A stretch of DNA of 50,560 nt from Lachnospiraceae bacterium. GTDB taxonomy: Bacteria; Bacillota; Clostridia; Lachnospirales; Lachnospiraceae. Position numbers and translations under genes: made by a program. Shown piece after piece: positions 1 through 50,560 of the stretch. Position 1 is the stretch's first letter, and each line of letters begins with the position of its first letter. Location of the stretch: assembly GCA_017526985.1 (NCBI GenBank), contig JAFXQR010000087.1:1-50560 (forward strand), written 5' to 3'. Under the pieces are notes generated by a model. It searched no databases and was not told the origin of the DNA. It saw only the letters and a list, made by a program, of their open reading frames with translations.

Positions 1-82
1 CTGGATCTTAGCAGTATGGGCAGGGTTGCGAGACAGACACGCTTTTTCGTCTGGCTCGCATGCCCTTACTGCTTAGAACCAG
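1..82. repeat. Long imperfect inverted repeat (hairpin)
   Basis: Bases 1-22 and 61-82 are reverse complements with three mismatches. The pairing continues inward: 27-36 pairs imperfectly with 50-60, leaving a loop of about 12 bases that contains a run of five T. The arms may extend left of the window. There is no T-run after the outer arm, so it is not a clear terminator. It may be a dispersed palindromic element or the end of an upstream transcript; the function is unknown. Confidence 0.6.
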
Positions 83-194
83 TTGGCAGTTAGCTTGGCA
101 GATGCGTTGCGTCCGGCCCGAAAATAGATGGCTACCCGGCGTAGCTTCGATATCCTGGACTGCTGTAACGGCAGACCGGCGCCCGGCCCCCACC

Positions 195-233
195 CGAGCT
201 CCCGGCCCGAGCGAAGCGAAGGGCGGGAGCTCG
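195..233. repeat. GC-rich palindrome upstream of recD2
   Basis: CGAGCTCCCG (195-204) is the exact reverse complement of CGGGAGCTCG (224-233), and GCCC/GGGC inside extends the stem with one bulge around a purine-rich loop. It lies about 40 bases before the recD2 start, in a stretch (83-274) with several smaller hairpins and no convincing promoter. It could be an mRNA leader structure or a dispersed repeat. No gene is supported in 1-274. Confidence 0.5.
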
Positions 234-274
234 CCAAATACGAATTTAGAGAACAAGAAACAAGGAAGAACAGC

Positions 275-2500
275 ATGAAAACCATCAAAGGCTATATAGA
301 TGAGGTGTCCTGGGAGAGTGAGGAGACCGGATATAAGATTCTGCGCGTGATCACGGATAAGGGGCGGGAGACCTGTGTGGGCACGGCAAGGGAGTATGGT
401 GCCGGCGAGAGTGTGGAAATGGACGGCGAGTATGTGGAGCACTCGACTTATGGGGAGCAGTTTAAGTTTACGGCGATCCGTGCGGTGGCTCCGGAAGGAA
501 CAGTGGCGGTGATCCGGTATCTGGGTTCCGGCGCGATCAAGGGGCTTGGCGAGAAGATGGCGGCGCGTATCGTGGAAAGGTTCGGTGAGGATACCTTCCG
601 CATCATTGAGGAGGAGCCGGAACGGCTGGTGGAGATCAAGGGGATCTCGGCGAAGAAGGCCAGAGAGATCACGGATCAGCTGGTGGCGAAACGGGAGCAG
701 AGGAGCGCCATGTTGTATCTGCAACAGTTCGGGATTACTCAGGCGCTGGCGGATAAGATCTATCAGAAATATGGAAACGGGTTGTACGGTATCATGAAGA
801 ATAACCCGTATCAACTGGCAGAAGAGATCCCGGCAGTCGGTTTCAAAAAGGCAGACAGCATAGCACAGAAGGCAGGGATCCGTGCGGATTCGGAATACCG
901 GGTCCAGTGTGGACTGCAGTATTATCTGCAGCAGTTTTCCGTAGAGGGGCATTGTTATTGCCCGGAGGAAATTTTGTGCGAAAAAACAGCAGAAATGCTG
1001 GGCGTAGGAGCGGAACGGGTAAAGGAACAATTGCCGGCACTGGCTATCGCACAGAAGATCACATTGAAAAAAGGTGCGGAAGGCAGCCGGGTGTATATGC
1101 GCAGCTATTACCAGGCGGAGCTGTACTGCGCGGAACAACTGTTGCGACTGCGTGACGGGTTTGAGGCGGAAGCGTTTCGCGAGAGCGACCTGGAAAAGGT
1201 GGAAGCGGCGCTTGGTCTGACGCTGGATGAACTGCAGCGCCGGGCGGTGGTAACCTGTATGAACAGTGGCGTCTTTTTGCTGTCCGGCGGACCGGGAACC
1301 GGTAAGACGACGACGATCAACGCGATCATCGGCTGTATGGAGCGTGAGGGCAGGTCCTTTGCGCTGGCAGCGCCCACCGGAAGGGCAGCCAAGCGTATGA
1401 AGGAAGCGACGGGCTATGATGCCCAGACGGTACACCGCTTGTTGGAGATCGGCGGTGATCTGGACGGCGAAGAAGGCGGAAAGATGTTTTTCGGGCGTAA
1501 CGAGTCGGAACCTCTGGAAGCGGACTGCGTGATCGTGGATGAAGTGAGTATGGTGGATATCCATCTGCTGAAGGCGTTGTTGTCGGCCATCCCCGAAGGC
1601 AGCCAGCTGATCCTGGTAGGGGATGTGGACCAGCTGCCCAGCGTGGGGCCGGGGCAGGTACTGAAGGATCTGCTGGAGAGTAAGGCGTTTCCGACGGCAC
1701 TGTTGCAGCGGGTGTACCGGCAGTCGGATGAGAGCCATATCGTGGATTATGCCCATAGGATCAATCATGGAGAAAAACTGGATCTGTCACAGAAATATGC
1801 GGATTTCTTTTTGCTGGAAAAAAATACGGCGGAGGTGATCAGCGAGTATATGATCAAGCTGATGGGGGATGTGATCCCGAGAAAACTGGGGCTTTCCGGA
1901 GAAGACATCCAGGTGCTGACCCCGATGCGCAAGGGGGCGCTGGGCGTGGAGGGCCTGAATGCGGTGTTGCAGGCAAGGCTGAACCCGCCGGATGAGGAGA
2001 AGCTGGAATGCAGCTACGGGGATATCACCTTCCGGGAGGGGGACCGCGTGATGCAGATCAAGAATGATTATGAGCTGGAGTGGGAGATCATCGGGGATCA
2101 TAATATCGCGGTAGAGAGCGGAAAAGGCGTATTTAACGGTGATGTTGGGACGATCCGCGAGATCAATAACTACCTGAAACTGATGAAAGTGGCATTTGAT
2201 GACGGCCGGAGTGTGTACTATGAGTTTCAACGGCTGGAAGAATTGGAACTGGCATATGCAGTGACGATCCATAAATCCCAGGGAAGCGAGTACCCGGTGG
2301 TGATCCTGCCGCTGCTTTCCGGGCCGCGGATGCTGATGACAAGAAATCTGCTGTATACCGCCGTGACCAGGGCGAAACAGTGCGTGATCCTGATCGGCAG
2401 CGGACAGACAGTACAGCAGATGATCGACACGGACTATATTCAGCGGCGTTATACCTCCCTGCGGGAGCGGATCTGTGAAAAGGCGGTGCAGACGGCATGA
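275..2500 (+). CDS. recD2: RecD2-type SF1B DNA helicase (RecD/TraA family)
   Basis: This is an ATP-dependent 5'-3' DNA helicase of the RecBC-independent RecD2 (YrrC) family, 741 aa, normal family length. The N-terminal part (about 1-200) carries the OB-like domain and helix-hairpin-helix region (GSGAIKGLG, VEIKGIS). Walker A is GGPGTGKT with Lys344, followed by a DEVSM Walker B and the UvrD-like C-terminal domain ending in TIHKSQGSE and TAVTRAK motifs. The start at 275 is preceded by AAGGAAGA; the frame is open further upstream to 128, but that stretch is low-complexity, overlaps a palindrome and does not look like the family. The stop overlaps the comFC start by four bases, so the two are probably translationally coupled. 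In cells RecD2 acts in recombination, repair and replication-fork stability. Confidence 0.95.
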   Translation: MKTIKGYIDEVSWESEETGYKILRVITDKGRETCVGTAREYGAGESVEMDGEYVEHSTYGEQFKFTAIRAVAPEGTVAVIRYLGSGAIKGLGEKMAARIVERFGEDTFRIIEEEPERLVEIKGISAKKAREITDQLVAKREQRSAMLYLQQFGITQALADKIYQKYGNGLYGIMKNNPYQLAEEIPAVGFKKADSIAQKAGIRADSEYRVQCGLQYYLQQFSVEGHCYCPEEILCEKTAEMLGVGAERVKEQLPALAIAQKITLKKGAEGSRVYMRSYYQAELYCAEQLLRLRDGFEAEAFRESDLEKVEAALGLTLDELQRRAVVTCMNSGVFLLSGGPGTGKTTTINAIIGCMEREGRSFALAAPTGRAAKRMKEATGYDAQTVHRLLEIGGDLDGEEGGKMFFGRNESEPLEADCVIVDEVSMVDIHLLKALLSAIPEGSQLILVGDVDQLPSVGPGQVLKDLLESKAFPTALLQRVYRQSDESHIVDYAHRINHGEKLDLSQKYADFFLLEKNTAEVISEYMIKLMGDVIPRKLGLSGEDIQVLTPMRKGALGVEGLNAVLQARLNPPDEEKLECSYGDITFREGDRVMQIKNDYELEWEIIGDHNIAVESGKGVFNGDVGTIREINNYLKLMKVAFDDGRSVYYEFQRLEELELAYAVTIHKSQGSEYPVVILPLLSGPRMLMTRNLLYTAVTRAKQCVILIGSGQTVQQMIDTDYIQRRYTSLRERICEKAVQTA

Positions 2501-3213
2501 CCATCCGGGAAGTGTTGCGGGATCTGGTGTATCCGCCCCGGTGCGCAATCTGTGACGGTGTGCTGGACGGGAGTGAGAAAAAGATAGGGATCTGTACGGA
2601 TTGCAGGGGAAAGCTGCGCTACATCCGGGAACCGAGGTGCTTTAAATGCGGCGGGCCGCTGAAGGAGGATACGGAGGAATACTGCCGGAACTGTAAGGGG
2701 CGGAAACATTTTTATGACCGGGGATTTGCTCTGTATGAATACAGCTCCGTCCGGCAGGCGGTCTATCGCTTCAAATATGCGGGACGAAGGGAGTATGCGA
2801 GGTTTTTCGGCAGGGAGATGGCACTGCATATGCGGCGGGAACTGCGGGCCTGGCAGCCGCAGGCGCTGATCCCGGTGCCGCTGTATGCGGGAAAAGAGCG
2901 CAGCCGCGGATATAATCAGGCTACGGCGCTGGCAGAGGTGATCAGCAGCTATAGCGGCATTCCCGTGCGGACGGATCTGGTGCGTAGGGTACGCAGAACA
3001 CGGCCCATGAAGGAACTGAATGCCCGGGAACGGGCGGCGAATATAAAAAATGCTTTCCTTATCTCACAAGATGTTGTAAAATTAGAAGTAGTCATGCTTA
3101 TCGATGATATTTATACGACGGGCACTACAGTGGATGAGATTGCGCGGGGGTTACGCGCATGCGGAGTGAAACATATTTATTATGCAGCATTGTCTATCGG
3201 CTCCGGTATGTGA
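2497..3213 (+). CDS. comFC: ComFC-like phosphoribosyltransferase-fold protein
   Basis: This is a 238-aa ComF family protein with an N-terminal double zinc-ribbon (four CxxC pairs: CAIC, CTDC, CFKC, CRNC) and a C-terminal type I phosphoribosyltransferase domain with the PRPP-binding loop LIDDIYTTGTT near residue 200. ComFC is required for DNA uptake in Bacillus and works with the ComFA helicase. Here no comFA is adjacent; the upstream partner is recD2, overlapping by ATGA. The following gene is a YvyF-like protein, the same order as comFC-yvyF in Bacillus subtilis. Family assignment is firm; a role in competence in this organism is inference. Confidence 0.93.
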   Translation: MTIREVLRDLVYPPRCAICDGVLDGSEKKIGICTDCRGKLRYIREPRCFKCGGPLKEDTEEYCRNCKGRKHFYDRGFALYEYSSVRQAVYRFKYAGRREYARFFGREMALHMRRELRAWQPQALIPVPLYAGKERSRGYNQATALAEVISSYSGIPVRTDLVRRVRRTRPMKELNARERAANIKNAFLISQDVVKLEVVMLIDDIYTTGTTVDEIARGLRACGVKHIYYAALSIGSGM

Positions 3214-3240
3214 TGGGGACATAGGGGAAGGAGAGAAGGT

Positions 3241-3657
3241 ATGAATGTACGTAACTGCAGAAAATGCGGCAAGATGTTTAATTACATTCAGGGACCGCCG
3301 ATCTGTCAGAACTGCAAGGCGGCTCTGGAAAAGAAGTTTGAGGAAGTAAAGGCATATATCCGCGAACACAAAAGCGCAAAGATCAATGAGATCGCCGAGA
3401 ATTGCAATGTGGAACCGCGGCAGATCGAGACATGGATCCGCGAGGAACGACTGGTCTTTGCCAGCGATTCTCCCGTGAAGATTTTCTGTGAGACTTGCGG
3501 GGCGCCGATCTTCACCGGGCGTTACTGTGAAAAATGCAAGAAAAACCAGGCGAACACCTTTAGTTCTGCCGGGCGGCCGGCCGAAGGCGGTGCACCTGCG
3601 GGCGGCGGAGATAAGCGCTCCGGTTCCGGCAATAAAATGCACACATTTCGTGAATGA
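3241..3657 (+). CDS. yvyF: YvyF-like flagellar-operon zinc-ribbon protein
   Basis: This 138-aa protein begins with CRKCGKMF and CQNC zinc-binding pairs, has a central helical winged-helix-like region (residues 35-75) and a second zinc-ribbon (CETC, CEKC, about 85-103), followed by a Gly/Ala/Ser-rich disordered tail. This fits the YvyF family (flagellar operon protein TIGR03826), which lies between comFC and flgM in Bacillus. A GGGGAAGGAGAGAAGG ribosome site precedes the start. No flagellar genes are seen nearby, so it may have a general regulatory role or be a relic of the ancestral comF-flagellar gene order. Confidence 0.8.
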   Translation: MNVRNCRKCGKMFNYIQGPPICQNCKAALEKKFEEVKAYIREHKSAKINEIAENCNVEPRQIETWIREERLVFASDSPVKIFCETCGAPIFTGRYCEKCKKNQANTFSSAGRPAEGGAPAGGGDKRSGSGNKMHTFRE

Positions 3658-3682
3658 GTTCAGGGAGTAATACAGGCAGGAT

Positions 3683-4099
3683 ATGCTGAACGAAGCAAGA
3701 GTAAAACTGATGACACGCATGGCCGCTTTTGAGGTGGGAGAAGGAAAGCGGAGCATGGCCATAGGTACTTTTTTCCGTAGTGATTATATTGCAAAAGAGA
3801 TCATCAAATCGATCATATATGGTACCATCGCATTTGGACTGATCTTAGGCGTATATTTGGTCTATGAATTTGAGATGTTTATGGCAAATCTGTATGAGAT
3901 CAACTGGCTGGATTTCGGACAAATGTTGCTGAAGCGTTATCTGATCGGGATCGGTATATATGCGCTGATCACCTATATCGTGTATGTGGTACGATACAGC
4001 AGAGCCAGACGGAATCTGCAGATCTATTATAATAACCTGCGCAGACTGAAAGCAATGTACAAAAAAGAGGCAGCACAGGAAAAACTTACGGAAGAGTAG
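3683..4099 (+). CDS. Uncharacterised two-pass membrane protein
   Basis: I do not recognise a named family. The 138-aa product has a basic N-terminus, a hydrophobic segment near residues 42-62 and a second near 88-105, then a strongly basic stretch rich in Arg and Tyr and a charged C-terminal helix (residues 108-138). It lies 25 bases after the YvyF-like gene and 9 bases before the next membrane gene, inside a tight unit leading to cdaA. The position suggests a link to cell-envelope or c-di-AMP physiology, but that is inference from neighbours only. Confidence 0.75.
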   Translation: MLNEARVKLMTRMAAFEVGEGKRSMAIGTFFRSDYIAKEIIKSIIYGTIAFGLILGVYLVYEFEMFMANLYEINWLDFGQMLLKRYLIGIGIYALITYIVYVVRYSRARRNLQIYYNNLRRLKAMYKKEAAQEKLTEE

Positions 4100-4108
4100 T
4101 GGGTAGTT

Positions 4109-5311
4109 ATGGCAAAGTTATTAATGATTCGTGAACAGATCAAGAGTTTTTACAGCAGGTATGAGGGTTTTTGCAGGCCGGTCTTAAAATTCCTGCTGGC
4201 ATTCCTGGCTCTGACAATGATCAACAAAAGTATTGGATATGCGGCGGTTCTGGGCAATCCGGCAGTGGTGCTGGTGATCGCCTTGTTTTGTTCCTTTTTC
4301 CCGACCAATTTTGTGGTGGTGGTCAGTACTTTTGTGATACTGTTGCATTTGTATGCGGTATCGCTGGAAACGGTGGTGACGGCGGGCATCCTGTTTATGC
4401 TGATGTTTCTTCTGTATTTTCGCTTCGCTGCCAAGGATACCATCCTGCTGGTAATGACACCGCTGTGTTTTATCCTAAAGATCCCGTATGTGGTGCCGCT
4501 CTGCGCCGGACTGGTGGGCAGCCCTACATCCATGATCTCTACGGGCTGTGGTGTGGTCACCTATTATCTGCTGCAGTATATTTCGGGAAACCGTACTGCT
4601 TTGGCAACATCGGAAGATGATCCGATCTTTCAGCTGGAAAAGTTCCGTATGCTGATCGATGCACTTATGAAAAACCGTCAGATGATGGTGGTGATCGCGG
4701 CATTTGCCATCACGATCCTGGTGGTATATCTGATCCGCAGACTGCCGGTAGATCATTGCTGGACCATTGCAATGATCACGGGTATGCTGGTGGATATCGT
4801 GGTGATCCTGGTCGGCGATCTGAAATATCAGACCATGGTGGAGATCCCGGCACTGATCATCGGCAGCCTGCTCGCTCTGGCAGTCGGACTGGTGCTGCAG
4901 TTCTTTGTCTTTAATGTGGACTATACACGAACGGAAAAAGTCCAGTTTGAAGATGATGAGTATTACTATTATGTAAAAGCGATCCCGAAAAATACGGTAT
5001 CGCTGGCAGACCGTAAAGTGAAAAAGATCAAGGGACAGACCGGTACCTCCCAGGCGTCCGGCAGTGACAGCTCCAAGAGATCTGCTTCGGCAAGCTCCAA
5101 AGGGAGCAGAGATGCGCAGGAATACCGGGTACGCCGTACGGCAACAACGAAAGAGCGGGAAGTGGTGCGCAGCAGTCATAACAGCACCAAGCGTATCATC
5201 ATGCCGGAAGATGTGGCGGGCAGCCGCAGGGAACGGTTGACGGAGATCGAAAAAGCAGCCGCTGCAAAGGCGAGGGCAGAACGGAAAAAGAACAATAGCG
5301 GGACGGAATAA
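4109..5311 (+). CDS. Uncharacterised polytopic membrane protein with basic cytoplasmic tail
   Basis: This 400-aa protein has eight to ten hydrophobic segments within residues 22-275, then a hydrophilic tail (about 280-400) rich in Ser, Lys and Arg with alternating charged patches. No transporter signature is visible to me. It is nine bases from both the upstream membrane protein and cdaA, so it is probably co-transcribed with the cyclase. CdaA-type cyclases sit in the membrane with partner proteins, so an accessory role is plausible but unproven. The start at 4109 is followed by a second Met at 4124, which is an alternative. Confidence 0.75.
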   Translation: MAKLLMIREQIKSFYSRYEGFCRPVLKFLLAFLALTMINKSIGYAAVLGNPAVVLVIALFCSFFPTNFVVVVSTFVILLHLYAVSLETVVTAGILFMLMFLLYFRFAAKDTILLVMTPLCFILKIPYVVPLCAGLVGSPTSMISTGCGVVTYYLLQYISGNRTALATSEDDPIFQLEKFRMLIDALMKNRQMMVVIAAFAITILVVYLIRRLPVDHCWTIAMITGMLVDIVVILVGDLKYQTMVEIPALIIGSLLALAVGLVLQFFVFNVDYTRTEKVQFEDDEYYYYVKAIPKNTVSLADRKVKKIKGQTGTSQASGSDSSKRSASASSKGSRDAQEYRVRRTATTKEREVVRSSHNSTKRIIMPEDVAGSRRERLTEIEKAAAAKARAERKKNNSGTE

Positions 5312-5320
5312 AGCTGATAA

Positions 5321-6226
5321 ATGTTTGACAGAGTGTCTTCCTTTATACAGGAGAATATTGTAAACATTCACATCCCGAAGATACAGGTGACGGATGTGGT
5401 GGAGATCGCCATCATTTCCTTTGCGGTGTATCATATTATGGTATGGATCCGCAAAACAAAGGCGTGGTCATTGCTCAAGGGTCTGATCGTGATCCTTGGT
5501 TTTTTGCTGCTTGCGGCCATCTTCAATATGTCTACGATCCTGTGGATCGCGGAGAAGAGTTTCTCGGTATTGTTAATGGTCATGGTGGTGGTCCTGCAGC
5601 CGGAATTGCGCCGGGCCTTGGAACAACTGGGACAGAAAAACATCTTTTTCTCTTTTTTGAGCACCGATGCCAATAAACAAAAGGGGCGTTATTCGGATCA
5701 TACGATCGACGAGATCGTAAAAGCTTCCTTTGCCATGGGGCGTGTAAAGACCGGTGCTTTGATGGTCTTTGAACGGAATGAAACGCTGGCGGAATATGAG
5801 AAAACAGGTATCCTGATCGATGCTGTGGTTTCCAGCCAGCTGCTGATCAATATTTTTGAACATAATACACCGTTACATGACGGTGCGGTGATCTTTCGAG
5901 GGGATAGGATCGTATCGGCGACCTGCTATCTGCCGTTGTCGGACAACCGGAACCTGAGCAAGGCATTGGGAACCAGACACCGTGCAGGTGTAGGTATTTC
6001 GGAAGCAACGGATTCGCTGACGGTGATCGTATCGGAAGAAAACGGTAAAGTGAGTGTGGCCTATGGCGGAGAACTGTTTAGCGGTCTCAGCCAGGAGGGG
6101 CTGCGGGAAAAACTGGAAATGATCCAGGACAAGCCGCAGGAAGTGACTAAACGCGGCTGGCTGGAGAGATCGCGCGGTGAGAAGGCAGAAAAGGGAGAGC
6201 GGAATGGTAAAAAAGCTGACAAATAA
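5321..6226 (+). CDS. cdaA: CdaA-type membrane diadenylate cyclase
   Basis: This enzyme makes cyclic di-AMP from two ATP. The 301-aa protein has three N-terminal hydrophobic segments (about residues 26-90), the usual CdaA membrane part, then a DisA_N catalytic domain with the DGA motif (Asp187) and the RHR motif (219-221). Both motifs are intact, so it should be active. The gene overlaps cdaR by 23 bases, the classic cdaA-cdaR pairing in Firmicutes. Cyclic di-AMP controls potassium and osmolyte transport and cell-wall balance. The C-terminal tail is Lys/Glu-rich. glmM, the usual third gene, does not follow here. Confidence 0.96.
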   Translation: MFDRVSSFIQENIVNIHIPKIQVTDVVEIAIISFAVYHIMVWIRKTKAWSLLKGLIVILGFLLLAAIFNMSTILWIAEKSFSVLLMVMVVVLQPELRRALEQLGQKNIFFSFLSTDANKQKGRYSDHTIDEIVKASFAMGRVKTGALMVFERNETLAEYEKTGILIDAVVSSQLLINIFEHNTPLHDGAVIFRGDRIVSATCYLPLSDNRNLSKALGTRHRAGVGISEATDSLTVIVSEENGKVSVAYGGELFSGLSQEGLREKLEMIQDKPQEVTKRGWLERSRGEKAEKGERNGKKADK

Positions 6227-7544
6227 CCTTGGCCTGAAGCTCCTTGCGATACTGGTAGGCTGTATTGTATGGCTGATTGTGATCAATTATGCCGATCCGA
6301 TCGTGTCGATACGCTACAGCAGTATTCCGGTGGAGTTTGTCAACGAAGATCTGCTGAACAGTAAAGGCAAGGTTTATGAGGTTATAAACAATTCAAATTA
6401 TGTAGATGTGGTCGTTTACGGCAAGCGTTCTGTGCTGGAAACATTGAGCTACGAGAATATCCATGCCATCGCAGACCTGGAAGATATTACAATCATGGAT
6501 ACCGTGGCCATCCAGGTGTCTTCCAATAAGAGCAATGATCAGTTGGACAGCATCAAATTGAGCAGAAGTGTGGTGGAGCTGAATGTGGAAGACATCAAGG
6601 AGATGCCGTACACGATCAATGTGGTGGTCAACGGTACTCCGGCGGAAGGCTATGTGATCGGCGATATTACGCAAAATCAGAACCTGGTACGCGTGTCCGG
6701 TCCGGAATCGGTAGTCAATCGTGTGGTGAAAGCGGAGTGTACGGTCGGCGTTGGCGGACGTTCTTCGGATCTTTCGACCAGTGCGGACATCCGTCTGTAC
6801 GATACAAATGGTAAAGTGGTGACGCATCCCAACTTAAAAACCAACATTTCGATGGTCAATGTGGGTGTGGATATCCTGAGCAGCAAAGCAGTAGATATCA
6901 TCTACTCCTATACGGGTGAACCGGCGAGCGGTTATACGGTGATCGGTGAGCCGGTGGCAGACCGTACGGCGGTATATATCGCGGGTCGTCAGTCGGCGCT
7001 GAACAAAGTGGATCGTATCGTGATCCCGGATTCGGAGCTGGATATTACGGATCGGGAAGAAAGCCTGAATACAACGATCAATCTGAAGGAATTCCTGCCG
7101 GATGGTGTGCGTATGCTCAATATCGGGGATGATGATTTTGACGGCAAGATCCATGTGAAAGTAGAAATACAGGAACTGATCGACCGGACTTTTGCGATCC
7201 CGATCAGCAACCTGAGAGTCATCAATGTGCCGAAGGAACATGAGGCTGAGGTGCTTTTGGAGACCAACGGAAACGAAGGGGATAACGCAAAGGCATCGTT
7301 GGAGATCACGGTGCGGGGTATTGCGGACAGCTATACCAATGTGGTGCCCAGAGATCTGCAGGGCACGATCGATGTGGCAGCGTTTATGGAGAAAGCGGGT
7401 GTTTCCGAGATCCCGGCCGGTGTCTTCCGTATGGAAGTGCAGATGGAGCTGCCGGAAGGGTTGACATGTGTAGAGAAATACTATGCGGATGTCCGGATCA
7501 CACTGCCGAAAGAAGAGGAACCAAAAGAAGAAACGGAAGAATAA
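6204..7544 (+). CDS. cdaR: CdaR/YbbR-domain regulator of the diadenylate cyclase
   Basis: This 446-aa protein has one N-terminal membrane helix (about residues 8-28, ending INYADP) and four consecutive YbbR-type beta repeats outside the membrane, ending in a Glu/Lys-rich tail. CdaR proteins bind CdaA through the membrane and modulate its activity. The start at 6204 is chosen because AAGGGAGAG sits seven bases upstream and the membrane helix follows directly; an in-frame ATG at 6177 would add nine charged residues inside cdaA. The overlap with cdaA implies coupled translation. Confidence 0.93.
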   Translation: MVKKLTNNLGLKLLAILVGCIVWLIVINYADPIVSIRYSSIPVEFVNEDLLNSKGKVYEVINNSNYVDVVVYGKRSVLETLSYENIHAIADLEDITIMDTVAIQVSSNKSNDQLDSIKLSRSVVELNVEDIKEMPYTINVVVNGTPAEGYVIGDITQNQNLVRVSGPESVVNRVVKAECTVGVGGRSSDLSTSADIRLYDTNGKVVTHPNLKTNISMVNVGVDILSSKAVDIIYSYTGEPASGYTVIGEPVADRTAVYIAGRQSALNKVDRIVIPDSELDITDREESLNTTINLKEFLPDGVRMLNIGDDDFDGKIHVKVEIQELIDRTFAIPISNLRVINVPKEHEAEVLLETNGNEGDNAKASLEITVRGIADSYTNVVPRDLQGTIDVAAFMEKAGVSEIPAGVFRMEVQMELPEGLTCVEKYYADVRITLPKEEEPKEETEE

Positions 7545-7574
7545 AGCCGATCCGCATCGGAATGACACAATATC

Positions 7575-7603
7575 TTGTATTCCGTTGTGAGTGGTGATAT
7601 AAT
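7575..7603 (+). promoter_or_regulatory. Predicted sigma-A promoter for the HPr-leuA-rfbD unit
   Basis: TTGTAT (7575-7580) and TATAAT (7598-7603) are separated by exactly 17 bases. The site sits in the 159-base gap between cdaR and the HPr gene, leaving a leader of about 95 bases. No riboswitch or leader peptide was recognised in that leader, although leuA-type operons often have one. Confidence 0.7.
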
Positions 7604-7703
7604 TTTATGAGTTTTACTCGGGTTTGACCGGCAGCAGGAGAAGGGCGGCCGGAAGGAACAGAGAGGAAGTATACTAACGGGGGATTGAATTGGAGGGTGC
7701 TAT

Positions 7704-7967
7704 ATGGTAACACAAAAGGTAGTTATTAAGAATCCGACAGGGCTGCATCTGCGTCCGGCAGGTAATCTGTGCAAGGAAGCGATGAAGTTCCGGTCGATGA
7801 TCACATTTACATTCCGGGAGAATACCGCGAATGCCAAGAGCGTTCTGAGTGTGTTGGGCGCCTGCGTCAAGAGCGGGGATGAGATCGAACTCATCTGCGA
7901 AGGCGAAGACGAAGAGGAAGCATTAGAGAGCCTCGTTGCGGCAATCGAGAGTGGCCTGGGCGAATAG
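7704..7967 (+). CDS. HPr-family phosphocarrier protein
   Basis: This 87-aa protein has the HPr fold signature: the phospho-accepting His15 in GLHLRPA and the regulatory Ser46 in AKSVLSV. The sugar phosphotransferase system uses His15; the HPr kinase/phosphatase of Firmicutes uses Ser46 for catabolite control through CcpA. Both residues are present, so it is a true HPr rather than a Crh-like protein, which lacks His15. A ribosome site (TTGGAGG) precedes the start. It lies 12 bases upstream of leuA rather than beside ptsI, which is unusual and may tie leucine synthesis to carbon status. Confidence 0.93.
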   Translation: MVTQKVVIKNPTGLHLRPAGNLCKEAMKFRSMITFTFRENTANAKSVLSVLGACVKSGDEIELICEGEDEEEALESLVAAIESGLGE

Positions 7968-7979
7968 GAGGTTATGAAA

Positions 7980-9659
7980 ATGTTGAATTACAAGCGTTAC
8001 CAGCGGGTGCCGGTCGACAAGTATCCCCAGAGAACCTGGCCGGATCGGGAGATCGAGCATGCACCGGTCTGGTGTAGTGTGGATTTGCGCGATGGAAATC
8101 AGGCGCTGATCGATCCGATGGTCGTTACGGAGAAGATTGAATTCTTCAACTATCTGGTAAAACTGGGATTTAAGGAGATCGAGATCGGATTTCCCGCATC
8201 CAGCCAGATCGAGTACGATTTCTTAAGACAACTGGTAGAACGCAAGATGATCCCGGATGATGTGAAGGTTCAGGTACTGGCGCAGTGCCGTGAAGAGCAG
8301 ATCGCGCGTACCTTTGAGTCCATCCAGGGAACCAAATCTGCCATTGTTCATATCTATAACTCCACATCCACCCTGCAGCGTGATGTTGTTTTTAAAGCGA
8401 GCAAAGACGAAGTAAAAGCCATCGCCCTGAAGGGAACGCAGATGGTGCTGGATCATTTGAAGGATTATGACGGTGAGGTGACACTGGAGTACTCTCCGGA
8501 AAGTTTTACCGGTACGGAACTGGACTATGCATTGGAAGTATGTAATGCGGTGATCGATCTGTGGAAACCGACGAAGGAACACCCCATGATCATCAATCTG
8601 CCGTCCACCGTTGAGATGACAACACCGAATGTGTTTGCGGACCGTATCGAGTATATGTGCCATAACCTGCACAACCGTGAAGCGGTGATCATCAGTGTTC
8701 ATCCACACAATGACCGTGGTACCGGTGTGGCGACCGCAGAGCTGGCATTGCTGGCAGGAGCGGATCGTATCGAGGGTACCCTGTTCGGTAACGGCGAGCG
8801 TACCGGTAATGTGGATATCATCAACCTGGCTTATAATATGTTCTCTCAAGGCATCGACTGCGGACTGGCATTGGATAATGTCAATGAGGCGATCGAGATC
8901 TATGAGCGTTGCTGCAAGATCCCTATCCATCCGAGACATCCGTATGCCGGCAAACTGGTATTTACGGCATTTTCCGGATCCCATCAGGATGCCATCAACA
9001 AGGGTGTGCATGCCATGGCGGAGCGTCAGAGCGAGATCTGGCAGGTGCCCTATCTGACCATCGATCCGGCGGATATCGGCAGAGAGTACGAACCGATCGT
9101 ACGCATCAATTCCCAGTCCGGTAAGGGTGGTGTGGCCTTTGTTATGGATACCTATTTCGGCTTTAAACTGCCGAAGGGCATGCAGCGTGAGTTTGCAGAT
9201 GTGATCCAGGCTATCTCCGAGAAACAGGGTGAGGTTTCTCCGGAGACGATCATGGAGAAGTTCCGTGAGGAATATCTGTTAAAGAAGGAACCGATCCACT
9301 TCCGCAAGCTAAAGGTGGATGATCTGTCGGATGAGACCGAGTCCGAGTTTGATACCAAGGTGCATCTGACGTATACCGATAAGGGTATGGAGAAGAGCTT
9401 CACCGCGGTCGGAAACGGCCCTCTGGATGCCGTACAGCGTGGTCTGATGGAGACCTTCGGTATCCGCATCAAGATCCTGGATTATGAAGAGCATGCTTTG
9501 CAGAGCGGTTCCAATTCCCAGGCAGCAGCGTATATCCATATGCTGGATGCCGAAAGCGGCAATGTGACTTATGGTGTGGGCGTGAGCTCCAATATTACAA
9601 GAGCATCGGTGCGTGCGGTATTCAGCGCATTGAATCGATTGAATCTGGGTGGAGAATAA
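7980..9659 (+). CDS. leuA: 2-isopropylmalate synthase, yeast-type
   Basis: This enzyme condenses acetyl-CoA with 2-oxoisovalerate, the first committed step of leucine synthesis. The 559-aa length and the N-terminal extension before VDLRDGNQ (residues 34-41, metal and catalytic residues) match the longer LeuA class also found in yeast and actinobacteria. HPHNDRGTG (metal-binding His pair) lies near residue 240, and the C-terminal regulatory domain (about 430-559) is complete, so leucine feedback is likely. The start at 7980 is eight bases after AGGAGG; an ATG at 7974 is only two bases from it and is less likely. rfbD follows after six bases. Confidence 0.95.
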   Translation: MLNYKRYQRVPVDKYPQRTWPDREIEHAPVWCSVDLRDGNQALIDPMVVTEKIEFFNYLVKLGFKEIEIGFPASSQIEYDFLRQLVERKMIPDDVKVQVLAQCREEQIARTFESIQGTKSAIVHIYNSTSTLQRDVVFKASKDEVKAIALKGTQMVLDHLKDYDGEVTLEYSPESFTGTELDYALEVCNAVIDLWKPTKEHPMIINLPSTVEMTTPNVFADRIEYMCHNLHNREAVIISVHPHNDRGTGVATAELALLAGADRIEGTLFGNGERTGNVDIINLAYNMFSQGIDCGLALDNVNEAIEIYERCCKIPIHPRHPYAGKLVFTAFSGSHQDAINKGVHAMAERQSEIWQVPYLTIDPADIGREYEPIVRINSQSGKGGVAFVMDTYFGFKLPKGMQREFADVIQAISEKQGEVSPETIMEKFREEYLLKKEPIHFRKLKVDDLSDETESEFDTKVHLTYTDKGMEKSFTAVGNGPLDAVQRGLMETFGIRIKILDYEEHALQSGSNSQAAAYIHMLDAESGNVTYGVGVSSNITRASVRAVFSALNRLNLGGE

Positions 9660-9665
9660 ACGATT

Positions 9666-10526
9666 ATGTCTGAGATAATGAAGATTATGGTGACCGGCTG
9701 CAACGGACAGCTGGGACGCGCGATCGCGAAAGTATATGAGAACGATCCGGGGGTGTGCATCCTGGGAACGGATGTGCCGGATCTGGACATTACGGATCTG
9801 AAGGCGGTACAGAGCTATGTGCGTGAGGAGTATCCGTATGCGATCGTTAACTGCGCAGCGGCGACCAATGTGGACGGCTGTGAAAAGGATACCGATCTGG
9901 CGTACCGGATCAATGCGATCGAACCGCGTAATCTGGCGATCGCGGCAGCAGACTGCGATATCCCGCTGGTACATATTTCTACGGACTATGTATTTCCGGG
10001 AAACGGTACCAGACCATATACCGAGTTTGACGAGGTGGCACCGAAGAGTGCCTACGGCAGGACGAAGCTTGCCGGAGAGTGTTTTGTACAGCAGTTTGCA
10101 AAGAAATGGTATATCATCCGTACGGCATGGTTGTATGGCGAGGGCAAGAATTTTGTGCGTACCATGCTGGGGATCGCGGAGAACCATGATACCGTCAGTG
10201 TTGTAGACGATCAGCTGGGTAATCCGACCTCTGCAATGGAACTGGCAAGAGCGATCCGGGCCTTATTGCCAACGGGGTGCTATGGTATCTATCATGGTAC
10301 CTGCGAAGGGATCTGCAGCTGGGCAGACTTTACGGAAGAGATCTTCCGCCTGAAAGGCCTGTCTACCAAGGTAGAGCATATCAGTTCTGAAGAGTACAAG
10401 AGAAGATTTCCGGCATCTGCAGACCGGCCGGCATATTCCGCACTGGATAATTATATGTTCCGCTTAAATACGGACATCCGTTTTGCGGACTGGAAAGATG
10501 CACTGAAAGAATATCTGGGGGTATAA
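9666..10526 (+). CDS. rfbD: dTDP-4-dehydrorhamnose reductase
   Basis: This NAD(P)-dependent reductase makes the last step to dTDP-L-rhamnose. The 286-aa product has the Rossmann glycine motif GCNGQLG near residue 11, the STDYVF motif, and YGRTKLAGE holding the catalytic Tyr and Lys (about residues 125-135). rfbA, rfbB and rfbC are not in the window, so the other steps must be encoded elsewhere. It follows leuA by six bases and likely shares its transcript, yet it is the first gene of the polysaccharide region. A hairpin terminator lies just downstream. Confidence 0.92.
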   Translation: MSEIMKIMVTGCNGQLGRAIAKVYENDPGVCILGTDVPDLDITDLKAVQSYVREEYPYAIVNCAAATNVDGCEKDTDLAYRINAIEPRNLAIAAADCDIPLVHISTDYVFPGNGTRPYTEFDEVAPKSAYGRTKLAGECFVQQFAKKWYIIRTAWLYGEGKNFVRTMLGIAENHDTVSVVDDQLGNPTSAMELARAIRALLPTGCYGIYHGTCEGICSWADFTEEIFRLKGLSTKVEHISSEEYKRRFPASADRPAYSALDNYMFRLNTDIRFADWKDALKEYLGV

Positions 10527-10546
10527 ACCATACTATAAGGTAAAAA

Positions 10547-10574
10547 CTAAGGGTTCCGTCATCGGAACCCTTAG
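10547..10574 (-). terminator. Intrinsic terminator between convergent rfbD and PAP2-like gene
   Basis: CTAAGGGTTCC (10547-10557) and its exact complement (10564-10574) form an 11-bp stem with a six-base loop. The T-run follows on the - strand (the A-run 10542-10546 on the + strand), so it is strongest for the phosphatase gene. On the + strand the bases after the stem are not T-rich, so termination of the rfbD transcript is less certain. Confidence 0.8.
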
Positions 10575-10586
10575 GAATTATAGCTT

Positions 10587-11063
10587 TTATAAGAATACGG
10601 TGTTGCAAAGGATGGCGGAAAGTACGATCCCCATGATCGCCCCCATTAGTACCTGCATCGGTGTGTGACCGAGAAATTCTTTCAGGCGTTCGTCCGGAGA
10701 AAGAGTTTCCCAGTCGATGGTCTTGAAGGTGTCCACATTTTCGATCATCTCATTCAGGATCTGTGCGTGTTTGCCGGCCTGACGTCGGATGCCGAGGGCA
10801 TCGTACATAACAACACCGGCCAGGATCGCAGCGATGGCAAACTGTGAAGATGTGGGACCTTCCTTGATGAAGACTGCAGTAGCCAGACCGCAGACGGTTG
10901 CAGAATGGGAGCTGGGCATACCGCCGGTCCCTACGAGACGTTCGGGAATGAAGCTACGGGTGACGATGGTATGTAAAAATGTCTTGATTACCTGGGCTCC
11001 GATCCAGTTGATCACAGCACATAATAATGCGGCATTATGGGAAAGTTCGGTTAAGTATTGCAT
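10587..11063 (-). CDS. Divergent PAP2-family (YuiD/DUF212) membrane protein
   Basis: This 158-aa protein belongs to the divergent PAP2 family related to acid phosphatases and vanadium haloperoxidases. It carries GGMPSSHSA near residue 47 and a later GHTPMQV motif (about 131-137) with the second histidine, within about four hydrophobic segments. Family members are membrane phosphatase-like proteins, possibly acting on lipid phosphates such as undecaprenyl pyrophosphate; the true substrate is unknown. It is one of only two - strand genes and has its own promoter and terminator, so it is transcribed separately from the polysaccharide genes. Confidence 0.88.
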   Translation of the reverse strand: MQYLTELSHNAALLCAVINWIGAQVIKTFLHTIVTRSFIPERLVGTGGMPSSHSATVCGLATAVFIKEGPTSSQFAIAAILAGVVMYDALGIRRQAGKHAQILNEMIENVDTFKTIDWETLSPDERLKEFLGHTPMQVLMGAIMGIVLSAILCNTVFL

Positions 11064-11104
11064 CAGAAAGCCGTCCTTTAAACAGATTCAAATATTCTTA
11101 AAAT

Positions 11105-11133
11105 ATTATATCGGTATCGGAGCAAAAACACAA
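11105..11133 (-). promoter_or_regulatory. Predicted promoter for the PAP2-like gene
   Basis: Read on the - strand, TTGTGT (11133-11128) and TATAAT (11110-11105) are 17 bases apart, about 40 bases before the start codon at 11063. The -35 box overlaps the AGGAGG ribosome site of fcl on the opposite strand, so the two genes are packed head to head. No good + strand promoter was found in this gap. Confidence 0.65.
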
Positions 11134-11149
11134 GGAGGATTTGGGCGAA

Positions 11150-12106
11150 ATGGCCGGAATTGACAAAAAAGATAAAATTTATGTGGCGGGACATCGCGGT
11201 TTGGTGGGATCCGCTATCGTACGCTCTTTGCAGCGTGCAGGATACGAGAATATCATCGGGCGTACCCATGCTGAACTGAATTTGGAAGAACAGGCAGATG
11301 TGCGTGCCTTTTTTGAACAGGAGCGTCCGGATGTAGTAGTGCTGGCTGCAGCGAAGGTTGGCGGGATCAACGCTAACAATACGGCTCCTGCGGAATTTGC
11401 CTATAGTAATATGCAGATCCAGTGTAATGTGATCCATTGCTGCCACCAATATAAAGTCAAGAAACTGCTCTTTTTAGGCAGTACCTGTATCTATCCGAGA
11501 ATGGCTCCGCAGCCCATCCCGGAGGATGCATTGCTGACCGGTCCTCTGGAGGTCACCAACGAAGCGTATGCGATTGCAAAGATCTCGGGTCTGGAGATGT
11601 GCAAGTTTTATAAGAGACAGTATGGGGATGATTTTATCAGCTGCATGCCGACCAATCTGTACGGTCCGCATGATAACTATGAATTGCAGGGCTCACATGT
11701 TTTGCCGGCAATGATCCGTAAATTTCATGAAGCCAAGATCCATCAGGCACCTACGGTAGAACTTTGGGGCACAGGATCACCGCTGCGAGAGTTCTTGTAT
11801 GTGGATGATATGGCGGATGCCTGCGTCTTTTTGCTGGAGCATTACGACGGAGAGCAGCATGTCAATATCGGTACCGGTAAGGAGCTGACCATCAAAGAAC
11901 TGGCGGAGCTGATCAAAAAGACCGTTGGTTATGAGGGTGAGATCGTATGGAACAAGGATATGCCGGACGGTACTCCCAGAAAACTGACGGATGTATCCAA
12001 ACTGCATTCCCTTGGTTTTACGCACAAGGTGGAACTGGAGGAAGGCGTAAAACTGGCTTATGAATGGTTCAAAGAAAACATTGATTCGGCGCGTATGGGG
12101 GCATAA
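11150..12106 (+). CDS. fcl: GDP-L-fucose synthase
   Basis: This short-chain dehydrogenase/epimerase turns GDP-4-keto-6-deoxymannose into GDP-L-fucose. The 318-aa protein has the Rossmann motif GHRGLVGSA near residue 13, a STCIYP segment and the YAIAK catalytic Tyr/Lys pair near 140, plus the conserved [10 protein letters not shown] loop typical of Fcl. The ATG at 11150 lies 11 bases after AGGAGG; a TTG at 11141 is too close to it. gmd, which makes its substrate, is not in the window. It opens the forward polysaccharide gene series, six bases before the next gene. Confidence 0.94.
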
Positions 12107-12112
12107 GGCGTT

Positions 12113-13102
12113 ATGGCCTTTCTATTGCCGTTATTTTTGATAACTGCATCCTATCTCTGCGGCAGAGTGTTGCAGGGATTTTTCCGGAAACCGGAACATA
12201 ATTCGGAATTACCGAAAGCGGGGGAGACATGCCTGATCGGCATGTTTGCCCTGCTTCTTTTATGGGAAGCCATGGTGCTTCCGGCGATCAAACTGCTGCT
12301 GAGTTTCCGACTGCTGACACAGCTCTACAGTATCATGTTACTGCTGATCTGTGCAAAAGGAGCGATCAATTGCAGCCGTGAGCAGGGGAAATATCGTTTT
12401 ACACCGGTATATGACTGGTTTTCTCCGGCGGCGGTACTGGCGGCGCTGGTGTTTCTGGCGCAGGTGGTCAGCTTCTTCTTTTTCTATCCCGATACACAGG
12501 CGGATGCTACGGTAGAGACAGTGGTGACAACGCTTTCGTCGGATCTGATCTACGAAAATCATCCGTATATGGGCACGACATTTGTTTACGGGATCACCTT
12601 CCGGGGCAAACTGGTGACACTGCCTCTGTTTTATGCCTATCTGAAACTGATCACCGGCAGCCGGGCGGTCACGATCGTTTATCGGCTGGTGCCTTTTATG
12701 TGCCTGCTGCTCAATTATGCGGTCTACGGGATCTGGATCGACCAGTTTACAAAGCAGACCGAAGAGAGTTCCCGTAAGAAGGCACTGTGTTTTCTGGTGC
12801 TGGGCCTTTTGAATCTGTGTGGTTCATTTTCTTATGACACGGTGTTTTATTATCTGATCCATAGGGGATTCCGGGGGGAAACCCTGGTGTTCGGAGTGAT
12901 CCTCCCTTATGTGTTGTATCTCTGTTTCCGCATCTTTGCGCATCATGAGTATATCAAGATCCTTTGGCTGCTGATGGCACTTGCGACCACGATCTTGTGT
13001 ACCGATCCGGAACGGGGGCTGCTTCCGTGCGTGATCTGCGTCGTGCTCATGCTGCTGATCGTACTGGGGTGGGAGTTCGGAAAGAAGGTGAGGCGTAAAT
13101 GA
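12113..13102 (+). CDS. Polytopic membrane protein of the polysaccharide locus
   Basis: I do not recognise a specific family. The 329-aa protein begins with a membrane segment and has eight to nine hydrophobic stretches, with a hydrophilic external loop around residues 125-155. It resembles membrane proteins of glycan loci such as polymerase-like or GT-C-like proteins, but no catalytic motif is clear. It overlaps the next gene by ATGA, and the two may be one functional unit: this one ends in a basic cytoplasmic tail and the next starts with more membrane helices and ends in a soluble domain. Confidence 0.7.
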   Translation: MAFLLPLFLITASYLCGRVLQGFFRKPEHNSELPKAGETCLIGMFALLLLWEAMVLPAIKLLLSFRLLTQLYSIMLLLICAKGAINCSREQGKYRFTPVYDWFSPAAVLAALVFLAQVVSFFFFYPDTQADATVETVVTTLSSDLIYENHPYMGTTFVYGITFRGKLVTLPLFYAYLKLITGSRAVTIVYRLVPFMCLLLNYAVYGIWIDQFTKQTEESSRKKALCFLVLGLLNLCGSFSYDTVFYYLIHRGFRGETLVFGVILPYVLYLCFRIFAHHEYIKILWLLMALATTILCTDPERGLLPCVICVVLMLLIVLGWEFGKKVRRK

Positions 13103-13923
13103 CCGAAGTACAGACGATGCTGGAAGCCATCCGAAACGCTTTTACCCTGGCCGGAGGAACGCCCGGTCTTTCCGCATTGTTTCTGGCAGGGCTGATCGCT
13201 CTGTGGTATACCAAAAATGAGCAGAAAAAGGATACCGAACTGCTTTTCCGATATGCACTGGTAGTTTTGCTGGTCATCATCAGCCCGCCGTATCTGTTTC
13301 TGACGGGACGCTTTTTCACGCAATATGCGGTGGATAATATGTATCTGTGGCTGCTGCCGCTCACACCGGTGGTATTGAAGGTCTTTTCCGATGCGGCAGG
13401 GGTGGTACGAGCGCTGCGGCACAGATTTATCTTCGGACTTTCGGCAGCAGCATTGTTATTGCTGGCAGGTACCTCTTCGTTTCAGCCGGAGAGCTGGAAG
13501 ATGGTCGAAAACCAGTATTATATCCCGCAGGAGGTCGTGACGACGCTGGAGCAGGTCAGCCGTATTCGCAAAGAGCGCGGGCAGGAGGAAATGCTGATCT
13601 GGGGCCCGAGAGAACTCACAGAGTATGCCCGGATCTATGACGAAGGGCTTCTGACGGTCTATGGCAGGGATCTGTGGGAAGGTACGCCGGATCCGCAGAT
13701 GCATCAGATCTATGAAAATTGGGAATATAACGCTGCCATGGCAATGGATAACGTACCGTTGTTTATGGAGGAACTGGGAATGGCGGCGGAACAGTATCGC
13801 TGCGATCTGCTGATCCTTTCCAAAGCACCGTTTTATGAATTGCAGGAACCCTGGCCGCGACTGGTGGGGGAATATGTGCTGCAGGAGACACTGGACGGAT
13901 ATATCATCTATGTACACAGATGA
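13099..13923 (+). CDS. Membrane protein with soluble C-terminal domain, partner of preceding gene
   Basis: This 274-aa protein has four hydrophobic segments in residues 20-125 (about 23-36, 47-66, 78-95, 108-125) and then a soluble, probably extracellular domain of about 150 residues with many aromatic and acidic residues. GT-C glycosyltransferases have a similar membrane-then-soluble plan, and together with the upstream 329-aa protein this could be a split version of one. That is an inference from topology only; the ATGA overlap supports coupled production. Confidence 0.65.
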   Translation: MTEVQTMLEAIRNAFTLAGGTPGLSALFLAGLIALWYTKNEQKKDTELLFRYALVVLLVIISPPYLFLTGRFFTQYAVDNMYLWLLPLTPVVLKVFSDAAGVVRALRHRFIFGLSAAALLLLAGTSSFQPESWKMVENQYYIPQEVVTTLEQVSRIRKERGQEEMLIWGPRELTEYARIYDEGLLTVYGRDLWEGTPDPQMHQIYENWEYNAAMAMDNVPLFMEELGMAAEQYRCDLLILSKAPFYELQEPWPRLVGEYVLQETLDGYIIYVHR

Positions 13924-13938
13924 GGTAGTTGTAAAGGC

Positions 13939-14712
13939 ATGGGAGTTTTGGAGAAGAAAGAGACACCGCTGGTCAGTATCGTGATCCCGGTGCATAATGC
14001 AGAACCGTATATTGTGGAGACGGTACATAGTGTGCAGGCGCAGACACAGCAGGACTTTGAACTGCTGCTGGTGGAAGACGGCAGTAAGGATGGTTCCGCG
14101 CAGGTATTGGAAAAGCTGGCAGCCGAAGATCCCCGGATCCGGGTATTTACCAACGGAGAGCCGCATGGGGCGTGTCATGCCAGAAATCTGGGCATCCGGG
14201 AAGCGAAAGGACGGTATTTGGCGTTTCTGGATGCGGATGATCTGTGGAGACCGGAAAAGCTGGAAAAGAGTCTTGCACGGCTTCATGAGACAGACGGTGC
14301 TTTTTTGTTTACAGCGTACGAATTTGGTGACCATGAGGCAAAGGGGACCGGCAAGATCGTACATGTGCCGGTGCAGCTGACCTATAAACAGGCGCTGCCA
14401 AGGACGATCATCTTTACTTCAACGGTGGTCTTTGATCTGACCAAACTGAAGAAGGAGCAGATCTTTATGCCGCAGATCACCAGTGAAGATACTGCGACAT
14501 GGTGGAATATCCTGCGCAGCGGCGTGATCGCTTATGGGTTGGATGAAAATCTGGTGATCTACCGCAGAGCGGGAAAGAGCCTGTCCTCCAATAAGCTGGA
14601 GGCGATACGACGCATCTGGATCCTGTACCGCAGACACGAAAAAATGGGTATTCTGCCCAGCCTGTACTACCTGTGCGGATGGGCGGTGCGTGCAGTTGCA
14701 AGAAGGCTTTGA
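13939..14712 (+). CDS. Family 2 glycosyltransferase
   Basis: This 257-aa enzyme has the GT-A fold start VSIVIPVHN (residues 12-20), the nucleotide-binding VEDGSKDGS and the metal-binding DADD at 98-101. It would transfer a sugar from a nucleotide donor onto the lipid-linked repeat unit at the cytoplasmic membrane face. Donor and acceptor cannot be read from the sequence. The last part has a short hydrophobic patch that may hold it at the membrane. The 3' end overlaps the predicted promoter of the next gene. Confidence 0.9.
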   Translation: MGVLEKKETPLVSIVIPVHNAEPYIVETVHSVQAQTQQDFELLLVEDGSKDGSAQVLEKLAAEDPRIRVFTNGEPHGACHARNLGIREAKGRYLAFLDADDLWRPEKLEKSLARLHETDGAFLFTAYEFGDHEAKGTGKIVHVPVQLTYKQALPRTIIFTSTVVFDLTKLKKEQIFMPQITSEDTATWWNILRSGVIAYGLDENLVIYRRAGKSLSSNKLEAIRRIWILYRRHEKMGILPSLYYLCGWAVRAVARRL

Positions 14713-14724
14713 TTTTGGTATAAT
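14696..14724 (+). promoter_or_regulatory. Predicted extended -10 promoter before the sugar transferase
   Basis: TTGCAA (14696-14701) and TATAAT (14719-14724) are 17 bases apart, with TG one base before the -10 box (extended -10). It overlaps the end of the preceding glycosyltransferase gene. The expected transcription start near 14731 is only about three bases before the ATG at 14734, so the message would be leaderless or nearly so. Confidence 0.65.
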
Positions 14725-14733
14725 CGGAGTATT

Positions 14734-16146
14734 ATGAAAAAGCTGGAAAACACCCGCAGGGTGATCTTATTATTTTTGTCGTTTATCAGTCTGGCGGCGC
14801 AGGTAGCAGGATTTGCGCTTTGCTGGTTTTATTCCTATAAACCGTTTTTGAAAGCAAAAGGTATTCAGTTCTGGATCAAGGGTGACCTGACCCTGATCGG
14901 TATCTATGTGGTGATGCTCTTTTTGCTGTCCCGTATGTACGGCGGTATGCGGATCGGTTATCTCAAAGCATGGGAGGTCTTCTTCTCCCAGATCTTTTCC
15001 ACGGTCATTGCAAATGTGATCATTTATTCGGTGCTGGCGCTAATGGCGACCAAATTGATCGATCCGCGGACAATGCTGTTGCTGACGCTGGCGGATATCG
15101 TCTGGATCGGTGTGTGGACCGCGATCAGTCAGGGCATTTACCGGGCATTGTTTCCGCCCAGAGACTTGTTGCTGGTATCGGGAGAACGGCCGACGGAAGA
15201 CATCCTGCATAAGTTTGCCAGCCGTCCGGATAAATACAAGATCTGCAAGTTTATGAATATTTCCGAGGGCGTGACAGCCATCTGTGAGGAGATCGAGAAC
15301 CGCTATGACGGCTTGGTATTATGGGATATCCCCACGGCAGAGCGTAATCTGCTGTTGAAATACTGCTATGGCCGCTCGATCCGTGTCTATATCATGCCAA
15401 AGATCCCAGATGTATTGATGAAGGGCACAACGGAGATGCACATCTTTGATACGCCGATCTATCTGATCCGGGAATATGCACTGACGGTGGAACAGCGGGC
15501 CATGAAGCGGCTGATCGACTTTTTCTGCTCTTTCATCCTGCTGATCCTGACATCGCCCTTTATGCTGATCGTGGCGATCTGCGTCAAAGTCTATGACGGA
15601 GGACCGGTATTGTATAAGCAAGTGCGCTGCACGGCCGGCGGTAAGGAGTTTAAGATCCTGAAATTCCGCAGTATGCGTGTGGATGCGGAAAAGGACGGTG
15701 TGGCGAGACTGGCGTCCCAGAAGGACGACCGTATCACACCGGTAGGGCATGTGATCCGCGCCTGCCGTCTGGATGAGCTGCCGCAGCTCTGGAATATCTT
15801 CAAAGGGGATATGTCCTTTATCGGCCCCAGACCGGAGCGTCCGGAGATCATCGCGCAATATGAAAAAGAGATGCCGGAATTCAACTTCCGTATGAAAGTA
15901 AAAGCCGGACTGGCTGGCTATGCGCAGGTGTACGGCAAATACAATACGACGCCGTACGACAAATTAAAATTGGATTTAACATATATCGAAAACTATTCGA
16001 TCTGGCTGGACCTGAAACTGATGTTACTCACTCTGAAGATCCTGTTCAAACCGGACAGTACGGAGGGCGTGGATGCAACACAGACCACGGCCTTAAAAGA
16101 AAAAAAGATCGCGGTTCCGGAAGGGGAGGAAGAAGGAAATGAGTAA
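14734..16146 (+). CDS. Polyprenyl-phosphate sugar phosphotransferase (priming enzyme)
   Basis: This enzyme moves a sugar-1-phosphate from a nucleotide sugar to undecaprenyl phosphate and so starts each repeat unit. The 470-aa protein has four N-terminal membrane helices, a CoA-binding-like middle domain, a further membrane segment (about residues 262-285) and the bacterial sugar transferase domain with KFRSMR, DELPQLWNI and GPRPERPE motifs (about 305-375). The architecture matches the WcaJ/WbaP class. It has its own strong predicted promoter. GGAG lies four bases before the ATG. The end overlaps the next gene by eight bases. Confidence 0.95.
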   Translation: MKKLENTRRVILLFLSFISLAAQVAGFALCWFYSYKPFLKAKGIQFWIKGDLTLIGIYVVMLFLLSRMYGGMRIGYLKAWEVFFSQIFSTVIANVIIYSVLALMATKLIDPRTMLLLTLADIVWIGVWTAISQGIYRALFPPRDLLLVSGERPTEDILHKFASRPDKYKICKFMNISEGVTAICEEIENRYDGLVLWDIPTAERNLLLKYCYGRSIRVYIMPKIPDVLMKGTTEMHIFDTPIYLIREYALTVEQRAMKRLIDFFCSFILLILTSPFMLIVAICVKVYDGGPVLYKQVRCTAGGKEFKILKFRSMRVDAEKDGVARLASQKDDRITPVGHVIRACRLDELPQLWNIFKGDMSFIGPRPERPEIIAQYEKEMPEFNFRMKVKAGLAGYAQVYGKYNTTPYDKLKLDLTYIENYSIWLDLKLMLLTLKILFKPDSTEGVDATQTTALKEKKIAVPEGEEEGNE

Positions 16147-17311
16147 ACAGCAGGATGAATTTATGGCAGAGCGGTTTGATCTGCGGCGTTTTCTTTTGTT
16201 GTCCGCGGGCAAAGTATGGTGGCTGCTGATCGGAGCGGTGCTGGGAGCAGTGTTGGCCGGCGGAGGTTATTACCTGCGGCATAATATGAATCCGGCACCG
16301 GAGGTATACCGCAGCGATGCTATGTACTATATCACCTTCACGGAAGGAGAGCAGGATACTACCCAGCTCTATTACAATGATTACACCTGGAATGATGTGC
16401 TGGATTCGGACCAGATCGCAGGTGTGGCAGCTACGATGGCCGGAGGCATTACCAAAGAACAGATCGCGGCAGCTACCAGGGTGCCAACCATGTCGGATAT
16501 CCGTATGATCCATGTCTATGTAGAGACGGGGGATCCGGAGACGGCAGAGTCGATCCAGAATGCCATGGGGATCGCGCTGGGCTATTTTGCGCACCAGACA
16601 GAAGGTTTTGAGGAGATCGTTCAGTGGGATCGTCAACCGGCGGAACTGTTAAAGGAAAAAAATCTGATCGACCGCTGGATCATTGCCGGTGCTGCACTGG
16701 GAGCAGTATGTGCGCTGCTGATCGTGGCATATATTTATGTGATGGACAACAAGGTACGCCTGGAAAAGGATCTGTACCGGATCGGCGGCCTGCGGGATAA
16801 GATCATAGGCAGCCTGTTTGCAGGGAAGAAGGATAAGAAAGAACAAGAGCATTTACGGGAGATCATGGCGGAGGCGTTGGAGGGACGATCCACACTGCTG
16901 ATCGACTGGCTGGGGGAGGAGATGCCCTCGGAAGAAGTGATCGCGGAGATCCGTGCTCTGTGTCCGGAAGGGACGAATATTGCCAAAGCGCCGATGAAAC
17001 CGAAAATGGATGCGAAGAGTCGTAAGAAAGCAAAGAAGGATAACGATAAGGCGGCGAAAAAGGAACAGAAAAAGGCAGCAGATAAAGATAAAGCTACAGA
17101 TACTGGACGTGAGCAGGAAGCAGAGAAAGATGAGATCATGCTTTGCTGTATCCCGGCAGGTAAAATAAAAGCGGCACAGGCAGAGCGTCTCTGGAATGAA
17201 CTGGAAATGCTGGATGCGGCCGGGAAGAGGGATCTGCCGGAACTGGTACTGCTGACGAATGTAAAACACGGACTGCACAAAGCCTACTATCTGGGCAGGA
17301 ACAAAGATTAG
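16139..17311 (+). CDS. Wzz/YveK-like polysaccharide chain-length co-polymerase
   Basis: This 390-aa protein has a membrane helix near residues 20-45, an extracytoplasmic domain (about 46-178), a second helix (about 180-202) and a long cytoplasmic part. That is the plan of polysaccharide co-polymerases that set chain length. The cytoplasmic part resembles the position of a tyrosine kinase domain but has no Walker A loop, and is interrupted by a Lys/Asp/Ala-rich linker (about 282-328). So it may be a kinase-dead regulatory version. It overlaps the priming enzyme gene by eight bases. No separate tyrosine kinase or phosphatase gene is seen in the locus. Confidence 0.8.
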   Translation: MSKQQDEFMAERFDLRRFLLLSAGKVWWLLIGAVLGAVLAGGGYYLRHNMNPAPEVYRSDAMYYITFTEGEQDTTQLYYNDYTWNDVLDSDQIAGVAATMAGGITKEQIAAATRVPTMSDIRMIHVYVETGDPETAESIQNAMGIALGYFAHQTEGFEEIVQWDRQPAELLKEKNLIDRWIIAGAALGAVCALLIVAYIYVMDNKVRLEKDLYRIGGLRDKIIGSLFAGKKDKKEQEHLREIMAEALEGRSTLLIDWLGEEMPSEEVIAEIRALCPEGTNIAKAPMKPKMDAKSRKKAKKDNDKAAKKEQKKAADKDKATDTGREQEAEKDEIMLCCIPAGKIKAAQAERLWNELEMLDAAGKRDLPELVLLTNVKHGLHKAYYLGRNKD

Positions 17312-17330
17312 GATTGGGATAAGAGCGGAT

Positions 17331-18122
17331 ATGACGATACAGACGCTGGTGTCGGCGGTAAAACAGGATACGGAAGCGCTTCCGCGGAAGATGGGGCTGG
17401 AGACGGATGCCGTCATCATCAACCAGACGGATCACTATGATTATCGCGAAACAGAGTGGCAGTCGCACCGGGTGGATGTCTTTGACTGCGATGAGCGCGG
17501 TGTGGGACGCAGCCGAAATATGGCTTTGCTCCGGGCATCGGCGGACATCGTTCTGTTTTCAGACGAAGACATCGTTTATGAAAAGGGGTATGCCGATAAG
17601 ATCATCAGCTGTTTCCGGAAGTACAAAGATGCGGATCTGTTGCTCTTTAATCTGGAGGTAAATGAGAAGCGTCGGACCTATTGGAATACCAAGCCGGTGA
17701 GGGTGCATCGTTTCAATTGCGGACGTTATCCGACTTTTTGCGCGGCAGCCCGGTTGTCTAAACTGCGGGCGGCAGGGGTATCTTTTTCGTTATTGTTTGG
17801 CGGCGGCGCTCCCTTCAGTAACGGCGAAGACAGTCTCTTCTTTACGGATTGTCTGCGCAAAGGACTAAAGATCTATGCTCTGCCGGTGAAGATCGGCAGG
17901 GAGGAAGAGCGGGAATCGACATGGTTTCACGGCTATGATAAAAAGTTTTTCCGGGACAGGGGCGTGTTGTTTCACTTCCTGTACGGCAAAGCGGCACTTG
18001 TGTGGGCAGTGCGTTTCGTATTGACCAAACAAAAAGTGATGTGTCAGGAGATCCGGCCGGCAAAGGCATTTGGATATCTTCTGGAGGGCATCCGGGAGGG
18101 ACGGCGCCTATGCAGGGGGTGA
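17331..18122 (+). CDS. GT-A (family 2-like) glycosyltransferase
   Basis: This 263-aa protein belongs to the group of family 2-like enzymes that start with IQTLVS rather than the usual VSIIIP strand. It keeps VGRSRNMAL and an acidic SDED motif at residues 77-80 in place of DxD, and a second acidic patch in FSNGEDSLF. It likely adds a sugar to the lipid-linked repeat unit. The stop overlaps the start of the polymerase gene by 13 bases, indicating coupled translation. Confidence 0.82.
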   Translation: MTIQTLVSAVKQDTEALPRKMGLETDAVIINQTDHYDYRETEWQSHRVDVFDCDERGVGRSRNMALLRASADIVLFSDEDIVYEKGYADKIISCFRKYKDADLLLFNLEVNEKRRTYWNTKPVRVHRFNCGRYPTFCAAARLSKLRAAGVSFSLLFGGGAPFSNGEDSLFFTDCLRKGLKIYALPVKIGREEERESTWFHGYDKKFFRDRGVLFHFLYGKAALVWAVRFVLTKQKVMCQEIRPAKAFGYLLEGIREGRRLCRG

Positions 18123-19213
18123 TCCTGTATGTGCTGCTCCTGACACTGGGGGTGTTCCTGTCAGCGCAGATCGGTCGCGTGGAAGCCTGTGCGGGCAGCC
18201 GGCAGAGGGCGCTGGACCGTGTATTGCTTGCAGGGCTGTTTGTGTTATTGTTTGTACCGTCGGCACTGCGGATCTATACGGGAAATGATTACCGTACCTA
18301 CATTGAGCGCTTTCACGATGTGAATGTGGGGAATTATGTAGTGACGGAACCGGGGTTTAATGCGTTGGTGAAGGGCATCTACGCATTTCTCGGGGACGAA
18401 CATTTTCTGGCGGTGTTTGCGGTATTTGCTTTCGGGACGGTCCTGTTTTTCCTGGCGGGGATCTATGCGCAGAGTGAGGATTTTGCGATCTCCTTCTTTC
18501 TGTTCATGGCGCTGGGTATGTATTTTCAGACCTACAATACCGTGCGCTACTATTTTGCGCTGTCACTGGTATTTTGCTCCATGCAGTATGTGGTGCGGCG
18601 GGAATACGAGAAGTTTCTGATCGTGATCCTTCTGGCGTCATTGTTTCATAAGTCGGTATTGGTGGTGCTCGTGGCTTATCCGTTCGCTCGGATGCGCTGG
18701 AAAAAGTGGTTTGTTCCTGTCCTGACAGGGATCGGTGTGAGCGGACTGTTTCTGCACGAACAGTATATGACGCTGTTTTTGAAGCTGTATCCGTCCTATC
18801 TGAATGAAGAGGAATACTTATCCGGCGGCAGCATCAGTTATGTGAATGTTGCGCGCTGCCTGCTGGTGATCGCGCTTTGTCTGGTGTTTTACAAAGAGGT
18901 TGTAAAAGAAGACGATATCGCGGGCTTTTATCTGAAACTGAATACCCTGGCGCTGCTGATGTACGGATGTTTTTCCTTTGTACCGTTTGTATCGCGCATC
19001 GGATATTACTTCAACATCAGCCAGATCCTGCTGATCCCGCTGGTGATCGGGAAACTGTCGGGAAGAAAGAAAAAGATCGTGCTGGGGCTGACGATCGCTG
19101 CAGGGCTTTTGTATTTTGCTCTGTTCCTGCGGCAGGCGGAGGATGTATATATCAAGATCCTGCCATATAGTACCTGGCTTTCGGAGAGTGGTGCATTGGT
19201 ACCGGTTTATTAA
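18110..19213 (+). CDS. EpsG-family polysaccharide polymerase
   Basis: This 367-aa polytopic membrane protein has about ten hydrophobic segments and the EpsG family hallmarks: NDYRTYIERF near residue 60, EPGFN and a FHKS motif in mid-protein. EpsG-type proteins are the Wzy-equivalent polymerases that join repeat units outside the membrane. The ATG at 18110 follows GGGAGGG; the open frame reaches back to 18002 inside the previous gene but without membrane-protein character. A Wzy-type pathway fits the flippase and co-polymerase genes in the same locus. Confidence 0.88.
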   Translation: MQGVILYVLLLTLGVFLSAQIGRVEACAGSRQRALDRVLLAGLFVLLFVPSALRIYTGNDYRTYIERFHDVNVGNYVVTEPGFNALVKGIYAFLGDEHFLAVFAVFAFGTVLFFLAGIYAQSEDFAISFFLFMALGMYFQTYNTVRYYFALSLVFCSMQYVVRREYEKFLIVILLASLFHKSVLVVLVAYPFARMRWKKWFVPVLTGIGVSGLFLHEQYMTLFLKLYPSYLNEEEYLSGGSISYVNVARCLLVIALCLVFYKEVVKEDDIAGFYLKLNTLALLMYGCFSFVPFVSRIGYYFNISQILLIPLVIGKLSGRKKKIVLGLTIAAGLLYFALFLRQAEDVYIKILPYSTWLSESGALVPVY

Positions 19214-19228
19214 GAGGGTGAATGCAGA

Positions 19229-20023
19229 ATGCGGTTCAGCATTATCGTAGTGTCCTTAAATGCGGGCGAAGAATTGAAAAATACCGTCGACAGTGTGTTG
19301 GCGCAGAATTATAAAGACTATGAGATCCTGGTAAAGGACGGTGGTTCCACGGACGGCTCCGTCGAAATGCTGCCGGAGGATGAGCGGATCCGTATCCTTT
19401 CGCAGCCGGACTGTTCCATTTACGATGCGATGAACCAGGCAGTGATGGAAGCACGGGGAGAATACTACCTGTTCTTAAACTGCGGGGATTATCTGTATTC
19501 GCATATGGTGCTGGGCAGGGTGGCCAAGCAGATGGCACTGGAGCCGGGGGACATCTATTACGGGGATCTGTATCGGCGGCAGTTGCACAGTACGGATGTG
19601 TCGCCGGAGCGGATCACGGATTTTGTCTGCTACCGGAATGTGCCTTGTCATCAGGTGTGTTTTTATGCGGCACATCTGTTTCGGAAACGGGGGTACGACC
19701 TGCATTATCCGGTACGGGCGGATTATGAGCATTTTTTATACAGTGTCTATGAGGAGCATGCGCGCTGCAGACATCTGCCGTTGGTGGTATCTTCCTATAT
19801 GGGCGGTGGTTTTTCGGAAACGGAAGAACACCTGCAGATGGCGGAAGCAGAACACCGGGAGATCACGGAGAACTATCTGGGAAAGATCAAATGCCTGTGC
19901 TACCGGCTGGTCATGCTGCTGACACTGCAGCCACTGCGGGCAAAACTGGCACAGGATGAGCGGTTTTCAAAATACTATCACAGACTGAAACGGATGTTAT
20001 ATCGTAAGAAAGATTTGATGTAA
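19229..20023 (+). CDS. Family 2 glycosyltransferase (LNxGD type)
   Basis: This 264-aa enzyme starts with FSIIVVSLN and has VKDGGSTDGS at about 36-45, typical of family 2. Its metal-site region reads LNCGDYLY (83-90), the variant seen in WcaA-like colanic-acid transferases, instead of the canonical DxD. The C-terminal third is basic. It sits between the polymerase and a family 4 enzyme with short gaps. Sugar specificity cannot be told. Confidence 0.87.
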   Translation: MRFSIIVVSLNAGEELKNTVDSVLAQNYKDYEILVKDGGSTDGSVEMLPEDERIRILSQPDCSIYDAMNQAVMEARGEYYLFLNCGDYLYSHMVLGRVAKQMALEPGDIYYGDLYRRQLHSTDVSPERITDFVCYRNVPCHQVCFYAAHLFRKRGYDLHYPVRADYEHFLYSVYEEHARCRHLPLVVSSYMGGGFSETEEHLQMAEAEHREITENYLGKIKCLCYRLVMLLTLQPLRAKLAQDERFSKYYHRLKRMLYRKKDLM

Positions 20024-20050
20024 TGTTTGGGGACAGAAGAGGTAGGGGTT

Positions 20051-21319
20051 ATGAAGGTATTATGGATCTGCAATTTAATGCCGGCGTTTCTGGCGGATGC
20101 TGTGGGCGTCGCCGGGACCAACAAAGAGGGCTGGATCGCGGGAGCGCTGGATACTCTCCGGCGTCACGATGAGATCGAGTTGGCGGTGGCTTTTCCGGTG
20201 AAGAATGAGGAACCGTTCCATGGCAGCACCGAGGACGGGATCACCTATTACGCCTTTACGGAGGACAATGATCATCCGGAGGCGTACGATTCTGCATTGG
20301 AAGCTTCACTGGGGATGATCTGCGATGAGTTCCATCCGGAGGTGATCCACATTTTCGGAACGGAATTTCCGCATACCTTGGCTATGCTGAAGGTGCAGGA
20401 ATGGAAGCGGCGGGTCATCGTGCACCTGCAGGGTGTGATGCGGGAGTGCGCGGCGGTCTATCTGTCGGATCTGCCCAGGGAGATCACGGAGCGGGCCACA
20501 CTCCGGGATGTGGTGCGCAAGGACAGCCTGTGGCGGCAGTTGGAAAAATATGAGCAGCGCGCGGTACATGAAGAAGAGGCGCTGGGGCAGGCACGGTATG
20601 CCTGCGGACGGACGGCATTTGATAAAGAGTTTCTGGAGAGTGTGAATCCCTCCTGTACCTATTTCTCCATGAATGAAACCCTGCGTGGCGCTTTTTACAG
20701 TGACGCATGGGAGGCAGACCGTGCGACACCGCACCGGATCGTGATGTCCCAGGGCAATATTCCCTTAAAGGGTGTGCATCATATGATCGAAGCGCTGCCG
20801 AAGATCCGGGAAAAATATCCGGATGCGGAGCTATATGTGGCAGGGGATAATGTGGTGCGTGAGAGTGGCGTGGTAAACCGCCTGAAGCTTTCGGAGTACG
20901 GCTTGTATCTGCGGGACAGGATGGAGGCTCTGGGTGTGACGGATGCGGTACATTTTGTCGGGCAGCAGACGGAAGAACAGATGAAAGAGCTGTATCTGAG
21001 CGCGCAGGTATATGTGCTGGCGTCCATGGTGGAGAATTCTCCCAATTCCCTGGGAGAAGCGATGCTGTTGGGACTGCCGTGTATCGCATCCCGCGTAGGC
21101 GGTGTACCGTCCATGGCGGAAGAAGGGGAAGTCGCTTTTTTTGAGGCCGGGGATGTGGAAGGTCTGGCAGAAAAGGTGCTGCAGGTATTCGATGATGCGG
21201 CATATGCGGAGGCGCTGTCGGCAGCCGGTCACAAACGGGCGGCACTGACCTTTGATAAGGAAGCCAACTATCGCATGCTATGCTGGATCTATGAAACGGT
21301 GAGCAAAGAAAACGCATGA
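20051..21319 (+). CDS. Family 4 glycosyltransferase
   Basis: This 422-aa GT-B enzyme has an N-terminal acceptor domain and a C-terminal donor domain with GNIPLKGV near residue 243 and the ENSPNSLGEAMLLG segment (about 333-346) that holds the EX7E catalytic pair. The start at 20051 is chosen because a GAGGTAGGGG stretch precedes it and KVLWICN is the usual first strand; the frame is open eight codons further up. It overlaps the next gene by ATGA. Confidence 0.9.
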   Translation: MKVLWICNLMPAFLADAVGVAGTNKEGWIAGALDTLRRHDEIELAVAFPVKNEEPFHGSTEDGITYYAFTEDNDHPEAYDSALEASLGMICDEFHPEVIHIFGTEFPHTLAMLKVQEWKRRVIVHLQGVMRECAAVYLSDLPREITERATLRDVVRKDSLWRQLEKYEQRAVHEEEALGQARYACGRTAFDKEFLESVNPSCTYFSMNETLRGAFYSDAWEADRATPHRIVMSQGNIPLKGVHHMIEALPKIREKYPDAELYVAGDNVVRESGVVNRLKLSEYGLYLRDRMEALGVTDAVHFVGQQTEEQMKELYLSAQVYVLASMVENSPNSLGEAMLLGLPCIASRVGGVPSMAEEGEVAFFEAGDVEGLAEKVLQVFDDAAYAEALSAAGHKRAALTFDKEANYRMLCWIYETVSKENA

Positions 21320-22497
21320 CACTGACATTTATCACAAATTACCTGACGCATCACCAGCTGCCCTTTGCATACGAGATGGAAAAGCATCTGGGCAGCGGTT
21401 TTCGTATGATCGTGACCAATGTGATGGAGGAAGAGCGGATCCGTATGGGTTGGGCACTGGATCCGCATCTCTTTGATTTTGTGGTCGTATTTGATGAACA
21501 GCCGGAAGAATCCAAACGGCTGGTGCGGGAGAGTGACGCTCTGATCTGCGGCAGTACACATGTGTCTTATATACAAGAGAGGCTGGACGCAAAGAAGCTG
21601 ACCTTCCGCTATTTTGAACGCCTGTACAAGACCGGAAGGATCCATGCGTTTGCGCCGAGAGGATATCTGCGCAAGTGGCAGGAGCATACCAGATATGCAA
21701 AAGATCCGGTGTATCTGCTCTGCGCGGGCGCGTATGTACCGGCGGACTTTTCGTTGTTTTGTGCCTATCCGGGCAAGATGCTGAAGTGGGGCTATTTCCC
21801 GGAGACCTTGACCTATTCGGAAGAAGAACTATACCGGCCGGAACGCAAGTGTGTGGAGATCCTATGGACCGGTCGGATGATCGACTGGAAACATGCGGAG
21901 GATGCCGTGCATGCGGCGATGCTGCTGAAAGACGCAGGTGTCTCTTTTCATCTGACTATGGTGGGCGAGGGCGACTGCCTCAGGGATCTGAAAAATGAGG
22001 TGGCACAAAGTCAGATGGCCGGAGAGATCACACTTTTGCCTTACGAGTTTCCGCAAGAGATCCGGGAGCGGATGCGGAAGAGTGATATCTATCTGATGAC
22101 CAGCAACTTTGAAGAAGGCTGGGGGGCTGTTGTGAATGAAGCGATGAATGCGGGCTGCGCCATTGTGGCATCGGCGGCAGCAGGTTCGGTACCGTATCTG
22201 ATCCGGGACGGGCAAAACGGTATTGTCTATCCCTGGATCAAAGATCCTGCAGAGAGGGGCAAGTGCCTGGCCAATGCGATCCTGCTGCTGGCGAAAGATG
22301 TGAAACTCCGGCAGCAGCTGGGGCAGGCAGCCTATCAGATCATTCAGGAGCTTTGGAATGAGCAGGTAGCGGCAGAACGTTTTCTGGAATTTTCGGAAGC
22401 GGTGCTGTCCGGACAGTCTGTTTCATATGAAAGCGGACCGATGTCGCCCGCAGAGAAGATCACTCCCGCAAAGGGATATGAATACTGCGCCGGATGA
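21316..22497 (+). CDS. Family 4 glycosyltransferase, tandem paralogue A
   Basis: This 393-aa GT-B enzyme begins LTFITNYLTHHQ and carries RMGW, a GRMIDWKH donor-domain start (about residue 188) and the EEGWGAVVNEAMN catalytic segment with the EX7E pair. It is clearly a paralogue of the next gene: the order of motifs and many residues match along the whole length. Tandem duplicates of this type usually add successive or alternative sugars. Short overlaps on both sides show an operon. Confidence 0.9.
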   Translation: MTLTFITNYLTHHQLPFAYEMEKHLGSGFRMIVTNVMEEERIRMGWALDPHLFDFVVVFDEQPEESKRLVRESDALICGSTHVSYIQERLDAKKLTFRYFERLYKTGRIHAFAPRGYLRKWQEHTRYAKDPVYLLCAGAYVPADFSLFCAYPGKMLKWGYFPETLTYSEEELYRPERKCVEILWTGRMIDWKHAEDAVHAAMLLKDAGVSFHLTMVGEGDCLRDLKNEVAQSQMAGEITLLPYEFPQEIRERMRKSDIYLMTSNFEEGWGAVVNEAMNAGCAIVASAAAGSVPYLIRDGQNGIVYPWIKDPAERGKCLANAILLLAKDVKLRQQLGQAAYQIIQELWNEQVAAERFLEFSEAVLSGQSVSYESGPMSPAEKITPAKGYEYCAG

Positions 22498-23762
22498 GGT
22501 GTATCTATTTGAAACTGACTTTTGTTTCCAACTATTTCAATCATCATCAGCGTCCGTTGTGTGAAGCGTTTGCACACACACCGGAGGTAGAGTTTACTTT
22601 TTATCAGACCGAAGCGATGGAAGAGGAGCGGGTGCGCATGGGCTGGGGGCTGGATGTGACAGCATATCCTTATGTGCGCCTGTGGCAGGAGGATCCGGAG
22701 GCGGCAAGGCAGGATGTTTTGCAGAGTGATGTGGTGATCTGGGGCGGCGTGGAAGTCGAAGGACCGGAGGCAGCGCTGGAAGAGCGTCTGCAAGCCGGCA
22801 GTCTGACCTTTCGCTACAGTGAGCGGATCTACAAAGAGGGACAGTGGAAGTTTCTTTCTCCGAGAGGACTGAAGAAGAAATATCACGATTTTACACAATA
22901 TCGCAGGGCACCCTATTATCTGTTATGCGCCGGAGCTTTTGTGGGCTCGGATTACAAGCTGGTACGGGCTTTCCCGAAAAAGAAGTTTGTCTGGGGATAT
23001 TTCCCGGAAGTAAAGCATTATGATATGGATGAGCTCTTTGGGAAAAAGAGCAAAGAGGGCGAGCCGGTACGCATTCTCTGGGCCGGGCGGATGATCGACT
23101 GGAAGCACCCGGAGTGGGCGATCGAGATCGTGAATCTGTTGGTACACAGGAACCGGAGTTTTAATCCGGGATTGGTGTCGGACATCAAAAAGGCCGGAGG
23201 TTTTACCCTCACCATGGCAGGTGGCGGTGAGATGGAGGAAGAACTGCAACGGCAGGTTACGGAAAAGGGCCTGCAGGATGTGGTGCACTTTACCGGTTTT
23301 TTGAAGCCGGAAGAGATCCGTGCGGAGATGGAGCGTAGTGATATCTTTTTGTTTACCAGTGATGAGAAGGAAGGCTGGGGCGCAGTGCTCAATGAAGCAA
23401 TGAACAGCGGATGTGCGGTAGCGGTGCGTTCACAGATCGGGGCAGTGCCGTATCTGGTGCAGCAGAATTGGAACGGGGCGGTCTGCGAGGGCGATTTGCA
23501 TCGATTCGCGGGCAGAGTAGGGGGATTGATCACGGATCGTGAGGAACGCAGATCCTTCGGGGAAAGGGCATACAAAACCATCGTGAAACACTGGAATGCC
23601 GACAATGCGGCTGCACAGTTTCTCCGGGTTGCCAAGGGGCTGCTGGAGGGTGGTGATCCGGAATTTGCGGAGGAAGATCCGGACACCTATGAATTGCAGC
23701 CTATGTGCCGCGATCGCGAGATCGGCCCCGGGGATGGCGCTCGCTTTGCGCGTCGATGGTAG
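22494..23762 (+). CDS. Family 4 glycosyltransferase, tandem paralogue B
   Basis: This 422-aa enzyme is a paralogue of the preceding one, sharing LTFVSNYFNHHQ, RMGW, GRMIDWKHPEW and KEGWGAVLNEAMN. The ATG at 22494 overlaps the previous stop, but a TTG at 22509 preceded by GAGG would give an N-terminus that aligns exactly with paralogue A, so it may be the true start. The last 40 residues are an acidic then Arg-rich tail with no match in paralogue A. Confidence 0.88.
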   Translation: MRCIYLKLTFVSNYFNHHQRPLCEAFAHTPEVEFTFYQTEAMEEERVRMGWGLDVTAYPYVRLWQEDPEAARQDVLQSDVVIWGGVEVEGPEAALEERLQAGSLTFRYSERIYKEGQWKFLSPRGLKKKYHDFTQYRRAPYYLLCAGAFVGSDYKLVRAFPKKKFVWGYFPEVKHYDMDELFGKKSKEGEPVRILWAGRMIDWKHPEWAIEIVNLLVHRNRSFNPGLVSDIKKAGGFTLTMAGGGEMEEELQRQVTEKGLQDVVHFTGFLKPEEIRAEMERSDIFLFTSDEKEGWGAVLNEAMNSGCAVAVRSQIGAVPYLVQQNWNGAVCEGDLHRFAGRVGGLITDREERRSFGERAYKTIVKHWNADNAAAQFLRVAKGLLEGGDPEFAEEDPDTYELQPMCRDREIGPGDGARFARRW

Positions 23763-23795
23763 CGGAAAATTATAAGCGGCTTTGAGGATTAGTAC

Positions 23796-24800
23796 ATGGA
23801 AGTAGGACAATCCAAGATCAGCATCATCATACCGGTTTATAACAAGGAAGCGTACCTGGAACGCTGCCTGGACAGTGTATTGGCGCAAAGCTATAAAAAT
23901 CTGGAAGTCTTGTTGGTCGATGACTGCTCCCAAGACGGCAGCCTGAAGATCTGTGAAAAATATGCGGAAAAAGATTCGCGTGTGCGAGTGCTGAGACAGG
24001 AAGAGAATGCCGGAGCTTCTGCAGCAAGAAATGTTGGGATCGCAGCGGCAGACGGTGATTATATCGGATTTGTGGATGCGGATGACTGGATCGAGCCGGG
24101 AATGTACGCGGCGCTGCTGGAAGGGATGCAGAAGGCAAAACCGGGAACGCATCTGGTGCAGCTGATGAGCCGCAATTACGCGCCGGACGGAACCATGGTG
24201 GTTGCGCCCAGACGGGAAGACGGCAAGTGTGAGGTATTGACGCATGAGGCATATTTCCGGGAGCTGATCATGCATGAGGGCGACAGTTCGTTCTGTACCA
24301 AACTGTTTGACCGGGATTTCCTGCAGAAATATCGTTTTGCGGAAGGAAAGAAAAACGAAGATTTTGAATTACTCCTTCGTATGATTCCGGCGCTGGAAGC
24401 CGGGATCCCCACGCTGGGCATTGTGGGATACAACATCCGTTTGTGTGAAGACAGTGTGACCCGCGGTGAATACAAGCAGGGATTGTACGAGGATATGATG
24501 TACAACGCGTTTACGGCCTGTCGGATCGCCAGGGATCATTATCCTGAGTATATGGATGAGGGGAAACGATTCCGGCTGGTACAGGCACTGGATTTTCTGC
24601 TGCACATCCCCATCGAAGAGATGAAGCATAAGAACGCATTCTACATGCGTATTGTGCGTTTTGTGCGCAGCGAGAAGCCGGAGATCAAGAAGAACCGATA
24701 CCTGAATAAGAAGCAGAGAAGCTATCTGAAGCTGCTCGCGTTCTCACCAAAGGGGATCCGTTCCGTACACAGGGTGACCATGAAACTGAGGGGAAAATAA
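23796..24800 (+). CDS. Family 2 glycosyltransferase
   Basis: This 334-aa GT-A enzyme has ISIIIPVYN (8-16), VDDCSQDGS (41-49), GASAARNVGI and the DADD metal site at 94-97, all canonical. The C-terminal third is Lys/Arg-rich, probably contacting the membrane surface. A palindromic repeat follows 17 bases after the stop, marking the boundary between this regular glycosyltransferase series and the more mixed segment downstream. Confidence 0.9.
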   Translation: MEVGQSKISIIIPVYNKEAYLERCLDSVLAQSYKNLEVLLVDDCSQDGSLKICEKYAEKDSRVRVLRQEENAGASAARNVGIAAADGDYIGFVDADDWIEPGMYAALLEGMQKAKPGTHLVQLMSRNYAPDGTMVVAPRREDGKCEVLTHEAYFRELIMHEGDSSFCTKLFDRDFLQKYRFAEGKKNEDFELLLRMIPALEAGIPTLGIVGYNIRLCEDSVTRGEYKQGLYEDMMYNAFTACRIARDHYPEYMDEGKRFRLVQALDFLLHIPIEEMKHKNAFYMRIVRFVRSEKPEIKKNRYLNKKQRSYLKLLAFSPKGIRSVHRVTMKLRGK

Positions 24801-24817
24801 TAAGTTCCAACTGAGCG

Positions 24818-24864
24818 CCTTGCCTTCCCCTTGAGGGGAAGGTGGCCGAAGGCCGGATGAGGTG
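24818..24864 (+). repeat. Dispersed palindromic repeat, copy 1
   Basis: The element has two hairpins: CCTTCCCC-TTGA-GGGGAAGG (24823-24842) and GCC-GAA-GGC (24845-24853), followed by GGATGAGGTG. The same layout occurs in inverted orientation at 32595-32643. Similar two-hairpin elements ending in GGATGAGG are common in gut Clostridia genomes, to my knowledge. It lies between two co-directional genes and could affect mRNA stability. A run of seven T follows at 24865-24871. Confidence 0.85.
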
Positions 24865-24888
24865 TTTTTTTGAGAAAGCGGAAACCAT

Positions 24889-25974
24889 ATGAAAGATCGT
24901 ATTTATGTATGCCACACATTCTATCATGTATACATCACTTTTCTGAAGGAGCTGGCTCTGCCAAAAGAACAGCAGGGCGGAGCTACGGTGGTACTCAGTC
25001 TTATGTCCAACAATTTTGCGGGACTGAAGGACCGGCTGGAAAAGACCGGTTATTTTGAGGGCGTTTATGAGTACGATGAGAAGCGTCCGGAGTTTTTTCC
25101 GGAACTGATGGAATATAAGAAAGACCGGGGAAATATTGCGGCGAATATGCTGCAGCGTATCAAATTTACGAAGAAGTTTGCACAGTGTCAGGCACAGTTT
25201 GTACCGGTGGATTTTAAGGAATATAAGGATATCTATGTATTCTGCGACTCCGATCCTGTGGGTGTTTATCTGAATCAGAATAAGATATATTACCATGCGT
25301 TGGAAGATGGCCTGGATTGTCTGAAAACACTGGACAGTGCCCGTGTGACCAACCGGGGACATTTTGGGATGAAGGCGTGGTTTGCAAAACACAACCTGAT
25401 CCATATCGAAAACGGTTATTCCCAATATTGCATCGATATGGAAGTGAATGACCGCAGTGTATTAAAGTACGATTATCACAAATATAAAGAAGTGCCCAGA
25501 CGCCCGTTGTACGAGCGGCTGACGGCAGAAGATAAAGAGCTGCTGCTGAGGGCGTTTGTGGAAAACAAGACGGAAATCGAGGAGCGGATCGCAGAAGCCA
25601 ATGCGTCCGGCCGGGAAACGGTACTGATCCTGACAGACCCTTTGTGTGATCTGGACACCAGAAGGCGTATCATGGACGATCAGCTGGAAATGTTCGGGAA
25701 GGATGCGAAGGGGCAGGAGACGCTGGTGTTTATCAAACCCCATCCCCGTGATCTGCTGGACTATAAAAATCTGTTTCCGCAGTGTCCGCAGTTTGCATCA
25801 ACGGTACCTATGGAACTGTTAAACTTTTTTGCGGGCATCCAATTCAATCGTGTGGTTTCGGTCTATACCGAACTGGCCGCCATCGATTTTGCGGAAGAAA
25901 AGATCCGCCTGGGACATGACTTTATGGATAAGTATGAACCAAAGACCAAACATCGTTATGATGATATGATCTGA
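24889..25974 (+). CDS. Sialyltransferase-like (GT52/polysialyltransferase type) glycosyltransferase
   Basis: This 361-aa protein shows the two signature motifs of bacterial sialyltransferases: an acidic-acidic-Gly motif, EDG at 139-141, and an HP motif in IKPHPRD (His285, Pro286). It also starts with YVCHTFYHVY, similar to the family's first strand. Families GT52 and the polysialyltransferases share this plan. Whether it transfers sialic acid or another sugar is unclear, since no CMP-sialic acid genes are in the window. It lies alone after the palindromic repeat. Confidence 0.75.
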   Translation: MKDRIYVCHTFYHVYITFLKELALPKEQQGGATVVLSLMSNNFAGLKDRLEKTGYFEGVYEYDEKRPEFFPELMEYKKDRGNIAANMLQRIKFTKKFAQCQAQFVPVDFKEYKDIYVFCDSDPVGVYLNQNKIYYHALEDGLDCLKTLDSARVTNRGHFGMKAWFAKHNLIHIENGYSQYCIDMEVNDRSVLKYDYHKYKEVPRRPLYERLTAEDKELLLRAFVENKTEIEERIAEANASGRETVLILTDPLCDLDTRRRIMDDQLEMFGKDAKGQETLVFIKPHPRDLLDYKNLFPQCPQFASTVPMELLNFFAGIQFNRVVSVYTELAAIDFAEEKIRLGHDFMDKYEPKTKHRYDDMI

Positions 25975-26070
25975 ACTTTTTCGGAAGAAGTTCTTAGGTG
26001 TGATAGCACAGAAGGAGCATTCGGAAAAGATGCAGAGGGAAAAAGACAGTAAGGAGACAGGATAAAATAT

Positions 26071-26475
26071 ATGTTACTCATTATCGGAATGATCATAGTA
26101 CCTGTATTGATCGGAATTGCAATTTTGTTGCTTTCGGTAAAACTCACGATATGGATCGAAACACCGATCATTGTGAAAGCCGGCGTGACCGGGAATAAGG
26201 AGTATATCCGCGGCATCAATATGCTTACCAATGCAGTTTTTAATGTTGTATTGGTTATTATGGGATTTTTTGCTGAAAATTTTATTCTTATTGCCTGGTA
26301 TGTTTTTGCGGAATTGATGTTAATTCCTCTCTATGAGGCTTATGCGTATAAAAAAATATCTCCACTGAGTTTTTCACAGGTACTCAAGACAAGCTATTTT
26401 GCAAATATTCTCAGTTGTTTTGTAGGATTGCTTATAAGTCTTGTAATAGTATGGCTGAGAGATTGGTTGCCATAA
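26071..26475 (+). CDS. Small polytopic membrane protein, unknown
   Basis: This 134-aa protein has four hydrophobic segments (about 2-24, 52-72, 72-90, 108-128) and no motif I recognise. Its DNA is visibly richer in A and T than the glycosyltransferase genes, shared with the next two genes, which suggests separate origin. The ribosome site is weak (AGGAG 14 bases upstream). It is followed by two more membrane genes with close spacing, so the three may act together. Confidence 0.6.
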   Translation: MLLIIGMIIVPVLIGIAILLLSVKLTIWIETPIIVKAGVTGNKEYIRGINMLTNAVFNVVLVIMGFFAENFILIAWYVFAELMLIPLYEAYAYKKISPLSFSQVLKTSYFANILSCFVGLLISLVIVWLRDWLP

Positions 26476-26496
26476 TGAAATGCATTTGGGAGTGAA

Positions 26497-26706
26497 ATGG
26501 TGATGGAACAATTTATGTTATTGGATGCAGGATTAGGAAATATAGTTTATCTTGGTGGATTCCTTGCGATACCGGCATTTTTGATTGGCGCTACATTTTT
26601 GATCGTCAGAGGTGTGATGATCATACGGCGTGAATTGAAGAATGAGCAGACCGGATCAGAGCAGACCGAAACACCGGACGAAGAGCATAAAGATGCGGAT
26701 GAATAA
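26497..26706 (+). CDS. Small single- or two-pass membrane protein, unknown
   Basis: This 69-aa protein has a hydrophobic region at about residues 8-42 and a hydrophilic, Glu-rich C-terminal tail. GGGAG lies just upstream; the Met at 26503 is an alternative start with better spacing. The 3' end overlaps the start of the following transporter gene, implying coupled translation. Function unknown. Confidence 0.55.
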   Translation: MVMEQFMLLDAGLGNIVYLGGFLAIPAFLIGATFLIVRGVMIIRRELKNEQTGSEQTETPDEEHKDADE

Positions 26707-27717
26707 AACGGATCAGATCGGCATAAAATATTTTTTTGTCCATGCGTGTGTGGAAGTGGTATGTTTCTACCTGCTCAGGTTGCATTATCCGTTGGTATTG
26801 GCGGGGACGATCGCACTGATCTATGATTTCTTTGCATTTCTTCCGCAGGGATTGATCGGGGATTTTATTATCCGGCATAAAAAACTGCCGTATGAATCTA
26901 TTGGCAATTTCCTGATGCTGATCAGTGTGTTTGCGGTGGCATCCCCGGTCAAAACAATCCATATTCTCGGATATATTATTCTGGCTATCGGTAATGCGAT
27001 ATTGCATGAATGCGGTGCGATCGCTACGGTTGCCGAAAGCAAAGGAAAGATTTTTCCGTCTGCGCTGTTTGTGGCAGGTGGTTCTTTTGGCGTGGTGATC
27101 GGACAGACATTGGGAACACATCAGGTTTCGCCGTATTTTCTGATCATCCCGCTTGCATTATCGGAGATCTTGACTCTTTCCTGCAAAGCCTCTCTCAGGA
27201 TGGAACGATATCCGGTGTTTTGCATTACAAACCGGAAATTATCTGCAGGACCACTTCTTTTGATCGCCTTTATCGTCACCTTTGTACGGAGCTATATCGG
27301 ATATGCAATTCCTATTTCATGGAATAAAGAATTGTGGCAGACATTCTTTCTGTTTTTTATCATGGGATGCGGAAAAGCGCTGGGCGGATTTCTCACGGAC
27401 AGGATTGGAGCGCGAAAAACCGCAACGATAGGAACTCTTGTAGCTGTCCCTTTTCTGGTGTTCGGAGATCAGATCATGGTGATCTCATGTATCGGTGTTT
27501 TTTCTTTTCCATGACAATGAGCATCACTTTTGCGATGTGTCTCAGTGTTTTGAAAAAGAATCCCGGAATCGCGTTCGGTATTACTACGGCAGCATTATTC
27601 CTCGGACTGTTGCCGGTATTTTTTGTGCGATTCTCTACTCAGGTCAATACAGTACTGGTTGTACTGTTTTCTGTCATCAGTTATGTGCTGTTGAGGATAT
27701 CGATCAGAGAAGAATAG
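26699..27717 (+). pseudogene. MFS-like transporter interrupted by a frameshift
   Basis: Two pieces in adjacent frames together read as one membrane transporter of about 339 residues with roughly ten hydrophobic segments; GCGKALGGFLTDRIGARKT resembles the MFS loop motif. The first frame ends in TGA at 27512-27514. The second resumes with MTMSITFAM and continues to 27717. The break maps to a run of six T at 27498-27503: one extra T would restore VFFFSMTMS and a single frame. So it is a one-base loss in a homopolymer, a sequencing error, or slippage-controlled expression. The N-terminal start may be 26693 or 26699. Confidence 0.75.
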
Positions 27718-27749
27718 GAGTGGGAGTACAGGCTCCTGAGGACAGTAAC

Positions 27750-27778
27750 TTCACAGACTATCGGTTTTATGGTATTAT
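27750..27778 (+). promoter_or_regulatory. Predicted promoter for the AAA-ATPase-like gene
   Basis: TTCACA (27750-27755) and TATTAT (27773-27778) are 17 bases apart, with TGG before the -10 box (extended -10). The leader to the start codon at 27849 is about 65 bases. This makes the AAA gene an independent unit inside the polysaccharide region. Confidence 0.6.
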
Positions 27779-27848
27779 GAAGACGAATAGATCAGTTGAA
27801 AACATATACAGGTGATGTCGGATAGTTGTAAGATGTTGGAGGCAAAAT

Positions 27849-29423
27849 ATGGGAGTGTATTTAAATCCGGGAAACAGTAATTTTGCGGGGGCATTAAAAT
27901 CAAAAATCTATGTAGATAAAACATGTATGCTGAAAGTGCTGAATGAGTTTATTGATCAGGAGAATAAGTATATTGTGATCTCCCGCCCCAGGCGTTTCGG
28001 AAAGACGATTGCAAGTGAGATGATCGCAGCCTATTATTCGAAGGGCTGTGATTCTCAGGAATTGTTTTCAAAGCTGAAGATATCCGAAGTGGAAGGGTAT
28101 GAGGAGAAGCGGAATAAGTATAATGTGATCAAGATCGATCTGAACAGCGAATATCAGAATACGGAAAACAAACGGAATATGCTTAAGGAACTGAAGAGGG
28201 AGATAAAAGCGGAAATGGCAAAACAGTTCCCGCAGATTTCTTTTGCAAAAAATGATTCTGTGGCAAAGTGCATACAACGTATTCATACAGAAACCGGGGA
28301 AACCTTTATTATACTAATCGATGAGTATGATGTACTGGTACGAGAACAAGTGCCACCAACGCTTTTTGATGAATTCCTGAGTTTTCTGAACGGATTGTTC
28401 AAAAGTGCAACACTGCGACCGGCAATTTCGCTTGCTTACCTGACCGGTATCCTTCCGGTAGTGCGTGACAAGATCCAGTCGAAATTGAATAATTTTCGGG
28501 AATATACGATCCTGGATGCAAAAGAACTGGCGGAATATGTCGGATTCATACCGGAGGAAGTGAAGGCACTCTGCCGGGAATGGGGGATGGATTATGAAGA
28601 GTGCCGGCGCTGGTATGACGGGTATGCACAGAGAGGTTTTGAAATCTATAATCCGGAATCGGTAGTGCAGAGTATGCTGGATAAGGATTATTCCAATTAC
28701 TGGGGGAAGACATCTTCCTATCAGGTGATCAGCGACCGACTGGATGCCAATTTTGACGGTATGAAGGACGCAGTGATCCGTATGCTTGCCGGGGAAAAGG
28801 TGGAAGTCAATGTGACCAGATACTTAAATACCATGAATTCCTTCAGTAGCAGGAATGATGCATTTACATATCTGATCCATGTGGGCTATTTGGCTTATGA
28901 GCGGGAGACAAACACCTGTCGCATCCCGAACCGGGAGATCCGGCAGGAATGGTTTAATGCCATTGAAACCCAACCCGGTTATGAGATTACAAACCGGATC
29001 ATCGAGTCGTCCAGAGAATTGCTGGAAAGCACCTTGAGGAAGGATCACAAAGCGGTAGCAGCGGCTCTGGATGAAAGTCATATTCATGTGACCAGCAATC
29101 GAAGCTACAATAATGAAGATGCCTTGCAGAGTGCGATCTATCTGGCATACATTTATGCGCTGAATAAGTATACGATCATTAAGGAAATGACTACCGGAAA
29201 GGGCTTTGCCGATGTGGTATTTATTCCGTATGTTTCCGGTCTGCCGGCGATGGTCATTGAACTGAAGTATAACAAAAGCGCGGGGGGCGCATTGAAGCGG
29301 ATTCGTGATAAACAATACTTTGAATCGCTGAACAACTATAAAGGCGGTTTGCTGTTTGTAGGTGTGAACTATGATGAAAAGAAAAAAACGCATACCTGCA
29401 AGATCGAAGAATTTACGGTGTAG
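27849..29423 (+). CDS. AAA-ATPase-like / PD-(D/E)XK nuclease-like protein
   Basis: This 524-aa protein matches the common two-domain family (AAA-ATPase-like PF09820 plus PDDEXK_9 PF08011, assigned from memory). The N-terminus has YVDKT, then a Walker A-type loop RPRRFGKT (GKT at 51-53) and Walker B IILIDEYD near residue 156. The C-terminal domain has FADVVF and VIELKYNKS, the D...ExK of the nuclease fold. Such genes occur in many copies in Lachnospiraceae and Bacteroidetes and their role is not known. TTGGAGG precedes the start. It does not look like a polysaccharide enzyme and is probably an insertion into the locus. Confidence 0.9.
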   Translation: MGVYLNPGNSNFAGALKSKIYVDKTCMLKVLNEFIDQENKYIVISRPRRFGKTIASEMIAAYYSKGCDSQELFSKLKISEVEGYEEKRNKYNVIKIDLNSEYQNTENKRNMLKELKREIKAEMAKQFPQISFAKNDSVAKCIQRIHTETGETFIILIDEYDVLVREQVPPTLFDEFLSFLNGLFKSATLRPAISLAYLTGILPVVRDKIQSKLNNFREYTILDAKELAEYVGFIPEEVKALCREWGMDYEECRRWYDGYAQRGFEIYNPESVVQSMLDKDYSNYWGKTSSYQVISDRLDANFDGMKDAVIRMLAGEKVEVNVTRYLNTMNSFSSRNDAFTYLIHVGYLAYERETNTCRIPNREIRQEWFNAIETQPGYEITNRIIESSRELLESTLRKDHKAVAAALDESHIHVTSNRSYNNEDALQSAIYLAYIYALNKYTIIKEMTTGKGFADVVFIPYVSGLPAMVIELKYNKSAGGALKRIRDKQYFESLNNYKGGLLFVGVNYDEKKKTHTCKIEEFTV

Positions 29424-29435
29424 GAACAATACAAG

Positions 29436-31181
29436 ATGGTTAAGATACTGAAGAAACTGAATATTTTGCTGGACGGAAAGCAGAAGCGATTTATGATCGT
29501 TCTGCTTTTGATGATGCTCTTCGGAGCGCTTCTGGAGACGGCCAGCGTAACGATCATCATACCGGTGATCACGCTTTTGATGGATGCCAACGCCGTTGAG
29601 AACAATGAGATCGTCTCCACACTGTACCGGGTGCTGGGGATGCATTCCCGGGAAACATTTACCATGCTGATCATGTCATCACTGATCGTGGTATTTATTT
29701 TCAAGAACCTGTATCTGTTTTTGCAGCAGAAGGTGCTGTATCGTTTTGTTTACACCAACCAGTTCCGTACCTCCGAACGAATGATGAAAAACTATATGCG
29801 CCGCGGGTATGAATATTTCCTCAATGCGGATACCGCGGTGATCCAGCGCAGCATCACATCGGATGTAAACAATATGTATGCGCTGATCCTGTCGCTGTTG
29901 TAGTTGTTATCCGAGAGTATCGTTTTTGTTTTTTTGGCAGTGGTTTTGTTTATCGCGGAGCCGATGATGACATTGATGATCTCGGCACTGTTGATCGTAA
30001 CGCTCTTCATCATCAAGGTGGTGCTGAAACCCATCATGCACAAAGCCGGTGAGGACAATCAGAATTACTATTCCGGTCTGTTCAAATGGATCAGTCAGAG
30101 TGTGACTGGTATCAAGGATGTGAAGATCGGCGGACACGAAGCGTATTTCGTGGATGAGTATATCCGCTGCGGTAAGGGCTATGTGGATGCGGTGCAGAAG
30201 TATACGCTGTACAACAATATTCCGCGTCTTTTGATCGAAACCGTCAGTGTGGCGGCAATGGTGCTGTATATGATGATCCTGATGCTGCAGGGTAAGGATA
30301 CTTCGCAGATGATGGCGATCATCGGTGCATTCGGTATTGCAGTGGTGCGTTTGATGCCCTGTGCAAACCGTATCAACAACCAGTTGAACAATATCGCTTA
30401 TTTCGAACCGTTTATGATGGGCGTTTCCGATAATCTGCAAAATGAGATCGGAGCGGACCATACGGATATGTCGGATTTGGCACCGGTAAAAGAAAAACTG
30501 CCGGTAAGGGACAAGATCGAACTGAAAGATATCTGCTATCATTATCCGAATACGGAAGTGCAGATCTTTGATCACGCGTCGCTTACCGTACCGGTAGGCA
30601 GCAGTATCGGTATCGTGGGCTCTTCCGGTGCGGGTAAGTCCACCATCGTAGATGTGTTGCTGGGCTTGCTCAAGATGCAGGAAGGCACGATCACTGCCGA
30701 CGGACAGGATGTGATGGCCAAAGACAATTACCGGAAGTGGCTCAAAAATGTGGGTTATATTCCGCAGACGATCTTTATGCTGGATGACAGCATTCGCAAG
30801 AATGTGGCATTCGGCATTCCGGAAGAAGAGATCGATGAGGACAGACTCTGGAAGGCACTGAAGGATGCGCAGCTGGATGAGTTTGTGAAAGGCCTGCCGG
30901 AAGGCCTGGAGACCGGGATCGGAGAGCGCGGTGTGCGTCTTTCCGGCGGTCAGCGTCAGCGTATCGGTATTGCCAGAGCGTTGTATGAAGATCCGGAAGT
31001 ATTGATCCTGGATGAAGCAACCTCGGCACTTGATAATGATACCGAGAGCGCGATCATGGATTCCATCAACCGTTTCCAGGGCGAAAAGACTTTGATCATT
31101 ATCGCTCACCGCCTGCAGACCATTGAAAAATGCGATATGGTTTATCGCGTAGAAGGCGGAAAGATCGAGAGGGAGAGATAA
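29436..31181 (+). pseudogene. PglK-type ABC flippase split by an in-frame TAG
   Basis: The whole frame encodes a 581-residue half-transporter fused to its ATPase, with the layout of PglK, the flippase for lipid-linked oligosaccharides: six membrane helices, a RLMPCANRI segment, then Walker A GSSGAGKS, signature LSGGQRQR, Walker B LILDEATSAL and the IIIAHRLQT switch. The frame is broken by TAG at 29901-29903 within a membrane helix (reading LSLL-stop-LLSE). A single base change from CAG or TTG explains it. A TTG follows at once at 29904, so a truncated 425-residue piece could be made by reinitiation, but it would lack the first helices. It is the only flippase candidate in the locus. Confidence 0.85.
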
Positions 31182-31182
31182 G

Positions 31183-32574
31183 ATGGTTTTTTCGAGTATC
31201 ATCTTTTTGTTCTGTTTCTTCTCGGTGGTTTTGTTCTTTTATTTCGGACCGTGCAGGAAAAATATCACCGCAAAGAATATCTGTCTGCTGATCGCCAGTC
31301 TGGTATTCTATGCCTTTGGCGAGAAGTGGAACATCCTGCTGCTGTTATTTTCCATCGCCGTGAACTATGGCTTCGGGCGTTTCCTGGCACCGGATGGCGG
31401 CGCGAAACACCGTAAGCTTCTCTTGGCGTTGGCAGTATGCATCGATCTGGGGCTTTTGTTCATCTATAAATATCTGGATTTTTCCATCACCAATGTGAAC
31501 CGCCTGTTCCGATTGGAGATCCCGCTGACCGGGATCGCATTGCCTATCGGTATTTCATTTTTTACTTTCCAGGCGTTGTCCTACATCATCGATGTGTATC
31601 GCGGAAAAGTACCGCCGCAGAAAAATCCGTTGTATACCGGACTGTATATTTCTTTATTCCCGCAGCTGGTGGCCGGACCGATCGTGCGTTACGAGACGAT
31701 CATGGAGCAGATCTATGACCGTAAGGAAACGGTAAGTGATTTTGCGGCCGGTGTGAAACGCTTTATCTGCGGTATGGGAAAGAAGATCCTGCTGGCGGAT
31801 ATCATGAGCTTGTTTGCAGACCGCATTATGGCAAAGGTCGCCGGCGGAGACAGCATCTCGGTTTCATTTGCGTGGCTTGGAGCTTTGTGTTATACCCTGC
31901 GCATTTATTATGATTTTGCAGGCTATTCCGATATGGCCATCGGCCTGGGGCGGATGTTTGGTTTCACCTTTGAAGAAAACTTCAACTATCCCTATATCGC
32001 AAAGAATATCGGGGATTTCTGGCGCAGATGGCACATCTCTCTGGCCAGCTGGTTCCGGGATTATGTGTATATTCCGCTGGGTGGCAGCAGGGTAAGCCTG
32101 TGGAAGCAGTATCGTAATATCCTGGTCGTGTGGGCGCTGACCGGTCTGTGGCATGGGGCAGCTTGGAACTATGTACTGTGGGGACTGTATTATGCGATCC
32201 TTCTGATGTTTGAGCGGGCCAGCGGTTACGGCAAAAAATGGCAGCTGCCGACCGTACCGGCACATATCGTGACCATCTTTTTGACACTGATCGGTATGAC
32301 GATCTTTGCATCCCCGACTTTGGCAACGATGGGAAGATATCTGGGGATGATGTTTGGCATCGGTGCTGCTGGTGTCAGTGATGCGACTACACTGTTTTAT
32401 CTGAAAGATAACTGGCTGTTCTTCGCAGGTGCGATCACCTTCTCTATGCCGGCCGGCAAGTGGCTGGAGAAAAAGCGGTGGGTGTACGAGATCCTGCTGT
32501 GTGCGGTATTTGCGGTATGTATTATATATATCATCAAGGGGAACTATAGTCCGTTTATTTATTTTAACTTTTAA
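31183..32574 (+). CDS. MBOAT-family O-acyltransferase (AlgI/PatA-like)
   Basis: This 463-aa polytopic protein belongs to the membrane-bound O-acyltransferase family. It has about eleven hydrophobic segments, a conserved PQLVAGPI segment, NIGDFWRRWHISL, and the catalytic His324 in TGLWHGAAWN. Such proteins pass an acetyl group across the membrane to an external partner that acetylates polysaccharide. The DHHW protein 94 bases downstream is the expected partner. It starts one base after the ABC gene ends, so they share a transcript. Confidence 0.94.
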   Translation: MVFSSIIFLFCFFSVVLFFYFGPCRKNITAKNICLLIASLVFYAFGEKWNILLLLFSIAVNYGFGRFLAPDGGAKHRKLLLALAVCIDLGLLFIYKYLDFSITNVNRLFRLEIPLTGIALPIGISFFTFQALSYIIDVYRGKVPPQKNPLYTGLYISLFPQLVAGPIVRYETIMEQIYDRKETVSDFAAGVKRFICGMGKKILLADIMSLFADRIMAKVAGGDSISVSFAWLGALCYTLRIYYDFAGYSDMAIGLGRMFGFTFEENFNYPYIAKNIGDFWRRWHISLASWFRDYVYIPLGGSRVSLWKQYRNILVVWALTGLWHGAAWNYVLWGLYYAILLMFERASGYGKKWQLPTVPAHIVTIFLTLIGMTIFASPTLATMGRYLGMMFGIGAAGVSDATTLFYLKDNWLFFAGAITFSMPAGKWLEKKRWVYEILLCAVFAVCIIYIIKGNYSPFIYFNF

Positions 32575-32594
32575 TTGCAGATGATAAACAAATA

Positions 32595-32643
32595 CCCCTC
32601 ATCCGCCCTTCGGGCACCTTCCCCCCAGAGAGGGGAAGGCAAG
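32595..32643 (-). repeat. Dispersed palindromic repeat, copy 2 (inverted)
   Basis: Read on the - strand this matches copy 1: CTTGCCTTCCCC, loop of seven, GGGGAAGG, TG, then CCC-GAA-GGG, CGGATGAGG. The small hairpin differs from copy 1 (GCC/GGC) by paired changes, so pairing is kept. It lies between the MBOAT gene and its likely partner, and with copy 1 brackets a 7.7-kb segment in inverted orientation. Confidence 0.85.
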
Positions 32644-32667
32644 AGACTCTGATATTTTGGGATAATT

Positions 32668-33810
32668 ATGAAAAAAGCAAAAAGCGAAGACAAGTTCATA
32701 TTGGTATTTTTCCTGGCCGTGATCTTTCTTTTTACGGCGGTCAATCTCTGGGAGATGGTACGCAGCCTGGAGCCGGACGGACGACGCAAAGGTCTGGAAA
32801 AACTGGAGCTGGTGCAGGACCATGCCATCAATGCATGGGGAGCACTGCAAAAGGCCATGGGAAAACGCTTGGCGTTTGGCAGTACCGTCTATGAAGATGT
32901 GACGCTGTTGGATAACGGTGTAGCCACCATGGCAGACCAGTTTGGGGATATCACTGTCGGGATCAATGGCGCAGAAGAAGCCTATGCCTTTGCGCAGGAG
33001 ATCGGAGCGGAGTATCTGTTTGTGGCAGTGCCTTCCAAGGAACGGGCGGAAGAGGATCTGCCGGAGGGCGTGATCAGCTATGCCAATCAGAAGTATTATA
33101 ATATGGTGGATGCGCTGGAAGCACGAGACATTCCGCATATCGCGATGCGTGATGTGCTGGAGGCGGACGGCGGTGACTGGTATTCCTATTACTATCGCAG
33201 CGATCACCACTGGAAGAACAATGCTGCTTTCCTGGCATATCAAACCATTGCAGATTATATGTTCTCCATCGGACTGGATGGCGGAAAACGGGACGAGGCG
33301 CTGCAGGAAGACAGCTACGAAAAAAGGATCTATGAGCAGGTCTTTCTGGGAACCCATGGGCGTATGGCCGGCCGCTATTACACCGGGCTGGACGATTACG
33401 ATCTGTGGCTGCCCAAATATGATACGGACTATACGCTGGATGTGCCGTCGGAAGGCATTCATAAAGAGGGGACTTTCGAAGACTGCTTCGTAAACTACGG
33501 CAATGTGGCACACTACAGCTTTGATTATTATGCCTACTATACCTACCTGGACCGCGACTACGACCATATCCGCATCGAAAACCGTCGCAATCCGGAAGGC
33601 CCGCATCTTGTGATCGTACGTGACTCCGTCGCTGTCCCGGTTTCGGTATTTCTGGCCAGCCAGTGCGCATCCATTGACTTGATCGACCTGCGATATCTGT
33701 CAGGCAACGACTCTGCGAAAGACTGGATCCGCTCCATCGATCCGGATTTGTTCATATATATGTTCGGCCCCGGCTATCTCGGCATCGAAAGTGCCGTGGA
33801 TCTGCGGTGA
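32668..33810 (+). CDS. DHHW-motif (AlgJ/AlgX-like) polysaccharide O-acetylation protein
   Basis: This 380-aa protein has one N-terminal membrane helix (residues 9-27) and an external SGNH-like domain with the DHHW motif at 179-182 in RSDHHWKN. AlgJ/AlgX-type proteins take acetyl groups from an MBOAT protein and place them on the exported polysaccharide. A conserved VIVRDSVA segment near 315 holds the expected nucleophile Ser. It closes the polysaccharide operon. Confidence 0.9.
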   Translation: MKKAKSEDKFILVFFLAVIFLFTAVNLWEMVRSLEPDGRRKGLEKLELVQDHAINAWGALQKAMGKRLAFGSTVYEDVTLLDNGVATMADQFGDITVGINGAEEAYAFAQEIGAEYLFVAVPSKERAEEDLPEGVISYANQKYYNMVDALEARDIPHIAMRDVLEADGGDWYSYYYRSDHHWKNNAAFLAYQTIADYMFSIGLDGGKRDEALQEDSYEKRIYEQVFLGTHGRMAGRYYTGLDDYDLWLPKYDTDYTLDVPSEGIHKEGTFEDCFVNYGNVAHYSFDYYAYYTYLDRDYDHIRIENRRNPEGPHLVIVRDSVAVPVSVFLASQCASIDLIDLRYLSGNDSAKDWIRSIDPDLFIYMFGPGYLGIESAVDLR

Positions 33811-33818
33811 GTTGAAAT

Positions 33819-33847
33819 TTGCAAAAGCCTTTGTTTTATTGTATAAT
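33819..33847 (+). promoter_or_regulatory. Predicted strong promoter upstream of citrate synthase
   Basis: TTGCAA (33819-33824) and TATAAT (33842-33847) are 17 bases apart. It is directly after the end of the DHHW gene. It would read through the GGDEF remnant at 33884 into citrate synthase at 34166. Confidence 0.75.
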
Positions 33848-33883
33848 CAGATAGTTAGGTCTGCTTAACAACGGGGTTATTGT

Positions 33884-34141
33884 ATGGATAAAAATATTTC
33901 TCAATCGGAGAGAGATTCACAAGTTTTGTATCCGCTGAAGAGTCAGACGGCGGAAAAGATCCTGCAAACAATACGGGAGCGCCGGTTTACCGGTGGGGAA
34001 GCTGATTTCTCTGTGACCATGACCGTTGGCCTTTGCGAAGGGGCAAGGGAAGAGGACATCGAACAGATCATTTCACGGGCGGATAAACGCTTGTATAAGG
34101 GAAAAAATAACGGGAAAGATCATGTAGAATATACGGATTAA
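33884..34141 (+). pseudogene. Remnant of a GGDEF domain
   Basis: The 85-residue frame matches only the last third of a GGDEF diguanylate cyclase domain: FSVTMTVGLCEG followed by ADKRLYKGKNNGKDHV. The GGDEF catalytic loop and metal site are absent, so it cannot make cyclic di-GMP. There is no good ribosome site. It may be a degraded gene fixed in the leader of the citrate synthase transcript, or a small protein of unknown use. Confidence 0.7.
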
Positions 34142-34165
34142 AAGGAATACGAAGGAGAGGAACGA

Positions 34166-35509
34166 ATGTCTTATCACAAAAACATTATGGAGTATGCGGA
34201 AAAGAAGGTGGAGACCTGTGTCGAGCATGATACGATCTCGGATAAGCTCTTTGCCAAATATGATGTAAAGCGGGGCCTGCGGGATCTGAACGGCAAAGGT
34301 GTGCTGACCGGTCTGACCAATATTTCCAAGATCGTTTCCATGAAGGAAGAAGGAGATAAGCGGATTCCGTGTGACGGTGAATTGTGGTATCGCGGATACA
34401 ATGTGCGTGATCTGGTAAAACTGATGTCCGGGAAACGCTTTGGCTTTGAAAAGACAGCGTATCTGTTGTTGTTTGGGGAACTGCCGGACGAAGAGGAAGC
34501 GGCGGATTTTATCAAACATCTGGCAAAGAGCAGATCGCTACCGACGAATTTTACGAGAGATGTCATCATGAAGGCGCCGGGCAGGGATATCATGAACAGT
34601 ATGACCAGAAGTATCCTGACACTGGCGAGCTACGATCCGGATGCACTCGCCGGGGATCTGGCAGATAATCTGCGCCAGTGTATCATGCTGATCGCTACCT
34701 TCCCGATGCTGGCGGTATACGGCTATCATGCCTACAATCATTATGAGAATAACGCGAGTATGTATATTCATCATCCGTTACCGAGAAAGTCTACCGCGGA
34801 GAATATCCTGCGCTTGCTGCGGCCGGACGGAAAATTTACCGAGACGGAAGCAGATGTGCTGGATGTGGCGCTGATGCTGCATATGGAGCATGGCGGCGGT
34901 AATAACTCTTCGTTTACGACACGAGTAGTCACCTCTTCCGGTTCGGATACCTATGCGACTATGGCAGCGGCTATGTCTTCCCTGAAGGGACCCAGACACG
35001 GCGGTGCCAATATCAAGGTGATGGAGATGATGGAGGATGTACGGGAGCATATCCGGGACTATGAGGATGAAGACGAGATCCGCAAATATCTGACGAAGAT
35101 GATCAACGGAGATGCTTTTGACGGTAAGGGACTGATCTATGGTATGGGCCATGCGGTATATTCCATTTCCGATCCGAGAGAACAGATCTTCAAATCCTTT
35201 GTGGAGAAACTGGCACAGGAGAAGGGACGCTGCGATGAACTGCAGCTGTATAATAACATCGAAAAGATCGCGCCGGAAGTGATCGCGGCCAAGCGCCATA
35301 TCTATAAGGGTGTGAGTCCTAATGTGGATTTTTACAGCGGCTTTGTTTATAACATGCTGGGCATTCCGGTGGAACTGTATACACCGCTTTTTGCGATCGC
35401 GCGTATCGCCGGATGGAGTGCGCACCGGATCGAGGAACTTGTGGGCAACAGCAAGATCATCCGCCCGGCATATATGAGCATTATGAAGGAACGAAAACTG
35501 AAGGTTTAA
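34166..35509 (+). CDS. gltA: Citrate synthase
   Basis: This enzyme condenses oxaloacetate and acetyl-CoA to citrate. The 447-aa protein has all three catalytic residues: His242 in MEHGGGNNSS, His329 in GMGHAVYS and Asp388 in NVDFYSG. A GAAGGAGAGGAA ribosome site precedes the start. The N-terminal 45 residues are longer than in compact citrate synthases. In anaerobic Clostridia it supplies the oxidative branch to 2-oxoglutarate and glutamate. Transcription likely begins at 33.85 kb. Confidence 0.96.
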   Translation: MSYHKNIMEYAEKKVETCVEHDTISDKLFAKYDVKRGLRDLNGKGVLTGLTNISKIVSMKEEGDKRIPCDGELWYRGYNVRDLVKLMSGKRFGFEKTAYLLLFGELPDEEEAADFIKHLAKSRSLPTNFTRDVIMKAPGRDIMNSMTRSILTLASYDPDALAGDLADNLRQCIMLIATFPMLAVYGYHAYNHYENNASMYIHHPLPRKSTAENILRLLRPDGKFTETEADVLDVALMLHMEHGGGNNSSFTTRVVTSSGSDTYATMAAAMSSLKGPRHGGANIKVMEMMEDVREHIRDYEDEDEIRKYLTKMINGDAFDGKGLIYGMGHAVYSISDPREQIFKSFVEKLAQEKGRCDELQLYNNIEKIAPEVIAAKRHIYKGVSPNVDFYSGFVYNMLGIPVELYTPLFAIARIAGWSAHRIEELVGNSKIIRPAYMSIMKERKLKV

Positions 35510-35515
35510 TGCGTT

Positions 35516-36472
35516 ATGGCAAACAGTGTCGTGTGGTTTAGCCACGCAGTAAAGCATACAGTGCGGCAGAAACTGCCAAAGCTGGGAAAGCATTTGAAAT
35601 ATTGCAGGAGGCAGATGCTTAATGTAGAGGATGCTTCCTGTGCGATCGAAAAGGCAATTGTTTCCGGACAGCCGTTTATGGCAGGGCGTGTCGGTTTGTT
35701 TGAGCAGGCGGTGATGCGGATGTATGAGTTTCATATCCGCAAAAAATATGCGCTTACGATGAACAATATTTACCAGTGTGCCGGTTTTTTTCCGAACGAT
35801 ACTGCTCTGGGAGAGCGTTTCCTGCAGACAATGACCGACAGCCTGCAGGTAACGGACATCTATGCCTGCAACCGGCAGTTTCTGGAAGACTATTTCATTG
35901 ACCGCTATCTGCCGGAGTCGGCTTTGGTGGCAGAGAGTCTGGGCGTGTTTGATGTGTTTGCCCTGGAACATCACTGGAGCAGGGCACTGGCAGGTAAAAA
36001 AGTGCTGGTGGTCACATCTTTCCCGGATTCGGTGCGGCAGCAGTATGCGAAGCGGGAGCAGATCTATCCGGGGACGGACATACTGCCGGCTTTTGATCTG
36101 CAGGTATATCAGTCCCTGATGACAATCGGGGATCTTCGGGATGAGCGTTTCGCGACCTGGTTTGATGCTCTGGATTTTATGAAGCAGGAGATCCTGGAAA
36201 AGGACTTTGATATTGCACTTTTGAGCTGTGGGGCCTATGGATTTCCGCTGGCGGCTGAGATCAAAAAAGCCGGAAAGCAGGCCGTCTATGTCGGAGGCGT
36301 ACTACAGATCTTGTTTGGTATCATGGGCAGACGGTGGGATGGTTCGCGGTTTGGCGGGATCGAACATATGCCGAAGAAGCTCAAGCCTTATTACAACGAT
36401 GCCTGGACTTATCCCATTGAGGAACGGCCCGAGCAGGCGGACAAGGTGGAATATGGTCCGTATTGGAAATAA
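35516..36472 (+). CDS. Conserved polysaccharide-cluster protein, possible GT-D-type transferase
   Basis: This 318-aa protein is of a type I associate with surface-glycan loci. It has AGRVGLFEQAV near residue 58, VLVVTSFPDSV in the middle and a C-terminal LLSCGAYGFPLA ... GGVLQILFGIMGRRWDG block. The pattern resembles GT-D-fold glycosyltransferase-like proteins. No membrane segment is present. It follows citrate synthase by six bases, an odd partner, and may be a displaced member of the polysaccharide locus. Function not established. Confidence 0.6.
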   Translation: MANSVVWFSHAVKHTVRQKLPKLGKHLKYCRRQMLNVEDASCAIEKAIVSGQPFMAGRVGLFEQAVMRMYEFHIRKKYALTMNNIYQCAGFFPNDTALGERFLQTMTDSLQVTDIYACNRQFLEDYFIDRYLPESALVAESLGVFDVFALEHHWSRALAGKKVLVVTSFPDSVRQQYAKREQIYPGTDILPAFDLQVYQSLMTIGDLRDERFATWFDALDFMKQEILEKDFDIALLSCGAYGFPLAAEIKKAGKQAVYVGGVLQILFGIMGRRWDGSRFGGIEHMPKKLKPYYNDAWTYPIEERPEQADKVEYGPYWK

Positions 36473-36504
36473 AAAGATACCGTCAAAATCCACAAAAAAG
36501 ACTA

Positions 36505-36533
36505 TCGTCAAAGCCGTTTTTTTATGTTACAAT
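36505..36533 (+). promoter_or_regulatory. Possible promoter for the EAL-HDOD gene
   Basis: TACAAT (36528-36533) has TG one base upstream (extended -10), and TCGTCA lies 17 bases further up. A second candidate TATAAT is at 36535-36540 but without a -35 box. The surrounding 118-base gap is A/T-rich and holds no gene. Confidence 0.4.
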
Positions 36534-36590
36534 ATATAATAATGCGTGCTAAAGTGCGCAGATTATCGAAATGTATTAGGAGGGCAGACT

Positions 36591-37823
36591 ATGCTGGCGA
36601 CACTGATCCCGTTATTTGATCATACTATGAGCGTTTGCGCGTATTCCGTATTTGCGCAGAAAGAGAATTACTTGCTGAATCCACGGATGCTGGGTATGGG
36701 ACGTTTTGACGGGGCTTCCAATGTGGTCGGCTTTGAGCTGATTGAGAATATGGGGCTGGAGACAGTGGCCGGTGACAAGCTGGTCTTTGTGGAGCTCAAC
36801 AATATCTCGTTCTTTGCAGAGATCGCAGAGCAGTGTGACGCGCCCCATGACCGCGTGGTACTGGTGCTGGATCAGGAGATCCCGGCAGAGGATCGTTATG
36901 TGGACCGTATTCAGGAATTGAAGGAGCAGGGCTACAAGTTTGCGATCCGCAAGCTTCCGGTCAATCGTTTTGAAGAATATCGTGAGATCCTGAAGTTGAT
37001 GGATTATATCATGCTGAACCATAAGCGCATTGATATCAGCAAAGCAAAAGTATATTTCTCAAAGGTTTATCCGCAGATCAAGCTGGTGGCGGTAAATGTA
37101 GACAGTCAGGATGAATATGACCGCTTAAAAGAGGGCGGCGGATATGATCTTTACGAAGGCGAGTTCTTCCGTATGCCGGTGAAGAAGGGAACGGAAGATA
37201 TCGCGCCGCTGAAAGTAAACTATCTGGAACTGCTTCGCGTAGTCAATGATATCGATTTTGACTTAAGCGATGCGGCAGAAGTTATCGAGCGTGACCCGGC
37301 ACTGGTACTTTCCATGTTGGAGATGGTAAACCGTATGACGGTCAATGCCGGTATCAAGGATGTAAAGCATGCGGCGGCGATGCTGGGACAGCGGGAACTG
37401 AAGCGCTGGATCAATACGGCAGCGACCAAGGAACTCTGTGTGGACCGTCCGAGCGAGATCATGCGTATGGCGATGATCCGTGCGAGATTTGCGGAAAACT
37501 TAGCGCCGGTATTCCATATGGCCAGCCAGTCATCGGAACTCTTCCTGATGGGACTGTTCTCCGTACTGGATGTGATCATTGAGAAGCCGATGGCAGTTGC
37601 ATTGGATATGGTAAGAGTCTCCAAGGAGATCCGTTCGGCACTGCTGGAGCGCAACGGTCCGTTTGCAGGATTGTATGATTTTATGCTGCATTACGAAACG
37701 GCATCCTGGCAGGAAGTATCCCGTCTGATGGTAGTGGGTGATATTGAGATCGATCCGGTATACGAAGCGTATGTAGAGTCGCTGAAGTGGTTCCGTGATC
37801 TGTTCGCACCGGAAGAGAAGTAA
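36591..37823 (+). CDS. EAL-HDOD signalling protein (YuxH-like)
   Basis: This 410-aa protein combines an N-terminal EAL-like domain (about 1-200) and a C-terminal HDOD domain (about 205-400), as in the YuxH family. The EAL domain lacks the EAL signature and the metal-binding acidic cluster: the usual position reads VELNN and the later part LMDYIMLNHKRI. So it is probably not a cyclic di-GMP hydrolase and may only bind a ligand or act as a scaffold. AGGAGG sits seven bases before the ATG at 36591. A terminator follows. Confidence 0.88.
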   Translation: MLATLIPLFDHTMSVCAYSVFAQKENYLLNPRMLGMGRFDGASNVVGFELIENMGLETVAGDKLVFVELNNISFFAEIAEQCDAPHDRVVLVLDQEIPAEDRYVDRIQELKEQGYKFAIRKLPVNRFEEYREILKLMDYIMLNHKRIDISKAKVYFSKVYPQIKLVAVNVDSQDEYDRLKEGGGYDLYEGEFFRMPVKKGTEDIAPLKVNYLELLRVVNDIDFDLSDAAEVIERDPALVLSMLEMVNRMTVNAGIKDVKHAAAMLGQRELKRWINTAATKELCVDRPSEIMRMAMIRARFAENLAPVFHMASQSSELFLMGLFSVLDVIIEKPMAVALDMVRVSKEIRSALLERNGPFAGLYDFMLHYETASWQEVSRLMVVGDIEIDPVYEAYVESLKWFRDLFAPEEK

Positions 37824-37843
37824 GAACGCAGAAATAAAAAATC

Positions 37844-37877
37844 CCCCGTGGTTTTCCGGCCACGGGGTTTTCTTTTT
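37844..37877. terminator. Bidirectional intrinsic terminator
   Basis: CCCCGTGG (37844-37851) and CCACGGGG (37860-37867) form an 8-bp stem with an eight-base loop, followed by TTTTCTTTTT. An A-rich run precedes it on the + strand, giving a T-run for the - strand too. It separates the convergent EAL-HDOD gene and the PfkB kinase gene. Confidence 0.9.
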
Positions 37878-37879
37878 CA

Positions 37880-38935
37880 TTATCGCTTTATATCGTAGTT
37901 CATATCCATCAGGTTCTTGATGGTATCCACATCGTCCGTGATATTGGCATCTCCGCGGATCGTGTGCTTGATGGCACTGCTGGCAACGGCAAAATTGACC
38001 ATATCCATGGGTTTATATTCGTGCATCATAGCATAGATCAGTCCGCTGGCAAAGGCATCCCCACCCCCCACGCGATCCAGGATCGTAAAGGTGAAAAGCT
38101 TGCTTTCAAAGGTATGGTCATCATACCAGAGAAAGGCTTTTAAGCTGTTTTCACTGCCGCTGTGGGCATAGCGCACATGACGGGCGATACATTTGATGTT
38201 CGGATAACGCTGGGCAAAAGCGCGGTTGATCTCGTCCTGCTGTTCATAGCTGGGCTGCAGGGGAATGCCGTCTTTCCGGTCACCCTTTGCGGGATCGTTG
38301 TCATCGATCCACAGATGATAGGGTTCGATGCCAAGCAGCACATCTACATAGGGCAGACATTGTGTGCAGAAGCTGCGGGCCTCCTCCCAGCTCCAAAGCT
38401 TGGAACGGAAGTTGCCGTCGAAGCTGACGGTCAGTCCCATTTCTTTGGCGGTCTTTAGGGCACGCAGGGTGAGTTCCGCGCAGTTCGGTCCCAATGCGGG
38501 TGTGATGCCGCTCATGTGCAGCCAGGTGAACCCGGAGAGCAGTTTTTCCATATCCACATGGGAAAAATCGTATTCGGTGATGGCACTGTGTTTGCGGTCA
38601 TAGGTCACCTTGCTGGCGCGGATCCCGAAACCGGTCTCCAGGTAATAGCTGCCCAGTCGGTGGGTCGGTGTCTCTTCCGGTGTGCTTAAGATCATGGGAG
38701 AGCAGTGTACATCGTTGCTGCGCAGCATACGGATGGCGCTCTTTCCAATGGAATTGTTCGGGACGACGGAGAAGAAGCTGCTGTCTACTCCCAGATTTGC
38801 CAGGGCCAGAGCGATATTGGCTTCGCTGCCGCCATAGCTTGCTTCAAATACCGAAGCCATACGGATCTTTTCGTAATTCGGCGGAGTCAGACGCAGCATG
38901 ATCTCACCGATGGTGATAAATTTATGATCTTTCAT
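37880..38935 (-). CDS. PfkB-family sugar kinase (2-keto-3-deoxygluconate kinase-like)
   Basis: This 351-aa ribokinase-fold enzyme has the N-terminal GGSEANIALAL signature and the catalytic DRVGGGDAFASG near residue 290. The beginning ITIGEIMLRL and overall length fit the KdgK-like group, which phosphorylates 2-keto-3-deoxygluconate from uronic-acid breakdown, but the substrate is not certain. The start at 38935 is chosen because GGAGG lies just before it; the ATG at 38947 has no ribosome site. It is one of two - strand genes and has its own promoter; no aldolase or uronate gene is next to it. Confidence 0.9.
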   Translation of the reverse strand: MKDHKFITIGEIMLRLTPPNYEKIRMASVFEASYGGSEANIALALANLGVDSSFFSVVPNNSIGKSAIRMLRSNDVHCSPMILSTPEETPTHRLGSYYLETGFGIRASKVTYDRKHSAITEYDFSHVDMEKLLSGFTWLHMSGITPALGPNCAELTLRALKTAKEMGLTVSFDGNFRSKLWSWEEARSFCTQCLPYVDVLLGIEPYHLWIDDNDPAKGDRKDGIPLQPSYEQQDEINRAFAQRYPNIKCIARHVRYAHSGSENSLKAFLWYDDHTFESKLFTFTILDRVGGGDAFASGLIYAMMHEYKPMDMVNFAVASSAIKHTIRGDANITDDVDTIKNLMDMNYDIKR

Positions 38936-38988
38936 GGGTACCTCCATAAGAAATAGAATACAAAAATAAAACTCTCACACCATTATAT

Positions 38989-39017
38989 ACTATAGCATTT
39001 TCAGGGGGCTTTGTAAA
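38989..39017 (-). promoter_or_regulatory. Predicted promoter for the PfkB kinase
   Basis: On the - strand TTTACA (39017-39012) and TATAGT (38994-38989) are 17 bases apart, about 55 bases before the start codon. It lies back to back with the promoter of the polyphosphate enzyme; this 203-base gap (38936-39138) holds both and no gene. Confidence 0.6.
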
Positions 39018-39050
39018 TTACGGAAAATCATGTTTCTATGCCCAAAATCA

Positions 39051-39079
39051 TTGAGAAAACAAGGAAATTTTGATATATT
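39051..39079 (+). promoter_or_regulatory. Predicted promoter for the polyphosphate:AMP phosphotransferase
   Basis: TTGAGA (39051-39056) and TATATT (39074-39079) are 17 bases apart, with TGA giving an extended -10. The AAGGAGG ribosome site of the gene is about 45 bases further on. Confidence 0.6.
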
Positions 39080-39138
39080 ATAAATAGTAGTTTTGGGGTG
39101 TTACGGACAGGTTACTTATTTGATAAGGAGGTGTTTCT

Positions 39139-40614
39139 ATGCTGAAAGACTGGGTGAAAGGCGAGCGACCGTCGGAGGAAGAGATCGCGGAGCGGTTGAA
39201 GACGGCAAGAATGGAATTGGCCGGACGGCAGATGGCGATCAAAGAGAAGAAACTGCCGGTATTGGTTATTTTTGACGGCTGGGGCGGAGCCGGAAAAGGC
39301 GGCGTACTCGGCAAGGTGATCAAGAATCTGGATCCGCGGTTTTACAAGACGGAGACCCTGTCGAAACCGTCGGAAGACGAACTTCGCCGGCCGTTTTTGT
39401 ATCGCTATTTTGTGCGTATTCCCGAGGCGGGGAAGTTTTCCTTCTTTGACGGCTCGTGGATGGATGAGGTGACGAAAAATAAACTGCTGGAGGAGACAAG
39501 CGCAGAGGATTACCGCAGGCAGCTGACCAGCATCAAGCGTTTTGAGCGGACACTGTCGGATAACGGTTATCTGGTAGTGAAATTTTTCTTTCATATCTCC
39601 GAAAAGGAGCAGAAGAAACGCCTGGAGGAACTGGAAGAGGATAAGAGTACCTCATGGCGCGTGGAGAAATGGGACCGCTGGCAGAATAAGCATTACGGCA
39701 AGTGCATGGATGTGTATGACGAATATCTGGAGGCGACCAATCAGTTTATCGCACCCTGGTATTTCATTGATTCCAAGAACCGGAAGTGGGCGGAACTGCA
39801 GGTGACGGAACTGCTGGTGAAGAACATCGATATCGCCCTGCAGAATACCGGGCGCGCTGCCACGGTACTGCAGAATATCTTCCCGCTCAAACAGATGCCT
39901 AAGCTGTCGGAATATGATCTGGATAAGACCATCAGTGACGAGGATTACGATGAGGAACTGGAGGAACTGCAGGATAAGCTGGCAGACCTGCACAACCGGA
40001 TCTATCAAAAGAAAGTGCCGGTGATCATTGCCTATGAAGGCTGGGATGCAGCAGGCAAGGGTGGCAACATCAAGCGCCTGACGGCAGCACTGGATCCGCG
40101 CGGTTTTGAAGTGCACCCCATTGCGTCGCCGGAACCGAGGGAGAAGAACCGGCATTATCTGTGGCGTTTCTGGAACCGGCTGCCGAAGGACGGGCACATT
40201 GCCATCTTTGATCGCACCTGGTATGGGCGCGTGATGGTGGAGCGTCTGGAAGGTTTCTGCTCCGAGAACGACTGGCAGAGGGCTTATAACGAGATCAATG
40301 AGTTTGAGAAAGAGCTCTATGACTGGGGGGCTGTGATCGTAAAGTTTTGGGTGCAGATCGACAAAGAGACGCAGCTGGCGCGTTTTACGGACCGGCAGAA
40401 CACACCGGAGAAGCAGTGGAAGATCACGGACGAGGACTGGCGGAACCGCGAGAAATGGGACCAGTACGAAGTGGCGATTGACGAGATGATCCAGAAGACC
40501 AGTACGGAGTTTGCACCCTGGCACATATTGGAGTCCAACGATAAGCACTACGCGCGCATCAAGGCACTTCAGATCGTAACGGAGGAAATTGAAAAGCGGC
40601 TCCGTTCGTGCTAA
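39139..40614 (+). CDS. pap: Polyphosphate:AMP phosphotransferase (two-domain PPK2)
   Basis: This 491-aa protein has two fused PPK2 domains, the form known as class II PPK2/PAP, which uses polyphosphate to turn AMP into ADP. The N-terminal domain has GWGGAGKGG (about 48-56) and FDGSWMDE; the C-terminal domain has GWDAAGKGG (about 302-310) and FDRTWYGRV. In the N-terminal copy the conserved Arg after FD is Gly and the Tyr is Met, so only the C-terminal domain is likely catalytic, as in known two-domain enzymes. AAGGAGG precedes the start. Its own promoter suggests energy-stress control. Confidence 0.94.
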   Translation: MLKDWVKGERPSEEEIAERLKTARMELAGRQMAIKEKKLPVLVIFDGWGGAGKGGVLGKVIKNLDPRFYKTETLSKPSEDELRRPFLYRYFVRIPEAGKFSFFDGSWMDEVTKNKLLEETSAEDYRRQLTSIKRFERTLSDNGYLVVKFFFHISEKEQKKRLEELEEDKSTSWRVEKWDRWQNKHYGKCMDVYDEYLEATNQFIAPWYFIDSKNRKWAELQVTELLVKNIDIALQNTGRAATVLQNIFPLKQMPKLSEYDLDKTISDEDYDEELEELQDKLADLHNRIYQKKVPVIIAYEGWDAAGKGGNIKRLTAALDPRGFEVHPIASPEPREKNRHYLWRFWNRLPKDGHIAIFDRTWYGRVMVERLEGFCSENDWQRAYNEINEFEKELYDWGAVIVKFWVQIDKETQLARFTDRQNTPEKQWKITDEDWRNREKWDQYEVAIDEMIQKTSTEFAPWHILESNDKHYARIKALQIVTEEIEKRLRSC

Positions 40615-40624
40615 AATGCTTTTT

Positions 40625-42004
40625 ATGAATGCCAAAGAAGACAGATATGTAAAAATGACAACGACGCCGGTACCGAAGCTGATCACACAGCTTGCGGTAC
40701 CGACGATCATCAGTATGCTGGTGACGGGGATCTATAATACGGCAGATACTTTTTTTGTGAGCAAGATCCCGGAGAATCCTACGCAGGCAACCGCGGCAGT
40801 CGGGATCGTGTTCCCTATGATGGCCATCATTCAGGCCATTGGTTTTTTCTATGGGCATGGATCCGGTAATTATTTATCCCGCATGCTGGGTGCCGGAGAA
40901 AAAGAAAAGGCATCGGATATGGCATCCACCGGTTTTGTGATGGCGGTGCTCACCGGCCTGATCGTTGCATTTATCGGTAATGAAAACATTGACTGGATAG
41001 CGCGGTTCCTGGCATCGGAGGATGTATCGGCGACCACCTTGCAGATGACCCGGGAATACGGATGCATCATTCTGATTGGTGCACCGTTTATGATGGCGCA
41101 GTTTGTGATCAATAACCAGCTGCGATTCCAGGGCAGCGCTATGTATGCGATGGTGGGATTACTATCCGGTGCCATCATCAATATGGCACTGGATCCGCTG
41201 CTGATCCTGGTGATGAGTATGGGAGTTCGTGGTGCGGCGGTCGCAACGGTTTCCGGACAGATCGCCAGCTTTCTGATCCTGCTCGTCGGATCCCGTAAGG
41301 GAGAAAATATCCGCATGCATTTGCGGAATGTGCATATCAATGGTTACTATACGGTACAGATCATCAATGGTGGTCTGCCGAGTCTGTTCCGGCAGGGACT
41401 GGCAGCCATTTCCACAACATTACTGAATCGTGCGGCCGGGCTGTGGGGTGGTGAAGAGGCGATCGCCGGGATGACGATCACTACAAGAGTCTTTATGCTG
41501 ATGAGTTGTGCGCTGATCGGTTTCGGACAAGGCTATCAGCCGGTCTGTTCGTTTAATTACGGAGCAGGGCTGACGGGACGGGTAAAAGAAGGCTACTGGT
41601 TCTGTGTGAAATGGGGAACGATCTTTTTAAGCGCCATCGGCGTAGTATGCTTTGTATTTGCACCGCAGGTGATCTCCATCTTTCGTGATGATCCGCCGGT
41701 TGTTGCCATCGGTACGGTAGCGTTGCGTTGCCAGGCTTGTGTGTTGCCTTTGTCCGGCTTCATCGTGATCAGCAATATGATGCTGCAGTCCATCGGAAAA
41801 GGTGTAAAGGCGACCATTACCGCATCGGCAAGAAACGGGCTTTGTTTCATACCGATGATCCTGATCCTGCCGACTATATTTGGACTGACCGGAGTAGAGA
41901 TCTCCCAGACGGTGGCAGATGTATTGTCTCTGTTTATTTCTGTGCCGCTGGCATTGTCCGAGATCCGGAAATGGAATGAAGAAATCGTGCCTTATGAAGG
42001 ATAG
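40625..42004 (+). CDS. MATE-family multidrug/cation exporter
   Basis: This protein of about 459 aa has twelve hydrophobic segments with MATE landmarks: PTIISMLVTGIYNTADTFF at the first helix, GHGSGNYLSR, and a mid-protein QGYQPVCSFNYGA segment. These proteins expel drugs or cationic compounds using a sodium or proton gradient; the substrate is unknown. The start is uncertain: ATG at 40625 or 40616, or TTG at 40589 inside the previous gene. It follows the PPK2 gene almost directly, so the two are probably co-transcribed. Confidence 0.92.
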   Translation: MNAKEDRYVKMTTTPVPKLITQLAVPTIISMLVTGIYNTADTFFVSKIPENPTQATAAVGIVFPMMAIIQAIGFFYGHGSGNYLSRMLGAGEKEKASDMASTGFVMAVLTGLIVAFIGNENIDWIARFLASEDVSATTLQMTREYGCIILIGAPFMMAQFVINNQLRFQGSAMYAMVGLLSGAIINMALDPLLILVMSMGVRGAAVATVSGQIASFLILLVGSRKGENIRMHLRNVHINGYYTVQIINGGLPSLFRQGLAAISTTLLNRAAGLWGGEEAIAGMTITTRVFMLMSCALIGFGQGYQPVCSFNYGAGLTGRVKEGYWFCVKWGTIFLSAIGVVCFVFAPQVISIFRDDPPVVAIGTVALRCQACVLPLSGFIVISNMMLQSIGKGVKATITASARNGLCFIPMILILPTIFGLTGVEISQTVADVLSLFISVPLALSEIRKWNEEIVPYEG

Positions 42005-42041
42005 CTGACCTTGTGCATATCGCTCGTGGTGTAAGCGGAAG

Positions 42042-42070
42042 TTGTCATGAGGCTTAATTGCGGGTATAAA
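42042..42070 (+). promoter_or_regulatory. Predicted promoter for the hybrid histidine kinase
   Basis: TTGTCA (42042-42047) and TATAAA (42065-42070) are 17 bases apart in the 82-base gap. The expected start of transcription is near 42077, leaving only about ten bases before the start codon at 42087, so the leader is very short. Confidence 0.55.
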
Positions 42071-42086
42071 GAAAGGGAAGTCTGAT

Positions 42087-44774
42087 ATGATCTACTATTT
42101 CCATGCGATGGTGGTTTTATCCGTGATATTGTCTTCCATATTCGTTCTTCGCTGGGAACGCGGTATTTCCGTTCATTTTGCCATGATCTTTATGTTCATA
42201 CCGGTCATCAATCTCGGTTACCTCAAGGTGGCAACAGCTCAGAATGTATCGGAGGCTTTGCTTGCAAATACCATTGAGTATTTCGACGGATGCTTTTTGG
42301 AACTGTTCTTCTTTTTATATGTTATGAACTTCTGCAGGGTGAAGATGCCCAAGATCTGTACGGCGATCCTTCTTGCGATCGGTTCTGTCATTTTGTTCTT
42401 TTCCATGAATACGGAAAAAACCGGCCTACTTTATAAAAGTGCCGAATTAAGGAGTATGGACGGTGTTTCTTATCTGGTGAAAGAGTACGGGCCGGTACAT
42501 ACTTTCTATTATGTCGTCATCGCCTTGTACCTGATCGTCAATCTGTCGGTGATCCTGTACAGTCTCACCAGTAAGAATATTTCCAAGACCAATTCCGTTC
42601 TGATGTTGATTGTTTATCTTGTGATCATCTTTGCGTTCCTAGCCGGCAAGGCATTTCATCCTGCCCTGGAGCTTCTTCCGGCATCCTATACCTTTGCGCA
42701 GATCATGTTCCTGGTCATTATGCGAAGGATCACTCTGTATGATGTGTCCGGTTCCTTTATTTCTAACCTGGCAGAAAACGGCAGCATCGGTTTTGTGTCG
42801 TTTGATCTGAAAATGCATTATCTTGGTTGTACGGATCCCGCACTGGAATGTCTTCCGGAATTGGATGATCTGTATGTGGATCAGACGCTTACCGGAGAAA
42901 ATCCGGTATTTGCGGATATCATGAATTGTATCCGGCATTTGGATGAGAAACGGGATGATGCATTTTTCTATGTAACACAGAACGATATCGGTTACAAGGT
43001 CACGGCAGAGTATCTGTATGTGGGGAAAAAGATCAAGGGATACCAGTTGCGGACGGAAGACAATACACCGGAAACGAGACGGCTGGAGGCCATGAAACTG
43101 AAGGAGCGGCAACAGGAAATGGAGGCGGAGATCCTGCGGCTGGAAAAATCTTCCGCAGAAGCTGCCAACGAAGCAAAGAGTTCCTTTTTGGCGCAGATGT
43201 CCCATGAGATCCGTACCCCCATCAATGCGATCCTGGGAATGAACGAGATGGTGCTGCGTGAATGCACCCAGCCGGAAATCCGGGAATATGCCGCAAATAT
43301 TCAGAGCTCCGGTAAAACACTCTTGTCGATTATCAATACGATCCTTGATTTTTCCAAGATCGAAGATGGAAAAATGGAGATCGTTCCGGTGGAATACGAA
43401 ACCGCGGTTTTGATCAATGACCTGAAGAATACGGTGACGGAAAGGGCAAAAGAAAAGGGACTGGATCTCATCCTTCAGATCGATCCGGAATTGCCGCGAA
43501 AGATGAGAGGCGATGATGTCCGCATCCGTCAGGTGATCTCCAACCTTCTGACCAACGCTGTCAAATATACGGAAAAGGGATCCGTTACGCTCTGCGTTCG
43601 AAAGCAGAAGGCAGAAGATGCTGCGGTTATGTTGTATGCGGAAGTGACGGACACCGGGATCGGGATCAAAGAAGAAGATCTTCAGGCGATGTTTGAATCC
43701 TTTAAACGGCTGGATCTGACACATAACCGTTCCATCGAGGGAACAGGCCTGGGGATGTCCATCGTGACCGGTCTGCTGGAGAAAATGAACAGCCATTTGG
43801 AGGTGCACAGTGTATACGGCCAGGGATCCACTTTTTCCTTTGAGATCCGTCAGGAGATCGTGGATGCGCAGCCGATGGGGGATTACGATGCTGTTGCACG
43901 GCCGGTATTTGTGAAATCGGAGGAATCTCTCCGCGCTCCCGAAGCAGACATTCTTGTGGTGGACGATAACGGGATGAACCTGAAGGTAGCGGACAAATTG
44001 CTGGGGATTTTTGGGATTCAGGCGGATCTTTGTTCTTCCGGCAGGGAATGCCTCAAGAAGCTGAGGGAAAAGCAATATGATATTCTCTTTTTGGATCATA
44101 TGATGCCGGAAATGAACGGTTTTGAGACCTTAGAAGCGATCCGAGAGCAGGATCTGATACCGGATACCACAACGGTGGTCGCGCTTACGGCCAATGCCAT
44201 AGCGGGGGTTCGGGAAATGTATCTGGCCAAGGGATTCGATGATTATCTTTCCAAGCCGATCGATAGCCGGGAACTGTGCCAGTTACTGGAAAAACATCTG
44301 CCGGAGGAGAAAAAGATCTCTTCGGACCAGGGAAAAGATAAGATCGAAACGGATACGGAGAAGGAAATGACCAGTACGGAAATGACCGATCCGGCGGAGG
44401 AGGATCATTTTTCGGAAGTGGAACGGGAGCGTTTGCACGAAGTGTGTCCGCAGATGGATATCGAAACAGCGATGACATATTGTATGGACTCCAAAGAGTT
44501 TTTCTATGAAACATTACGCGTGTTTGCAGAGGAAGATAAATCAGGAGCACTTCAGCAGGCTTTTATAAAAGAGGATTATGAACAGTATCGAATCACGGTG
44601 CATTCGATCAAAAGTTCCTTAAAGACCATTGGTGTTATGGAAATCTCCGAGAGAGCAAAAGAGTTGGAGTTTGCTTCCCGGGACGGTGATATCGCTTTTG
44701 TCAAAACACATCACGATGCTTTTCTGCGGGAATATAAAGAATTGCTGGAGGCTATAACCAAAGTACTGATTTGA
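42087..44774 (+). CDS. Membrane hybrid histidine kinase with receiver and Hpt domains
   Basis: This 895-aa sensor has an N-terminal membrane part of about seven helices (residues 1-210), a PAS-like segment (about 220-325), a coiled coil (about 328-365), a HisKA domain with phospho-accepting His373 in MSHEIRTP, an ATPase domain with NLLTNAVKYTEKG, DTGIGI and GTGLGMS, a receiver with Asp670 in LFLDHMMPE, an acidic linker (about 737-775) and an Hpt domain with His839 in VHSIKSS. All phosphorelay residues are intact. No separate response regulator is next to it, so its output target is elsewhere. A strong terminator follows. Confidence 0.95.
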   Translation: MIYYFHAMVVLSVILSSIFVLRWERGISVHFAMIFMFIPVINLGYLKVATAQNVSEALLANTIEYFDGCFLELFFFLYVMNFCRVKMPKICTAILLAIGSVILFFSMNTEKTGLLYKSAELRSMDGVSYLVKEYGPVHTFYYVVIALYLIVNLSVILYSLTSKNISKTNSVLMLIVYLVIIFAFLAGKAFHPALELLPASYTFAQIMFLVIMRRITLYDVSGSFISNLAENGSIGFVSFDLKMHYLGCTDPALECLPELDDLYVDQTLTGENPVFADIMNCIRHLDEKRDDAFFYVTQNDIGYKVTAEYLYVGKKIKGYQLRTEDNTPETRRLEAMKLKERQQEMEAEILRLEKSSAEAANEAKSSFLAQMSHEIRTPINAILGMNEMVLRECTQPEIREYAANIQSSGKTLLSIINTILDFSKIEDGKMEIVPVEYETAVLINDLKNTVTERAKEKGLDLILQIDPELPRKMRGDDVRIRQVISNLLTNAVKYTEKGSVTLCVRKQKAEDAAVMLYAEVTDTGIGIKEEDLQAMFESFKRLDLTHNRSIEGTGLGMSIVTGLLEKMNSHLEVHSVYGQGSTFSFEIRQEIVDAQPMGDYDAVARPVFVKSEESLRAPEADILVVDDNGMNLKVADKLLGIFGIQADLCSSGRECLKKLREKQYDILFLDHMMPEMNGFETLEAIREQDLIPDTTTVVALTANAIAGVREMYLAKGFDDYLSKPIDSRELCQLLEKHLPEEKKISSDQGKDKIETDTEKEMTSTEMTDPAEEDHFSEVERERLHEVCPQMDIETAMTYCMDSKEFFYETLRVFAEEDKSGALQQAFIKEDYEQYRITVHSIKSSLKTIGVMEISERAKELEFASRDGDIAFVKTHHDAFLREYKELLEAITKVLI

Positions 44775-44804
44775 TGGGTTATTGAGATGCGAATTATAGA
44801 ATGA

Positions 44805-44835
44805 GCCATAGAAAAGGTTCTGTGGCTTTTTTTTT
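44805..44835 (+). terminator. Intrinsic terminator after the hybrid kinase
   Basis: GCCATAGAA (44805-44813), a four-base loop and TTCTGTGGC (44818-44826) form a nine-bp stem with one G-U pair, followed by nine T. A second copy of GAGCCATAG at 44838-44846 could offer alternative pairing with the right arm. Confidence 0.9.
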
Positions 44836-44868
44836 GTGAGCCATAGGTATTGTTCTCTGGTATATTCC

Positions 44869-44898
44869 ATTCACCACGGAAAAAGTGCAATTCACCAC
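44869..44898 (+). promoter_or_regulatory. Direct repeat of ATTCACCAC, possible LytTR-regulator operator
   Basis: ATTCACCAC occurs at 44869-44877 and 44890-44898, exactly 21 bp apart (nine-base units, 12-base spacer), just upstream of the -35 box of the peptidase gene. LytTR-domain regulators such as AgrA bind pairs of nine-base direct repeats with 12-13 base spacers. The regulator gene starting at 50301 is a plausible binder. Seen directly: the repeat and spacing. Inferred: the binding. Confidence 0.6.
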
Positions 44899-44902
44899 AT
44901 TT

Positions 44903-44932
44903 TTGTTTTTTCTCCGGATCCGTGTATATAAT
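44903..44932 (+). promoter_or_regulatory. Predicted promoter of the peptidase-transporter operon
   Basis: TTGTTT (44903-44908) and TATAAT (44927-44932) are 18 bases apart. The -35 box is four bases downstream of the ATTCACCAC pair. The leader to 44973 is about 34 bases. Confidence 0.65.
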
Positions 44933-44972
44933 GGACAATGTTGAAAAAATAAGAGATAAGAGGATACAAATT

Positions 44973-46997
44973 ATGAAAAAACGGGTGGCGGCAATGCTGC
45001 TGATGACATCCATACTGCTATCGGGCTGTGGGAGCGCGGTTCCGGAGGAGTTTATGGAGGAAGAGCAGGAAAAGGACGAAGAAGTTATTTTGGATCCGGC
45101 GTCGATCCGGCCGGAGGATGACTTCAACGGCTATGTCAATGCAGAGTATCTGATGGGACTGGATCTTGACGAACATAAAGGCAGCTATGGTTCTTTTCAG
45201 GCAGTGCAGGATCTGGTGGATGATCAGGTGGACGGGATCATTGAAGAGATCGTAAACGGTGACCGGAATATGTATGCGCCGGGCAGTAACGAGCAGCTGA
45301 TCTACGATGCCTATTACCAGGTATTGGAGGCTTCCTGCGGCGGAGAATTTATGAACGATGAGGACATTACGGATATGCTCTCGACGATCGCAAAGATCCA
45401 AAGCATACAGAACATTGAAGAGTTTCTGGAACTGAGCGGTGAACTGTATGAAGAGTGGAATGTAAATCCGATCTTCGGCCTTTCCGTAGGTTCGGATATG
45501 CACAATTCTTCGGTGGGAAGTATCTGGCTGGAGCCGTTTTCGGATCCGAGCGGATCTAACCCGAGGAACGTCAGTGTAGGCGGAAACATGGGACAGGTGG
45601 TAGCCATGTATTATCGTAAGGCGCTGATCGACGGCGGAATGGACGGCGATGAAGCAAAAGAAAGAAGCGTGAATACAGCCCGGATGATCATTGACATTGC
45701 GCAGGCGACAGATCTGGATCTGCTGGAACGGATGGAAAAAGACTGGGATGTTGCGATGCAGACGGCACAGTACAAAACGGCTGAGGAGATCGATGCCATC
45801 TGTCCGAATGTCGGGATGGCGGGGCTGCTGCAAACCTTGGGACTTCCGGCGGATGCGGCAGACGGTGTATATCTCTGGGATGCGGGACAGCTTGCAAAGA
45901 TCGATTCCCTGCTTACGGAGGAACACCTGAAAGAGTGGCAGGACATTGCCCTTATGTGCTACCGGAGCAGTATCAGCAGCCTGCTGACGGAAGAATACGG
46001 CGGACAGCCGGTTCTGTATTCCAATAACAAGTATGCGCTGGATGCGGTGAAACTCATCCTTGGAAAAGAACTCGGAGAGGAATATGCCGAAAGATATTAC
46101 GACGAGCAGACGGTGGAAGCGGTATGTGAGATCGCGGAAGAGATCACGGAAGAATACAAAGTGATGATCGAAGACTGCAACTGGCTCAGCGCAGAAGGAA
46201 AAAGCGCGATCCGGGCCAAACTGGATAATATGATGTACTTCATCGGAGCGGATGATCCGCATACGGTGGATCCGAAAGATGCAGAACTGATCGGACATTC
46301 GGCTTACGATACACAACACCGGATCAATAAGAGGGATTACCGGGAGCGGATGGACATCCTGAAGAACGGGATCGAAAGAAACGGTTTTCAGAGCATGGCA
46401 CCGATGGCAGTAAACGCCTGCTATTCACCGGATATGAATTCGATCAATATCACCCTGGCGATCATGAATGCTCCTTTTTACAGCCCGGAGCAGACGGATG
46501 CGGAAAACCTCGGCGGGATCGGGGCTGTGATCGGACACGAGATCTCTCATGCGTTTGATGATCAGGGGATGAAGTATGACAGCAACGGAAATTATGAACC
46601 GGACTGGATGCCGGAAAAGGATCGCGAAGCTTTTGATGAAATGGCGTCACATATCGAGGAGTACTATTCACGGCAGAAGATCCTGGAGATCCATCCGGTA
46701 GACGGTGAGCTGACGCTGGGGGAAAATCTGGCAGATATCAGCGGGGTGGACTGTATCCTGCGTCTGACAAAGACAAACGAAGAACGAAAGGAACTGCTGG
46801 AAAACTATGCTAGGGTATGGGCATGTGTTTCGCAGAAGGACGGCGCGCTCGCGCAGCTGTATTCGGATGTACACAGTCCTGCGATCACACGAGTGAATGC
46901 AGTGGTGGCACTCTTTGATCCCTTCTATGAGATCTATGATGTGAAAGAAGGGGATGCAATGTATGTGGCCCCGGAAGAAAGAGTAACAAGGTGGTAG
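44973..46997 (+). CDS. Lipoprotein M13-family zinc metallopeptidase (PepO/neprilysin-like)
   Basis: This 674-aa endopeptidase cuts short peptides. It has a lipoprotein signal (residues 1-22, lipobox LSGC with Cys20), so it is anchored outside the membrane. The zinc site is HEISH (His522, Glu523, His526) with the third ligand Glu584 in ENLADISG; the C-terminus ends in the family's terminal Trp. AGAGGA precedes the ATG; the open frame reaches back to 44850 but the signal peptide fixes the start. It leads an operon with an ABC transporter and a response regulator. Related PepO enzymes in streptococci degrade peptide signals and host peptides. Confidence 0.94.
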   Translation: MKKRVAAMLLMTSILLSGCGSAVPEEFMEEEQEKDEEVILDPASIRPEDDFNGYVNAEYLMGLDLDEHKGSYGSFQAVQDLVDDQVDGIIEEIVNGDRNMYAPGSNEQLIYDAYYQVLEASCGGEFMNDEDITDMLSTIAKIQSIQNIEEFLELSGELYEEWNVNPIFGLSVGSDMHNSSVGSIWLEPFSDPSGSNPRNVSVGGNMGQVVAMYYRKALIDGGMDGDEAKERSVNTARMIIDIAQATDLDLLERMEKDWDVAMQTAQYKTAEEIDAICPNVGMAGLLQTLGLPADAADGVYLWDAGQLAKIDSLLTEEHLKEWQDIALMCYRSSISSLLTEEYGGQPVLYSNNKYALDAVKLILGKELGEEYAERYYDEQTVEAVCEIAEEITEEYKVMIEDCNWLSAEGKSAIRAKLDNMMYFIGADDPHTVDPKDAELIGHSAYDTQHRINKRDYRERMDILKNGIERNGFQSMAPMAVNACYSPDMNSINITLAIMNAPFYSPEQTDAENLGGIGAVIGHEISHAFDDQGMKYDSNGNYEPDWMPEKDREAFDEMASHIEEYYSRQKILEIHPVDGELTLGENLADISGVDCILRLTKTNEERKELLENYARVWACVSQKDGALAQLYSDVHSPAITRVNAVVALFDPFYEIYDVKEGDAMYVAPEERVTRW

Positions 46998-47042
46998 GTC
47001 GGTGCGATTATGACGAAGTCATAATTTTGCATCGCACCGACC
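46997..47042. repeat. Stem-loop after the peptidase gene
   Basis: GGTCGGTGCGAT (46997-47008) pairs perfectly with ATCGCACCGACC (47031-47042), and inside it ATTATGAC (47007-47014) pairs with GTCATAAT (47018-47025), giving a stem of about 18 pairs with one bulge. There is no T-run, so it is not a normal terminator. It begins at the last base of the peptidase stop codon and may set the ratio of peptidase to transporter. Confidence 0.8.
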
Positions 47043-47047
47043 GAAAT

Positions 47048-47072
47048 GGCAGGACGAAGAATGAGTCCTGCC
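47048..47072. repeat. Second stem-loop before the permease gene
   Basis: GGCAGGAC (47048-47055) and GTCCTGCC (47065-47072) form a perfect eight-bp stem with a nine-base loop, eight bases before the GGAGG ribosome site of the permease gene. No T-run follows. Confidence 0.75.
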
Positions 47073-47091
47073 GATACTATGGAGGCTTAAT

Positions 47092-49572
47092 ATGGGTATA
47101 ATGATCAAACATTCCTTAAAGAATATTTTTGCAAAACCGTTCCGTTTGTTATTGCTGGTATTTTGCATTACGTTTGCATCCTTTACGGCATTGCTGGCGG
47201 TCGATATGCGGAACAATATCTCTTCCCTGATGCGGGGCTATATGATCGATATGATCGGACAGATGGATATTCTGGCGTATGGCACTTCTTCGGAAAGTGT
47301 GGAAGGACTGGATGAGATCGCAGCATTGAAAAAAGTGGGACTTGGTTCGGTCTATCAATATGAATATGAGACTGACCCTTCCGGGTATGAGTATTCTTAT
47401 GAAACAATGGTTGAGGTGGTATCTATTTCGGATTATGCGGCGGCATATGATATGTCCTACTTTCCGAAAGTGATCGAATTGGACGATCAGTCGGCGGTGA
47501 TCACAAAGGATTATGCAGATACCTTTGGGACTGCGATCGGTGACACGATCACGCTGCAGACCAGGGACGAAGTGGACATCGAACTGAACGTGAAGGATGT
47601 TGTGGATATTAAAAACACCTTTGTTAAGGGAGAAGCGGTGTTTGTAACAAATACCATTGTGAAAAGGATCGCCTGCACAAGAGAAACGGATTATGATGCC
47701 TGGATCATCGATGTGGAAGATGACGCAAAGGTAACTGAAGTAGCGGATGCTTTGCGTCAGGCAGATCCGTCCGCGGAACTGGAAGTGCTCCAGGAGATCA
47801 TGGATGATCCGGATATCGACCAGATCTATAACCTGTTTTATCTGTTATTCCTGATCTCGTTTCTGCTGGTGATCTTTGTAACGGTATCTATGGCGGAAAA
47901 GATCGTCAATGAACGGATGTCGGTGATCGGTACGCTCCGCAGTCTTGGCGTGGCACCGGGAGCAACGACGTGGATGCTGCTGATCGAAAACATTATGTAC
48001 GCCATGATCGGTACGGGGATCGGCATCTTCCTGTATACCAGAGTGAAACCAGTCCTGCTGAATGCCATGATCAATCTTTCAGAGACGGGCAGGGATCCGA
48101 AGCAGTATATCGGCGCAACACCGGTGTGGGTATATCTTCTGGTCCTGCTGGGGGCAATCCTGGTGGAATGCGCTTATCCGCTGTATGAACTGACCAGAGC
48201 GGTAAAGACACCGATCCGCGATATTATTTTCGACAATAAGGATACGGCATTTCAATATCGCTGGGGCAGACTGTATGCAGGTATCGTGCTGGGCGTGGCG
48301 GCGCTTGTTACCGGACTGCTGGTAAAGAATTTTGTGACACTGGCGATATCCCTGGCCTGCGGCATCATTGCACTGGCAGTGCTGATCCCGTTCCTGATCC
48401 GCATCATTTCGAAAGGGATCACGGCAGTCTGCAAAAAACTTTCGCTTCCGGTGGCCCAGCTGGCGGCAGAGAATATTTCCAGAAACCGTATCGTTATGGG
48501 AACAGCAGTGCTTTGTGTGACCTCACTGACACTTTCGCTTCTGATCGGCTGCATGGGAGAAACAATGGGCAATGATCTGGAAAAGAGCGAGTATGATTGC
48601 GATGTGATCGTCGATATCTCTCTTAATGATGATTATCACAATTACCGGTATATCGGTGCGGTCGAAGGTGTGGAGGATACGGATTTTATCTACCGTACGC
48701 TGTCGACGATGAAGTTGGGAGAGGATAAACAAAGGAGCATTTACGTACTGGCGGATACACAGCATACGATGCTGGAAGGGCTTCCGGCTGAAGGATTTGA
48801 TCTGAAAGAAAACGAGATCGTTATTTCTAACGCGGCAGCGCAGCGGCTGGGGATCAACATCGGAGATGAGATCACGATAACGATCGATCCGGATACCGAT
48901 TTTCCCATCGAAAAACAGATGATCGTAAAAGAAACACTGAATATGGAAAAAATAGAGAGTCTGGGTACCTGGACGGTGATCATGAATACGGATGTGTATA
49001 CCCATCTGTTCGGCGGAAAGATCCTCGGTATGGTATTGGTAAAATGCGCGGATCCGGATGCGGTAAAAGAGAGGATTGTAAAGTGCAGTGAATCCACAGC
49101 GTTAAGCGTGGAAACACTGGCAGAGAAGACAGCGATGGAAAAGGATTCAACGAGCGGATTGCTGCTGGTGATACGCCTGATCGTTGCGGGAAGTGCGGGA
49201 CTGACACTGATCGGTATCGCAGGAAACCAGTCGCTGGGCTTCCTGACGAGAAAGCGCGAAAATGCACTGCTGTATTCGGTAGCGCTTCCCAGAGGCGGAC
49301 TGAAGAAAATGCTGTTCCTGGAAAGTGTATTCTCTATGGGGATCTCTGCGGTCATAGCAGCGATCACGGCACCGTTCCTTTACGGTGTGCTCGGCCATCT
49401 GCTGGATGTGATCGGTGACGGCGACATCAATATCCTTGAGCAGGGAATGGCGGCTACAACAAAAGGCCTGCTGTATCTGGGCGTGATACTGGTGGTATAT
49501 CTGATGACCACGCTGATCCCGTTCAAATACCTGCGGAAGATGAACATTGCAGAAGAATTAAAATACGAATAA
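47092..49572 (+). CDS. FtsX-like (MacB-superfamily) ABC permease
   Basis: This 826-aa permease has two FtsX-like halves: a first helix (residues about 15-38), an extracellular domain (about 40-255), three helices (about 256-372), then a junction helix pair (about 397-442), another helix (about 465-485), a second extracellular domain (about 495-690) and three final helices. The layout fits type VII ABC systems that do mechanical work on, or remove, lipids and peptides at the outside face. GGAGG sits six bases before the start. Its ATPase follows 29 bases downstream. Confidence 0.9.
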   Translation: MGIMIKHSLKNIFAKPFRLLLLVFCITFASFTALLAVDMRNNISSLMRGYMIDMIGQMDILAYGTSSESVEGLDEIAALKKVGLGSVYQYEYETDPSGYEYSYETMVEVVSISDYAAAYDMSYFPKVIELDDQSAVITKDYADTFGTAIGDTITLQTRDEVDIELNVKDVVDIKNTFVKGEAVFVTNTIVKRIACTRETDYDAWIIDVEDDAKVTEVADALRQADPSAELEVLQEIMDDPDIDQIYNLFYLLFLISFLLVIFVTVSMAEKIVNERMSVIGTLRSLGVAPGATTWMLLIENIMYAMIGTGIGIFLYTRVKPVLLNAMINLSETGRDPKQYIGATPVWVYLLVLLGAILVECAYPLYELTRAVKTPIRDIIFDNKDTAFQYRWGRLYAGIVLGVAALVTGLLVKNFVTLAISLACGIIALAVLIPFLIRIISKGITAVCKKLSLPVAQLAAENISRNRIVMGTAVLCVTSLTLSLLIGCMGETMGNDLEKSEYDCDVIVDISLNDDYHNYRYIGAVEGVEDTDFIYRTLSTMKLGEDKQRSIYVLADTQHTMLEGLPAEGFDLKENEIVISNAAAQRLGINIGDEITITIDPDTDFPIEKQMIVKETLNMEKIESLGTWTVIMNTDVYTHLFGGKILGMVLVKCADPDAVKERIVKCSESTALSVETLAEKTAMEKDSTSGLLLVIRLIVAGSAGLTLIGIAGNQSLGFLTRKRENALLYSVALPRGGLKKMLFLESVFSMGISAVIAAITAPFLYGVLGHLLDVIGDGDINILEQGMAATTKGLLYLGVILVVYLMTTLIPFKYLRKMNIAEELKYE

Positions 49573-49601
49573 AAATTCACCAATAAAAGGGAGATAAAAT
49601 C

Positions 49602-50273
49602 ATGGACACAATCATTACTGTTGATAACGTATATAAGTCATTCGGAAAAGGTGATCTGGAAGTAAAGGTGTTGCAGGGAGCGAACCTGACGGTGCAGAGG
49701 GGTGAATTTGTTTCCCTGATGGGACCGTCCGGTTCCGGAAAATCAACATTGTTATATCTGATCGGCGGACTGGACCGTAACTTTACCGGAGATATCATCG
49801 TATGCGGAGAAAACATCGGAAAACTGAAAGAGAAAAAACTTTCCGAGCTGCGTCTTAGCAAGATCGGTTTTATCTTCCAGTTCTACAATCTGGTGCAGAA
49901 TCTGTCGGTGGAAGATAATATCACACTGCCGTTGAAAGTGGCGAAGCGTTTTGACAGTGCTGCGGAAAAGCGTGTAACGGAGATCCTGGATATCACCGGG
50001 ATCGCGGATAAACGCAAGGTAATGCCGGCGAAGCTTTCCGGCGGACAGCAGCAGCGTGTTGCCATCGCCCGTGCGCTGATGGGTGAGCCGGAGATCATCC
50101 TGGCGGATGAGCCCACCGGAAATCTGGATAAGGAATCCGGCGAGACGATCATGGAACTGTTCAAAAAGATCAACGAGGAAAAGGGAATGACGATCATGCA
50201 GGTGACACATTCCGAAAAGAACAGCCATTACGGTACCCGCCTGGTAAATCTCGACAACGGGAAGCTTATCTGA
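49602..50273 (+). CDS. ABC transporter ATPase (MacB/LolD type)
   Basis: This 223-aa ATPase has Walker [10 protein letters not shown] (Lys47), Q-loop FQFYNLV, signature [10 protein letters not shown], Walker [13 protein letters not shown] and the switch His in VTHSE. It belongs to the MacB/LolD/FtsE group that pairs with FtsX-like permeases, here the gene immediately upstream. AAAGGGAGA precedes the start. All catalytic residues are present. Confidence 0.95.
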
Positions 50274-50300
50274 TATGATAAGAGGCGTTGGGAGATAAAT

Positions 50301-50560
50301 ATGAGAATCGCCATTTGTGATGATGAAAAAATATTTTTAGATAGTCTGGAAGAGAAAATTTACGGGATCCTTTCGAAACTGGATTGCGAGGTGATCCCGT
50401 TTTTCTCGGCGGAAGCGCTGCTGTCTTCTTCGATGGATTACGATCTGATCTTTCTGGACATCGAGATGGGTGAACTGGACGGAATGGGCGCGGCAAAAAA
50501 GATCCGCGAAACGGATTTTGAAACGCCCATCGTATTCCTGACCAGTCATATAGAGATGGC
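50301..50560 (+). CDS. Response regulator, N-terminal part (AgrA/LytTR-like), cut by window edge
   Basis: The first 86 residues form a receiver domain: IAICDDE with acidic Asp7 and Asp8, phospho-acceptor Asp53 in FLDIEMGELDG, and the VFLTSH switch Thr. The start IAICDDE and DIEMGELDG are typical of AgrA-type regulators whose output is a LytTR DNA-binding domain, but that part lies beyond the window. GGGAGA precedes the start. It lies 27 bases after the ATPase, so it belongs to the same operon. Confidence 0.85.
   Translation, partial: MRIAICDDEKIFLDSLEEKIYGILSKLDCEVIPFFSAEALLSSSMDYDLIFLDIEMGELDGMGAAKKIRETDFETPIVFLTSHIEM

Follow-up and report, generated by a model that had tools for sequence, protein, structure and literature searches.

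What task unites a surface peptidase, an ABC transporter and a dedicated regulator that are encoded side by side in a gut-associated bacterial family? The question is raised by the last genes of a 50,560-nucleotide stretch of Lachnospiraceae DNA (the window; contig C165 in a genome assembled as 220 contigs), where four genes all lie on the + strand. A first-pass annotation had described these genes as encoding an M13 lipoprotein, an FtsX-type permease, its ATPase and a response regulator, and had proposed a loop in which a peptide is sensed, exported or extracted, and degraded outside. The reading that we prefer, and that we consider about evenly poised between right and wrong, is that the operon encodes an inducible peptide detoxification module under two-component control.

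Gene content and continuation on a second contig

The first gene (44973..46997, +) encodes a lipoprotein of 674 aa in the M13 (neprilysin/PepO) family of zinc metallopeptidases, with Pfam matches to PF01431 (E 1e-44) and PF05649 (E 6e-35), to no other Pfam family, and with the lipobox LSGC. It is followed by a permease of the FtsX/MacB superfamily (826 aa, 10 TM segments predicted; 47092..49572, +; PF02687 and PF12704), by an ABC ATPase (223 aa; 49602..50273, +; PF00005) and by the receiver part of a response regulator that is truncated at the contig end (50301..50560, +; receiver domain match 50301-50558). The gene identities and common direction given by the first-pass annotation are confirmed. 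The ATPase belongs to the LolD/MacB/YbbA-like group, and scores under the curated cut-off of every such NCBIfam model.

The operon does not stop at the window edge, a possibility ruled out when its continuation was found on contig C137 (locus L009, G000:C137), one end of which is identical to the last 141 bases of the window. This contig carries the remainder of the regulator, with a LytTR domain (PF04397, E 1.6e-12) and a stop, followed after 148 nt by a GHKL histidine kinase gene (393 aa; L009 5154-3973, -; PF14501, E 5.7e-20), and then by a GDSL hydrolase and an OmpR/ABC-2 bundle. With the contig ends joined, the regulator has both receiver and LytTR domains, and the gene next to it beyond position 50560 is the histidine kinase that had been anticipated there. 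The kinase has about five hydrophobic segments and lacks a large ectodomain. The putative join between C165 and C137 is backed by exact sequence overlap rather than by reads, and relatives show the same order on single contigs.

Peptidase active site and permease architecture

Residues H522, E523 and H526 (HExxH), E584, D588, N481, H634 and R640 of the peptidase are unchanged across 18 aligned sequences. We take these to be the functional residues of the M13 HExxH, ExxxD and NAxY motifs and the C-terminal His and Arg. The closest solved structures by sequence are those of bacterial M13/PepO/Zmp1 enzymes, and a lipobox is present in 24 of 26 M13 proteins, the remaining two (L229 and L230) appearing to be secreted. 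These features support the prediction of an intact active site on a surface-anchored enzyme. Members of the M13 family are general endopeptidases that mostly cut short linear peptides; streptococcal PepO degrades peptide signals, and peptides with lanthionine rings may be poor M13 substrates.

The two large external domains that had been proposed for the permease lie at about residues 56-238 (TM1-2) and 498-672 (TM7-8), and are backed by hydropathy and by a structural model of low to medium confidence (mean pLDDT only 64). The best whole-length structural matches were E. coli YbbP and then BceB, not FtsX, in a listing from which the absence of a family does not count against that family. This ranking bears on a mechanotransmission reading, in which the ABC machine would switch the lipoprotein enzyme much as FtsEX does with cell-wall hydrolases, and the M13 protein would process surface proteins or wall peptides. 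Such a role is unlikely, given that YbbP and BceB rather than FtsX match best, that the operon is dispensable, with an orthologue in 12 of the 35 genomes of the genus, and that dedicated two-component systems would suit a stress response better.

Conservation of the operon and of its peptidase-transporter core

Of the 35 genomes surveyed in the genus, an M13 match occurs in 19 and an orthologue, at 54-100% identity, in 12. The permease lies 3' of the M13 gene at all 12 orthologous loci (one cut by a contig end), and where contigs reach, the ATPase follows in 10/10, the regulator in 10/10 and the kinase in 9/10, with no kinase beside the regulator in G311. The order M13-permease-ATPase-regulator-kinase is thus kept across the genus orthologues. 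Two outcomes that the first-pass annotation had named as refuting its reading, an unrelated gene beyond the regulator and a gene order that is not kept in related genomes, did not occur. Genes past the kinase vary between genomes, which places the GDSL gene outside the unit; it follows the kinase in its own genome, and no such gene was observed there in relatives. Named genomes contributed eight loci, six in Lachnospiraceae assemblies and two in Oscillospiraceae assemblies, the latter with more distant M13 proteins (37-39% identity). Inspection for a neighbouring permease covered, among the matches listed, 30/44, 30/42 (genus), 30/95 and 14/14, and 8/8 loci of the named genomes.

Five of the six named Lachnospiraceae assemblies have rumen or omasum in their titles. 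This origin of most named relatives and the general endopeptidase activity of M13 enzymes would suit a nutritional role, in which peptides from the environment are broken down by the peptidase and their products dealt with by the transporter. We regard that role as highly improbable, as FtsX/MacB-type machines are not importers, the five conserved genes include no importer-type gene, and the peptidase-permease pair is sparse (8 of 299 family genomes).

The core unit is the triplet M13-permease-ATPase, around which regulators are swapped or absent. Profile inspection (M13 and permease) of 108 loci found an M13 protein at 107 (L087 has none), and showed the permease as the next gene for all M13 proteins that score above 530 bits, apart from L088, which meets a contig end. 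It is also the next gene for L053, and for no others. Because 18 linked M13 proteins were used to build the profile, weight falls on the new cases, namely L188, L189, L190 and L053 together with additional orthologues. A tree of 96 M13 proteins, from which 11 rows were omitted as duplicates or as copies at contig ends (L088, L099-L103, L106, L187, L223, L226 and L227), places the 28 linked proteins in one group, requiring one change versus 24.6 with shuffled labels. By a quick method, support for this group is 82, and 99 for the 27 members that remain without the long-branched L053. A reverse search of the 299 family genomes found the permease in 11, with an M13 gene adjoining in eight and no neighbouring M13 in G125, G134 and G099. 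Across 25 loci, the M13 and permease trees have 15 of 22 splits in common (0.17 for shuffled labels), a similarity that is partly due to species descent. Chance neighbourhood was rejected as the source of the linkage on the combined strength of the linkage survey, the M13 tree, the reverse search and the tree congruence.

Exchange of regulators and probable transfer between genera

The LytTR/GHKL genes lie downstream of the triplet in this genus and in G116, and upstream of it in L118 and L119 (Pfam on L119). A different pair, of the OmpR/HisKA type, lies downstream of the triplet in L122-L125 (Pfam on L122). Six queries detected no two-component genes in the stretch covered around nine other triplets (L120, L121, L169, L170, L228-L230, L104 and L105), and inducibility is therefore not essential to the core.

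Four genomes, each from a different genus, share a five-gene OmpR/HisKA version, and every one of their six pairings shows 98.0-99.5% identity across about 7 kb, as one block or two. With both flanks covered, similarity begins 150-240 nt before the M13 gene and stops about 30 nt past the kinase; outside the unit, the similarity found was limited to a block of 197 nt shared by L122 and L123, one of 37 nt shared by L122 and L124, and a stretch of 575 nt at which L123 and L124 match at 72%. Since near-identity across the four genera is limited to the unit, the pattern points to recent transfer of the OmpR/HisKA version between genera. Among plasmids, three distant matches to M13, at 25-26% identity, were found and none to the permease, and the L122 M13 protein had no match among viral contigs.

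These observations also permit a more far-reaching proposal, which we offer tentatively as possible rather than probable. The triplet might represent a new type of ABC machine coupled to a hydrolase, in which the YbbP-like permease would pass a membrane-lifted peptide directly to a docked M13 lipoprotein. The machine might occur elsewhere with other surface enzymes (GH3 in G125), and the enzyme and regulator would be interchangeable components of a cassette that moves from genus to genus.

A conserved operator and promoter

The region before the M13 gene contains a terminator-like hairpin and T-run (44803..44828, +; 11-pair stem, tail TTTTTTTGTG) located 3' of a gene for a hybrid histidine kinase, from which it would isolate the operon. 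Terminator-like sites number eight in the region versus 4.2 in shuffles. The operator that the first-pass annotation had placed in front of the operon follows at 44870..44898 (+) and consists of two conserved repeats in the arrangement TTCACCAC-N13-TTCACCAC, with a period of 21 bp. A -10 box, TATAAT (44927..44932, +), lies exactly 28 nt downstream. The operator is kept at all 12 orthologous loci, as well as in L168, which belongs to another genus, and the 28-nt spacing recurs in all 12 orthologous promoters under a test that accepted repeat pairs with ≤2 mismatches and a -10 box anywhere 22-39 nt downstream. None of the 12 promoters has a -35 box (the best candidates match 1-3 of 6 positions), and ATTT behind the second repeat is nearly invariant among them. 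Two more M13 promoters, in G307 and G116, have a spacing of 29 nt. The G307 contig breaks off soon after the apparent M13 start; G116, from another genus, combines an M13 protein of about 33% identity with a TATAGT -10 box and confirmed LytTR and GHKL domains.

LytTR sites are described, in the accessible part of one source, as direct repeats of 8-9 bp separated by 10-13 bp that mostly lie upstream of the -35 position and activate transcription (PMC11347149). By analogy, the repeats, fixed spacing and missing -35 box are the layout that an activated LytTR promoter would have, and the operator at 44870..44898 is probably the binding site of the operon's own LytTR regulator.

The motif by itself is not diagnostic. 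At ≤3 mismatches one site was found in the window versus 0.62 expected from shuffles, and a single loose match of this kind would be chance; the site found has 0 mismatches. In the 4.09-Mb genome of origin the operator is the only 0-mismatch site, and 93 sites have ≤3 mismatches versus 71 in the reversed control. It is conservation with fixed TATAAT spacing in 12/12 promoters that lifts the operator above chance, an origin that was rejected for the M13 promoters. An operator-only scan of the 299 family genomes gave six sites versus two in the reversed control: two M13 promoters (own genome and G116), three sites within other long ORFs, and one in G149, which has no M13 match and where the site adjoins, by eye, a LytTR-like regulator. 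The corresponding genus scan (≤1 mismatch) gave 18 sites versus one, and the 12 inspected lie at M13 orthologues (10), at G307 (1) and at a MacA-like operon (1).

A composite pattern of operator and -10 box gave 13 exact sites in the 35 genomes, of which the 12 M13 promoters match by construction because the pattern was written from them. The independent matches are only G311:C41 (0 mismatches), which sits before a MacA-ATPase-MacB operon, and the same second site in G316:C97 (1 mismatch); seven others with 2-3 mismatches, one in G323, compare with four in the reversed control. The operator was not found at the MacA orthologues of the genome of origin (86%) and G327 (89%), so this second target is confined to part of the genus at most. 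No operator (≤3 mismatches) was found near the M13 genes in L118-L126, and nothing close to the pattern in L228-L230.

Two other elements lie within the operon. The M13-permease gap holds two strong RNA hairpins (46997..47072, +; z -7.8). A 94-nt gap with this double hairpin occurs in the genome of origin and G311 only, the gap being 3-39 nt in eight other measured loci; a genome repeat was dismissed as its origin, as no second copy occurs in its own genome. A promoter-like site (10/12) where the ATPase gene ends, in this operon as in L108, may provide a second start for the regulator, and the frequency of such sites is not above that in shuffles. Both elements bear on the third refuting outcome named in the first-pass annotation, separate transcription of the M13 gene.

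Signalling or defence

The conserved promoter stands before the M13 gene, upstream of the same-strand genes, and would also drive the regulator and kinase, creating feedback. Together with the Agr-type character of a GHKL kinase paired with a LytTR regulator, this would suit a signalling loop in which a self-made peptide is exported or retrieved by the permease, trimmed or removed outside by the M13 enzyme, and sensed by the kinase. Inspection by eye revealed no conserved small ORF in the gaps of 10 loci, in the 300 nt before M13, or, at eight of those loci, in the 400 nt after the kinase. Moreover, other versions of the triplet are flanked by OmpR/HisKA genes or by none, and one is near-identical in four genera. 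Because no conserved peptide gene was seen in these intervals, a signalling loop is decidedly unlikely. From the originally proposed sense-export-degrade loop, what stands is the set of genes on one strand that follow a single conserved operator and promoter, the two-component system, the gene order, the M13 site and its anchoring; what finds no support in the intervals scanned is the small signal-peptide gene.

A role in defence, directed at a membrane-active peptide of foreign origin, would fit the horizontal spread, the regulator exchange and the nsr-like plan discussed below better than signalling does. The near-identity across genera, the sparse distribution and the second target at MacAB are also in keeping with it. 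In the preferred detoxification mechanism, a membrane-active peptide from outside would arrive at the cell membrane and be detected by the GHKL kinase, directly or via the permease. The phosphorylated LytTR regulator would then bind both TTCACCAC repeats and recruit RNA polymerase to the promoter that lacks a -35 box. The 10-helix, two-ectodomain permease, resembling YbbP and BceB, would use ATP, together with its ATPase, to pull the peptide from the membrane, and the adjacent M13 lipoprotein would cut the extracted peptide, preventing reinsertion. In this scheme the nature of the ligand, the binding of DNA by the regulator, activation, a physical link between peptidase and permease, and resistance itself are inferred.

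Several points count against detoxification, among them the substrate preferences of M13 enzymes described above. GHKL/LytTR pairs often control bacteriocins and quorum sensing. Three of the 11 permease relatives lack an M13 neighbour, nine triplets lack two-component genes, MacA orthologues lack the operator (own genome and G327), G311 has no kinase beside its regulator, and the permease model reaches a mean pLDDT of only 64. In addition, one tested Corynebacterium nsr-like operon gave no nisin resistance, according to the accessible part of the report (PMC8003753).

If the preferred reading is true, such modules circulate among Lachnospiraceae, which are major gut and rumen bacteria. The operon also offers a test case for whether MacB-superfamily transporters work by passing what they carry to a partner enzyme, and its regulator has an operator whose position is exact and which is easy to test.

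Comparison with known systems

Among the open-licence PMC papers that literature searches listed, no title or opening of an abstract describes an M13-ABC-two-component operon. The two-ectodomain permease fold of E. coli YbbAP is matched over its whole length, although sequence identity is only 11-13% and the operon described here has its own two-component system. YbbAP partners with the esterase TesA, whereas the hydrolase paired with the permease here is an M13 peptidase lipoprotein. The promoter resembles LytTR-regulated promoters in its predicted receiver-LytTR regulator and in the candidate paired direct repeats, with a 13-bp spacer, that precede it; it differs from others in the repeat sequence, TTCACCAC. 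Like BceAB-RS, as outlined in the accessible part of PMC5786555, the operon combines a 10-TM FtsX permease that has a TM7-TM8 ectodomain with an ATPase and a two-component system. It differs from BceAB-RS in a predicted second ectodomain of about 180 residues (TM1-2), in the added peptidase, and in the LytTR/GHKL type of its regulator and kinase.

The closest parallels in working principle are the nsr operon of Streptococcus agalactiae (SaNSR, NsrFP and NsrRK) and the nsr-like operons of Corynebacterium, which, in the accessible parts of the sources, likewise place a membrane-anchored extracellular peptidase, an FtsX-type ABC transporter, made up of a single ATPase with a single large permease, and a two-component system side by side (PMC5786555, PMC8003753). 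In S. agalactiae, SaNSR cuts nisin and NsrFP expels it, as far as these partial sources extend (PMC5786555, PMC8003753, PMC5583591). The available portion of the Corynebacterium report states that the transporter of the C. casei operon raised the nisin MIC two-fold in C. glutamicum, and four-fold in all when the peptidase was added, whereas the C. lactis operon had no effect on the nisin MIC (PMC8003753). We propose that peptidase and transporter would share the work in this way here too, against a membrane-active peptide. The nsr peptidase is an S41 serine enzyme, and SaNSR is held by a TM segment; the peptidase here is an M13 zinc enzyme (Pfam: M13 only) anchored as a lipoprotein. Permease ectodomains number one (TM7-8) in Bce types, none in Corynebacterium and two here, and the regulators here are LytTR/GHKL, with OmpR/HisKA in L122-L125. 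By membership, therefore, the operon is not nsr, as peptidase family and permease subtype differ, and by working principle it is close. If the detoxification reading is true, metallopeptidases join the known peptidase-transporter-kinase plan of peptide resistance.

Gaps and insertions within the operon

The gap between the M13 and permease genes carries two tandem RNA hairpins (window 46997-47072; MFE -42.9 kcal/mol, z -7.8), which may uncouple the mRNA levels of the peptidase from those of the permease. This gap spans 94 nt only in the genome of the window and in the related genome G311, and 3-39 nt in the other eight loci measured. Short insertions also occupy operon gaps in L009, the contig that continues the operon (5155-5302), and in two relatives' loci, L107 of G311 (8601-8700) and L108 (9243-9331). 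Their translations are similar to PLEGKVAEGRMR in two of these three cases, and the insertions seem to derive from a short repeat present in multiple copies in the genome. At L107, the kinase that would follow the regulator is missing.

Promoter-like and operator-like sites

Where the ATPase gene ends, upstream of the regulator, a promoter-like site (TCGACA, 17 nt, TATGAT; 10/12) is found in the window (50251-50279) and in L108 (9220-9248). Both copies reside inside coding sequence, and such sites are no more frequent than the shuffled rate.

The operator, with its 28-nt spacing, also precedes operons for a MacA-like adaptor, an ATPase and a MacB-like permease (L166, G311:C41, 1536-1760; L167, G316:C97, 1510-1738). 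Downstream of the operator site, both loci have an apparent second promoter (TTGACA plus a -10 box). The orthologous operon in the genome of the window (L174) lacks the operator. An operator-like repeat pair was additionally observed in a genome with no M13 match (L243, G149:C2:940219-940248), where it separates a LytTR-like regulator from a divergently oriented gene.

Neighbouring genes and alternative gene sets

A hybrid 7TM histidine kinase with a receiver domain is encoded just upstream of the operon (window 42087-44774). Of the near relatives, just some have this kinase at the corresponding position (L107 and L108, with the end of the gene in L112), and it was therefore ruled out as a member of the operon unit.

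A second M13 gene in the genome of the window (L126, G000:C203; 27-29% identical) has no adjacent permease; ORFs resembling, by BLAST similarity only, an OmpR-type regulator and a kinase lie ~1 kb downstream. The M13-permease-ATPase-OmpR regulator-HisKA kinase unit of L122-L125 is 98.0-99.5% identical across four genera, with a recombinase (PF07508) upstream of it in L123. In G125 (L238, 202-4650), a GH3 lipoprotein glycosidase occupies the position held by M13 at other loci, directly 5' of genes encoding a related FtsX permease and an ATPase.
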